Below, piece by piece: positions 1 to 64,000 of a stretch of 64,000 bases of DNA. The position numbers and the translations under genes were made by a program. This DNA comes from Sipunculus nudus (Eukaryota; Annelida; Sipuncula; Golfingiida; Sipunculidae): assembly GCA_026874595.1 (NCBI GenBank), contig CM049322.1, positions 58,032,386-58,096,385 of the forward strand, in the 5' to 3' direction. Every line of letters begins with the position of its first letter. Within the stretch, counting starts at the first letter, position 1. Under the pieces are notes generated by a model. The model had not been told where the DNA came from. It did no database searches and worked only from the letters and a program-made list of their open reading frames with translations.

Positions 1-205
1 GTTATGGTAAAGGAAAAGGACACTCGGGGCAGTGTTTAATCTAACGAAGCATAACAAAGTGTTAAACACCTGTGGTTTTGGTACTTTATCCATGTGAAAG
101 GATTGTTTTCCTTGGAACCTTTTGTATAATGCAAACCCGAAATGATAGTGTGAAATATAAGGCACGATATTGCTTATATCTATTTCCGTTAAAATATGTT
201 ATTTC
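1..205 (+). repeat. Dispersed repeat, left copy (cut by window edge)
   Basis: This block matches 51498-51705 in the same orientation. Shared landmarks are the ATGGTAAA start, a 'TTTTGTATAAnGCAAA' core, 'TGATAGTGTGAAA' and a final run ending in a T-rich stretch. There is no open frame of note. It probably extends left of the window, so its true start is unknown. The family is not recognised. Confidence 0.6.
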
Positions 206-1955
206 TCGACATTAATTACTAGTCTTTAAGTGTCCTTATTAAACTAAATTCTGATGACAGTGCTTACCATATTTACTTGTTGTAGGTAAAATGGAGTAAC
301 AGTGTCACCAGAAAACAATAAACTTTGATATAAACGTGAAGGCTTAATATGTTAATATCATCGTTAACGTAAATGAAACTTTGATCCTAATTAAGTTTGA
401 CGAATATCTGCACCATTTACCCAATTTTAAAAATAAATCGATTAATTTATGATTAAGACCACCCTGCCTTCCTCTCATATTTGTTAGAAATTTAAAGGGC
501 TTCGTCTCTTTGTCTTTCCATGACAATATTTAAAATTATGGATAAACTTATGATGTGGTTACTTTTTTTCAAATACTCAATATCGTTCTAAATTTAAATA
601 GTTTGAGATCCCATGTAGGTACGAAGGTGTAATCCTACAGAGCAGTAGAACCGTTTTATTTAAAATTATGCTTGAACATCATTTTAGATAATATAGAAGA
701 GGTTATCATTACTGAGAGAACGTTCATCAAGCCTGGGAGTGGCTCTTATACACATGGGACTTTAATATGTGTTAGCTGTTCAGAACATAATTTAACAGTG
801 CATATGCATAATATTTAACAGTCGAAAAATATATTTTAGTTCTGAATGAAAGAGAATGTATGTGATATCGTTCAGGACCGAGTGAGTTATGCTGTGAACA
901 ACATACACACAAACAAACAAGAGCGGGGGTAAACGCAAATCCTCCTGGCGGAATGGATAAGACAAGAAAAATGGAAAGAGTCAAGCGTTAATTGGTATAT
1001 TAGTAACGTCGGAGGGCACCGGAGTTACCATAATGCATGTGTATACATTTTACGTCAAGCATCAATCTGTTTCTTCGATCCCGGGATTAAAAAAAACATG
1101 ATATTTAACTGAAACGTGCTTGCGGTTTAGCCCAGAACGCGGCTGAAATTGACATTGTTGAGCTTATTATTTTCCACTTTTCTGTAGCCTTGTTAATCCA
1201 AACTTGTGCGTACGAGTAAAGTGCAGTGCAGTTTTTACAGTGTCGTTGTCTCCACAACTGAACATAAAGTAACAAAAGACATACTGCCTACACAGAAAGT
1301 CAGTTCTGGTATCATCACAAAGACCAATAATTTATAAAAAATAAATTACATGTTATAATGTTAATTATTTCAGATAGGCAATATATACTTCCGGATAGTG
1401 TAACATTAAATACTTTATCGACTTTTAGACGGTCTGAGCATCCCAAGAGTAATTCCAACGGTAATTCCTTCAGTTAAATGCTTATTTTATGAAAATATTA
1501 AGAATAAGCAAATCAGTGGTATATGACTTTATTTCTTAGAATAGCAAAGACTAATTCTTAAATAAAAAATAACCCTTCCGTCATTCACTTATGATTTTGA
1601 GAGAAATTGTGAACAGTTCTACCTGAACGTAAGAACATAACAGAAGACGAACTGCCTACAGGGATAATCAGCGCTGTCCTGAATCTCCTGGAGAGTTCAT
1701 CGTGAACTTTTCGGTGACCACAACTTTCCTTGATATCGCACCTGTCTATTACCATTGTTTACCATAACGAAAATCGGTCTCTAGGAGTAAAACTTGTTTG
1801 CAACCAATTACGACCATAGAAAAAAAGAGAAATATCAAGTGAAATGGCCATTGTATTTATTACATCGTTGATAAAAGTGTCAATGATGAGTGATAATTTG
1901 ACAATGATAATGGACAAATGTATATCAGGTCCATATATTGAATAAACCGTTACAA

Positions 1956-1956
<1 letters not shown>
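206..1956. other. AT-rich stretch with no recognised feature
   Basis: Only short, compositionally AT-driven open frames occur. No splice-flanked coding segment, tandem array or RNA gene was seen. Confidence 0.6.
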
Positions 1957-1995
<39 letters not shown>

Positions 1996-2281
1996 TTTGT
2001 ATAGGTTGCATTCTGAAGGGTAGTCCATAAACGTTCTTTCCCTGTTTGATATATCGTCATTGTGCATGTAGTCATGCATATAATTTACAAACTCATTAAC
2101 AGGTCAAGCTTCCTATTATCCATGTACTTGCTGCCCACATATATAGTTTATCGACAAGTGTTTCCATAATCTAACGTAAAACCCTTTTAACAAATGATTG
2201 CTTATATCAAGTCGTTTTTTTCCCCACAAAAAAAATAAGATAATTTGACACTGTTATTACATGTCATGTACCACCTAATAT

Positions 2282-2365
<84 letters not shown>

Positions 2366-2672
2366 ACCATATTCAGGAAAATTAAACTAAAATCAGGTAA
2401 GAAAGTTATATATATATATTCATATACATTATATATATACACACACACACACACACGCAGAGTGAGACAATGGCTGTTTGTGTCACACAATTTTGCTAAA
2501 TTAGTTATGCTGGTAAGTATAGTCTTATAATCAATGCAGCAAAAAGACTTTTTGACAGGTTTCGTGACATCATTTTTATCGTTTCATGGGAGCAAATAAT
2601 GTCTAATTAAGTTTTTGCTTGTGTCGTTTCTTGTTTCCTCAAACCCACATCCATACACATATGTATATATAC

Positions 2673-2705
<33 letters not shown>
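1957..2705. repeat. Cluster of (CA)n/(TA)n microsatellites
   Basis: Four tracts sit within 750 bp: CA then TA at 1957-1995, a pure TA run of about 79 bases at 2285-2363, TA then CA at 2407-2456, and TA at 2656-2705. Open frames here encode YIYIYI runs and are artefacts. Confidence 0.95.
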
Positions 2706-2707
<2 letters not shown>

Positions 2708-3023
2708 AATATACAACTGTGTACACTACTGAAATGTTACTGTACCCAGTACCCTATTAAATATCAGCTTCCTGGTAAAATATATTTGTATTAATTATAA
2801 ACATTAAAACCCCAAATGATATAAATATACAATACACATATACTATGGAAATATACAATTCAAAAGGCAAATGTACAATATAATGGAATATAAAAGGCAA
2901 ATTTACTATACTCATACCAAGTGGTGCAGGTCTCCCAGCTGAAGGTTGTAAAGCCCCTTAGACCAGGATAGAGTTGAACCACAATAAACCTCTGTGCCCT
3001 GTTATGTTCCAGTATCGCACGTG

Positions 3024-3302
3024 TACCCCGCCCAATTCTATTGTGCACCCGAGTACAATAGGATCAGTGTCATTCATTAAATGTTCCCTCTAATACGCAC
3101 AAAGCATAATCTCGTAATCTCGTAAAGTCTCGGCTTTCCAAACCACGCCGTTAGCTTCATTCTAACAACATTCACCTGATGATCGGGTCGTATCCCGTGC
3201 AACAGACTGTAGTGAATATACAGTGTTGTTTTTCTTCAGAGTTATACCGCTCTGGCCTAGTCTGAAGGCCATAGAGTACTTTACATCGGACGGTAACGCT
3301 AC
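3024..3302 (+). repeat. 279-bp hairpin-rich element, copy 1
   Basis: This aligns without gaps to 33668-33946, with about 21 mismatches counted by eye. It contains a chain of short inverted repeats: AACAAC/GTTGTT enclosing CGGG/CCCG and ACTGTA/TACAGT, then CAGAG/CTCTG, then GGCC/GGCC. A CTGATGA box follows the first strand of the outer stem, and GCAAC follows the CGGG stem (GAAAC in the other copy). No open reading frame spans it. The right side runs into TA-rich sequence. It is a non-coding mobile-element end or a structured repeat; the family is unknown. Confidence 0.75.
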
Positions 3303-4624
3303 CTTATTCAAATATACATATATTTAATGTTGGTTGTTAAAGACTTTAACCTTGCCTTAAAGAATCAGCAGGCCAGCTAGCATGTTGTGAGAGAGAGAGA
3401 TCATGTATAAGGGACATTTAGAGACAGGCTTCAAATATACAAGTTCATTTTTGTTAATTTAGTGTTTCATTGTTTCATGTGGAAATTGTGTAAAAAAGTT
3501 TATCAGATTCCACCAGAATCTTAATATAAAAAAAAACTTATAATATATGTGGCATTATTCCATTACATCCACTTACCCCAAATGACCAATCAGATGTAAC
3601 ACAGCCCATACCTAAAAATCCCGACATAATCTAAGCACCAACATAGGCGTCGGTTATATAGACACACGTTGTGTTTAAACAAAGCTTATCTTTCAGAGCC
3701 TTTTTTTTTCTTTTTCAGCCCATAAGATGACTATACTCCTCGGCATTAATGTTAAATTATTTCTTGTATTCACCTCTACCAACATATCCTTTGACATGTG
3801 AACAACATCACCAAAGCATTATTTTCAGAAATGTGTATGGGCGTTATGCTGTCGTACGTGCGTATATGAAGGCGTAAAAGAGGGAAAATTGTGATATATT
3901 TTCCTAAGCTGCTTGTGGTCGTCAGGTCCTATTGTAGATAACCCTAACCCGTGTATAAATTACTTAATTCGGTCCATATTCTAGTCTTTTCATATGAGAG
4001 TATATTAGTAAATCACCCTTGATCATGTCCCTGAACCCGGTATATGTTCCTGAACCACACATAAATTAAATTTTGATTCTTTAAGAGGGCCGCTGTTAAT
4101 GTACGCTTTTTTTACAAACTCATATACAGGTCAAGATCCCTATTATCAATGTACTTGCGGTCAACCTATAAAACAAATGGACCAAAATTTATATTCTTTT
4201 CACCAAAGATTGCGTAGTACAAGTCCTGTTTTCATTCAAACATGAGCGTCCAGCGGACACAACGTACATATTCATGTAACATTTAATGCAGCTTTTCCAA
4301 GGTTTTATTTTTTATAAAGATATCTCATCTGAAGAATAAGCAGGGAGTTCAATTTCAATTTTAATACCAAGATAACTCCCCCCCCCCCTCCAGCATTCAC
4401 ACACTCACCTGAAACCACCATCCCCGTTATCGTTCATCATTTTCCCCAAGACTTGTTTCGGTTGTGTTGTGTACGGTTTACACATTAAACATCATTCAGA
4501 GTTCTTTCATTATATATCCTTTCTTAAAAGAAACTTTGAACATAATATCCAAATATAACAATCTTATCAAAGCTTATAAAGCTACCGCTATGTGCAAATA
4601 AAGCCGACAATAACGCTCTTTCAG
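3303..4624. other. Stretch with no recognised gene
   Basis: Contains a short GA run near 3390 and a C-homopolymer near 4379-4389. Nothing else is supportable. Confidence 0.55.
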
Positions 4625-4810
4625 ATGATCAGCACCCTGGGTTATATCAACCGGGTCATCTATCAAACCATTGGAGCACACGTTAATCCTGCGTTCTACG
4701 ATAACATGACAGGACACCCGCCTTCATGCATTAGCTACTTGATCGCTGAAGCGATCACAAAATCAAAAGAGAAAAAATCCGAAATACCGTGCCTCGACTG
4801 CGACAGATGT
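4625..4810 (+). CDS. Candidate internal coding exon, function unknown
   Basis: An open frame begins directly after a good 3' splice site (CTCTTTCAG ending at 4624) with the codons for MISTLGYINRVIYQ. It stays open through a segment clearly richer in G+C than its flanks, with HPPSCISYLIAEAI and PCLDCDRC. It then runs into a TG microsatellite and a stop near 4844. The intact frame, mixed amino-acid composition and acceptor look like an exon. However, no convincing donor marks the right edge, and neither an upstream exon nor a family was recognised. It lies 640 bp before the first lectin gene and has no lectin features. It could also be relic transposon coding sequence. Confidence 0.3.
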
Positions 4811-5448
4811 GTTTTATATATGTGTGTGTGTGTGAGTGTGTGTTAGTAGACATAACAGACAGCAGTTTTGAAATGCTAAAAGTTTGCTGTCTCACAGGTT
4901 GTCTTAATAAACAGGTCCGTTATAAGCAATGGTCAGATATTCGGTTCACTGAAGGGTGGTATTGATATACAGCTCGTCTTATTAAAAGGTGGTATCAAAT
5001 CAGGTTCCACTGTATAATTTATATATCCCCACTCAGTAGAGCACCTATGTAATAAACCCCTATAAAACTAAATATAGTCGAATATCTTCCGGTTACCCCG
5101 GGCAGCTCGCACCACGTTTTCAATATTAAAATAGCCTGCAGCTATGTACGCTATCTTTACATATAGGCTAGTTTTAGCACCGATGCATTTGTAATACATC
5201 AGCTTTTGAAACCCCTGTCTTTGACGGTCGAGTGAAAGATCAATGGGAGTATTTCATTTATATATATGTCATTTAAAGAAACGCAAAACTGATACCAGCT
5301 TACCATCAACTTTGTTCTGTTTAAATGTTGCTGCTATTGAACATTTACGATAATAATAATTTAATTAATATTATTTATTATGACGTAGACCCTTTCGATA
5401 GCAAGTCTATATCATATCCTTTCAGGAAGAATTGCAAAAACAAACAAT

Positions 5449-6175
5449 ATGGGAACTGTGACAATTCTATTCCTGACAGCAATAGCCCTATCTACTTGTT
5501 GTAAGTATATTTCATATATTTTCATGATGAAATGATACTTTTTCATAACATTTGCTCAGTGTTGCATCAAACGCAGACATTTTTAATACCTATACTACAG
5601 CGGGAGAGTTACTCAATCATACAACACTGGGAACTCCATGAAAAATGACTATTTAATGTATGAACATGATTTTTTTTTCAAACTAACACACACATATATA
5701 TATTTACATAAAATATGTATTGGATTATATTATGTGTGAATATCCCATACATGTTTCAGGCGCTGGTGTTCACGGGCGCTTCACTCATCGCTACCCTTAT
5801 GGTCGATTTGCACCCAGGCCTTCTTGCTACATGTTCGTCACTTCTACTTATTCATGGCTGGAGGCAAAGAATAACTGCAACAAACATGGCGGGAACCTGG
5901 TCAGCATCGAAACAAAGGGCGAGAACGACCACCTGATCAGAATCATTCAGCGGCTTGACAAGCTAGATTTTTGGACAGGAGGGAACGACATATCTTCTGA
6001 GGGGGTGTGGCAATGGGTGGCTAATCACAGCAAGTTATCGTTCACAGACTGGTACCCGGGTAATCCGAGCAATAGTGGTTCTAATGAACATTGTCTGGAA
6101 ATGATGAAAAGCTTTAAGTGGAACGACATGCCTTGTGGGTCCAAACGAGGTTCAATTTGTGAAAAGGCGTGTTGA
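5449..6175 (+). CDS. Secreted C-type lectin domain protein, gene 1 (two exons)
   Basis: The coding join is 5449-5500 and 5760-6175, giving 155 residues. Exon 1 encodes M-G-T-V plus a hydrophobic stretch (residues 5-16), a signal peptide. It ends in phase 1 at a consensus donor, GTAAGT, and exon 2 follows TGTTTCAG. Exon 2 carries one complete C-type lectin domain (about residues 39-152). Visible are SCYMF, the WLEA/NNC helix, GG-LVSIE, WTGG, GVWQW, a DW-PG turn, WND at 138-140 and cysteines 57/151 and 129/143 in the canonical pairing positions. C40 and the C-terminal C155 may form a further pair (inference). The Ca2+/sugar tripeptide reads N-P-S where EPN or QPD is usual, so ligand preference is uncertain. 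N106-H-S is a possible glycosylation sequon. Such short secreted lectins usually bind microbial glycans or act in biomineral or mucus matrices. It is paralogous to the gene at 39140. Confidence 0.93.
5501..5759 (+). other. Intron 1 of lectin gene 1
   Basis: A 259-base phase-1 GT-AG intron with donor GTAAGTAT and acceptor TTTCAG. It separates the signal-peptide exon from the lectin exon. Lectin gene 2 has an intron at exactly the same place, 385 bases long. An in-frame ATG inside this intron (5720) allows a read-through frame, but the spliced model gives a signal peptide and matches the paralogue. Confidence 0.88.
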
Positions 6176-6680
6176 ATGAAAAAGAGGAGCCATCAGAATG
6201 GCACCCATGGGGAAAAAAATCCGCATCACCTAATCTGGGTGAGACATTATAATACATTCATTGTATACCATACATATTTCTCCTCGTTACTCAAAAAGTG
6301 TTTTTTCCCCAGAGCATCCTATCCCTTATATGAAAATGATACGTTGCTTAAGCCAATCTGCTTGTGATAGTTTTTGAATTAGATCCTTTCTCTTTTTGCG
6401 ATATCTGATTATTAACATGGATTGACTTAACTTATTGTATAAGAAAAATATCATCAACCTGTTTTTACTGGAAATCGAATAATGCTCAAATATTGTTAAC
6501 ATTTTCTCAACATACACAAATATATGCATTAGATATATATGTGAGAAAATGAGACCGAAACAACATTCTACATCTTCGTGATTAACACAAGGTTCACACT
6601 GATAGTTGCAATATTCAAGGTGTTATAAGAATCAATTCTCCGATTAGTTGTTATTGTTATTTCTGTCACAAATATTAAAT
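6176..6680 (+). repeat. 3' UTR and flank duplicated with lectin gene 2
   Basis: Similarity to 39984-40475 continues past the stop: TGAATGAAAA, CATCAGAATGGCA, TTGTATACCAT, AGCCAATCTG, TGAGAAAATGAGACC and ATATTCAAGGTG are all shared in order. This shows that the lectin pair arose by copying genomic DNA with introns and flank, not by retroposition. No canonical AATAAA was found; ATTAAA at 6674-6679 is a possible poly(A) signal. Confidence 0.75.
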
Positions 6681-7052
6681 ACATAAGGTGCATGTATATC
6701 AGGTGGTTTGTGTTTGGTTTTCTTTGTAGTTTTTCACATAGATAAGTTAAACAATATCGAAAAACTATTCATAACCGCACAACATTCCGGTACTCAACAG
6801 AGTAAATAAGTTTTCAGCTTTTTAAGAATTATATACGTATATAGGGATATTATACAGAGGTTGTCAAGGAGCTTGCACTGAGAAAACCTAGAAAGGCCGG
6901 TGGCAGATTCTGAAATTTGAGAACAGAAGGGCGCTATGACAGGGTTCGCCGTTGATGGGTATTAATATAAGTTTTTAAACCGTGTATATATTAATTTTTT
7001 TATATCTATATGTATGCCCTAAACAATATATGAATTTTGTAATGTTACATTT

Positions 7053-7141
7053 AATATATATATATATAAATATATATATACATATATATATACATATATT
7101 TAATAATTATAATAATAATAATGATAATAATAATAATGATA

Positions 7142-7172
<31 letters not shown>

Positions 7173-7175
7173 TTT
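7053..7175. repeat. Compound TA / AAT / ATT microsatellite with dyad symmetry
   Basis: TA runs are followed by (AAT)n with GAT interruptions, then (ATT)n. The AAT and ATT halves are reverse complements and could fold into a long hairpin. Confidence 0.9.
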
Positions 7176-7695
7176 TTATAAATGTATTTTCAGCCTAGAT
7201 AAAAATTTTATAATATTATTTGGTGGTAGTTAGGGTTTTGGCTCAGTGTTATGACTCAAATCACAGAGCAGTTCATTAAAATACTCAATTTATGAAGTAG
7301 AAAGTAATAAACTACTATTGATAACTTCATAGTTTAATTGGTAGGGTCTTTTGAATAAAAAAAATTATATAAAAAAAAGGAAAAATTAGTTAAAAAAATT
7401 GTAAAATATATAGATAAAATGAGACATGTTACAGCTCCATAGGGGTTAGTGGGATCCGCCAGTGTAGGTAACATTCTAAGCCTTGCCCTCGGGGCCTGTG
7501 TCAAAGTGTGGCAAATAAATTAAACTGTAATTTTGGATTTTTTTGGTCAGTTTAAAGATGTGGGGTAACAATATCACTGGATTCACCCAAATAACCAATA
7601 CCATAATTTATCATAGACACAGCAAAGGGGCTATATTGTTAACATTGACTGACTGGAACTGGCCAAAACTTCGCAAGAAAGGGTGACTCAAATGT

Positions 7696-7913
7696 CATAT
7701 ATCTGATAGTACATTTATTATCCCGCCTTATGCACTTAGCAGCTAATATTGGCTCTACATGATATGGATCTGTTTAAAAAATTATGATAAACTCTAATAT
7801 TTCATTATCTGATGGTACATTTATGACCCGCCTTATGCACTTAGGAGCTAATATTGGCTCTATATGATGTGTATCTGTAAAAAAAAAATCATGATAATAT
7901 ATAATATTTCATT
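7696..7913 (+). repeat. Two-copy tandem repeat, period 106 bp
   Basis: The units 7696-7801 and 7802-7913 share TATCTGATnGTACATTTAT, CCGCCTTATGCACTTAG and GCTAATATTGGCTCTA, each followed by an A-rich run and TAATATTTCAT. No coding frame spans it. Confidence 0.85.
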
Positions 7914-9984
7914 TTAATATGACCCCGTCCAGTAAGGGTACACTTTTAAACGTTTATATTCTTTGTTTAAATACAGGAAGCCATTAATTTTACAGAAATA
8001 AAACACAACGACATATCATACATTAAAAAAATCTCTCTGCTGTGAGCAATATAGCTGGTGTCTTCTTGGACCCAAATACTTATTAACTGAGGTAATGAGC
8101 ACTTTCTGTTGTAGCAGTAAATTTAACATAAGTTGCTTATAAAATGCAGCAAAACGGTGAGTGCTACCATGTCCAAAGAACTGATAACACAGCTCCCTTG
8201 TCGTGCAAACAATATTTTCTGTTTATAGGAAGTTGACGAATTAGTTGGCCCATCAAAAACTGGTGAATCCACCTACATTTACATTGCTTCATCTGTGCTA
8301 ATAACTCCAGAAACCAGAAATTCACGATGTCCATTCAAACATCTTCGATGGCTTTCTTGTACACAATGCCTGTAGAGTCATCTGCAATCATTTCTTTTTG
8401 TGGTGCACATCCAGGTTAGTATCTCAGGACTGATGCATATGAAATAGGTGCCAGTACTCAAGTTCATTTTTTAGCATTTGCATTGCACATATGCATGTAA
8501 CACAGGTACTTGGAAAGTAATTAAACATGGCATAATGATTAATGTATATCTCATTGCACAGTTTCGCTTTATGCCTTTGGACCTTGTTAATTCTATTTGA
8601 TGAATTAAGGCATGTATATTGAACTGAACAATCTTAACGTACAAAACTGTTTTTAATAGTGAATTGATGAATAATCTAGAATAGGCTATCGTTTAGCATC
8701 ATGGATTTTTTTTTGTGATTTTTATCTTCACGTATTTTTTAATCATTTTAAACATTTTATAATAAATTTCATAAATTAAAACAATAAAATATATGTTCAT
8801 GCATTAATTGACATGGCTTGATCCAAACCAAATGTAAAATATATGTACAAAATCATGTTTCATATTTTTATTTTCTTGTAAATTTATAAAATTTGAAAAC
8901 TGAAAAAAATGAACATGATAAAAGGAATAAGGATCTAATGCAAACATGTCTACATTAATCTTCTGCCAAAATCGGTCTGCTGAAAAAATGGGGTTTATAT
9001 TATAAACAATTGCTGGCATGTCTCAACAGGAAGTTTGTGATCAGCTATGTAAATTCATCGGTCTGTCCATCTTTATATATATTTCATATGCTAATATCAA
9101 ATTGTCGTAGCATTAGGATTCACGTTTTCAAGTGCAATTATTTAACAAAAACATTTCTTTTCTTGGTGCCTGAATTTTTATATTTTCTTACACGGGCAAA
9201 TTCCGCTGATTGCTGTGGCTAACTGGACCCGTGTTAAGCTTTAACTACCCAAAATATTTGTAAAAAAAAAATAAATATATATATCGTCTATTTTTTTATT
9301 AGAGCCATTTGTTATCAATATGTGTGATTCACCAGGTGTCGAAAAATATTGTAACAGCTCACCAAATATATGGAGTACTTTAAATCAAAGAAGGGGACCA
9401 ATCAGTTCGAGTTCCTTGTATTAGCATGGGGTGTCCCTTATTTTATTTGTAAAATATCTCTGCCAAATATTCAATGTGTAATGCAACTGACGGGTGGTGG
9501 TGCTTTACTATCAGATTTAAAGGGGGGGGGGAATCATTTGGGAAATTTCCCCAAAAAGTGTAGTAAGAATCAGGGCGAGTAAGGAGTCTTTGAAATGCTC
9601 TTTGAATTAAAAGAATTATTTTATTTTATCTCTCTAAAAACCAATTTGTATACTGAGTATAGTGATACAAAAATACATGAACAAAAATTATTTCTTACAT
9701 ATTACTGTAATTTTGTAGTGTTTGGTATTTCCCTTATGACAAGCATACGAATGAATGTGGATACCAAACATGCACACCTCGTGCAGTATAAATTTCGCAT
9801 TGGAGTCCTTGCAAACTAACATGTCGGAGTCTCATGTTTCAAGTTTTAAATTTGTCTTAAAATTAAACTCCGATTCGACATGTGTATGAATTGCTAGGCA
9901 TTAAGAAAGGTTTGTTTTATGCGTCTAAAGTATCAATGCTAAGCAATTCACAAACAGGTTCAGAGCGAGCGGCATATTACGTTC
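7914..9984. other. AT-rich stretch with no recognised gene
   Basis: A short open frame after a TTTATAG acceptor-like site (8229-8375) was considered and not called. Otherwise only AT-rich filler is seen. Confidence 0.5.
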
Positions 9985-10600
9985 TAGAGAAAATGCAACT
10001 AGGTGCAGTAAGGTGCCTATTACACTTGTGAATGAGTGGCTTATCCTTACTACTGAGTGTGAAAAACCACACTATTGCATGTAAGAAGTGACACACCATG
10101 TCCCTACGAAATGTTATGGAGCCTTTTATACAGATAAGTTACAAGTGTTCTATAAACACTTCATGTCGTTACATAAGGGAACAAACGGGGGTGTCTAGGG
10201 TCCTATGTTGGAAAAAAGATATTTATGATCTTGAATCAACCGATGATCAGTAAAGTAAAACATTTGCTGGTCCGGTAACCCTGGCCTAAAGTTTAACATA
10301 CTCTGTGATTGCCCCTAGGGGTTCTCATGTTATAAAGTGTACACGGAAGTACTCCGTCCTGAATTAAATAGAACTATGAAAAAGCCCAGGCATCTAACTG
10401 AACTATATAATAAGGACGTAAAACGTTGAGAACTTCTGAGCTAAATTTTTATTCGATCAATAATAACCGGCGTTCGTGATTTGTACAAAACCATTGTTAA
10501 GGCAAGGCTTTCTTGCTGATAATAGTAAAGGTTATGCGTTGATACCGTTAAGCAACAGTTAAATTACATTGCTTGGGTCTGTACAACATTTAATATTATT
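9985..10600 (+). mobile_element. Old interspersed element, plus-strand copy
   Basis: The reverse complement of 21525-22035 matches this segment in order: GTGCCTATTACACTTGTG, TGTAAGAAGTGA, CGATGATCAnTAAAG, GTCCTGAATTAAATAGAAC, AACCATTGTTAAGG and GGnTATGCGTTGATA. This copy has about 100 extra bases near 10110-10215, which include a perfect 7-bp hairpin (10143-10149 with 10155-10161). That may be a nested insertion. No coding frame survives and no terminal signature identifies the class. Confidence 0.75.
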
Positions 10601-11363
10601 TTCGTCTTTTATAAAAGCGTGAACAGTCTAGCCATTGAGATCATGTTTTTATATCTATCTGGACTTTATCCGATGTTTTGAAGTATATTCTTAATCCTAT
10701 ACTTTGGTTGTATATTTTTTAGTCTTAACTTAATATGATATAGTTCAACTACATATCTCTTCATTGTGAAGCGAATGTACATTCATCCCAATCATGATAT
10801 TTACCATTAAATGATCCTCATCGCCGGATGTTATTTTAGAAAATATATGTATAGAAACAGGGTGGGTTCATATACAGTTTACAAAGTACAAATATAAAAT
10901 TAAATATACATATAAATCAGACATTGATATACGTATTGTATACTTATAATATGTAAAGGTAGCCATATATTAGTTCTGATATAAAATTGTCACTTAAAAG
11001 TGAATAAAAAGTCAATGTTGACGTGAGGCATATAGGGAACAAAATACATGTAAAGCTGCTGCCACTTGAGTTGTACAGTTATGGCTTTGTATCTGTGTGT
11101 ATTTGTACAGTATTTGATCCTACACATCACATATTGAGATCGTGTACAATACGAATATGAATACAATCAGTTTGGACTACAGAAATACAAAATACAAAAT
11201 AGAGGCTATGGCTATTTATATAGAAACTATTTATAGTACGATTGCTCATTTGACCGAAACACCATTAAGAGATAGTTTTGAAATAGTAATTTTTAAAACC
11301 AAGCTTATATAATTTCGCCATAGTCCTTAAATGCCTTATATGTTTTCTCTTTGTATCACTCAG

Positions 11364-11394
11364 CAAGTTGAAGGAAACAACAGCCTGGGACCAG
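11364..11394 (+). CDS. Candidate 31-base microexon
   Basis: The segment is flanked by a long pyrimidine tract ending CACTCAG and by a consensus donor CCAG|GTAAGTAT. It is open in two frames (QVEGNNSLGP or KLKETTAWDQ). A strong acceptor at 12266 would join it to the next candidate exon in either frame. Splice signals are the only evidence; no upstream exon or protein family was identified. Confidence 0.35.
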
Positions 11395-11556
11395 GTAAGT
11401 ATACCTTTCTTATATAATTGATTGTATTCTGATTTGTGGCGAATTTCTCTATAGTTAATCTAGAGATTCTGCATGTCTTTTTTCCAGAATATTGCGAAAC
11501 ACTTTAGAGTGGAGAAACCTTTTGTTCTAGAGCTCTAAAAGTTTATAGACAGGATA

Positions 11557-11558
<2 letters not shown>

Positions 11559-11650
<92 letters not shown>
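11559..11650. repeat. (TA)n microsatellite, interrupted
   Basis: About 90 bases of TA dinucleotides with a TATAAATATAAAT interruption. Confidence 0.95.
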
Positions 11651-11652
<2 letters not shown>

Positions 11653-12266
11653 TCATATATAAATAAGTATAATTTCAGAAAGTACACCTTGTCACAGAGT
11701 AGCCTTAAGGAGATATAACGCAAAAGATAATTGCTAACTATTCCTTGATTCAAGTTTATTTTAGTGTTGAAGGCATGGATACCATCTGATTCGTCATAGC
11801 ATTTTGTTTAAATATTTTTACATCTGTGTGATTTAGTTATGGATTTCATTTTATCCCGGCCGAGGTCGAAACCGTCCTCATACACTAGTATTTTTGGTTT
11901 CCTTGAATATGGGAGCTGTGTCTATCAAGAGACAAACACGCATAATGATGTTTGCAATGTTTATTTGGGTATATAAATGTTGATTGTGACTAGCATGCCT
12001 TTGATCATGTCAATTTGACACCCTTGAGAATGGAGAGAGTCAAGGTCACGTGCCGTTTACACACCAGTACAAACACTCTTATGAACTCTCTTTTGATAAC
12101 AAAGAGGCACTCATAAATTTTGTTCTTCCTGACAAAGTGCACCCTGCTGACAATCCAAAATTGAACTAACTTTCTTTCGGAACTAAACATGACAGTCATA
12201 TGTTCTTGCATAGAAGATAACCACAGTACTTTTTTTTTAGTTTTTCACGTGTCTTCTTCTCAACAG

Positions 12267-12350
12267 CCTTTGGTCGATTTGGACAGGCCCATGGAATGCA
12301 CTCAAAACCCCTTCCATCGCTAAGTAAAAAATTATCCAGATATAACAATC
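12267..12350 (+). CDS. Candidate terminal exon downstream of the microexon
   Basis: It begins after a very good acceptor (GTCTTCTTCTCAACAG ending 12266). Joined to the 11364-11394 microexon, one frame reads ...LGP-AFGRFGQAHG... to a stop near 12350, and another reads ...AWDQ-PLVDLDRP... to a stop near 12324. In the first frame, FGRFG coincides in sequence and reading frame with the YGRFA segment just before the lectin domain of the gene at 5449 (GGTCGATTTG shared). This may be chance, a small secreted peptide, or a lectin-gene relic. No function is assigned. Confidence 0.3.
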
Positions 12351-15229
12351 TATGAGGAGAAACCGGCGGATATTTCTATTATACTCCTTTCAGCGCATGT
12401 TTTGTTTTGACTGAACGCAAGAGAACTGCAACAATAAAAACAGGATAAATAGTTGTCAGGCTGTATTTCGGTAAACGTGTGGTAAATTATTTATTAGGAA
12501 TTTCAGCCAAAATATCTTGTAAAAATACTGTCAGCTTATTATCAGGAAGGAAATCGATTATGAGATTAATAGTACTGTATGTGGAATGCTTTGCACCAAC
12601 TGTTATTTCAAGGAAAATCGAATGTAATACTAATCTGATAGCTACTCAAAGAAAAAAATTATTCGGCGTATGCGCCTGGTCAAATGTTATTTGTCGGGAA
12701 TGAACGTAGGACAATAATAGGTTTTCGCTGCTATTAATAATTTATACTTGAAAATACTCAATGATTGATAATATTGATAGTATTAGTGTTAAATTTAACT
12801 GTATCTTGGTGATTAGCTTCATTCTGAAAAGGAAAGATGACTGGGATCAATAATAACCACTTAATAATTCATGGAACATTAAAATTAATAATTTAAGACT
12901 ATTCTTTTTTTAGATTTTTACAATATCCGTTATAGCTGTGATGAAGTAGTGTTTGTGTGATTTATTTCATTCTAAAAGGCAGGATGGCAGCACGAGTCTA
13001 AGCTGGACTGGGGGAAGTCAGAATGGTTAAACGTATTAGTTTAACCCCTTACCTTCAGATGTCAACACCGGCAGCACCGTTCATATAAACAATAAGTATC
13101 TGGCTTCTACGCCTGGTTATATGTTTTGGCTAGGAATGTAAGAGAATACCAGGTGTCTGATATTAACACTAAACAATTAGTTATATTCTGAAAGGCTTGT
13201 GTATTAAGCGTCATCATTAATACAAATTATTTTTTTTATGTTTATAATTGGTTATGTTTTAGGTAAAATTGTTTTTGAATCAAGGAAGGAATATAGCAGG
13301 TTTATTCTTCAATTGATACTTACTAATATAGTATTTTGTTAGGAATTGGCATGACCTTTCGGGTTTATTTAAAATATATCCAGTGTGCGAAGAGCGGGGA
13401 ATCAGGAGGGATTTTTTTGAGAAATTAAATAGGAATAGCCAGAAGTCAGCACTGGTTTAACAGATGCATTTAGACAAAATGTTCTCGCCATTAATGCCTC
13501 ATGTAACCAAATAGAGAAATTTTTAATGATTTTTAATAATCTTAATAGAAATGTGGCAAGAGGTCCTGTATATGTAAAACTAATCACGAGTTGCGGCCGG
13601 AATAACCACTGAAGTGAAGGGATAGCGGCATATCTACTGAAAGGGACACTAAAGATATTCCTGCAGCAGCTCAAGGAGAGGGGGGGGGGGGGCAACGAGA
13701 AACGTGATTCGTTTACCGTCCTGCTCGTATGAAAAGAGGCCATTTTTTAAAACCTAAACATCCACAGTTCCCTGACTCGCATAATGATATTATCATTATT
13801 TACAAATGAGAATTTAATCGTCACTAAAATCCTAAGAGTATCTTGTAATTTCTTATAAATAGTTAAAATAAGAAAACATATTTGATAGTTTATATCAATA
13901 CTGTTAAGTAATATAAAGTAATATTAGTAAAGTAATGTGAATCCATAAAGAGACATCCATTTTATTTAGAAAAAAAAACAAAAAAAAAAAAAACAAGCAA
14001 AGATATCTCGGTAGGTTCCAGATAACATTATACTTCAAATGATAATGAATCAAACATGTTTAAATATACCGTTTGTTACTGTCTGTGTGATTGCTGGACT
14101 ATGACGTCAAATCCCCCAGTTAAAATAATATTCTATCTGGACTTTTGATCAAACAATTTTATTACACATTCACATGCCCAATACAAAATCTGCATCATTT
14201 ACAACTTTATTTTGTATTAGCATTATATAGTTTGTGGTAACATAACTTTTTTTATATTGTATTTTTTTATCAGGCAATCGAAAATGGAAAATGTTATATT
14301 GTCTGGACAGATGTATTGTCATACCACGTTTATTGCGTATTGAATTACGCATTATAATTATAAACTACTCGTACTATGAAGTAGTTGGTGGCTTTTTGTT
14401 TTAACATGTTGTCTTGTGCTTTATATTTCGAGCCTGGTAATTTATTTTGTATAAACTCCGGCTTTTATTCAGAACCTACTTTGTTTAGACACCGGATCAT
14501 AGGAGGTTCTCTGAAAACGTGCTATCGAATTATATAAAAATACCTTATTCAAATATCGTTTATTAAATCAGATGTTATTTAGCAATTAGGATATTACTTA
14601 TTCAGAATATAACAAAATTAACAACAATAAGGTGATGCTATGTGGTACATTTGAATCAATATTACCTAACATTAGGTTTATCACGACAACAGAACATATC
14701 AATTTAAACCAATAATGCATTAGCTTTGTTCTTAATTGCATGAAAAAAATAATCATACCCTATTTGTTATACCACAGAAGGTCCAGCTGTAAAAAAAAGT
14801 TGCAATGTTTTCACTACTGTTACTGCCAAACAGCCGTATATCATGATACGTCAAAAATAAAGCACAATATAAGCTAGTATGAATAGCCTTAGCATAACTA
14901 TAAGGATGCCACATTTAGCTTGCATCCTTTGAATTAACATTTGTCATCAGTCCTCTTAATTCATAACGGTTTGTATCTCAATTTCATGGCAGTTTTATAT
15001 GTTCGTAGATAATTGTCACAGATTCATTGATCTTTGTTAACAACAAAACCCTAATTTTAATTTGACAAGTGAAGGCCATGTATCATTATTTTAGCATAAA
15101 TATGCTTCTATCACACATAACTATTTCTATCACTATTATACAATATATTAGTTATTACAATTCATATAATATAATTGATTAATTATCTCATTAGTTACAT
15201 ATGATATTTATTATTTCTCTTCCGGATAG
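12351..15229. other. AT-rich stretch with no recognised gene
   Basis: It contains a G-run at about 13681-13692, A-rich tracts near 13970-13995, and a TGACGTCA palindrome at 14102-14109. A 113-codon minus-strand open frame at 13402-13743 has no recognisable domain and begins near the G-run. Confidence 0.5.
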
Positions 15230-15960
15230 TGTACAGATGTCGTCATCTGAAAATCTGAAAACCTTCACAGAGCTTGTCAGGCAGTCACAGATATCTGCCT
15301 TGATTCTGACTAGCTCTCGTGATAATTGATTAAAATTTGCAATTTTATTAATTAAGCGATTTGTATATTTTTTTTAATTCTTTATCCTTAAGTCTGTTCG
15401 TTAGCCTGTCTTTGCTGACTATGTGTTCAGCTGGCTGTCATCTTGATTGAAAAAAAAAATCTCTGACAGGCTGGCTCACTATCTAACCGGTACACCTGTT
15501 TCTCATGTTGACTCCCTGATCATATGACTGTCTTACAGTACATCTTACTCTCTGATTGAGTAAATATCTATCTAACAGCAAGTTTGTCTCATTAGTAATT
15601 ATAGTATGCATAGTCCATTAAAGAAACAGAAACACAGCCAGTGGGGTTGTCAGTCAATAAGGCTGCCACATATATTCAGTAGATATTCAGATAAGACAGA
15701 CCTTCAAACAGCTTGTCAGGCAGTCACAGATATCTGCCTTGATTCTGACTAGCTCTGATGGCAAACAATTCCCACTACCTGGATATAACTCTAGTTGTTC
15801 ATACGTCATGGTCTTTCAGACTGACCAGCTCTCTAACGGAAAGCCTGTTTGCAACATTTATTATTTATCTGTTGTGTTGTCTGCTAGACAGGCTTTCTGA
15901 CTGAGATCCCTGGAGGCCCATTTGTATGATTAGTTACCTAGCTCTCTGGAGGATACATGA
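15230..15960 (+). repeat. Degenerate CTGTCTGACT-rich minisatellite with an exact 47-bp duplication
   Basis: The tract is full of variants of CTGTCTGACT, GACAGGCT and TAGCTCTCTGA. A 47-base block (AGCTTGTCAGGCAGTCACAG to GACTAGCTCT) is identical at 15271-15317 and 15710-15756, although its surroundings have decayed. It is non-coding. Confidence 0.75.
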
Positions 15961-16462
15961 CTGATATACCAAGTCTTGGGGATGGAGTGTAACGAAATAG
16001 ATCGTGTTACTGTGCTTTATTAGCCGGATTCGCTGTAATTCGTATTGACTGAGCGAGAAATGGAGCGCCGTTCAGAGCAATGATTTCATAAGAAATCTCG
16101 GCTTTCAATGACAGGTTGGTTAGTGCGCAGCAGGCTTGTATTAAATCTGAGATCTAATTATACCTTTGAAAAACCATTGCTTTAGAATTTCCGTATTCCA
16201 AGCCTATTCCTTTGTCGGCGTGTTTCTGCATAAAGGATAATCATAGTAGAAAAATCAGGCGATTTTTTTGTATTTTTCTTATGAATATAATTAAGTCTCA
16301 AGGGTTGAAGGGTATTTAAGGACGGGCTTTCGGTTATTGAAAGAGACAGTGTGGAGATTGCAGAGACCAGAAGTTTCGTTCGCTGGAGTTACAGCGACCC
16401 TGTGTCCAGTGAGATAATGCCATCCCATTTCCCGTTTGGAACTGCCAGACGGTGTCGAGCGA

Positions 16463-17006
16463 GGTTCAGTCGAGTGTGGTGCAAGCCAGTGAGGTCCTTT
16501 CCAGTAAGTGCCGCTGCACAGTTACAAGAAAGGTGTCCACAAAGGTACTCTCCCCTAGTGACCAGAGAGGTGCCAGAGAGGTGCTAATGCACACAGACCA
16601 GAGAGTTATCCAGATAGGTAGTGTCGCCCATTGACCAGAGAGTTGTAAAGAGAGATGCTATCACCAATTGACCAGAATGGTGTCTGGTGAGGAGCTCTCT
16701 GGCGAGGTGCTGTCTAAGGAAGTGAGGTCCTGTGCAGGTTGCAGTAGTTATATGACTTTGTATGTATTTGATCACGTGACTAGTCTCACGTCTGAATAAT
16801 TTCACTCGTGAGACCAATCACGAGACCAAAACAAACATGTGACCACTACAGGAGAGGCGCTGCCCAGCGTTGAGCTGTCCGGCAAGGTAATGTCCAGTGA
16901 GGTGCTTCCAGTAAGCTGCTTTGTAGGGACGTGCTCCAGTGAGGTGCTGTTCAGTGAGTTCCAGTGAGGTGCTGTCGGCCAGTGCTATTTCCAGTAAGAT
17001 GCTGAC
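16463..17006 (+). repeat. Degenerate CCAGTGAGGTGCT minisatellite
   Basis: Many imperfect copies of a short monomer occur, such as CCAGTGAGGTGCT, CCAGAGAGGTGC and CCAGTAAGnTGCT, at irregular spacing. The array is interrupted at about 16746-16850 by unrelated sequence that contains the perfect inverted repeat GTCTCACG (16783-16790) / CGTGAGAC (16807-16814). Open frames here are repeat translations. Confidence 0.8.
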
Positions 17007-17319
17007 TATAACGTGGTGGCAGTTGCAATATACTTGGGCGAACAAACACTCCCAATCGCACAATTTTTTGTAATTACATGTTCACTTTAAAATTGACCGC
17101 ATTGAACAAAAAAAAATGTTTTACGAACAGATGCTTTCATTAGAAGCAGAGGAGAACAGCCTTCAGAGCCACCTAAAACATAAACGGACGCTTTCACCTT
17201 TCCGGACAGAGTGAAGATGTTTTGTTATTCACATTGCCTGTTTGATGGTAATCAATATATCAGCTTGAAGAAAGTTGACCACTTTCACTAGTAATGCAGG
17301 TGGTCATGCAACCATGATT

Positions 17320-17322
<3 letters not shown>

Positions 17323-17355
<33 letters not shown>

Positions 17356-17463
17356 GATATATATATATTTATATATATATATATTTATACATATATATTT
17401 ATATATATATATATATTTATATGTGTGTGTTTGCGTGTGTGTGTGTGTGTGTTTGCGTGTGTG
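17323..17463. repeat. (TA)n then (TG)n microsatellite
   Basis: TA runs with regularly spaced TTTATA interruptions are followed by TG repeats with TTGCG interruptions. Confidence 0.95.
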
Positions 17464-18319
17464 GCCAAGGGTCTACATGTAATAATTTAATGCGTACTAC
17501 GCACCATAAAACCATTGTATTACTTGTCCTATCAATACTAGCAGACTGGTATTACTGACTACGGTGGAAACCTACCAATGTAGGTTTGTTATCAAATTTC
17601 CTTCAGTGATGGCAAAGGATACATCAAGGAATGGGATTTGTGTGGGCGAGGATTCGATGGTGAATTTGATATTAGGTTTAAAGTCATTTGACTGTGCAAA
17701 ATAAAGCAATGTTCTAAAGATTCTGGTCGGTGTTGTGATACAACAAAAACGTCAACATTTTAGCGCATATACGCTAAGGCTTTGATGGGCAGACGGACAG
17801 CAGTTTCTCTTCGAAATCCTATATGAATAAATTACCATAAGCAATCGGCACAATTTTATTTTGTTCCCATTGCCGCACTCTGCATCTGGACAAAACACTT
17901 ATCATTGAACTCAATTAAGTTATGGATGAGAATACTACGGGTTGTAGTGTCGCTGATCAATTGAGATGAACACCCATTAACTGGCATGTGGTTGCGAAAA
18001 GTTCCTATGCCCCCAGTGTGGGTCATGTTACAGTCCAGTGACATCCATGATCACTTGCAAAAAGTAAGGGGGTATTGTTGGTAGTTTATTGACAAGTGAT
18101 GTCCTTTATGTAGCTAGGTAAATTCTGGAGAAGTGGTTGCAGAATCGAATCTACATGCTCAGACACGTTTCCAGTTAGGGTTACTATGGGGGAAGTGATC
18201 GGAAAGAGAGTTCGTAGTGTGCCTACTTGATTTGCGATATCATATATTTTTTTTAACATATGTTATTAAATTGACATTGATCAGGTCGGTAGACTATTGC
18301 CAGTTGAACGAATCAATGG
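17464..18319. other. Stretch with no recognised gene
   Basis: Moderate GC and no supported frame. No match to other parts of the window was noticed. Confidence 0.5.
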
Positions 18320-18629
18320 GAGTCCAAAAACAGTGGCTCAGTCAGGTTCAGAAGGTAACGAGGAATTTAATCCTCTGACACAAGTGGTGAGTGTTTTTAT
18401 TCATGGGCTCCCTGATGAAAGCTATCCCAAGTGACTTAGCAGGAGTCACAATGTCAGCGTTGTTTACTGATTTCAATAAACCCACTTCCTCTGACGAAGG
18501 CTTCAAGGCTAACTGAAAATTTAGCACCAGTCTGTGTATGTGATCTACATAACATAATTGATTAGATTGTTGGCGTTATGTCTCTCTTCTGTTTATGTAC
18601 ACTGATGGTCCTAAACAAGCATCCGAAGA

Positions 18630-18684
<55 letters not shown>

Positions 18685-19492
18685 AGAGAGAGAGATATAT
18701 AGTGTGTGTGTGTTTCATTAGACGTAACACACAGTAATATCGAATAGTGACAAGTGCACGTGAATTGTAAAATATTGTAAAAATTTCATGCTTCGATAAT
18801 GCACATAAATATACGTGTTGCATACAATAACATGTGTAAGATTAGAAACACTTTCTTCTGTATTACTGTAAGGTTGTCACTGACAACTGATACTTGCTAG
18901 GATATTAACATGACTGTCGCCTAGTTGAGGTAGATCGAAAGTTTTCCCCAGTAGTTGTACTAGAAAAAAAAACTGAGCGACTTTGAAATGACCGAAAACA
19001 AGCATTCTAGTTTCATCAACAATAAAAAAACGGTACGGAGTTTTTTTTTGCAGATTGCAGACATTGCTCATACACGCAAAAGCATGACACCACTGTACGA
19101 GAAAAAAAGAGCCCATCAACATAATGACAGTGTGCGTCACTCCCGAAAGCAGTGGCATCAACGATCCAACTAAAACTGGAAATTGACTTGCCGTGATACA
19201 GATATTTGTTTTGATTTATTCCGATGTTACAACTGCATACGCAGAAATTACAACTAATAAAAGAAATAACTAACAAGCAAACCCATGTACCATCTGCGCA
19301 CAGTTGTTTGTAAGGCCTAGCATTGTTGTAGAGCAGATCCCTTCAACTACACAAGCACAGCTGCTCCTTGTTCTTATGTATTGTCATCAAGCTGTTGATT
19401 TCTGGGAAATTAGTACCAACACAAGAAAGGCACTGTTGTTTATTAAATGCCCCTCCATGCAAATAAATTATACTGCACGCCAAACATGGCAT
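18320..19492 (+). repeat. About 1.2-kb duplicated repeat, copy 1
   Basis: Direct-orientation match to 23622-24873. Shared in order are GTGGCT..GGTTCAG, GGAGTCACAATGTCAGC, TTGTTTACTGATTTCAAT, GTCTCTCTTCTGTTTATGTA, an internal TA microsatellite, ACAAGCATnnnAGTTTCATC, GACAGTGnGCGTCACTCCCG, ATTTGTTnTGATTTATTCCG, TAACAAGCAAACCCATG and GGCCTAGCATTGTTGTAGAG. It is non-coding; overlapping frames on both strands are short. The class is unknown, and the copies are old enough to differ by many substitutions and indels. Confidence 0.85.
18632..18713. repeat. (TA)n(GA)n(TG)n microsatellite inside repeat copy 1
   Basis: It sits at the same place as the TA/TG tract 23938-23985 in the second copy, so the microsatellite is part of the ancestral repeat. 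Confidence 0.95.
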
Positions 19493-21524
19493 AATTTAAT
19501 TTAACAAAATCGAATCATCTGAACTACCGCCACCAAATCCTGGTACACAATCATCAATATTATTTTTTTGCACTTATGTTGGTGTTACATTGCACAAAAA
19601 AATGTATCTTTTTCGTATATTTTGTAAATACCTAGTTTAAACTAAATTATACTGGTAAATGGGCTATATATTCCGCAGAATCAATGTAATGACTGGACTC
19701 TATAGAACTTTGGCACAATGAAATGGTATTTTGTAATACAAATAGAAATTATTTTTAAAATTAATTTTACTCCTAATCTTCATGGAAAGATTTTTATTAT
19801 TGACCATCAATCTAGGAGATCGACTTATGTTGCTTAAAGAAATTACTTAGGGCATCGTAGATGTGACACGAAATATATTTTCACATTTTGCATATAAAAC
19901 ATGTTAGTTGTATTATTAATATAGATTTATTGGCGAATGTATCTTTTCATGATACTTTTTGCAGCTCGTAATGTTTACTCGATTGAAATGTGCACATCTT
20001 TTTTTTGCTGTTATAATCATCAGAGGAAATTTATGTAGATACAGTTGTAAGTCTTGCCTAGTTTTGCCTCAGACATGAATATTGCAATTATTTAAAACGG
20101 TTGTAACTCAGTGTTAAGGCTAGAGAGATTAAACATGGTTTCTTAGAGACAGAATCATGTTACTTCTTGGGTCAATTTAAGCTAGACTAGTCCAGTGTAC
20201 TGCTTTTGGTAGCATTTTATAAGCTCTCAGTTTCTATACTACAGACCTCGTCATACATGGCGACAGTTGCAGTCAAGGGGCTTTTTACAAACGTGTAACT
20301 AAGCCTACATTGTGTGGCATTGCCAACTTTTCTACCTTATGTAGTCTCGGTAGAAATCGAGCCTTTTCCTGAAAATGAAAATTCATCGTTTACAAATGTC
20401 GTTTACAGGTCTCTCCTTGACAGGACTGGCGATTTTGTTACAATTATATTTTTTTCATTTATCTAAGGAGTCTGGATTAAGAAATTTTCATTTCATGGAT
20501 GAAGACATGGATTTAATATAATGGTGTAACCACTGTTTCATCTGTCTAGAAGTAAGGCATCGTCTTGGTGGTCAAAACGGCTGTTACATATGTTTTACGT
20601 AAAAGTAAATTTTAAATATAAAAAGAGAATAGACATTTTAATCACCCGGCTTTTTTTTTGTTCGGTGGCTCTCATTCGATCAGCTGTTTGGTCGTGTTTA
20701 GAAATGGAGCTGGATCAGAACGACTACTAAACATCCAGTAACCTTATATTAATTATCAACAAATACCTCAAATTAGATATATACCTGCACTATTTTATTA
20801 CAACATAAATTCTCAAAAGATTCTCAATGACTATCATTTTTATTTTAAAGGAGATTGACCAAATGATATTGTTTTCACAATGTAACAGTTGATATTACCT
20901 ACTGCATTCAGGGAATTAATGAGGAATGTCCGGTGTCTTTGAGGTGGGCAAAGAAATCGGAGTGTGGTATATGTCTGTACACTTGTACTTCAGAGATAGT
21001 TTTATCGTGGTAAGCCGGTGGCACTACCTCCAAAGAGCGATGCACGACTCCCTGTTAAAATTGTCTGTGAACAGATTTGCATGAATAAGGTGTTTTCTTT
21101 CTTCCAGACAAGGTTTAGTCTCGATACATGAGAACCTCCGACATTGTACTGGACAAAGCTGCAAATAATTGGCTAGAAAGCAACCGTTTTTAAGTCTGCT
21201 ACACGAAGACGACATATCAAAATGGGGTCAATTATAGATCAGGTATACTTAGCCTATAATGCCATCATAAAATAATAAAATTAATATATTTTTCAAGGTG
21301 TCTATTTGTCATCATGAACATGATTAAGTGTACATCCGTAACGAACATTTTTGTGACGACGTTTCCTCGAGCACCTACCACAACCATAAACATAGGATTT
21401 AGTATGTACTGCAAACCTCGGATAAAGTACATGTAGATAAAAAAACATGAACCCGATGGCTGAAATATTCTCGAATTTTCTGTTAATCGTAATACCTGAA
21501 CACAATTACAGCCAGAAATAATAT
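19493..21524. other. AT-rich stretch with no recognised gene
   Basis: Only short AT-rich frames; no repeat partner was noticed within the window. Confidence 0.5.
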
Positions 21525-22035
21525 CTTATGGTGTAGAGACTCAGTTCATGTAATTTAAATACTCCTTTACTATATCAACGCATAGCCTTTACAATTAAAG
21601 TGAGGAAACCATACCTTAACAATGGTTTCCTGCATTTTATGATTGGGGTTTTATAATCAAATCAAAATTCATTTCTAAAGTTGTCTACATTATACGTCTT
21701 TGTTATATATTTCAGTTAAAAACGCCAGGATTTTCACAGTTCTATTTAATTCAGGACTAAGTCAGGACTTTTTGGTACACTTTAAAACATAAGAAACCCT
21801 CGTTGCGTCATTAAATATGTTACAATTTATGTCAAGGTAACCACGTCAGCACTTAATTTGCTTTATTGATCATCGGTCGATTCAATATCCTTAATACACG
21901 TATTACATTTTGTAGGGGATGTTTCACTTCTTACTTGCACCAGTGTTGTTTATCACAGTATGTTGAAAGGATAAACCGCTCATTCACAAGTGTAATAGGC
22001 ACTTGACGAGAAGTGTTTAGTATGACCTCAGTGCT
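21525..22035 (-). mobile_element. Old interspersed element, minus-strand copy
   Basis: Inverted partner of 9985-10600 (shared landmarks are given there). It lacks the roughly 100-base extra block near 10110-10215. No coding remnant was seen. Confidence 0.75.
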
Positions 22036-22399
22036 TCAGGTATCAATTAGGACCGTTCCACCAGACATTAGTCGGTTGATAGGGACACACATAAACCGGA
22101 AAGTACAATAATTATAAGCTGCATAACAAGTGGAAGCAGTATGAATTAAAATAAAAAACACGGTCATAAATAGTCTCGAATTGATCATTATAACACAATA
22201 TCGAACCTACAGATAAGTTTGCTCACAGTCTGATAATCAAAGATAGTTAAATTTATGAATATAAATAAAAAATCGTTCATGTTTTTACATCATTTTGTAA
22301 CTGAGTCCTAATTCCGTCGGCCTTACACGTTTCCTCTAGCAACTCCACCTGACAATTGTGCATGAACACAAACAAAATCCTAAACAAATATACGTAATT

Positions 22400-22405
22400 A
22401 ATAAA

Positions 22406-22447
<42 letters not shown>

Positions 22448-22486
22448 TAAGGTGGTAATAATAATAATAATAATAATAGTAATAAT
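22400..22486. repeat. (AAT)n microsatellite
   Basis: AAT trinucleotide repeats with one interruption (TTAAGGTGG). Confidence 0.95.
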
Positions 22487-22657
22487 GTGTGACCAGTGCG
22501 CACCCCGATTGGGGAATTAAAAGTAATTTTTCAAGTTTATATATGATAACCTCAGAAACGTGTTCCTATCCTAATGTAGGAGAGAAACACGTTTACCTTA
22601 GGTCAATAATGATCTCTGCACAATCAGTTTAGATCCCTGCATGTTTGAATGGCATAT

Positions 22658-23468
22658 GTTCATATGTATTTTACGATATACGGAGAAGTTTTAGTGATAT
22701 AATTTTAGATGGCAGTTTTATCTATCCAGCCTCACAAAATAGTGAGTCTTTAATGCATGTTTTGTACACTGCTCCCATGATCAAGATCTACTGCTGGTCA
22801 GGTGGGGCGATTTATAAAGACAGAACACTTAAAAAAAAATATAAACTTATTTATTTTACATGGATTGTACAAATAGTTATTATAACTAATCGAGGCACTC
22901 TCCATGGCTCCGATGATGGCGTTCGGTAGTCTGCAGAGGTGGAGGAAACCGGAGTACCCGGAGAAAACCACCTGCCTTGGATGGGCAACTACCACCCACT
23001 CTCATAGCCACGCCGGGGATCGAACCCGGGTCGCCAGCGGAGATAGCCAAGCGTTTTACCACTCAGCTGTCCAGGCCCCCAAGTCAAACTAGATAATAAA
23101 AAAAAAAGTTTTTAGTTGAAACCCTGTGATAACGAGCACAACCTCCCCGCTATCGGACTATTCCCCTGTTGAGGACAGCAATCCACTCAACACAGTAACT
23201 TAGTTGCATTATCATTAGAAAAGTGACCTAGGGATGGCAGCAGAAGGAACAAATCCAGCGCAAAGCCATCATGCAATTCCCCTTCATAGGCCAACACACA
23301 CAACACAACCAGCGAAAGACTCTAGTTCCAGTATCATTACTCCAGTGACCTATAGATGGCAGCACAAGCAGCACAACAACACAAAAACGACCCCCCCCCC
23401 TCCACCTGCATCAAACTCTTAACAAGGAAAGGACAATATGAGCTTCACACAACCAGTGCAACATAGCT
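22658..23468 (+). repeat. Composite repeat, copy A (carries a SINE)
   Basis: Direct match to 41605-42417. Shared are GTTCATATGTATTTTACGAT, CTATCCAGCC, ATGATCAAGA, CAGAACAC, GTCAAACTAGA, GGACTATTCCCCTGTTG-type sequence, CATAGGCCAACA, ACAACACAACCAGC, ACAACACAAAAACG followed by a C-homopolymer, and CAATATGAGCTT. The right half holds a monomer of the form GTGACCTAnnGATGGCAGCA (about 23224 and 23345). The same monomer recurs at 42.0-42.3 kb and, inverted, at 42.6-43.2 kb. Confidence 0.85.
22829..23080 (-). mobile_element. tRNA-derived SINE inserted in composite repeat A
   Basis: Read on the minus strand, a tRNA-like head starts near 23080 with an A box (AGCTGAGTGGTAAAA, about 23054-23068) and a near-perfect B box (GGGTTCGATCCC, about 23016-23028). 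A conserved central block follows (GTTTTCTCCGGGTACTCCGG on the minus strand, about 22945-22970), then an AT-rich tail ending in a T run at 22829. The boundaries come from copy B, where CAGAACAC (41767-41774) is followed within a few bases by TCAAACTAG with no SINE between. The two sequence types match known tRNA-SINE architecture; the exact family was not searched. No clear target-site duplication is visible. Confidence 0.85.
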
Positions 23469-23621
23469 AGAAAAGCTCATATTTCTGTGAAAATTGGATT
23501 TGAAATAGGCAATCTTTTAAGCAAAGGATATGAGATTATTCTAAGGAACACCTTTATATACTTTATATGTAGACAGCAGGTACATGAATATTGGGAGGCT
23601 TGCCCTGAAATGGGTAACTTT

Positions 23622-24873
23622 GGCAGTCAAAATGCGTGGCTGACTTAGGTTCAGGGGGGTAGCGACGATTTCATAGGTACACCACGGGTACAAGGGTTGT
23701 TTTAATCATAGCTTTGGCCTTCCTGAAGAAAAGCTATCCCCGGTGACCTAGCGAGGAGTCACAATGTCAGCTTTGTTTACTGATTTCAATTTACTCATTC
23801 GATTTTTCAAGGCTTCAGGGGTAACTGGAAATTTAATTTTTAAATTTAAAAATATAATTGATTGGAAAGTTGCCGTTGATGTCTCTCTTCTGTTTATGTA
23901 CATTGACTCTCTTAAACAAGCACCCGGAGAATTTAGAAATATATATATATATATATGTTTATATATATGTGTGTATGTTTTTGTGTGTTGTTAGACGTAA
24001 CAAACAATAATTTCGAACAGTAACTAGTGCACGTGAATTGTAAATAATTGTAAAAATATTCATACTCGGGTTTCGGCCTCGGCAAATCCTTTTCCTCGAT
24101 GTGATGTGTAGGGACCTACATTACACAGTCATTCTTCGATTATGCACATAAATATAAGTGACTCATAAAAAAAAGCATGTATGCAATGAGAAACAGTTTG
24201 AATCTTCTGGATTTCTGTAAAGTTGTTATTGACAACTAATACCTGCCACGATATTCAATGCGTGTCCCCTTGTTGGGGTAGATTGATAGTTTGTCCCCTG
24301 TAGTTTCACCAGAAAAATATGAGCGACTTTAGATTGACCCAAAACAAGCATGTAAGTTTCATCAACAATTTAAAAACGCTACGAGGTAATTTTCAGCAGT
24401 TCTTGTTCTATCCTTCCGAAAAAATTCATCTGGTTTCATTTGAAATGTTGGAGACACAGCTCATACACGCAAAGCATGAGCCAATCTTTATAATGACAGT
24501 GAGCGTCACTCCCGAAAGGTGTGTCAACCACAATCCAACTAAAACTAAAACTTGACTTGCCCGGATACATACACATGTTCTGATTTATTCCGATATAGCA
24601 CCTAAATTAGCAAAATGTATTGCTGGAGGTTAACAACAAATAAAAGAAACAACTAACAAGCAAACCCATGCACCATCTGCGCACAATTGTTTCGGAAGGC
24701 CTAGCATTGTTGTAGAGCAGATATCCTCACCTACACGAACACAGATGCTCCTTGCTCATATTTATTGTCAAAAAGCTGTTATTTTTTGGTAATTAGCCTC
24801 CACGCAGGAAAATCAATGTTATTCATTCAATGCACCTCAATGCAAATACATTATACTGCACACCGAGTATGGT
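23622..24873 (+). repeat. About 1.2-kb duplicated repeat, copy 2
   Basis: Direct partner of 18320-19492. This copy has about 70 extra bases near 24065-24135 (CTCGGGTTTCGG ... TACACAGTCATTC) that are absent from copy 1. It includes the internal TA/TG tract 23938-23985. Confidence 0.85.
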
Positions 24874-25065
24874 ATCTGCCCACACTGCCCATTGAATGAA
24901 TTACTCTGGCACCAGTATGTATGGTTCAGTTGTACTTGCCAGGGTTCATACAGCTTAGTATGGGGCTTCCCTATACAGTTATTTTGGTTTGAGCGGGTCT
25001 ATTCAGCATGTGGATCCCTTGCCAAGTCATCTGCATCACTTTTATTGGTCCTGTAAGGAGCTATT

Positions 25066-25211
25066 TTAGGCTGTAGATTTCAGAGGTTGTATTTTTTTAA
25101 CTTGAGATTCAGGTTTTGCTGTTTTTGGTGGTTTTGCCAAGGCACCCTGGCCACTGCTGGGAAAGTCAGTTGAAAAGAGGCTCTCTCCGTGGAGGGACGC
25201 GCTTGATACCT
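25066..25211 (-). CDS. Candidate 3'-terminal coding exon, minus strand
   Basis: On the minus strand a good acceptor (TTCTGCCCTGCAG) is followed by an open frame rich in Ser, Pro and Lys. It includes SASLHGESLFSTDFPSSGQG and AKPPKTAKPESQVKK and ends at a TAA at 25066-25068. Composition and GC content differ from the flanks. No domain or family was recognised and no partner exon is firm. A minus-strand open segment at 25384-25590 is a possible upstream exon. Confidence 0.25.
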
Positions 25212-25412
25212 GCAGGGCAGAATATACATTTATAATATAGGCCTGTTGGTTTGTTAATTTGATGTAGGGGATAACCAGCGACCAGCCTTGAGTTTTATTT
25301 CTCAAGCACCATGTACAGTGTACATGGACATCGTATAAAAACTTTATAAACGTGGGACTATATACTAACATATTCAGAAGTTCTCATTTGAGATCTATTT
25401 GCCCGTATACAC

Positions 25413-25570
25413 AAGTGCCTGGTTGTGGCTGCCTAGCTGTCCTTGAGGAGGAACATGCCAAGAAGGGTGTGGCTATCAATGGTTCACCGACAACCCCCAG
25501 GGGCGGATTCTGTGGAGGTCCATTGGAGGGCATGGTAGAAGACACCATACAGCACAGGGCCAGTGGTAAA
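25413..25570 (+). CDS. Candidate internal exon, plus strand
   Basis: A GC-rich block sits between an acceptor-like ...TATACACAAG and the consensus donor CTA|GTGAGTACC. One plus frame is open and reads PGCGCLAVLEEEHAKKG and GGFCGGPLEGMVEDT. A minus-strand frame is open over the same bases, so the coding strand is undecided. It may be an exon or a transposon remnant; the family is not recognised. Confidence 0.25.
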
Positions 25571-26506
25571 CCTAGTGAGTACCTAACCAATTCAGCAAAA
25601 CCTCATAAAACGCAGCTTAATATCCTTTACCTATCTTGTTTCTTATCTAAATAACCGGATAAAGTTATATTATATTCAAAGGGGTATGAGCCCATTAATC
25701 CTTTCCCTCATTTGTCAAAATATATACCCATATTAGGAGGGGGTTTTTGCGTGGTGTTTCTTACTGTGTAATGTGGAGACCAGGAATGTTCCTAGGGTTG
25801 TATGTATTAGAGCGGCTATGTAAAGTATTAGGGCTGTAAAGTTTGTAATATCCTTAAAGGGAGAAAAGGCTGGCAATGTTCTAGGAGCTGACAATGTTCT
25901 AGGGGTTAAACGTGCCTGATACTTTTGGGAATATTATCCTTCTTCCTTTCGTTCAGGTGTTGCTTCACCTTTTACCAGTCGAGGGGTATAATATCTGGAT
26001 ACTGTGGGACATTGGCCGTGCCGGAGATCTTTAATATTCTATATTTTTCGTTTGTGTACAGTATTAATAAACATGTATTAAGTATCATTCTGGCTTCTTT
26101 CTATGCTGAAATATCCATGCTGATATGAGAGGGCGGGTAATGTTGGTTTGATCCATAAAATCCCCTTTTTTATAATCGTATAACTCAATCGTACGACCAA
26201 ATTGGTCTTATTCTAAGTCCAATATTAAAAGAACCTGAAGTCTGGAAATGATCTAGATAAGGCTTGATCCTATCCGTGACAATGTCACATGATCCAAACC
26301 GGTCTATGGGATCTAACCCGAATGTTGCTAAGGTTTAAACACAAGAACACCCTGTAGGTGGCAGTACCTTAGACCTTAATCAGTGTAATCAAGCATACCC
26401 AGATGGCAGTTCTGCAGTAAGGGATATATGAATATAATTACAACGGTAACAGATATAAATGTTCTGAAAATTTGTCTTTGCAATTTTGATTATGGGTGGG
26501 GGGGGG
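25571..26506. other. Stretch without a gene; CTCF-like motif at 26350
   Basis: An 18-bp near-repeat (GCTGnCAATGTTCTAGG, twice) lies near 25870-25910. CCCTGTAGGTGGCAG at 26350-26364 resembles the CTCF core consensus. A G-run lies at about 26499-26508. There is no supported frame. Confidence 0.4.
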
Positions 26507-26845
26507 TTACAATACACTTTTAAATCTAGGTATAGAGCGAGCCGCCCCATCTGTTTTCTTTATTCTGATTGAAAGGGTGTCGGCTGTATAATTACCGGAC
26601 CACTTATTGGCAGAATAATCACATTTTCTGTCAACAGCGATAGCCACACCCCCTCCATCTTCTTTCACTCTATCTAAGCGAATCAGGTCATAGCGGCTTA
26701 GCGTGAAAGGTTTACCTGGCGTCAGTTTAGTTTCAGATATAGAACAAATGTATGTATTATTTTTTTCTTGATGATTTAATAATTCAAGTTTATACGTGTT
26801 TAAGTCGTTGGTGTTTACATGGGCAATATTAATACTGTTGAACAT
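26507..26845 (-). pseudogene. Non-LTR retrotransposon endonuclease-domain fragment
   Basis: A minus-strand frame of 112 codons resembles the N-terminal half of the APE-type endonuclease of LINE ORF2 proteins. It begins INIAHVNTNDLNTYKLEL, has the ISETKL motif (catalytic Glu) and continues with the RYDLIRLDR and GGGVAIAVD segments typical of the fold. In-frame stops occur just upstream of the first Met. Downstream the frame ends at a homopolymer after only the first part of the domain, with no reverse transcriptase nearby, so this is a dead fragment. CR1/Jockey-like clades share this arrangement; I cannot assign it more precisely. Confidence 0.85.
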
Positions 26846-28194
26846 AGTTTAAGCTTACTAACAATGTCAGAGTTGGTGACTCCAGGGAAACTCTATATAT
26901 TACCATATACTTACGTTTTGTTGTGGGGTGGATGTGGCCGCTTGCCAGTGACATCAATGAAAGCACGGCTACATCTTGGCGGTTTTTGCTATGAGGACTG
27001 CTTAAAACATGATTCAATTTCAGAGTAAGGCTGAATCAGGTTCCATTTTGCGTATTTTACGTTTCAACCCAGTTCGTGATGAGCTGATCAGTAAAATTAC
27101 TTCCTTACGCACTACTGGGGTACTTAAAATAGGACTACTACTACGGATTATGCCGTAACAGTAGCAGGTGTTTAATTGGTACACTTATATACTACATTTA
27201 GTAACATTTTCACATAATACATTTACCCTTTGTTATCTTAGAATGACAATCCACCGGAAGGCAGCTGATGTTGACCAATTTACATTACTGGCCCTATGAT
27301 CTGTCCACAATCTCCGCTAATCTCCTCAAGAGTTCAAACTATTTTGTCAATCAGCAGATGTTTATAAAACAAAAAAAAATATATATCATTTCTTAAATAG
27401 CATAGAAACAATGCAGTAGTTAACCTTGTACATGGATATTTAGGTTCACATTGTCTTATGTAATCCGGAATTTTTTAATGTGTGCAACAAGACATATAGT
27501 ACATGAATAGTGTGTGGTTTAGTGATACTTTTTAGTCAAAGGGTACAATGTGGCTCACGATTCTAGAACACGTTTAAATTTGGCCATAAACCAAACTTGT
27601 GTAATATGTTATGGTTCTGTCTCGGTAAAATTAATAACTTTCCTGACGATCAAAAATTGTTGGTGATTTGAATCGTGGAGCCATAACACAACAATTCGGT
27701 TTATTATATATTAGATATTAAATTGCTTACCTTTCTTTTACTAAGGTATAAAGATATATTAAACCTATCATTAAGCCTCTGAAAATACTTAAATACAGAA
27801 GCCAAAATTTCAAAAGTCTCTTGGGTCATTTGCTAAAGTATTGGTTGGTGCGACACTACTGTTGTAGAATGCATATAAGCGTATTGTTCATTCAGCTGGA
27901 AATAGTGAAGACATGTTTGAAAAACCGTTAAATTACGGTAATTGCGTTATAGAGATTCGATATATCATCACATCCCCTATGGATAAATACATTCTGTCTT
28001 CTATACTAAGTATCCTTAGCAGCTTCTCTAAGTGTTTTAAAGGTGTTAATAAACTAAAATACAGGTTCCAGTATTCTAGTTACAGAGAGGTTTATTTTAT
28101 TTTTGAAACGGAAGGTCAATGGGATAAGACTCATGATAAAACCCGTTTTTAAAGTATATTTATATAACTATGAATATGTGTGTGTGTGTGTGTA
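26846..28194. other. AT-rich stretch with no recognised gene
   Basis: Sequence just upstream of the LINE fragment on the minus strand (26846-27020) may be more of the same element but is too decayed to read. Nothing else was seen. Confidence 0.45.
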
Positions 28195-28395
28195 AAGTGG
28201 GGAGAGAGAGAGAGAGAGACAGAGAGAGTGAGAGTGAGAGATGTAAGACTGACCATACCGATTCACTCTAATATGAAATGGGATACGGATACACTGAAAA
28301 GAATGTTCACTGCCGATGTGAGTCGAACCCACGAACTTCCAGTTGTCTGCTCTTACCGCGAAGTTACAACAGATCGACTACTACTGTGTAGGAAG
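28195..28395 (-). mobile_element. tRNA-derived SINE with (GA)n-side tail, copy 1
   Basis: The minus-strand head has B-box-like GTGGGTTCGACTC (about 28319-28331 on the plus strand) and an A-box-like segment at about 28352-28368. The 3' tail runs into TC repeats (GA on the plus strand, 28203-28225). A second copy lies at about 62640-62815. Both share TTCACTGCCGATG-type and GACAGATC-type sequence around the promoter boxes. It is short, non-coding and not a functional tRNA, because the acceptor and anticodon arms do not fold canonically. Confidence 0.7.
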
Positions 28396-28439
28396 TTGCA
28401 GTTAGGTGACGATGCTTCGTCAGGTTAATGACATCAGAG

Positions 28440-28540
28440 CATTTGACGACACAGCAACTCTAGAAAAGAGAGTACTGGTTAGCTTAAAATATGGCCGGTA
28501 TCTACAATAAAGAGAAATATAGAATGTAAACCGTCCTTTC
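28440..28540. repeat. Dispersed repeat fragment shared with 32835-32935
   Basis: Both segments contain CACAGCAACnnTnnAA, a GGTATnTA core, AGAGAAATAT and AATGTAAACCGTCCTT in order. In this copy it lies next to the SINE at 28195-28395. Class unknown. Confidence 0.6.
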
Positions 28541-29617
28541 AAACTGCAAAAAAAAAAAAGCAATGGCTTCCATTGGCCAAATAGTATTCTGTTCGACATT
28601 AAAACTAATCCCAGAATCACAACCAGAACCCCATAACTTGGATTAGCAAACCCAACACAAACTCCATACGGCCTTATACAGCTTTGATTTTAGGATACGT
28701 TTTTGTTAGATACCCCATTGTTAAGAAATTGTACAGAACAGCTCTGTCTCAATGTTAGTCGATTCTTGTGATAATGATAGATGCTCAATTAAAGAACCTT
28801 TTTTCAGGATTCCTGTGCCATTTTGTAGCAGTCTACATGTCAGCTCGACAAAAATGAATGCAGACCATAGAACTGAGGGTTTTATTTTTTAATTAACGTT
28901 CTTCGATAGGCTCACATTTGGTTGCGTGTACAACCATTTATAAAATGTCATATTTGTTTGATCATATAACATCATGTTCATAGGTAAATTCATGAGAAAT
29001 AAATATGTGACTTTATACGTTCAAGCGTGTGTAATGTGTCAATAAATGTTAAGACAAACTGAACGTGGAATAACATTTGTTAAAATACTCTATATTGACC
29101 ATCCTGCTAAACGCACCACACTCCTATATGACCAAATTTGCTAGTCAAATATATGAACGTTTCACCGTGTTTGACTTATATATACTTACATATACGCGCA
29201 AATATATTCATATCTTATTTGCTCCCCTGATTTGACATAAGATATGTCCTTTAGCACTTATACTGCTAATATAGACCACTGTGAGCACAGACAAAAGTAT
29301 AAATGTTGTGTTTATCTTTGTGTCTTAGTGATTTGGTCAAGAACTAAATGCAGATGCTGTGTTAAATCTACAAACAAATAAACATTATTATTTCAAAAGT
29401 TTCCATCCACATGTTTTCTGCATGATCTTTGTATCATGTAGCCTTGGCTGGTAAAACCAGTCGTAGTTAGTTACTTCAATGATAAACAAGACAAAATATG
29501 GATTTTAAAATGTTCTGGATCTCAGGCGGATCATCATATCAACATTCAAGGGGTAAATTGCCCACATTAATGTGAACAGATAACTCTTTGGTCAATAAAA
29601 CTGCACAAGAAACTTTC
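28541..29617. other. Stretch with no recognised gene
   Basis: AT-rich with no supportable frame or array. Confidence 0.5.
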
Positions 29618-29830
29618 ATAAAATAACCGGCTACTTGGTTTGGGTACTCTGATATTGCATCAGTAATTTGTCTGGGCTAAATGCCACTGGTGTAAACATG
29701 GAGACATGTCGAGGTAGTAACAAAGTCCCGTATCTGCTTCAGCTGACATGTTGTGAATCATTTTTATTTTATTATAGGTACGCTGACGTTCAACTGCCAT
29801 AATGTGAATCAGGCATACATGAGAACTTTT
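29618..29830. repeat. Dispersed repeat fragment shared with 33254-33455
   Basis: Shared landmarks are AAATAAnCGGnTA, GGCTnAATGCCAC, ATGnnnAnnTCGAGGnAG, TTCAGCTGA, TTATTnTA, TACnCTGACnTTC and CACAATGT-like ends. The copies are strongly diverged and non-coding. Confidence 0.5.
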
Positions 29831-29999
29831 CCGTGTGTTATGCAGGTGAAGTTCGTTTATCATATTATTACTATGTGTTAATCATTTTGTTAATATTTAT
29901 TGCTAGATTTGTTTTTGCATGAACTTCCCATGTTTTATTTTACTTTATTAAGCTTTATCATATGACTTAAGTTTTTTTTTGCTTTGCATACCGGCGGCC

Positions 30000-30340
30000 A
30001 AGCATGGATTATCTAAGGGGTCGGATAGTCAGGGCGGGAGAAGCAACTCCCGGTCCGGATAGAGCATTGGGAAATCGTACCTTCCCCTCCCTCACGGAGA
30101 ATGTTGGGTTGGGTATTCAGCGCGTGGCACATTTTTGACCGCTGAATCGGAATAATTTCGCATTCGACAGGCACTTGGATAGGGACTATTATTGGAAATG
30201 GAGGGCTGTAACACGCAGGGCCCCTTTTTGGACTGAGCAACCCTTTGACGTGACGTCATAATGTGGATGACGTCGACCTTTGCGGAATCCCTAGTGAAGC
30301 AATGCCTCCAGTTCTGCACCACGCCCACACAGGACATCAT
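30000..30340. promoter_or_regulatory. GC-richer block with clustered CRE-like sites
   Basis: A local GC-rich island in AT-rich surroundings contains the palindromic cAMP-response element TGACGTCA at 30251-30258, an overlapping TGACG half-site just upstream, and TGACGTCG at 30268-30275. Minus-strand frames of 75 and 106 codons cross it but show no recognised domain. Regulatory function is inference from motif density only. Confidence 0.3.
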
Positions 30341-31175
30341 GGTAATAATATTACTAAATATCGAATCGGAATATAAATACACTGCTTCTGGCATTATTGA
30401 CTCTATAATCATTGACTTGTCATTCCCCCATATATAATATCTCTCTACACGTTTCCACTTACCACCTGTCGGAGAAGCCTGTGCACTTCGAAAGCTCGTA
30501 AGTTGTTAAAAAAGTTAGTTTATCTAAATGTCGTCACTCTTTATCTTTACCTATATGTATATAAATTATATATGAACCTCATATCCATGCAAAAAAATGT
30601 GTTTAACTTTAGTGGATGGTGTAATCATCGGTTTCTTGTCTCTTTCATGGTCCTGACAACAGCACATGTAATCTATGTTTGTCGTGTTTTGATTGACAAT
30701 TTTCTTAAAGTGTTTAGTACAAAAAAAGTGGCAGTTAGCCAGACTGCATACCTGAGCGACACTGTATGCATGCGAGTTGTCTAAAAGTTCAAAAACACAA
30801 ATATTGCTAACTTAAATGTAAACATATATTGATAGAGGGCGTTTTATTCGTGTTGTAGGAAGGCAAAGGTGGCTTAGGATTGCACTTATCTGATGAGAAG
30901 AAATTTTTGTGTAGACCTAGAAGGATACACCAATGGACACCTCTAATAATAACGGGCATTCCTGAAACTCGTTAAGCTGGTCTCTTGTATGTAATATTAT
31001 GGTTTGTAACGTTTAATAATAATTACTCCACGCAATCTATATATTTTCAGGATAATACGACGGGTATTATATATAAATTACTGAATTGTGATTTGCGTGA
31101 TTTGTTTTGTCGATTCATTTTCAGTTCACGTTTAAGGCATTACTTACTTGTCTGATCATCCATTTATAAACAGGA

Positions 31176-31177
<2 letters not shown>

Positions 31178-31241
<64 letters not shown>

Positions 31242-31248
31242 ATATATT
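31178..31248. repeat. (TA)n microsatellite
   Basis: About 70 bases of TA with two TTTA interruptions. Confidence 0.95.
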
Positions 31249-32139
31249 CGAGTTGACTCATTTTTTGCATAAATGTAACCTATACGTTCTTTCGCGAGTG
31301 TATTTGTGTGTGCATGCGATATATCGGAGATGGGAAAGCAGTTTATGCGTCACTACGTGCACCTATATATTATAAGTAAATATTTTGCCCGAAGGACTGA
31401 ATGTCCATCAAAGAGCCAAATGGTCAGTTCATAACCGCATCAGTAAAATTAATGTAGTGTACGATGGCATATTATTCTCAATTCTTAACAGTATCGTTAC
31501 AAATTACCCTGTCATAAGTTAACACTGTAAATTGATAACCCTGTCGAAATAACAATAATTGTATCTGATTATAATTAAATAAAGAAGTAAATATACACAA
31601 AGTTCTCTTTGGGGTCGTTTGCCAAAATGCATATACGTATATAATTCATGCAATTGAAAGTAATAGAATAATGTTAAAGTGTCTTCTAGAATATATATAT
31701 TACGTTTATATGAAGCCCCTTTGGGGAACATAAGAAAAAAATATGAAAAATATCAGGTAGTTCGCACGAGTTAATATGTAGCCTGGTTCCCTGTCCTGCT
31801 TTTCTCTTTGTAGTTGCCTCCTCGAGAGAGGAGCAGGTACCAGGTACTCACTTCTAGGCTAAAAGGACAGACTAATACTGCCGTTAAGGCGCTAATATCT
31901 ACTTACTTATGGATTTTCAATTTATTAAAAAAAAACATCGATACAACGTTCGACTAGGATTGTCACTGGTGAAAATATATGTTTGCACTCCACAGAGGTC
32001 GAAAAATAAAATGATCACATGGATAAACAAACTGGTGAAAGCCACCCCCCTTCAGCCCGCCTCGCCCTCATACCTGTCAATTTTTGAATGAAAGATGCCT
32101 TGTCAAACGACAATGGAAAGATATAAAGACAAAAGTGAA
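31249..32139. other. Stretch with no recognised gene
   Basis: Short frames only. No array or repeat partner was noticed. Confidence 0.5.
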
Positions 32140-32292
32140 ACAGTGATAATAATGATGATGATGATTGCTGATGATGATGATGACAAACGGATATACTGCA
32201 ATATTTATGATGACGATGGTTATGATGGAACTTTTAATTATAAACTTTTAATAACAATAATTATAATAATGACTGTAATAATAATAATACAA
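32140..32292. repeat. GAT/AAT-rich degenerate microsatellite
   Basis: GATGATGATG and TAATAATAATA runs. The acidic or Met/Ile-rich frame across it is an artefact. Confidence 0.85.
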
Positions 32293-32834
32293 AGGCGTCC
32301 GATAGGAGACGCAAACCCCGCGCTAAGTGTTCATATTTGTTGCCAGATGTTATTCTTGAGAACACGCCGCTCTACTTAACGTCAGCAACATAATGAGAGT
32401 ACCCGGTAGCTGTCCAATATATACGACACGTTATCGGACACGGGAGCAAGTCTAGAAAATTGGTCCTGCACACGAGGAAATAATGTCATGCGCATGAGTA
32501 AATAGGTCGTCTAAATAGGTATATTACAACTTGCATCTATTAAATATTTAGTCGTTCTATATACAAGCAACATCATATTCCAATATTGTGTATATAAATG
32601 CAGACTTTTAATACCAATTCTCTGTCTTTAAGGGAATATTACTTCCGAACCCTATGTTTTATAAGAGGTGCTTTCAGCTGTTCTCTTTTTAATTGCACTA
32701 TTACCGGCCGTCTGCTCAAAGAACAAAGCTGCTAGAGACCCCAGTTGCTCTGTAGTTGCACACCTTTATAAAAAAGGTGACAAGGTGACTCAGGTCACCG
32801 CCATCACGTGAGTGCTGCGCACTGTGTTTGTCGG

Positions 32835-32935
32835 CACAGCAACGTTGAAACAAGGACAACTGGTGGACTTTTATGGTGTACGGTATATATTATATAGAGA
32901 AATATTACAATGTAAACCGTCCTTACAGACCCCTT
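32835..32935. repeat. Dispersed repeat fragment, partner of 28440-28540
   Basis: Carries CACAGCAACGTTGAAAC, a TATATTATATAGAGAAATAT-like core and AATGTAAACCGTCCTT. Confidence 0.6.
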
Positions 32936-33253
32936 TTTATCTTAGAGTGTAGCTGACACCTAAACTTACCAAAACAGGAAAGGGAAGTTTTTTACCCGAC
33001 CAATCTTACTTTCTGAGTCAATTGGTACTGATTAAATTTTAAAAAATTTCCTTCCACGTGAAAGGAAAGTTATCGTGATATGTCGCCTGGCAAATAAAAC
33101 TAAATAGGTAAAAAAGTCCAATGAGCCAAAGAAGATAAATACGGGAGGTAAATGTATTGGGGGTTAGGAGGGTCATTGTGTCAGAATAACACAGTGAAAG
33201 TTGCAAGCGCTGACGTAAACGGATGTATATCTGGTTAGTAACACACGACACCT

Positions 33254-33455
33254 TAAAAAAATAATCGGGTATCTTTTTTGCGGTCTCCTAAGTGGTTTGA
33301 TTTGGCTGAATGCCACCTGTGGCCTATGGCTGTAAATCTTCGAGGAAGCAACATGACAAGTTCGTTTCAGCTGAACTGCTGAGAGGCTGTTATTTATAAA
33401 AGATACACTGACATTTCGATGTTTCCCCCTGTCACAATGTAGATTGTGCACACGA
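33254..33455. repeat. Dispersed repeat fragment, partner of 29618-29830
   Basis: Same landmarks as listed for 29618-29830. It lies about 320 bp after the other shared fragment, versus about 1080 bp in the first pair, which suggests one larger decayed repeat with indels. Confidence 0.5.
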
Positions 33456-33589
33456 ATAGTATGTCTCCGTGATGATTAAGGAGTCAGATTTTAATGTGGC
33501 AATAACAAGGGAGACCTGGGTTACTTAAAACAAATTGGACTGGAGAGTTTAAGATTGATTGATTGAAAGCATTGATTACTCATGGCGCA

Positions 33590-33590
33590 A

Positions 33591-33663
<73 letters not shown>

Positions 33664-33670
33664 TATATAC
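33590..33670. repeat. (TA)n microsatellite directly abutting the hairpin-rich element
   Basis: About 80 bases of TA ending exactly where the 279-bp element copy 2 begins. Confidence 0.95.
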
Positions 33671-33946
33671 CCCGCCCAATCCAATTGTGCCCCCGAGGAC
33701 AATAGGATCAGTGTCAGCCATTAAATGTTCCCCCCAATACGCACAAAGCATAATCTCATAATCTCGTAAAGTCTCGGCTTTTCAAACGACGCCGTTAGCT
33801 TCATTCTAACAACATTCACCTGATGATCGGGTCGCAACCCGTGAAACAGACTGTAGTGAATTTACAGTGTTGTTTTTCTCCAGAGTTATACCGCTCTGGC
33901 CTAGTCCGTAGGCCATAGAGCACTTTACATCGGAGGGTAACACTAC
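33668..33946 (+). repeat. 279-bp hairpin-rich element, copy 2
   Basis: Gap-free partner of 3024-3302. Predicted pairings are AACAAC / GTTGTT as the closing stem, CTGATGA at 33820-33826, CGGGT (33828-33832) / ACCCG (33837-33841), GAAAC at 33843-33847, ACTGTA / TACAGT, then CCAGAG / CTCTGG, then GGCCTA / TAGGCC. The CTGATGA-stem-GAAAC order is that of a hammerhead ribozyme core, but a U-U mismatch at the base of the second stem and spacer bases before CTGATGA make catalysis doubtful. TA microsatellites flank it on both sides. Non-coding. Confidence 0.75.
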
Positions 33947-33952
33947 GTTCCA

Positions 33953-34013
33953 TATAAATAAATAAATAAATATATATATATATATATATACATACATATA
34001 TATATATATATAA
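33953..34013. repeat. TAAA/(TA)n microsatellite on the right flank of element copy 2
   Basis: AAATAAATAAATA followed by TA repeats with CATACATA interruptions. Confidence 0.95.
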
Positions 34014-36737
34014 ACACAAACAAATAACTATATGGATCTGTATTTTTATAGGTATTAAAGAACGTACCATACAATTAACATGAAGTCTAAATATGGAAGA
34101 TGGAACCGGGAGGGGGCGTATGGTCAATTCAGATATAGGAGAATGTTTTGTGAAGAACTGTTAGACTGTTAGAATATGAAACTTGTCATGCATGGACAAT
34201 TCAAAAAGACGCATGGAAACTTTGCCCCAGAATAATCTTTTTGCCTCCGACACGATCGCATGCGTGCGTCCCCTTTCTTTGTGTGTTTGTGTGTTTTTTG
34301 TATGTGCGTGTCTTTTTCAAACATAGGTGAAGCTATCACAAACGGAATATCATGCGTTTTCCAGTGCATTTATGAAATGGGACTAAAAAATAATTGACTA
34401 GATTTTGGTTTCAATCCAGCATCTTTTCCGGATTCTGTTACGTCATCATTGACTATTCACAAATGTAAGGTTACTTATGCAAGAAAGAACCTGAGAATAT
34501 GGACCAAAAAGTGAATGAATGTAGAAAAGGACAGTCCCATGCGCCTTGTATGGTGTATGGAGTGATAAGAAACTAGAGGTCGTGATGTCCAGTGCGTTTG
34601 CATAACGTGTTCGAAAGGTGTGCTCTAAGTTCAAAGGTGAGTAGATGCACACACCGGTTAGGTAGCATCCAACAATGGGCCCCCATGTCGCGTAGACATC
34701 TATCCATTGGAATGCACTTTCTAGTTTTTCATGAGTACTCTCCCTGTTGACATTCGCCTGGACTTGGCCACACAGAAGTAACGCAATTATTCGAAAAAAA
34801 ATCCTGTTGTTTAGGATTCGGTATTATAAAGTGACTTGAGTTTGGAGTATGAACGCTTAAGGTGAGAAGAGTGAATGCGTAACAATAATGCTACCGCATT
34901 ATATATATATATATATATATCTATTTATATATATATATATATACTATTTAGATTAACAACATGACGAAAAGGATTTCATCATCATATTGTCTGAAATCGA
35001 CAATTACCTTTTGTAGCCAGTTGATAGGACCTGATTGAGGTCTGCTCCGTGGGTTGGCAGGTTTATGTTAATGTAGTGATAGTTTTTCATTGCCCCACGT
35101 CACCTTAGGATACTCGGCCGTTTTTAATTGACTTTCATCCGGCCTTCAATGTTCACTCATACAAATATCTATAAAAACCCCCGCGCTTACTATGGGAAAC
35201 TTTGTAACCATTTGTTAGAGAGATATCTGATGAATAATTACATATGAATATATGACAAGAAACGAGGATATATTTGTTTTGTAAAGTTGCCTAGACGGCG
35301 TCCGGACCCACAACGTGTAAGAGTTATGAGATAAGTGTGTGAGTGTGTGTGCCTTTTAATTTCGCATATCGGTAACACCATACACGTGTTACCTGTCCTG
35401 AAGTAACTATCACGATTGCACTAGTATACAGGAGCTTATTGTCCTAAATAAAGAGTCAATAACTGCAAATTAGTTAATTAGGTAATTAGCTAAAATAAAC
35501 CAGTTCCCCTGGCAAACGAGGTAATACAATGTGGGAGTCAGATGCTAGTTTGATATATAATTGTTTAAACAATGGAATTTATACAAGAAACACATAATGT
35601 AATTAAAAAAAGGTGTAGAGAAGTCACACAGAGGAGTTTGTCATTAATACCGTGGAGCCGTGTGAATAATTCTGAGTGAGGTCATTGCCTTTATTTTTAT
35701 TGAGCTCAATTAAAAATTCAGCGATGGCTTTGCCATTATTGAAATGCTCAGGTATCCTTGAAACCTTTTGCTGTTTTTACGTTTTGTTTGTTTTGAAATG
35801 TGGGTGTCTTAGTGGAATAATGAGTTGCATGACATTCGCTCAACAAAGGATCAGTTTTAGAGATATATATTATTTTGAAGAAAAGTTGGATGTTAATCCT
35901 CAACATAATCTTACATGAACGGTTCAATGCGCTGCAAGACATGTTTTGTCGGTTAATTCGATATATATATATCACCCCTATCTCCTAATTTGACTAAGAC
36001 ACAAACCGGACTATAATTCTGGTAGACAACAGCAACACGTTGTTATATTAATAGAGGCCTACTTTAATTTTAGCCGAAAGCTGTACCACATATATCAATC
36101 AACGGACATGATTTCTAAACAATAGTTTTAGTTTGATCATTAAGACAAATGTTCAAAATTGTTTTCCCGTTTGGGCGGCTAATGTGCCTGACGATGGAAG
36201 ATGAATATCAAAGCGATATACTGATGTTTATTATATACATTAAATAAGTGAAAGGAATTCTAGTAAAAGCAACTGTTCTTGGACGTGTTGCTTACATTAG
36301 CAGCGAAATGCTGTTGGAAAATATTTCAATATGAGTGGCTAATTACTGACTGGTCTTAAAATATAGATGAATATTAAAATCAATCTGGAACAGTCAAGAA
36401 AGATTGCTTTCCCTGGCCGTGTTGTTAAAATGAAAAAAAAAAATACCTCGAATAATAAAAACAGTTTAACGGGAATGTTTGCGATGTGTTGATTGAAAAT
36501 ATATTATAAACCGGGGTGGGATTTAATAATTCCTCAAACATATACATACTTGCATATATGGTTCAAGGATTCTTGTGTATAAAATTGCATAATGCATACA
36601 GTGTACATATATACTCCTTTATTTGGTTTGTCTAAAAGCAACATTAAGAACACGAATTTGTTGGGATTAAATTACTTGCCGGTGTAAGCTATGAGCCACA
36701 TATAATTAACAAACAGTTTTACAGATGATGTTTATCG
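34014..36737. other. Stretch with no recognised gene; (TA)n at 34900-34944
   Basis: Apart from an interrupted TA microsatellite (34900-34944) and a short GTGTG run near 35340, nothing supportable was found. Confidence 0.5.
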
Positions 36738-36749
36738 TATATATACATA

Positions 36750-36807
<58 letters not shown>
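36738..36807. repeat. (TA)n microsatellite
   Basis: About 70 bases of TA with early interruptions. Confidence 0.95.
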
Positions 36808-36811
<4 letters not shown>

Positions 36812-39139
36812 AACTTATCATGATTGTAATGTAAAGATGCCAGGTACGTGGGTGGGAAGCCTGAGGTGGGAGTGAGGAAGCTTCAGGTGAGGGTCGTGAC
36901 TGCCAATACAAAAAAAGCTATCGATTGCGATTTCAGGATTACATATAAAGGGGGGAATTTGTCCATTGTCCGCTTTCGTTAAGAGAAGAAAAATTATCAC
37001 TGTATTTTGCAAAACTGACCTTAAAGTATGTGTTTATCTTGCTTACAATAAGACTTATTTATCGTGTATCTTTTAACAATTCAGTTCATTTTTTTTCTAA
37101 ATATTACATAATTAATTTTATAACGCCAAAGGAGAGTAGTTAATCATACATTAATTTATTGATCTTCAAACTTTGGAAATGGTCTGGACTATTATAGAAT
37201 ATTTGTTCATTGCATTATGTTACATAACTTCATATGTGATATTACTCTTTAATTCTAATAAAAATTATCCACTGTCTATTATAAATAAGGACGACATAAC
37301 AATGAGCACACAACTGTTCTTAACACAAACAATTTCAAAGTATTTCAAAGTACGTGAGCAGATAAAGGGAGGACAGTTGATACTGATGAAGGTTTATCTT
37401 AGGGTTTAAGCAATCAGACAAGGTTCTTACACACGTTGTTAAATAAGAGTGAAATATCAATACATTGCCATTTTCTTTCCCGTAATTACATGCATTGTAT
37501 CAGAGTTGGGCTCAAAAGTACTCATGATTATTATTTTGATTACTCAGTTTTCGTACTCGAGTATATTCTTCAGATACTCAAAAAATATGTAAGTACTCAT
37601 GAAAAACGAGTCATTTATTGAGTGCTATTGAGTACTTTAGTATATGCACATTCAATTATTAATATTTTTACAAAATTGATAAAAACATGCATACATACAT
37701 ACAAATAAATTTTTGAATCTGTAAAATTATTTGTTGGAAAAAGCAAACATTCTAATTTCATGCACATATAGTATTGACACAAGATTTGCACACAGTAGCA
37801 GATCATCCAGTTGCTCACCCATTCGAAGTGTGAGAAGTAAGATATGGATAATACTGATTATAAATTCAATTAGACAAATCAAGTATAAACTACGAATATA
37901 TATTATTGCAACACTGAACACTGACACTTTATTAGTTAATCATCATTTATTGTATATTTAAAATGTCATATGGACCTAATAGATTGAATATTCACAGCGA
38001 AATTTATATATTTAAGCTATTAATTTTAAATGTGTGTGTGAGAATCGTTTTTCAGATAGTTCAAAAAATTCATTTTAAAGTAAAGTGAAGCAGGTTTTAT
38101 GAGCCTCAAATTTTGATGAGATACATGTTAATTTAACACCTTGAGTAGATATTTATTAAACTTCACAAATTATAAATATTTTCATGATATAACTAACGCA
38201 AAGACACAATCGATTGGCTTTTTTTTCATAATGTAATTTTGTTGTATAGTTAAATATGCTCCCTAGATTATTAAACTGATATACAAACTTACTTATCATG
38301 TATTTTTAATTTAACTCATTTATTTTAAATTAAATGATATTTGATTGGAAGAATTACTATCACAGTACCATTAATACTTAATTTTTCTAGACCTGAGTCG
38401 TACAGAATTGAATCAACGTTCGAGTTCGGAATGGACTGCGAATAAAATATTTTGCAACGATTATATTAATGTGTTACCAATACTAATTTATTAACCTTTT
38501 ACCAAACAGTGCACATTTAAGCAGGCAATTAAATTAATCCCCTCTCTATAATCAGTAACCTAGATAAATTATATTAAACAGTAATGTTGTACAACGAAAA
38601 ACCTAAATTCATTTCTATTTCCAAACTTACTCAACCCTACACGTCATCGCTTAAAAAAAGATCATATTCCAGCAACTATTTCCATGACATCTATTAAACT
38701 AACTTCATATTATTCTGCTAGAAGGGTGCATTGTTGCTGTAATTCTGACATTTTGCTTTGAAATATGTACACCGTACAATATTCATCGTTAAATATGTTA
38801 GTTTCCTGACACCTTTATCTGTACTCTTAATGTCATTTAACAGTGAATGTAAGTCACTTCTGTTTCAACATTGCGGTGGCATGCGAGGTTCATATTACAT
38901 CTGAGCTCAATGGGCAGGATCATGTATTTTACGTTGCATGTGCAACTTCCTCTATTTAGTTATGTTGCATGTTAATATGTGCATTTTAATATGTGCTTAA
39001 TCACATAAATAAATTGTGTTGATCTGTCCTCTTTATCTTTTGTTAATTGACATTGTTCGTGTAACTTGCACGAAGAAACGGTAAATCATAGCTTGCTCAC
39101 AATATCTCATTCTAGAAAGTTTTGTGAAAACATAAGGCT
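36808..39139. other. AT-rich region upstream of lectin gene 2
   Basis: No gene or repeat partner was recognised. The last bases before the start codon (ATCTCATTCTAG near 39105-39116) resemble a 3' splice site, as do those before lectin gene 1 (ATCCTTTCAG), so a 5' UTR exon may lie upstream in both genes. No convincing core promoter was seen. Confidence 0.45.
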
Positions 39140-39983
39140 ATGGTGACAACGACATTTCTACTGCTGGTGTCAGTTTTGCTCTCATTATGCTGTAAGTATA
39201 AAAACACTCAAATATTTTGATCTAATGTTTTTATCTACATAAGACATATATTAATACAATAGTTGAGTATCAAAATAATAAAGAATCAGTATAGATGAAC
39301 AAAGTTACCTGAGTTTGTTGTTACGCTATTATTATAGCCTTCTTCTTCACAGAATTTTTGGAGAAATAATGTTCAAAATAATGACATTTTGCCTAGGGGA
39401 GCATCCATCATGGTCAGCTAGTTGACCGAGTAATGAAACTTGTGCTTTTGTACATGCCCTTACAAAAAATAATGCAAGCCCTTTATTTCTTAAAAAAAAT
39501 ACTGATCGTTTAACATATACCCACCCATTTCATTTGGAAATTTGATTTTATAATCACTTATGGTTTACATAATTAGCTGCCAGCACATTCACTCATCGTT
39601 ATCTTTATGGGCGACATGTGCCGATGCCATCATGCTACATGTTCGTCACCACTCAACTCACGTGGCTCGAGGCAATGAACAACTGCCGCCAGCACGGAGG
39701 ACACCTTGTCAGCATTGAGAGCAAGGGCGAGAACGACCATCTGGTCAGTATCATCAAGAAACATTACAACATGGATTGTTGGACAGGAGGGAACGAAATA
39801 TCTTCTGGGGGTGTGTGGCAATGGGTGGCTTATCACAGTAAATTATCGTCCACAGACTGGCATCCCGGTGAATCGAATAGTTCAAAGGAAAACTGTATGA
39901 TATTATGGAAACCATTCAGCTGGAAATGGTTCGACGCGCCTTGTGGATGGAAACGAGCTTCCATTTGTGAGAAACCGTGTTGA
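39140..39983 (+). CDS. Secreted C-type lectin domain protein, gene 2 (two exons)
   Basis: The coding join is 39140-39191 and 39577-39983, giving 152 residues. Exon 1 (MVTTTFLLLVSVLLSLC) is a signal peptide and ends in phase 1 at GTAAGT. Exon 2 starts after ATAATTAG; a nearby CAG at 39581-39583 would break the frame. The lectin domain spans about residues 36-149, with SCYMF, WLEA, NNC, GG-LVSIE, KGENDHL, WTGG, GVWQW and the canonical cysteines 54/148 and 124/140. C37 and C152 may form another pair. Compared with gene 1, the Ca2+/sugar tripeptide is E-S-N (proline lost), WND has become WFD (135-137), and there is an extra cysteine at 85 that could be free or form a dimer. Loss of the WND Asn suggests weak or altered Ca2+-dependent sugar binding. 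N118-S-S is a possible glycosylation sequon. The frame is intact and not pseudogene-like. Confidence 0.92.
39192..39576 (+). other. Intron 1 of lectin gene 2
   Basis: A 385-base phase-1 GT-AG intron at the same codon position as in gene 1. The polypyrimidine tract before the acceptor is weak (GGTTTACATAATTAG), but this is the only nearby AG that keeps the frame. Confidence 0.83.
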
Positions 39984-40475
39984 ATGAAAACAATAGTCAT
40001 CAGAATGGCAACCATGTAAGAAATGCCAATTACATAATCTTGGTAAAACAAAACAATGTATGAATTGTATACCATGCAGATGTCTAATCTTTAAAAAAAA
40101 AAGTTGCCTCCATAGTATATGACCCCTTTTTTTAAACAGTTATATTGCTTAAGCCAATCTGTTTGTGCTCGTTTAAAGTGTTGTCCTTTATCTACCTAAT
40201 TTTTTTTTTCTGAGTAACATGAATTAATGAAAACAATCTACCTGAGTTTACTACACACCATTAAGTGATATAGCTGTCGTTTTACAGTCATTTAACTTCT
40301 GTGTACTATACAAACATATGCATTCGACTTAATTATGAGAAAATGAGACCAAATTTGTACTTCCAAAACATTTATGTTTAACACAAGCTTGATAGTCATA
40401 ATATTCAAGGTGAAATAATGATACAACTATTTCACTGATTGGCTGTTATTGTCCTTTCTTTCACAACTATGGTAA
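39984..40475 (+). repeat. 3' flank duplicated with lectin gene 1
   Basis: Counterpart of 6176-6680, with conserved blocks in the same order up to the 'GATTGGCTGTTATTGTC'-type end. Similarity stops shortly before the TA microsatellite at 40503. Confidence 0.75.
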
Positions 40476-40499
40476 ACATAGACTGTCTTTAAAACATAT

Positions 40500-40502
<3 letters not shown>

Positions 40503-40566
<64 letters not shown>
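40503..40566. repeat. (TA)n microsatellite
   Basis: A pure TA run of about 64 bases. Confidence 0.95.
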
Positions 40567-40568
<2 letters not shown>

Positions 40569-41425
40569 ACGTTTCTGTTGCGTTGCTAAATGATCTCCCC
40601 ATGATAAGTACGCCCCTCCTACAAGACTGAGTCTCCTTTTAAAGCGCTGGGTGAAAGTCTTTTTCATGCCCTGATCGAAAGAGCATTTTATTAGACTGCC
40701 CGCCTACGTGAAAGCTGACTACTGAACCAAGGGAGTTTGTCAACATGTTTTTTTAAACTAAAGTTGTCTGTAAGGGCCACAATAGTTAATGGAAACTGGT
40801 TCTGTTTTTTTTTCTGTTGAACATTTGCTGGGGCAAATAATACAGACAGGAAAGGAGTTGGCCAGAGGCATATCTTGTGTCAAGATGGGTTATCTTGGCT
40901 GCAAGCAAAGCCACATTTTACCTTTGGGTCCAATGTCACGGAAAGTAGACTGCTTCAAGTGAAATATTGTTTGTCAACTTATCTGAACATTGTGAACAAG
41001 TTCTACTTAAGCTGGTGCATCAGTAATTAACACAGAGGAAAGAGGTGTCCTAAAGGAAATTATCTGTTGCTACCAATCCCATTCTCGTTATTCTGCTCCC
41101 CTACCAATGGCTCAACTGCCAGTCATGCTTTACCGGTGAGGAAAAGGTTACAGGGAGCAGGTTCAAGGACTTGGATCCCTCAATATTACTCATTAAATGT
41201 GGTGAGCTCTCTTTTATATTTTAAACTGTTCATAAGAAAAATCGCCAGGACTTTCGACAATTGTCGCCTTATAAATGTCAGTCTATTTGTGTGGTCTTGA
41301 ATAATAAATACGTTAAATATCCAAAGGATAGGATGCAGTTGAAATTGGCTAAATACCTAGAATCAATATTCACAAAGAACAACGAAACAACTAGACTGAA
41401 AATTTCATAGACATATATAAAGGAA

Positions 41426-41429
<4 letters not shown>
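40567..41429. other. Stretch with no recognised gene
   Basis: No supported frame or repeat partner. Confidence 0.5.

Positions 41430-41492
<63 letters not shown>
41430..41492. repeat. (TA)n microsatellite
   Basis: A pure TA run of about 62 bases. Confidence 0.95.
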
Positions 41493-41495
<3 letters not shown>

Positions 41496-41604
41496 GCAAT
41501 AGTGCGTGTCTGTGTAAAATACCTGGTTTTGGTCGAGGTTTATCAATAGGTTTACATTTTATCACCGTCCGTATAAAAATTAGCGGCGGAAATTCTGCAT
41601 AAAC

Positions 41605-42417
41605 GTTCATATGTATTTTACGATATGCAAGGTAAAAGTAGGGGTTTAGTTTTTAAATGGCATTTTGTTCTATCCAGCCGGACAAAATAGTAACCTATAA
41701 ATGTATGTCTTTTACCTGTTCCCTTGATCAAGAGCTCAAGCTGGTCAAGAAGAGTGATTAATAACGCAGAACACTGCAGGTCAAACTAGAAAATAAGAGA
41801 AAGTTTTTATTTGAAATTCTGTGATAACTCTGGAAGACTAAGATACAGCATCTTTATTTACACCAACAAAGGCATCACATCAACATTAGTTTACTTAGCT
41901 CTTTCCTTATCGTACAATCATCACAATCATCTATTACAAGCCCTGGCGTTTCTTGACAGATGTATCATCATAAAACATAAGTGAATTAGATATGGCAGCA
42001 ATAGCAACCAACACAATAAACACAGGACTCTAGCTCCAATTTTTCTTCAAAAGTGACCTAAGGATTGCAAACAACAACATAACGATCATAAACTCACCGC
42101 TTTCAGACTATTTCCCTGTTGTTGAGAGCAACGCAGCCAACTCAGTAATCTAGCTACATTATTATTAAACAAGTGACAAAGGAATGACAGCATAAGAAAC
42201 AACACCAGCCAAATACCACAAAGCCTTTCCCTTGCATAGGCCAACAAATACAACACAACCAGCAAAGGACTCTAGTTTCATTACCGTTACTCCTTCGACC
42301 TAGAGATAGTAGCACAAGCATCATAACAACACAAAAACGCCCCCCCCCCCCTTTTCCCCGCATCAGGCTCTTCACAAGGAAAGGTCAATATGAGCTTTAC
42401 CCAATCAGTGCAACATC
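41605..42417 (+). repeat. Composite repeat, copy B (SINE-free)
   Basis: Direct partner of 22658-23468. It lacks the SINE present in copy A and so shows the empty insertion site at 41767-41790. It carries about 250 bases (roughly 41830-42085) that are absent from copy A and look like an extra unit of the same GTGACCTA-type monomer. A C-homopolymer lies at the matching place (about 42339-42350). Confidence 0.82.
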
Positions 42418-42604
42418 TCCTCTTTCTCACAATTTCCTCTATAAGTTTGTTTTTCCAGATATGGCGTTTAGTATAATTTGTGTGCTCCTTAACTGTTATT
42501 TATAAAAGTATTTTTTCTCTTTAAAATATGATATTCTCGGTCACTGAGTGGCGTAGTATTTGGCATCTCTTAATAAACTTACGGCAAATTTGTATACACG
42601 CAGC

Positions 42605-43170
42605 TTTTCTATTATTTTTCCTTCACCCGAGAAATGGCAATGGAGCTATATCTCTGTTCTGGTTGCGTTGTGTGTACTCCCACCTGGAGGCTACTGTTCT
42701 ATTGGTAATAAAGCCAGATCCTTTTGCTGATTTAACTTGTCCTGCCACATATATGTTACTGGTGTAATGATAAGAAAGCAAGAGCCCTCTGCTGCTTTTG
42801 TTTTTGGCTGCCATTGTAAATAACGGGTGTAATAAAATGAGGCAAGAGCCGTCTGCTGGCATTATTGTTTGTGCTGCTCTCCGTAAGATGAGATGTTGTG
42901 TCGCCATCTCTTGGTCACTGGTGTGTGGTGATAATTGACAATTGGGCTTGGATGGTTGTGTTGATTGTGCTTCCACCTTTAGGCTAGTGTTTTTTTGTAA
43001 TAAAAATGAAGGCTGTGCTCGTGCCGTGTTGCTTGGTTGCCATCTCCAAGTGACTGGCGTAAGGATTAAGGAGCAAGTACCGTGTGGTGGATGCCGAATG
43101 TAAGATTTTACGTGTCGCTTGTGATGCCGTATCTTGGTCACTGGTGTGACGATAACGGAGCTGTAGACGC
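42605..43170 (-). repeat. Inverted array of the GTGACCTA-GATGGCAGCA monomer
   Basis: Degenerate units of the form TGCCATCTCnnGGTCACTGG followed by TGTAATGATAA and GCAAGAGCCnTnTGCTG start near 42742, 42808, 42902, 43038 and 43123. They are the reverse complement of units in the two composite repeats. The 172-codon minus-strand frame across this array, the longest in the window, is a translation of these repeats (recurring SLILTPVT-like and MA-like segments) and is not a gene. Confidence 0.75.
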
Positions 43171-43757
43171 GGGCTCAATGTCAGTGGCGGATCCAAGAAA
43201 AACTGTTATGGGGTTGGCGACGGCTCAGAGTCTAGCTTGCATGCCGTTCGAGGGCGCGTAACGGTGCAGGAATTGTTTGAAGGTATGATGACTAAGACAT
43301 CACATTTTACCGTTATTAAGCACTTGAATTAGACATTTTTTTGTTTTGATAAGTTAGCTTGAAAGGAGAAAGTATAAAATATGTAACTCAGGGCTTCATG
43401 AGTACCTGTATTTCTGCAAACCACGCACCATATGGACAATTTATGTCTGGCGACTATTTCCAATTAGAGTCATGTATATCTACGCTCTTGTAAGTCTGTT
43501 TTAGGATGCCTTACGATTGTGTTGCGATAAAGCTAAGATTTTCGTAGGATTTATTTTTAAATATGCGAAGTCCAACGAAACCTAAATGATTTCCATAGGT
43601 TGTACCTATGACGGTCCTAGGGTTTTCTACCGTTGTTGGTCATTCCAGCACCGTCATGGGTTGTCTAAAGACCATAATTCTATCTATCATCTTCTAGAGT
43701 CATGCGATTGTCGAATGAAGAGCGTAGGGATAGACTTAGACATCCCTGACCAATTTA
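43171..43757. other. Stretch with no recognised gene
   Basis: A 64-codon plus frame at 43586-43780 has no recognisable features. Nothing else was seen. Confidence 0.5.
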
Positions 43758-43925
43758 AACGCGAACCTCATACAACATAATATCCCTACTACATATTTCG
43801 GCTCGGCGACCGTGCATGAACGTCATACGATATGCTACACCCACTACATATGTCGGCATGACGACTTTGTATGAACGTCATACAACATTCTACACCTACT
43901 ACATATGTCGGCACGGCGACTTTGC
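43758..43925 (+). repeat. Tandem repeat, period 55 bp, about three units
   Basis: ACTACATATnTCGGC recurs at 43788, 43843 and 43898, each unit with CGACnnTGnATGAACGTCAT before the next. The last unit ends in GCGACTTTGCAAGCAGCAGG. Confidence 0.88.
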
Positions 43926-44030
43926 AAGCAGCAGGGAGAACTGTTGGGTAGCACTCTGACGTTACTACCGTCACGTCACTGCGCTGGTTCCTATAAAAAG
44001 TGCTCAAATACATAGAGGGGTTTGGAATTT

Positions 44031-44100
44031 GCCTTAGCTTAACGGTTAAAGCAGCCTACCGGACAACGGGATATATTGGGTCAGATTCCCAGAATATGAA
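44031..44100 (+). mobile_element. Probable decayed tRNA-derived SINE head
   Basis: TTAGCTTAACGGTTAAAGC (A-box-like, about 44034-44052) is followed 26 bases later by GGGTCAGATTCCC (a B box with the usual TTCGA changed to TCAGA, about 44078-44090). Spacing fits a tRNA promoter, but the arms do not make a good tRNA. Downstream, GAATATGAATATTCAT and CATGAATATTCA repeat within the putative body; its end is not defined. Confidence 0.4.
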
Positions 44101-44892
44101 TATTCATAAAAGGGATGGATTAATGAGTGGGGTGAGATTCGTTAGTGAACCTGTTGTTACTCTGGAAGTTCATGAATATTCAAAAGAGGTATGAATTATT
44201 CAGTGTAGTCGAAACTCGCTGGTGGGCCTGCGAGAAAGAATAATTCTAGCTCGGGCGCGGCAAGGAAACCAGTGTTTGGAGAATCCGGTCGTCTCCTTTT
44301 AAAGGCTTGGGTTAAGCTGTCAGCCCAGGCATGGTGTGTTGTGTTTCGAGGTAGTAAGTGTTTCCGTCTTGGACTGTGTATTGAGGGTGGAACCCCGATC
44401 TTTTTAAATGTTCAGAGAATGTCTTTCCACTATTCCTGAAGGGGGGATCCAATGGACACTGAACCAGGAACGTCGCCACTTTATTTTTGTTTGCTGCATA
44501 TTCTGCAGATGAAGCTTCATTCGCCTTGTGGGACCTTTTCACTATTCACGAGGGGGAATTCACGAGACGCTCAGCGTGTTTACCTGAACTGTGGACCTGT
44601 AATCTTCGGTGTTTTTATGATATTTTATAAATGACTTATAGAGGACTCAGTGAAGGCTAAAATCACGGAGTATATGTATTTTTATACAAACGCTGAGGTG
44701 CTGATGAGTCTGTAATTTGTTAAATGTTAATATGGTACTATAAATATCGCATCTGGTGTTTTACTGGTCATTTAGTGAACTCAAGTGAAGCAAGTGAAGC
44801 GAGAATTTATTATTTCAGGGAGCAGATTAGCAAAAGGGTTCCAACACAGTAGTATTAAAGAATTCAGGTCTGTCCCAGCGGCCGGGTTTGAA
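44101..44892. other. Stretch with no supported gene
   Basis: An imperfect internal duplication (TTCCACTATTCCTGAAGGGG vs TTTCACTATTCACGAGGGGG, about 44434 and 44538) is visible; otherwise nothing. Confidence 0.5.
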
Positions 44893-44893
44893 C

Positions 44894-44937
<44 letters not shown>
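44893..44937. repeat. (TA)n(TG)n microsatellite
   Basis: TA then TG dinucleotides, 45 bases. Confidence 0.95.
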
Positions 44938-45389
44938 TTCTAGTTAAATAAATATTTCAATGTTGCTTCATTTGGGGTGTCAGTAATGTTTCACAGCAGA
45001 ACATTTTCTATCTAACGAGCGATGACGCTGCGTGGCTGTGAGAGGTTGTAAACGAAAGTTCCGGATTCAGCTACCTCCAAAGACTGACAGACGTCGCAAT
45101 CGAGCATAATTTATTTATTATAACTAGTAGTAAGATCCATATGAAATAAATAAAGTTTATTGATTTAAGCATTAATGCAATTTTACAGACACACTTACTT
45201 GAACTGGTCTGCGTGTTCATGTACATTACTTTAGACCTATAACCTCTTAGAGTTTATTTGTATGAATATCGTAATGAGATGAAATTATAAAGGTCTAATG
45301 GTTTTCAAACTACGTTGGTTTAACTTAACTTTAAAATCAATATTAAAAAAAAAATTGGTTATTTTGGTGTTGATAATGTAGTAAAGCTG

Positions 45390-45720
45390 ATGTTACTCAA
45401 AATACTATGACATGACAATAGCTACCAAAATGATGACGCTGATGTGCTTTTACTGATAGTGGTGATCCTTATGGTGTTTCTTTTTTGCTGATGGTGTGTT
45501 ATTTTGATGATTCTGTGACTGCAGTGAAGGAAACGATGATATGAATATAGAGCTGATGAATTGATTATAGTGATGATGATGTAAATACAGTGATGGTTAC
45601 GTGACTATATTGATAATGATGTAGTTTTTGTGCTTGTTATGACATGTGGTTCGTAATGGGGACGTGATTATATTGATGCCGGTGTGACTTTAGTGATGAC
45701 GCTGCCATATCTACAAAGCA
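45390..45720. repeat. Degenerate GATGATG array
   Basis: Repeated variants of GTGATGATGATGTGACTATA with irregular spacing. It is the same family as 48706-49340 and 52682-52870. Confidence 0.75.
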
Positions 45721-46766
45721 GTCTTCAGTACCAATATTAGCCGAGTGATGTCAGCAGTGGCCCAGTGTAAGGTGTCACAGTGGCTTACTACATGCATGAG
45801 TATTGCCGATATATTTCATTCTGACCTTTCTATATTAAAGGAGTGAATATATTCAAATATTTGATCAATAAGATAAAGGAAAACAACACAACACCGGTCT
45901 ATAAATCCGAGTATGTGTTTTACTTATTTTAAAAATGGAAAAAATGCATTATGCACATATTGAAACATAATATTATACAGTATATGCAATGCATGAGGTC
46001 AAGAGTAAGAAATGTCAGTATATGCGTCTCTTCTTGACAAGGTATGTCATTTGTATAAATGTATTTTTGCATGTGTGAATTAGTATATAAAAGGCAAAAA
46101 CGGTTCCAAATATGAGATATCTTTAAGCAAAGGTAGTATGAATGGTCATCGTGTGTGGCACATGCATATGGTCATATGTTACAATGCTGTTACCATTTAC
46201 ACTTTCGTTCTTATGGATATACACTCAAGCCTGGGCATTGTGTAAAACTATACCTAGCGTGTGCTGTGTATACATCCGTTTCTTGATAAAATGTAACTCA
46301 AAGATAAGGTGTTTCATGATAAATCATAGAGAGGTCACCGGGACAGGACTTGTTTCCCCACATGTGAACACCCATTTATCATTCAGCAAGAAATACATAT
46401 CAAGGGTAAACTGTCCAGTGTATAAATTTTTTCTTAACGCTTGTAAATCAGTGGTATTTAGTACTGTTTAGATTAAATTCCTTTAAAATCGTGGATATGT
46501 ACTCTCATCTACGCCTGCAACGTTCGGATAGTACAAGGCCTGCTGACCAATAGCACTCATGCTACGCATGCTGCAAAAGTAAGATATTTTCAGGATTAAG
46601 TATAAGATACAGAACGAACAACTTGAGTATGATATAATGTAAGTTTGGTAGGCATTGGGAAATAAAAATGCTAATACAAAAAAAGACAATTTTCAGCTGT
46701 ATTTCATTACTCTATAGCATGAACATCAGCGCAAGTTGTTAAAATTATATTTGAGGGTTCAACCAC
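45721..46766. other. Stretch with no supported gene
   Basis: A 109-codon hydrophobic/cysteine-rich plus frame at 46142-46471 lacks splice context and a recognisable domain and is not called. Confidence 0.45.

Positions 46767-46847
<81 letters not shown>
46767..46847. repeat. (TA)n microsatellite
   Basis: About 80 bases of TA with one CATATT interruption. Confidence 0.95.
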
Positions 46848-48296
<1,449 letters not shown>

Positions 48297-48705
48297 CATT
48301 TATTTCCCAGGTTTAAATGATGATAATGATTTAAGTTCGCAGTATGTTAGTAGATTAAAGTTCAAAATAAATAAAAACATGTAGTATTATGATGCCGCAT
48401 TTGGTGTGCTTCATATACAAATCGACACTAGTAAATGTCCAAATCAGGATAAATAATTGACGCTATATTTAATGCACATATGTGTAAAAATATACATGGA
48501 ACTGTTATTAAAATCAAAAAGCATTATAAAACAAATAAAAAAAAACATTCATAGAGGCATTTAAACTTACCTGAAGGTTGGGAATGCAAAACTCAACTAA
48601 AAGCCTCTGCAGAAACCTGGTCTAAGGTTTCGGTTATTGAAATTGAAATGGTTGCTATGTTCAATTGGAAAAAAAATAGTTGTAACCCCAATACGTGATG
48701 TTTAT

Positions 48706-49340
48706 ATGACTCTGTTGATCGGTTTATTGAGTCATTGATGAGGATGATGTGTATGATACCATGATGGTTAGATGACTATACTGACGGTGATCATGCGCAT
48801 TAGTTTTGAGATTACTTCAGTGATGATGATCATTATTACGTGCCTATTATAATGATGATGTGATTATAGTGATGATAATGACGATGCCCCTATAGTGATG
48901 ATGACTTGAATATAATGATGATGTTGTTACTAAATTGATGATAATGGTGACCCTGATGTATCTATACTATTGATGAATTGTAGTTTGACTATATTGGTGA
49001 TAATGATGTGTATGTATTGATAAAGATAATGATGATCTTAATGCAGTGATGATCTGACTATTTTCATGGTGATCACGGTGATGTACATATGGTAATGTTG
49101 CTGTGATATATAAAAGTGATGATGACGTGACTGTTGAGATGATCATGAAGATGTACCATTATGATGTGACTTTTGTGATGATCATGATGTTGTACTTAAA
49201 GTAACGATGATGTGACCACATCGGGACTCTCTGATCATAATGATAATAATGATGTGGCTGTAGTAGTATTAAATTATTCACCAATTGTGATCGTGTATGA
49301 CAACATTGGTGATTCTGTCATTAGTGATGATCATGATGAA
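48706..49340. repeat. Long degenerate GATGATG/GTGACTATA array
   Basis: About 630 bases of imperfect ATGATGATGTGACTATAGTGA-like units. Within it, 49150-49290 has a close direct copy at 52682-52820. Confidence 0.8.
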
Positions 49341-49633
49341 GATTAGCCATGACAACATGACACTCAGGCCTTCGGAAAAAAACTGATAGGGCCTGGAGTC
49401 ATGATGGCAGTCACAACAGAACGCCCATTCTAAGGGTCGGATCAAAATATGTCCTGTCTGGTATTATTTGGCATCACAGGCTTATATAGTAGTATTATAT
49501 GTGCTTAATATCAAAGAAAAGGTGTTGTTACACAAAAATAATTACATTTATTACCTCCTTTCATCACTGTGGCACCGATTCACGTGAAGCGGTAATTCTC
49601 ATTCAAAACTAAATGTGTCATAGCGCGGTCGTG

Positions 49634-49851
49634 TATGGAAACTTGGAAGTCGGAAGCCGGAAGCCGGAAACCAACGAAAGCAGTTTAAAGCATATACAAA
49701 ATGCTAACGCATTAATACCGTTTTGTTTTTCCCCCGATAGAATAAGATCTTTATTATTATTCTGTGAAGAATAATAGTTATCCATTGTTTAATCTGAACG
49801 TTATGGAAGATTTTGTGCTCGGAAGCCATCTCGGAAGTCAGTCAGAAGTTC
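49634..49851 (-). mobile_element. CGGAAG-ended MITE-like element, copy 1
   Basis: It begins with CGGAAG repeats (GGAAGTCGGAAGCCGGAAG) and ends with CTCGGAAG motifs. Its reverse complement matches 52110-52335: GGATAACT, TCTTATTCTAT/CCTTATTCTATCAATAATAATAA-type core, TAGCATTTT and GCTTCCGACTTC are shared in order. It is non-coding, about 220 bp, with related motifs at both ends, which fits a miniature non-autonomous element. Terminal target duplications were not found. Confidence 0.6.
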
Positions 49852-50070
49852 TTGGATGTTATCCAATGTGTATAACTCGAAAGTCACAGAGACGCACTGG
49901 TTAACTTGTAGTCAGTTAAGAGCCACAGCCCAAATGCAGTTTCATTATAATTATAGTTGCATGCATATATTAAAATTGCTTATGCATGATTCTGCTTTTA
50001 ATGAGTGTATAATACAATACATGATATATAATCGGAAAACTATAGGTTCTTAATTTTTTTTATTTGTAAA

Positions 50071-50073
<3 letters not shown>

Positions 50074-50124
<51 letters not shown>
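50074..50124. repeat. (TA)n microsatellite
   Basis: About 50 bases of TA. Confidence 0.95.
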
Positions 50125-50126
<2 letters not shown>

Positions 50127-50449
50127 GTGTATTTTCACGTAATATATTTCACCCAATTTCAAGATTATGAGGATTTTCTGTTCCGCAACTATTCTTCTAA
50201 ATGTTTTTGAACAATGTATTCAAACATTAAGTTGTTGGGCTTTAATATTTATATTTCTGTAAAATGACGGTGAACACTGGAAAATCCAAATATTCAAAAG
50301 TTCGTAACATGTTAATGTCAATGATGAAATGCGCGTCTGTACATTTATAACTGGCAAATGTCACTACTAGTATTTAAATGTAGTACTCGTTGTAAAATAA
50401 TTGATATGTTTAAGTCTTATGACAATCTTTGCATTTTACCGACATTTGT

Positions 50450-50620
50450 GATCTGTGAGCGCACAGGCTCGGACAGCAGAGCACGGTGCGCGAGTCTCAG
50501 TATCAACCGAGGAGCCGTGAGATTTTTCACGGTCGATCCCACCCCGAGCTCAGCTCTGTGGGGAGACCGTGCATGACTCACACGGTAATGCGATGGGGGG
50601 AGGGGGGGGGGGGGGATTGG
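50450..50620. other. CpG-rich block ending in a G-homopolymer
   Basis: A sharply GC- and CpG-rich segment in AT-rich DNA contains the hairpin CCGTGA/TCACGG near 50516-50533 and CCCACC / GTGGGG pairing around a GAGCTCAGCTC core. It is followed by GGGGGGAGGGGG-type runs (50595-50615). Plus-strand frames of 72-74 codons cross it without a recognised domain. Confidence 0.5.
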
Positions 50621-51497
50621 GATTCGTCGGTGTTATTACCGAGTGTGATAACGGAAGGACTTCCTCTCTCAATATATAGTATATATTTGGATGCTCTCTC
50701 AATGGAGTAAATCACCAACTTATGAATTGGAAAGTAATAAATATAATAATGAATTGCTAGGGAATAAAAAAAGTAATCCGGAAAAGAAATGAAAATTGAT
50801 TACGAATAAATGGGAAAAGAACTCGATAAAATGAGAGATATTACGTCTGAACGGGCTTGCGCCCTCTATGGATGCACCACTGAATAATAAATATGGTAAA
50901 ATAAACCTTAATACGGCATTAAAAATACAGTTATAAATTACGATGTCATTCAAAATAAAAACAGTAATATATTTTCCATACGTTGAGCAAATATGAAAAT
51001 TCAATAAATCCCAGTAGGTCATCGCTGGAACAAACATGCATGTCTTTCAATATGTTAGAGTTCAACGATATTTAAAAAAAATGTTAAATATATATCTTAG
51101 AAAAGGGATACAACAGTCCAGATAATATATAACATACTAATACGTGTTATTATAAAATCTGATAGATTTGTGAATTTAAACGGGCCCAATCACCTATAAA
51201 GCATGTTGAATTAACATGAAAAATAGCTTCTTCCCTTTAAAATAAATGTAAAACTGCCAAAATTTGCCCTGAAACCGTTTGCTTACTCCTGTAAATGAGT
51301 GATAAAAACAGTGGACCGGGCGCGATCACATGTGTCAACATAAACACAGCGCGTGCATAGCTTAGGCCAAATACGTGTCAATCAGGGGATGCTCTGACTG
51401 ACTTGCCCCAAAAAATGTAATATGTAAAAATGTTCCGACAGGCTGAAACTTCCCCTGTTGCTGCTCACAATCGGACCTCTGGTTACATGGCCTTTTT
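50621..51497. other. Stretch with no recognised gene
   Basis: AT-rich on the left. The right part (51300-51497) is GC-richer and may belong to the repeat that starts at 51498. Confidence 0.45.
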
Positions 51498-51705
51498 ATG
51501 GTAAAAAGACCCACATGGACTGTGTTTACCAACATACAGTGTCATAAAAAGGTGTTTAACAGCCGTATGCGAGGTACTGAGACTGTTTGCTGGGATGGTT
51601 TTGCTGGGACACTTTTGTATAAAGCAAAACTGAACTGATAGTGTGAAAGAATAGGCATAATATTGCCCCTGATTATGTCCCTTTAAGCAAATATTTTTTT
51701 AAAAC
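51498..51705 (+). repeat. Dispersed repeat, partner of 1-205
   Basis: Shared landmarks are ATGGTAAAnnnnAnGAC, AGTGTnATAAnnAGGTGTT, TTTTGTATAAnGCAAAnCTGAA and TGATAGTGTGAAAnnATAnGGC. Non-coding. Confidence 0.6.
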
Positions 51706-52109
51706 TAAAATTAATTCTTTTTCAAGTTTTTGGCTCTTTTTTTAAACTTTATCAATCTTGATATTTATATTATAACAATTTCACTCCTGATGTTTCAACA
51801 TCACATTTCAGCTTCAAATATATGGATATTTATTAATATATTAAAGTATGTGTGCAACTGATTTCACTCTCAAACCTTTATTTTTTTCATGTTTCCACCA
51901 ACATAAAATACGGTAACAGCGTAAAATATTGATGAGTTAAAATAATCTTGTTTTACAAAATGAAATAAACTATCATTATAATATATTATAAAAAAAAAAC
52001 AGAATCATGAATGTTACAAAACAGATTGAGTTTATGAAAAATATATGATATGGAAGAAACTGAAAATGCTTGAAACGTTTGCTGACGATATGATGACCAG
52101 TGCATTAGC

Positions 52110-52335
52110 CATTACTGGCTTCCGAGTTTTACACATTTGGACCATAACCGGGCATTTCCGAGCAAAAAATAGTGGATAACTTTGATTTATTACATAATGT
52201 TAGAAAAGACCTTATTCTATCAATAATAATAAAAAGGTACTTTCCATTGATGTGGTAGCATTTTAATTATGCTTCGATCATTGTTTTAAAAAAATCCTTG
52301 CTTCCGACTTCGGACTTCCGAGTTTTACACATAGC
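52110..52335 (+). mobile_element. CGGAAG-ended MITE-like element, copy 2
   Basis: Inverted partner of 49634-49851. CTTCCGAGTTTTACACAT occurs at both ends in direct orientation (about 52121 and 52316). Confidence 0.6.
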
Positions 52336-52361
52336 CGTTTGGAAATCCCCTACCGGAAGTT

Positions 52362-52443
52362 ATGGTTCTCCCGCTGACAGACGTGGAGACAAGTGTTTCG
52401 AGTAAAACCAGCCTCAGAATTAAAAACTGCGGCACAAATGCAC
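52362..52443 (+). CDS. Candidate first exon next to an ETS-like site
   Basis: An ATG (52362) begins a frame MVLPLTDVETSVSSKTSLRI that reaches a consensus donor GCAC|GTAAGT at 52444; the frame stays open beyond it to about 52540. ACCGGAAGT, an ETS-type site, lies directly before the ATG. No downstream exon or homologue was recognised, so this may be chance. Confidence 0.2.
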
Positions 52444-52681
52444 GTAAGTCAACCGTGGATGTAATAATTATTATTTTCCCCAACAGAATAACGTCACTTT
52501 TTGTCTTAACTCAGGAAAATGACAGTTCGATAAGTAGATGAAAATGAAAAAGTAGTGTCAGAAATGGCGTGCACATCTGCACATACTAGAATTGATGCGA
52601 ACCCAATAGCTTGTACTGTCACCCCATCGTCTTCAGTTCATCTAAAATCGACGTTTGGGGGGACAAGCTGTCGCTAGATGA

Positions 52682-52870
52682 AGATCTACCATAGTGATGT
52701 GACATTTGTGATGATCATGATGTTGTACCTAAAGTAACGATGTTGTGACCACATCGTTACTCTCTGATAATAAGGAGAATAATGATATGACTGCAGTAGT
52801 ATTATACACCAATTCTGATGAGTGTTAGTGGTGATGACGATAATGATGACGATGATGATGATGGTCAAGA
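52682..52870. repeat. GATGATG array with block copied from 49150-49290
   Basis: Shares TGATGATCATGATGTTGTAC, TAAAGTAACGATG, TGTGACCACATCG, ACTCTCTGAT and GCAGTAGTATTA-type sequence with 49150-49290, then continues as GATGACGATGATGATGATGG. Confidence 0.8.
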
Positions 52871-53425
52871 ATAAGGTTGGGTATGTATTAATGCTCATGA
52901 TGTGACTATTCTGTGAATACTAGAACTATAAATTCGATGGTATTTATTATATGAATTCCAAAATGTATAATGATTGAAAGATTATGAAATAATTTGTTTT
53001 CTGGAGACATGTTAAAGGTAGGACTAATAAATATGCACTTTCAAAAAACTTGTTCCTTGTTATGATTTTATTTTCATTTTAACTCAAAGCCTCAGTATTA
53101 ATAAGTTATAATTTACAAAATGGGTCATGCTGATTACTCTTTGTTGAAGTTGCTTCAAAATAAGGATTAATGATAATTTTAGACGAGCATTTTTAAAATC
53201 CATGTGTAATTTTATTAGCAGCCTATCAAAAATATCTTCCTTGGCCCTGGTCTAAGAATCAAGTAACACCACCAAACAATGTGAATAGTTATTTGTTATT
53301 TATTTTTATTCATCTTTGTGCAAGTTTTAACCTATTAGATGATTTCGAAAACCTAGTTTGATCATATTAATCGGCCAGTTCATCGAAAGGTGTACACACT
53401 TTCCAACCGATTCATATTGAAACAG
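52871..53425. other. AT-rich stretch with no recognised gene
   Basis: Nothing supportable seen. Confidence 0.5.
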
Positions 53426-53426
53426 A

Positions 53427-53492
53427 AATCGATTATATTATATAATCATATCGATTAGAAATAAACATTGTTATTATCTAAATCAGATAATA
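53427..53492. repeat. Cluster of perfect palindromes
   Basis: AATCGAT (53427-53433) pairs with ATCGATT (53450-53456) around GATTATATTATATAATC (53431-53447). Just downstream TATTATCT (53472-53479) pairs with AGATAATA (53485-53492). Confidence 0.7.
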
Positions 53493-53923
53493 GCAAACTA
53501 TCACAGACATAACGTATCTCAACCCCTGCTGAAGAAATATGTTTGTGCAGGATTTCCTTGTAGATAGAAGCCACTAACTGGTAATTACTGCCCAAAGAGA
53601 CCAATGATGTGCGTGGTTTTCAGCATGGTTTTCAGCCTAAATAACACGGAGCTTCCCATCAATTCTACGCTGTGCTAACTGCTACTTGAATTTATAAGTT
53701 GTAGGAAATGTTTTAAAATATCTCACCTCAGTTGTGAAACAAAACCTTGTCCAGCTGCTTAAATAACACAGGTCGCTTAATTTGCAGTCAATAAATCTGT
53801 GCAATTATACTACTTCATTTTTAGTTATTTCATGAAAAGACTGTTGGTTACAGGGAATGATTGAATGATTGAAATGATTAGGCAGTTCATGAAATGTGTA
53901 TAAATTATTGCATAGATTGGCTG

Positions 53924-53925
<2 letters not shown>

Positions 53926-53972
<47 letters not shown>
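53926..53972. repeat. (TA)n microsatellite
   Basis: About 46 bases of TA. Confidence 0.95.
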
Positions 53973-53976
<4 letters not shown>

Positions 53977-56349
53977 TTATGCAAGGGTTGATTTTACATA
54001 AACATTTTCATCCACTGCACGTTTTATTGATATGAACAGGCAAGGAAGCACAAGACATGTTTCCGTTGAGCGCAAGGGGTGTACTCATGTGAAAACCACC
54101 AGACAAATTTATACTAATTCATTACCTGTGACACTATCTAGACACCTGTTGTGAAAATATCTGTCCTGTGTCGTCTATCATATATAATCATTGTATCAGT
54201 ATTTATCTGAATACTGACAGTAACACTACGAACTCTGATAACACGAATAAAAAAAATCGATCACAAATTGGTCATACATCTGCAAAATTGAAGCATTTTT
54301 TTTCCAAGGCCTATGTTTCTTGTGGCATGTCATACAAAAAGGACTTGAACTGAAAAATGGTTTAATAGTCTATTAAGTGTCTCCATGATACCACCATTGC
54401 AGATATTTATGGTAAGACACATATTTGGTTATGTTCGTATCACAGTACTTGTTTAACTTCACCACGGAACTGAGTTTAAATCAATTGTCGTGCCTTTTGA
54501 CCGATGTATCTATTTGTAATATTTTATGCTACAAATGTCTTCAGTTAAGTAATATGCGGTAAAGGGGTGCCAGATGGGCAAATGAAATAATAAGGAATAA
54601 CTCCCCGATCTCTAGATTCTTGGATGAATCTTATTTAAGTTTGTGACAACGCACAAAAATCTTATAGAAGCATTCTTAAACAGTAAACATAAAGATGGAT
54701 TTCCCATTCGTGGTTTCACAATTTTAAAATTGTAGTGATGAGTAGAATAAAAAACCCGATTACAACTAGTCCTAATTTTTGCTTAATCTGACACTAATTT
54801 TTGGGTCAACATGCCTTTTTGTACCTAAATTAATTTCTGAGTTAAAAATATTTGTTATGTTTATTAATGGGTGATGTCATGCACGAGCAAGACCGGGTGT
54901 CTTACTAAGTAGTCTTGTTATGGTTAACAGATACATAGGAATGCTTTTACTCACACACCGATCCATTTGTAAAATTAAACAGGTAAAATATTTGTTTAAA
55001 TTTGTTGTGTACGATTTTATGCAATAATCAATATATTCATATCTAAATCTTAGCATTTGGGTCATATTTAGGTAACATTGGCCAATAAAACGTGCATTAC
55101 AAAACATTCATACATCTATAGTTACCTTGTGGATAACGTAACAAGATGACAAGGTCTCATTATCACGTGCAGTATGTTAAACGTGTACACGTGTCCTATC
55201 CTCTGATGTATAGTGATGTCATCATTAATCATGATACTAGTACTTCAGCCAGACGCCAAAATTTGGATCATCGGTACCATTTTGGTGACAAATTTTCACC
55301 ATATGTGCTTGATAGGTATACATGTGTAGGTAGTAAAAATGCCTGACAGCAAGTCAGGAAATAAAAAATAGCTTTTATGTGAGAGATAGCGTTACCTTAG
55401 CGTAGTTAAACTATATTCGCTTATCGTTGTATTTGGTATTTGATTTTATCTACAATTTGTTATGTGCTTTACCAAATATTGAACATGTGATCAAATTTAA
55501 TCTTCATGCAGCTTACCGATTATAATGGACTAGAGCTGAAATGGTATTTTTAGTTTCACTCTCTATTGTTCTATCATTATTCGCGATTATGAACAATTCA
55601 CGAAGATAATGTAAGACATTTAAGTTTCTTTATGTGAATTACAGACTGCAATTATCAGTGTGATATATATCAAGGCAATACTCGTAATCGCTAGACCTGA
55701 GATGTTCAGACGTTGTGTATACAGGTTCTCTTACACTCTCCTAAGTAGATAAGGATTAGATCACGGACCAATATGGATTCAGCTGTGCATTATGACCAGT
55801 GGGGCACATAGTAAAGTGAATCATATAAAATCAACAAAAGAGGTAAATTTTATAATGTATTTAAGATATAGAATTTGTTTACTAATGTAAAGTTTCGCTG
55901 TTCAGCGTGAATGTCCGCTGTGTGATAAAGACACCTGAATTGTTTGTTACATTGATTATTTCACAACTAGGCCCTTGTATATTTTGAACTTTCATATTCC
56001 TAAATAAAACTAAGTAATATCCAATGTTAGGTTTAAAGGAAAAATAAGCAATATTAGGTTTTAAGTTTATATAAATATGCAATCGCTTATGACAGAAAAA
56101 AAATACATCAAATCTGATGAGTTCCTTTTTGCATGGTTGGAAAGATGTATAACACCGAGTGGACTATGAAAAACATTTTCGTCATTTTTATTTTAGATTA
56201 TCACCTGGGCTTTTATAAGTCGATTATATTTTATAGTTATTTCAAGCCTGGCTACCTTGCCAAATCAAGTCATGCGAAAGTTAGCACTTGTAAGGAAATA
56301 AAATAGAAATCACCAGAATAATGACAAATCAGTTATTTTCATGTTTATT
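53973..56349. other. AT-rich stretch with no recognised gene
   Basis: Only short frames; no array or repeat partner was noticed. Confidence 0.5.
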
Positions 56350-57440
56350 GTATCCGCCAAAACAAAGATTTGCGGATACTATGTATTTGATCAGGTTCCG
56401 CCGCCGCCGCGTTGGTTTCCGGAGAACTCCTTTCAGATCACTGGACCGATTTTTCCAAAACTTGACCCAATTATCAGGTCACATGTGAACTTGTGCCTAA
56501 CCATTTGGCGTTGAATCTGACTTTACCTCTGTCCAGTGAGTCCAACTGTGAGTCTGTTTTCACACATTTACCCACATATCTTCGGACTCGTTTGAGAAAT
56601 CAGGCTAAAAATTTTCCACAAATGTAGCCCTTGGATAGCTTTATAACATACACCAAAAATGGTGGCGCCACCTGCAACTATTTTTGCACAGCGTCCGTCT
56701 GTTCATCTGCCTTGGGATAAAATCACTCATATCTCTGCAGTGGTTTGATTTACCCCCCTGGAATTTTGCATGTGTATACATGCTGGATAGCTTTCTTTAT
56801 TTTATGACAGGTGGCGCCACCTACATTCACGTTCCGGTTGCAGACATCAAGGCTTATACCTTAGGACTGGTTTTACATATCCTCCTGAAATTTTGCATGT
56901 GTATAGATCTCACATAGCTGTTTATCATTCGCAAAAACTGGTGGCACTACCTGCAACCATTTTTGCACAGCTTCCGTCTGTATGTCTGCCGTGGGATAAA
57001 ATCACTCATATCTCGGCAGTGCTTTGACTTATCTGCCAAAAATGTTGAATGTATATATATCTTGGATAGCTTTCTTGATTTTGTGGCAGGTGGCGCCACT
57101 TATATTTATGTTTACGCTGCAGACATCCACGCTTATATCTCAGGGCTTGTTGTATGTTTCCTCCTGAAATGTTGCGTGTATAGATCTCGCATAGCTCTTT
57201 ATCATACGCAAAACTAGTTGCGCCACCTGCAACCATTTTTGCACAGCGTCCGTCTATTTGTCTGCCGTGGGATAAAATCACTCATCTCGGCAGTGGTTAA
57301 ACTTATCTTAGCGCCACCTACATACACATTTCGGCTGCAGACATCCATGCTAATATGCAACAGACCTCACTCTATTTTCCCTTGCCACTCAATCCATGCT
57401 ACTTTTAACCCGTCCCAATCTGATTTCGGCGGGTACGAGT
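56350..57440 (+). mobile_element. Element with internal alternating tandem array
   Basis: The edges carry a short imperfect inverted repeat (GTATCCGCCAAAA at 56350 versus TTTCGGCGGGTAC near 57424-57436, reverse complement with two mismatches). The core 56661-57370 is an array of alternating monomers. A units start at 56661, 56940 and 57216; B units start at 56810, 57089 and about 57308. Each begins at GGTGGCGCCACC or a variant. It is non-coding; 77-91 codon frames inside are repeat translations. The combination of edge repeats and internal satellite suggests a non-autonomous DNA element, but the class is unproven. Confidence 0.65.
56661..57370 (+). repeat. A-B-A-B-A-B higher-order tandem repeat
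   Basis: A monomers (149 bp) contain CCTGCAACCATTTTTGCACA, GATAAAATCACTCAT and GGATAGCTTTCTT. B monomers (127-130 bp) contain CCGGTTGCAGACATC, CTCCTGAAATnTTGC and TAGATCTCnCATAGCT. A and B share the palindromic start and the GnATGTGTATA region, so they descend from one monomer. The last A unit is shortened by about 58 bases and B3 fades out near 57370. Confidence 0.85.
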
Positions 57441-58950
57441 AGTCGCTTGTCAACTACCCGTATTCTAGTAATCGTGTGTGTTTCTAGTGAAATGTTTAAA
57501 TAAAAGAAAATAATATGAAAGCAATTGTTTTTAGAATATGTATGTTCATTTTGTGATCTAACAGTTACAATTATATCCTACTAAGCGAGAGATGATATTC
57601 TCTTAAGGGCAAAACCATCAATCCCACTGATATTATAATTGTTCGGCCGATACAACAGTCAGTGATCTCCCTCAAACTTAGGGAATGACGGGGACACAAG
57701 TTGCTTTGACTGTTTAGTGAAAAAATGCATTTTAAAGATTAAAACAAAAGGATCTTAATGGCACTCTATGGTGCAAGTACATAGCCCAAGGCGAACCAAG
57801 TATGTCTTCTAATCCGGTTACGTTAGTTGACACTGGACTGCTAGGGTTTTGTTTGAGACATAATTCCTGAACTTCTGAGTCAAAGCAGGTTAGAATTAGA
57901 TTAGATTTGTTCAAGTTCAACAACTGATTTTATTAATCTGGGTATATCATTAGCATTTAGTAGACATTGTATTAACATAAACCGGAACAAGATGAGTCAT
58001 TGCACTTACTGGCAATATAGCAAACTTCTATATATTCATGTTAAAACTATGTTTGCCCCACGGTTCAAATAAACATCTAGTTTCCGTTACGGAAAGTGGT
58101 ACTTATTTAGAAATCTCTCTCCTGTCAGAAATGTTAACAGTATAAAACAGAGGCGACTCAGAATGAATAACTTACAGCTCTGCTTCATAGTTAGTCCTGA
58201 CACAAAGGCAAATTGCAATATCTATCATTTATTTATGGTGCAACCAAAGCAAAATGTTAAAGGTACATTAACCGATCTTGCCTTAATTGCATATTTTAAT
58301 TTTGTAGGAAATATTTGCATGGAAATATTCCAGCAGACAACATTGCCATCTCTCGGCCGAAGGCTCTTTTATATTTCGTGTAAGAAAGCGAATTTGGTTA
58401 GAAGTGCAGATACGGCGGCCTAGTTTGTACGATATCACAAGTGACTTAGGCAGCAATTTTATAACACAAACTAACAAATAAAAATATATTGCTAAAATGA
58501 CTTGTTGCCCTTTACGTTTAAACAACTAAAGACATGCACAAAAACATATATTTAAACGACTAGCTGAGGGCCCGTGCCTATTGTTACGGTCCATTTTCAC
58601 ACCAAACAAACAACTCAGGCCAAACCGTAACAGAAATGCTCAGACACGTTCTCTTCAAATGAATACGTAACCAAAATATTGGTGCAAAAACAGTGCTATA
58701 TTGATATATTACAATATTTACAGTGGTACACAAATAATATAATAGTCAATACATAACACGATTTATAACAAAGTCTCTGAAGAAAAAAATGAATCTATAA
58801 ATAATATACTGCAACGAAATACTTAACTGAATCTGGTATATGAGAAACTGAGGTCACACACAAAACTGAAGTCCTGTATTAATCCATGTGGCACCAGAAA
58901 AAATAGTCTCTCCTCTCCCTACATAATAAAGTTCATATCGTAGTTCATGG
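57441..58950. other. Stretch with no recognised gene
   Basis: Frames of 63-86 codons occur but lack splice context or domains. Confidence 0.5.
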
Positions 58951-58954
58951 CATC

Positions 58955-59025
58955 CCGTGGGCTTGAGGACCAAGAGCCCACGGTCACGGTCCCCGGGGTT
59001 AAGGAAAGCTTAACGTGGCGTGGCG
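58955..59025. other. Dense hairpin cluster, GC-rich
   Basis: CCGTGGGCT (58955-58963) pairs perfectly with AGCCCACGG (58975-58983). It is followed by the palindrome CCCCGGGG and by GTTAAG/CTTAAC flanking GAAAG. Three inverted repeats in 70 bases sit about 90 bp before the large fold-back structure and may be part of it. Confidence 0.6.
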
Positions 59026-59114
59026 AAATCGATAGTCCCGCCTCGTACTGCAGGCGAGTTTGTTTTATTGGCTTCCAACAATAGGTGAAAACCACAGAAG
59101 TTTGTGGTTTTGCT

Positions 59115-60255
59115 TGAGAGAAATGAAGATAACATATCGAGATCTCGACATAGAATTTTGCGAAAAAAATGAAAATTAGGAAAGAAAAAAAATAAGAAGC
59201 AAAAAAAAAAAAGTTTAGGAAGCAAAAAAAGAAATTAAGAAGAAAAGAAAATAAGAAAAAAAAAATACTTTCAGCTTTTGTTTATATTGAAATTGTGTGT
59301 TGTTTTATAGAACATATATTAGACCATCATAAATGTAAATATCCTAAAACGATAACCGTTGTTTTCGGGTTGGTACGCTGGGGGGGGGGCAACTTCAGTC
59401 CCTAAAGCCCAAATCTTGATCCACTATAGCTATAACTATAGCTCAGATTACCTTTAGTCAACCAATCTTCATAAATGTTTTATATTCATAAATAAACGGT
59501 TTAGATATTTCAATCATCTCTCATCATGATTTTTCTCCAGCAAAATGCTCTGCTTTGGCCTTAAAGTCGCTACTCACATATTCATATTAAACAAGTGAAG
59601 GTAATCATAAACATGATCTAGGTAAACATAATCTATTAAACTTTTCATAAAAATGAGCCAATCCCATGGGTAAAGGCGGTGTCTTTGTCTATATTCACGT
59701 GTTTTTATAACATGGATCGGGGTGGGGGGGGGGGGGGGGGGTGAAAAAATTGGATCATAATAGAAAGACGTCCGGCAAAAACATCTGGCTTCAATTCAGA
59801 GAGTACAGAGTTGTGTAAATGACAAATACTGCTTTGCTTCACATGCTCTAACGAATAGCAACTAGTGATCTTTCAATAACTCCGTTACATGTTTTATCTG
59901 TATGTTAACACTTGCACAAGTGCCTTGTGTACAAGTAGCCTGTAGATAAAATGTTTATACGTCAAAGTGGCGTTATAAGACCCATTCTCAGCTAGGGTTA
60001 CCTTTATTATTTTTTTTCTTCCTAATTTTTTTTTCTTTTTTGATTACTATTTTTTTTTTTGCTTCTTAAATTTTTTTGCTTACTATTTTTTTTTGTTTGC
60101 TAACATTTTTTTTTGCTTCCTAAATTTTTTGTTTGCTTCTTAAAATTTTTTGTTTGCTTCCTAATTTTTTTTTCTGCTTCCTTATTTTTTTTTTTTTTTT
60201 TGCAAAATTCTATATCGAGATGTCGAGATGTTATCTCGAGATCTCGAGGTATATA
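59115..60255. mobile_element. Fold-back element with purine/pyrimidine arms
   Basis: The left arm 59115-59275 reads AAGATAACATnTCGAG, ATCTCGACATAGAATTTTGC, then GGAAGCAAAAAAA-type purine repeats. The right arm 60003-60255 is its reverse complement: GCTTCCTAATTTTTTT repeats, then GCAAAATTCTATATCGAGAT and ATGTTATCTCGAG. The spacer of about 730 bp contains two G-homopolymers (about 59378-59386 and 59720-59741). There is no coding frame of note; a 60-71 codon Phe/Lys-rich frame in each arm is compositional. It looks like a foldback or MITE-type insertion. Confidence 0.75.
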
Positions 60256-61755
60256 TTTTTTTCTGTGTCCTAAATCAGCCACCGTATGATAGCGCCGTCA
60301 GTTCTGCAAAACCTGTACTGAATGGTCCCAGAATAGTGTTTATGCTTCTCAAAGCGCGTGAGTAGTCACTGATAGCGGGATGGATCCATAAACGTGGAAA
60401 TGGGGGTGGTTACATCACCTCGAGGCGTCATCTTATGATGTCCGGTTGAGTCCCCAGGCAACACTGTATTCACGTCATGTGTGACATTCGGCTTGCGACA
60501 TCCGAATTTTAGTCTATATATCGGCTCCCGATAGAAGCCACGTGGAATAATTGGGAGGATTAAGTAATCAGGGTTCGATAAGTGCGTGGGTATGCGACAC
60601 AAAAGTACTCAAAAACATCAACCAGGCATAAACTGTTTCTGTAGACAGTTGGGGGCAATGGGACACGTATCGGCTAACTTAAGAACGGAATAACATCTTT
60701 CTGCGACCACGCCCAGAGCTACAAATTGTAGTTGGGTGCCAGACATAATTTGTACAGCTAAAAGACTTCAGACTTCATTAATCATTTAAAAAAAACAAAC
60801 TGGTCACGGTTGGTCTTAAAGAAATAAACCTTGTGTTTTTTTTTAATTAATTAGCTAAAAATATACAAATTGCTTTGATACAGAGTGAGGAAAAGTATAT
60901 ATATCTTTTGAATTTGGAAAGCTACATACATTTATATTTCGGTGCAAGTACATTTCAAAACAGGCTGATATTTTACAGAAAGCTACCGCTTTCATAATTC
61001 TATCAGGCATATTTTTTATCTAATCACATGCACCTTTAAAAAAGTGATAGAAATTGTAACCTGTTTGGTACCGGTGAACCGGTGTACTATACACAGTGAA
61101 CAATATTTGAAGTTTCAAGGGTGTAGAAACACAATAATAATTGCGGTGGAGACAAGGCTGGTATATCAAGGGCCCCCTAGAAAAGTCAACGGAAGGAGTT
61201 TCTGCATTGGAAAGGATGGGGAGAAGAAGGGCGCAATTTGGTTTGTATCGATGAGTGTGTACTCCAAGGTTTACTTTGTAGATGTTTAATTTAATAAGCG
61301 AATACGGCATGTGCTGAATAAGCAGGTGAGTGACAGGCTGTGCCTTTATTAAAATACACACATATATATTTAAATATATATCAGGTGATTCAGAAAAAAA
61401 AAAGTCCCGAACCTTAGGGTGTGATAGTTTTGGAAACACTGCATGTCGGTTGTCGGTAGTTAGAGTATAAAAAAGATATATATATATATATATTTCAAAT
61501 ATGTCTGTGAAATTACATTTGACCAGATGTTCAAATTCCTGATTTATGAAAAGAATAAATTTACATAGTGAAATTTGCTATATATTTACTGCTCGGTACT
61601 GCATGATGCACTCGCCGGTCGGTGTCAAGTGTCATCTGGGTAGAGCTCATAAGGTACAGGTGTAATAAAAGTTTGCTTCGGCGTGACTAGGGACACCCTT
61701 TTCATTCCTAGAATAAATTAATACTCTGTTCAGTTGAGTTTGACGCAATTCCCTG
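60256..61755. other. Stretch with no recognised gene
   Basis: A 139-codon minus frame (61020-61439) and an 81-codon plus frame (61044-61289) overlap each other and show no domain, signal or splice context. A short TA run lies at about 61470-61492. Confidence 0.45.
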
Positions 61756-62587
61756 TAGCTATGCTATTTTACAAAATTCAATGGAATAAAGTGTGATAAT
61801 GGAGGAAAATAATAAAATGGTTTCAAATTAATAAACTCTGTGTAGGTGCAATATGATTATAAGCATTCTAAAACAGATTTTTAAATCAGTAAAAACATAT
61901 ATTAACCAAATCTATAGTGAGTTTGGCTAAACGCAATATATGTGAATACTTCTGTAGCTCTGTCTCTTTGGAAAAGAAAACCAAATTGGTCACCATAGGA
62001 TATATTACACTCCGGGGATATATTACATTGCCTGTAGGACTAATTCCACTAAATTCTCACTTCTACAGTGTTGCCTGCTTCTGTTTGTTCTAGTTGAGCT
62101 GTGAATCCTGGGTCTGAAAGCAAGAAAAAAAAACCTCCTCTCACATTTGTCATTTTTTAACCCTATGACACGTTTCCCTGGTGGAGATGTTGAGATACCC
62201 AGGAAACAGTGCTGTCGTCAGTAGTGGATAAGGGAAATAATTTTGAGAACGAATGTAACGTGATCATCTTACAAAACTAACAATGAGAAGTTTAATGACA
62301 AACTGTAACCAGTAAGGTCATTACACCTGTACCCAGTAACCTGTGCCCAGATGACACTGATCGACAGGTGCAATACACAGTAACCAGCACCGGATATAAC
62401 AATTTTGACTATGCAAATTATTCTTGTCATTAGTCGGGAAGTTGAAATCCTGGACAAAAAAAATACAGACATTATGAATTTGTTTTTTTTTCGTTATACC
62501 AGCTATCAAAAACTTCAATATATTATTTAAAAAATATTAACTGATAGTGTCTGGACTTTTTTTCTGAATCCCATGATATATGTATGG

Positions 62588-62593
62588 ATTTAA

Positions 62594-62629
<36 letters not shown>

Positions 62630-62700
62630 GTATATTTACATATATATGTATATTTATATACAGAGGGAGAGAGAAAAAGAGAGAGGATATATATAGAGAG
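62588..62700. repeat. (TA)n and (GA)n tract on the tail side of the SINE
   Basis: TA/TGTA repeats to about 62660, then GAGAGAGA-rich sequence. It corresponds to the GA tract beside the SINE at 28195. Confidence 0.9.
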
Positions 62701-62815
62701 AGATGGAAGTAGAATACACAGAAAATTATGTTCATTGCCGATGGGAATCGAACTCGTGATCTTCTGATTTCAGGTCGGCAGTATTAACCACAAAGGTACG
62801 ACAGATCATTAACCC
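62700..62815 (-). mobile_element. tRNA-derived SINE, copy 2
   Basis: On the minus strand CACGAGTTCGATTCCC is a good B box (about 62742-62758 on the plus strand) and TTTGTGGTTAATACTGCCG an A-box-like segment (about 62780-62798). The tail side leads into GA/TA repeats, as in the copy at 28195-28395. Both copies share TTCAnTGCCGATG next to the B box and GACAGATC at the head. Confidence 0.72.
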
Positions 62816-63254
62816 CTCTGTGTTTGCAGATTCCTATTATAGGAACCAGCGAATTGACGTCATGGTAGTGCCTCAGAATGCAACCCAGTACGTTTCGTCA
62901 AGGTGACTTTGCATGCAGCAGGGGAAATTGATTAATATGTACTCGTCAAGGTAAAGGGTAATGCAATAAAAGACCAAAATAATAAAACAGTGCACCTTAA
63001 GATATAACTACACTTCGGGCGTATGGCGCAGATGACTCTGATTTATCTGCACAGCAGTCTATAGTACCAATGAAACAACAATCCCACCAACAAGAAACCT
63101 AGCTCTAAGCTGATTGTAATAAACATTTGTTATCAATGTTTTATGATTATCTTATTATCTTTAATAGGTTGCAGTTGTCCTACATTGATATGACCTGCTT
63201 AATTATATTTTCTTAGTCATTTGAGCTTTGTTATCACTTGAACATTGGCACATG

Positions 63255-63600
63255 TATTTTGCGTGTGAGGCCAGCTACATTTACTGTTCATGTCTAAGAG
63301 TGAGTGAAGGCAGACAAATACTGAATGAAACCAACCAAATTTTCTTCTTGATATCCAAAAGGGAGTGATGGTAGGCATATTCAGACCGAGTGTAAAGTCC
63401 GTCACATTTGATGTTAATATTTAGCTGCGAGTGAAGGCAGCACATGCTCAGTGAAACCAACCAAATTTCCTCTTGATAAATAATAGGGAGTGATGGGAGG
63501 CATACTCATACCGAGTGTGAAGCCAGCCACATTTGCTGCTTTCCATCTAATAGTAAGTGAAAGTATTCACATATATTGAGTTTAGCCAAACTCATTATAG
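63255..63600 (+). repeat. Tandem repeat, period about 126 bp, nearly three units
   Basis: GAAACCAACCAAATTT recurs at 63327 and 63453, with a decayed third copy (GAGTTTAGCCAAACT) near 63578. Each unit has GAGTGAAGGCAG, GGGAGTGATGGnAGGCATA and a CCGAGTGTnAAGnC block. It overlaps the right inverted arm. Confidence 0.85.
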
Positions 63601-63736
63601 ACCTTACTTAGAAATCTGTTTTAGAATGCTTATTATCACACTGCACCGACACAGAGTTTATTAATTTGAAACTGTTTAATTATTTTCCTCCATTAATTAC
63701 ACTTTATTCCACTGAATTTTGTAAAATCGCATAGCT

Positions 63737-64000
63737 TAAACATAGGCTTGATTAGAGGAGAACCGTTTAATTTGATAATGCCTCCATTCATTCATTCAAA
63801 GGAGAACACTATTACAAATACATTACTTATATTACGACTAGAATTCATATATTTGCACTCTCTTATAATTGATTATTTCGTTTTTCTGTGCCAGATCTAG
63901 ACTAACATGTAGTCGGTTGCTGTTAACATACGATCTTTCTCCTTCCATATGCTTCCAAATCAACAACGAGTCTGGTATATTTAACAGAACCGAAACCAGT
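63737..64000. other. Window end, nothing recognised
   Basis: AT-rich with no supported feature. Confidence 0.5.

What the first reader, a model, noticed from the sequence alone, without database searches (positions are those of the whole stretch)
33668..33946. A 279-bp non-coding element with a hammerhead-like three-way junction, conserved gap-free in two distant copies
Copies at 3024-3302 and 33668-33946 align with no indels and about 21 mismatches (counted by eye), although they are 30 kb apart in fast-decaying DNA. Both keep the pairings AACAAC/GTTGTT, CGGG/CCCG and ACTGTA/TACAGT, plus two further hairpins. One difference changes a U-G pair to C-G in the CCAGAG/CTCTGG stem. CTGATGA and GAAAC (copy 2; GCAAC in copy 1) sit at the junction in the order of a hammerhead core. 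Hammerhead motifs are known in Penelope-like retroelements, so this may be the end of such an element. The U-U mismatch, extra spacer bases and a competing GTTAG/CTAAC hairpin argue against a canonical ribozyme.
Basis: partly seen in the sequence, partly recalled or inferred. Interest (0 to 1): 0.72.

Follow-up and report, generated by a model that had tools for sequence, protein, structure and literature searches.

The report
Interspersed repeat carrying hammerhead ribozyme
A roughly 280-letter non-coding mobile-DNA-like repeat, present twice in this stretch of an animal genome, carries a sequence that fits a self-cutting hammerhead RNA (intact in one copy, damaged in the other), most likely a relative of small hammerhead-bearing retroelements already known in animals.

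Summary
In detail: 3024-3302 and 33668-33946 align over 279 bp with no gaps and exactly 21 mismatches; their flanks are unrelated. They look like two insertions of one short non-coding repeat. The gap-free identity is not itself evidence of selection.

The hammerhead idea is right, but with other helices at the core. In copy 2, ATTCAC (33814-33819) pairs with GTGAAT (33856-33861) directly around CTGATGA...GAAA. Helix II is 5 bp above a U.U mismatch, helix III is ACA/TGT, and the predicted cut is 33855|33856. The only other hit in the window is the sister copy; chance gives about 0.001 such motifs per window. Copy 1 reads GCAA for GAAA and is predicted dead.

Against: no Rfam hammerhead match even at E 10, and the complete RNA is predicted to prefer the competing fold. 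Activity, copy number and covariation are untested, because the source genome could not be searched.

Best reading: a non-autonomous retrozyme-like or Smalpha-like hammerhead element. It is not filed as a retrozyme, because both copies are single units, not tandem.

The parts
33668..33946 (+). Element, copy 2 (279 bp; alignment runs to 33949)
   Evidence: 279-bp gap-free match to copy 1, 21 mismatches; lies between (TA)n tracts 33591-33669 and 33952-34033
3024..3302 (+). Element, copy 1 (279 bp; alignment runs to 3305)
33808..33874 (+). Complete hammerhead motif of copy 2, with the distal part of helix I
   Evidence: descriptor scan; energies
33808..33813 (+). Distal helix I, 5' strand AACAAC, pairs with 33869-33874 GTTGTT
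   Evidence: sequence; modelled
33814..33819 (+). Core-proximal helix I, 5' strand ATTCAC, pairs with 33856-33861 GTGAAT
33820..33826 (+). Core CTGATGA
33828..33841 (+). Helix II CGGGT/ACCCG with CGCA loop, above the U.U mismatch 33827/33842
33843..33846 (+). Core GAAA (its last A opens helix III)
33846..33854 (+). Helix III ACA/TGT round GAC
33855..33856 (+). Predicted cleavage site, after A 33855
   Evidence: position follows from the core; cleavage not tested
33862..33868 (+). Bulge TTACAGT in helix I; its TACAGT (33863-33868) pairs with ACTGTA (33850-33855) in the competing hairpin
3164..3230 (+). Hammerhead motif of copy 1: helices kept (helix II 4 bp), core GCAA at 3199-3202 instead of GAAA

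Best explanation
The element is a short (about 280 bp) non-autonomous retroelement of an animal genome whose transcript carries a type I hammerhead ribozyme. Inferred cycle: it is transcribed from outside, since no Pol III promoter was seen. The ribozyme folds as helix I emerges and cuts the RNA at the place equal to 33855|33856, as one molecule or as a dimer through its near-palindromic helix III. The processed RNA is ligated or used linear, and is copied into AT-rich DNA by the reverse transcriptase of another element. Once TACAGT has been transcribed, the ACTGTA/TACAGT hairpin replaces helix I and helix III, so that uncut or re-ligated RNA would be held inactive. Shown here: two dispersed copies with the same ends, no ORF, the complete motif in copy 2, a damaged core in copy 1, the (TA)n surroundings of copy 2 and the computed fold switch. 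Inferred: retro-origin, cleavage, ligation, mobilisation and the helper.
For: Complete core and three helices in copy 2, in hammerhead order. Only the two copies hit in 64 kb, also with one mismatch allowed per core segment. Chance: 26 motifs as good in 3.46 Gb of Markov sequence, 0.001 per window; 118 in 2.4 Gb with long loops allowed, about 0.006 per window. Dispersed copies with unrelated flanks. Size 279-282 bp, GC 44% and 47%, no ORF, within the ranges given for metazoan retrozymes (170-400 nt, GC below 50%; PMC7229834). U.U at the base of helix II has an active precedent (HHR_Amex2). Bulged helix I extension as described for newt motifs (PMC6155905, passages). Helix III strand can pair with itself in a dimer: 8 bp round a mismatch, -8.9 kcal/mol. 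Near-motif transcripts of copy 2 form helix I with pair probabilities 0.53-0.98 when the 3' end is at element position 194-198.
Against: No Rfam family reached its gathering score in the window and no hammerhead family is listed up to E 10. For the 67-nt motif the hammerhead fold is 7.6 (copy 2) and 10.6 kcal/mol (copy 1) less stable than the best fold, tertiary and core contacts not counted. From element position 202 on, helix I pair probability is 0.02 or less in copy 2 and 0.05 or less in copy 1; with transcripts started at the element's 5' end it never exceeds 0.37 (copy 2) or 0.05 (copy 1). Copy 1 has a changed core base. Both copies are single units, whereas published retrozymes are tandem. 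No clear target-site duplication. Only two copies; no transcript or activity data. The chance tests were made after the motif had been noticed.
Confidence: 0.68

Rival explanations
1. The repeat is a fragment (pseudo-LTR or 'tail') of an autonomous Penelope-like element, with the hammerhead where such elements keep it.
For: PLEs carry type I hammerheads near the pLTR-ORF junction and their enzyme prefers AT-rich DNA (PAc, PMC11167929); copy 2 lies in (TA)n. The joined ends can form an AC-looped hairpin that recalls PAc's reverse-transcription start, though this is not beyond chance.
Against: No ORF: stops in all six frames of both copies. Both copies share both ends, while truncated PLE copies should differ at the 5' end (inference). 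A 3-bp helix III is present, unlike most PLE motifs as described in PMC7761336 (passages).
Confidence: 0.15
2. An ordinary repeat (SINE, MITE or other) in which hammerhead-like letters arose by chance.
For: The predicted best folds of both copies do not form the motif; Rfam is silent; copy 1 lacks the intact core.
Against: About 0.001 such motifs expected per window, and the helices are kept in both copies although 4 of the 21 mismatches fall inside the 67-nt stretch. No exact Pol III boxes and no evident terminal inverted repeat (ends).
Confidence: 0.12
3. Two paralogous genes for an undescribed structured non-coding RNA.
For: Both copies fold better than most shuffles and keep the named stems.
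Against: No Rfam family reaches its gathering score in the window. Insertion of copy 2 inside a microsatellite is more typical of a mobile element (inference). The degree of identity needs no constraint.
Confidence: 0.05

Closest known systems
Metazoan non-LTR retrozymes (coral, mussel, axolotl; PMC7229834, parts 1-4 read)
   Same: Type I hammerhead; unit of 170-400 nt; GC below 50%; no ORF; self-paired RNA; U.U at the base of helix II known in one active family.
   Different: Both copies here are single units with shared ends, not tandem repeats; here the ribozyme is predicted to be masked by self-pairing, which that paper says is unusual for metazoan circles.
Smalpha of Schistosoma mansoni (non-autonomous retrotransposon with type I hammerhead; PMC6155905, passages)
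   Same: Short non-autonomous element with a type I hammerhead. That it is SINE-like is recalled.
   Different: No sequence comparison was possible; no exact Pol III boxes here.
Penelope-like elements (PAc, PMC11167929, passages and main text read)
   Same: Type I hammerhead; AT-rich insertion site (copy 2).
   Different: No reverse transcriptase or endonuclease reading frame; helix III present; both ends shared by the two copies.

Membership tests
Type I hammerhead ribozyme | Core CUGANGA + GAAA + UH in order, closed by three helices | tested here: met
   Copy 2: helix I 6, II 5 (above U.U), III 3. Copy 1 fails at GCAA
Type I hammerhead ribozyme | Match to an Rfam hammerhead model | tested here: not met
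   No hammerhead row, up to E 10 in the last three
Type I hammerhead ribozyme | Covariation in helices | not testable with these tools
   Two copies only; the source genome did not answer (11 calls)
Type I hammerhead ribozyme | Self-cleavage | not testable with these tools
   Needs the bench; energy model favours the competing fold
Metazoan retrozyme | Unit 170-400 nt, GC below 50%, no ORF | tested here: met
   279-282 bp, GC 44% and 47%, stops in all six frames
Metazoan retrozyme | Tandem (dimer to multimer) arrangement | tested here: not met
   Both copies in the window are single units; other genome copies not seen
Metazoan retrozyme | Expressed as circular RNA | not testable with these tools
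   No transcripts at hand; folding as a circle gives no clear support
Penelope-like element | Reverse transcriptase + GIY-YIG reading frame | tested here: not met
   Element has stops in all six frames; the whole window was not scanned for such a gene
Penelope-like element | Insertion in AT-rich DNA | tested here: inconclusive
   Copy 2 in (TA)n; copy 1 AT-rich on the 3' side only
tRNA-type SINE | Internal Pol III A and B boxes | tested here: not met
   No exact box on either strand; one-mismatch matches only (8 A and 1 B in copy 1, 7 A and 1 B in copy 2), none at tRNA-like spacing; ARAGORN finds no tRNA in the window

The most novel reading that the evidence does not exclude
A single-unit hammerhead retroelement that spreads from an RNA circle copied for one lap by a Penelope-like reverse transcriptase, with entry and exit in one stem-loop (the shared TAC ends), and a built-in hairpin that lets the ribozyme act only while it is being transcribed and then locks it. 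That would tie retrozymes to PLE machinery, which published work only proposes.
Probability: 0.12. Interest if true: 0.65.

Novelty: new member of a known kind. Interest (0 to 1): 0.42.

Why it matters
Hammerhead-bearing retroelements are thought to spread as ribozyme-made RNA circles, and how animal ones are mobilised is unsettled (PMC7229834 names PLEs as a strong candidate). A copy pair with the same ends, one intact and one damaged ribozyme, and a predicted on/off fold gives a compact test object for processing, ligation and insertion. As a finding it is a further case of a known kind.

Tried and rejected

Coding explanation: rejected. Selection inferred from gap-free identity: rejected. 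Known RNA family: none at gathering score; of the 29 rows at E up to 10, many are microRNA models lying on the (TA)n tract and none is a hammerhead; one search gave 2 rows and one search gave 1, none a hammerhead. tRNA-type SINE and terminal-inverted-repeat element: no support. Target-site duplication: none clear for copy 1 (at the element's edges only TACC is shared); not decidable for copy 2 in (TA)n.

Relatives elsewhere: no match in phages, plasmids or E. coli genomes. Eight scans of viral contigs: seven empty, one with three contigs whose best match to the element is one 29-nt piece (25 or 26 of 29 identical); these three rows were dropped as chance. Two scans of genome contigs: empty. 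These collections hold prokaryotes, viruses and plasmids, so absence says little.

Circle test: joining the ends gives a junction hairpin of 5 bp (copy 2) or 4 bp (copy 1), not beyond chance (P 0.06 and 0.23). Circular fold z is -2.31 (copy 2) and -2.86 (copy 1) over 100 shuffles each, against linear -2.97 and -2.69, so no clear gain. The pair-probability read-out at the junction failed for copy 1 (index not found). Kept as a weak lead only.

Open reading frame 33176-33475 (-) beside copy 2: no Pfam and no PDB relative.

Paper searches: eight; beyond the papers named here only listings were seen. Read: PMC7229834, parts 1-4 of 6 and one word search; PMC11167929, passages and both parts of the main text; PMC7761336, PMC10886601 and PMC6155905, passages only. 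Two papers on PLE hammerheads are not held.

Full report
What was checked. The two stretches align over 279 bp without a gap and with exactly 21 mismatches; BLAST carries the alignment three bases further (282 bp, 92.2%). A self-comparison of the window (E <= 1e-8, over 60 bp) shows no third copy. The flanks do not match (19 of 100 bases upstream, 36 of 100 downstream), so these look like two separate insertions of one repeat. Copy 2 sits between (TA)-rich tracts, 33591-33669 and 33952-34033.

How much the conservation means. With 21 mismatches placed at random over 279 positions, an identical run of 46 or more occurs in 39% of 20,000 trials. Mismatches show no codon phase (6, 7, 8), and stops interrupt all six frames of both copies. 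Of the 18 repeat pairs listed for the window this pair is the most alike (92.2%; the other 17 are 69.9-85.7%), which fits a younger repeat and needs no selection. Both copies fold better than most dinucleotide shuffles (copy 2 z -2.97, 1 of 200 as good; copy 1 z -2.69, 3 of 200).

The hammerhead, corrected. A descriptor scan for CUGANGA, GAAA and UH with three helices found in copy 2 ATTCAC-CTGATGA-T-CGGGT-CGCA-ACCCG-T-GAAACAGACTGTA-GTGAAT (33814-33861). Helix I is ATTCAC/GTGAAT (6 bp). Helix II is 5 bp above a U.U mismatch. Helix III is ACA/TGT round GAC. The base before the cut is A 33855. In copy 1 the helices are kept (helix II 4 bp), but the core reads GCAA, so it is predicted inactive (the need for that base is recalled). 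Four of the 21 mismatches fall in this 67-nt stretch (element positions 168, 170, 177, 195): two in or next to loop II, one in the core, one in the bulge.

Chance. In Markov sequence with the window's dinucleotide content, motifs with helix I >= 5, II >= 4, III >= 3 and compact loops numbered 26 in 3.46 Gb, that is 0.001 per 64-kb window on both strands; 13 of the 26 had I >= 6, and 5 had I >= 6 and II >= 5. With long loops allowed there were 118 in 2.4 Gb (about 0.006 per window), and 4469 under very loose limits. Allowing one mismatch in each core segment the window holds two hits, the two copies. These tests were made after the motif had been noticed, with a descriptor that also accepts an unpaired first position in helix II.

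Against the hammerhead. Rfam gives no match at gathering scores in the window and no hammerhead up to E 10. For the 67-nt motif the hammerhead fold is -11.2 kcal/mol in copy 2 and -10.6 in copy 1, while the best fold is -18.8 and -21.2; for the whole element, forcing the hammerhead costs about 9 kcal/mol in each copy. These numbers leave out core and tertiary contacts. In growing transcripts started near the motif, helix I pairs of copy 2 have probability 0.53-0.98 with the 3' end at element position 194-198, 0.05-0.15 at 200, and 0.02 or less from 202 on, when TACAGT is out. Started at the element's 5' end the peak is only 0.37 in copy 2 and 0.05 in copy 1. So a brief co-transcriptional window followed by a lock is possible, not assured. 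The helix III strand can pair with itself in a second molecule (8 bp round one mismatch, -8.9 kcal/mol for a 24-nt piece), as in the dimer mode described for newt motifs.

What the element is. Size, GC (44% and 47%), lack of ORF and a type I hammerhead agree with metazoan non-LTR retrozymes as described in PMC7229834 (parts 1-4 read), which also reports an active axolotl hammerhead with a U.U mismatch at the base of helix II and about 5000 type I motifs in a mussel. But those elements are tandem repeats and both copies here are single units, so I do not file it as a retrozyme. Penelope-like elements also carry hammerheads and cut AT-rich DNA (PMC11167929), yet there is no ORF here and the two copies share both ends. 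Smalpha of Schistosoma is a further close kind (PMC6155905, passages). I hold a short non-autonomous, retrozyme-like or Smalpha-like hammerhead element most likely (0.68), a PLE fragment less so (0.15), a chance motif in an ordinary repeat 0.12, a structured-RNA gene pair 0.05.

Ends. Both copies begin TACCCC and end CTAC. Joined over the shared TAC the ends can form GGGTA-ACAC-TACCC (copy 2) or GGTA-ACGC-TACC (copy 1), which recalls the AC-rich stem-loop where PAc starts reverse transcription. The hairpin is not beyond chance (P 0.06 and 0.23) and the circle does not fold clearly better than the line, so this is a lead only.

What could not be done. Copy number, tandem copies, covariation, organism and transcripts are therefore unknown. 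Two C-type lectin domains (the best solved relatives of one are animal lectins and lectin-like receptors) mark the genome as animal; a mollusc is my guess only.

Noticed in passing
5687-6172 and 39573-39980 (+): Two C-type lectin domain exons (Pfam Lectin_C, E 9.1e-22 and 1.1e-17) in a 74% identical duplicated stretch (5780-6373 / 39588-40174).
   Followed up: partly
56635-57308: Tandem array of 2.4 copies with a period of 279 bp, by coincidence the element's length; the hammerhead descriptor finds nothing in it.
   Followed up: partly
7695-7913, 43763-43926, 63302-63535: Short tandem arrays with periods of 105, 55 and 125 bp.
   Followed up: no
18786-19492 and 24129-24875: Older dispersed repeat pair, 752 bp at 74% identity with gaps, much more diverged than the element.
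   Followed up: no
26507-26848 (-): Open frame that looks to me like part of a LINE endonuclease (recalled impression); Pfam gave no family at E 0.01.
   Followed up: partly
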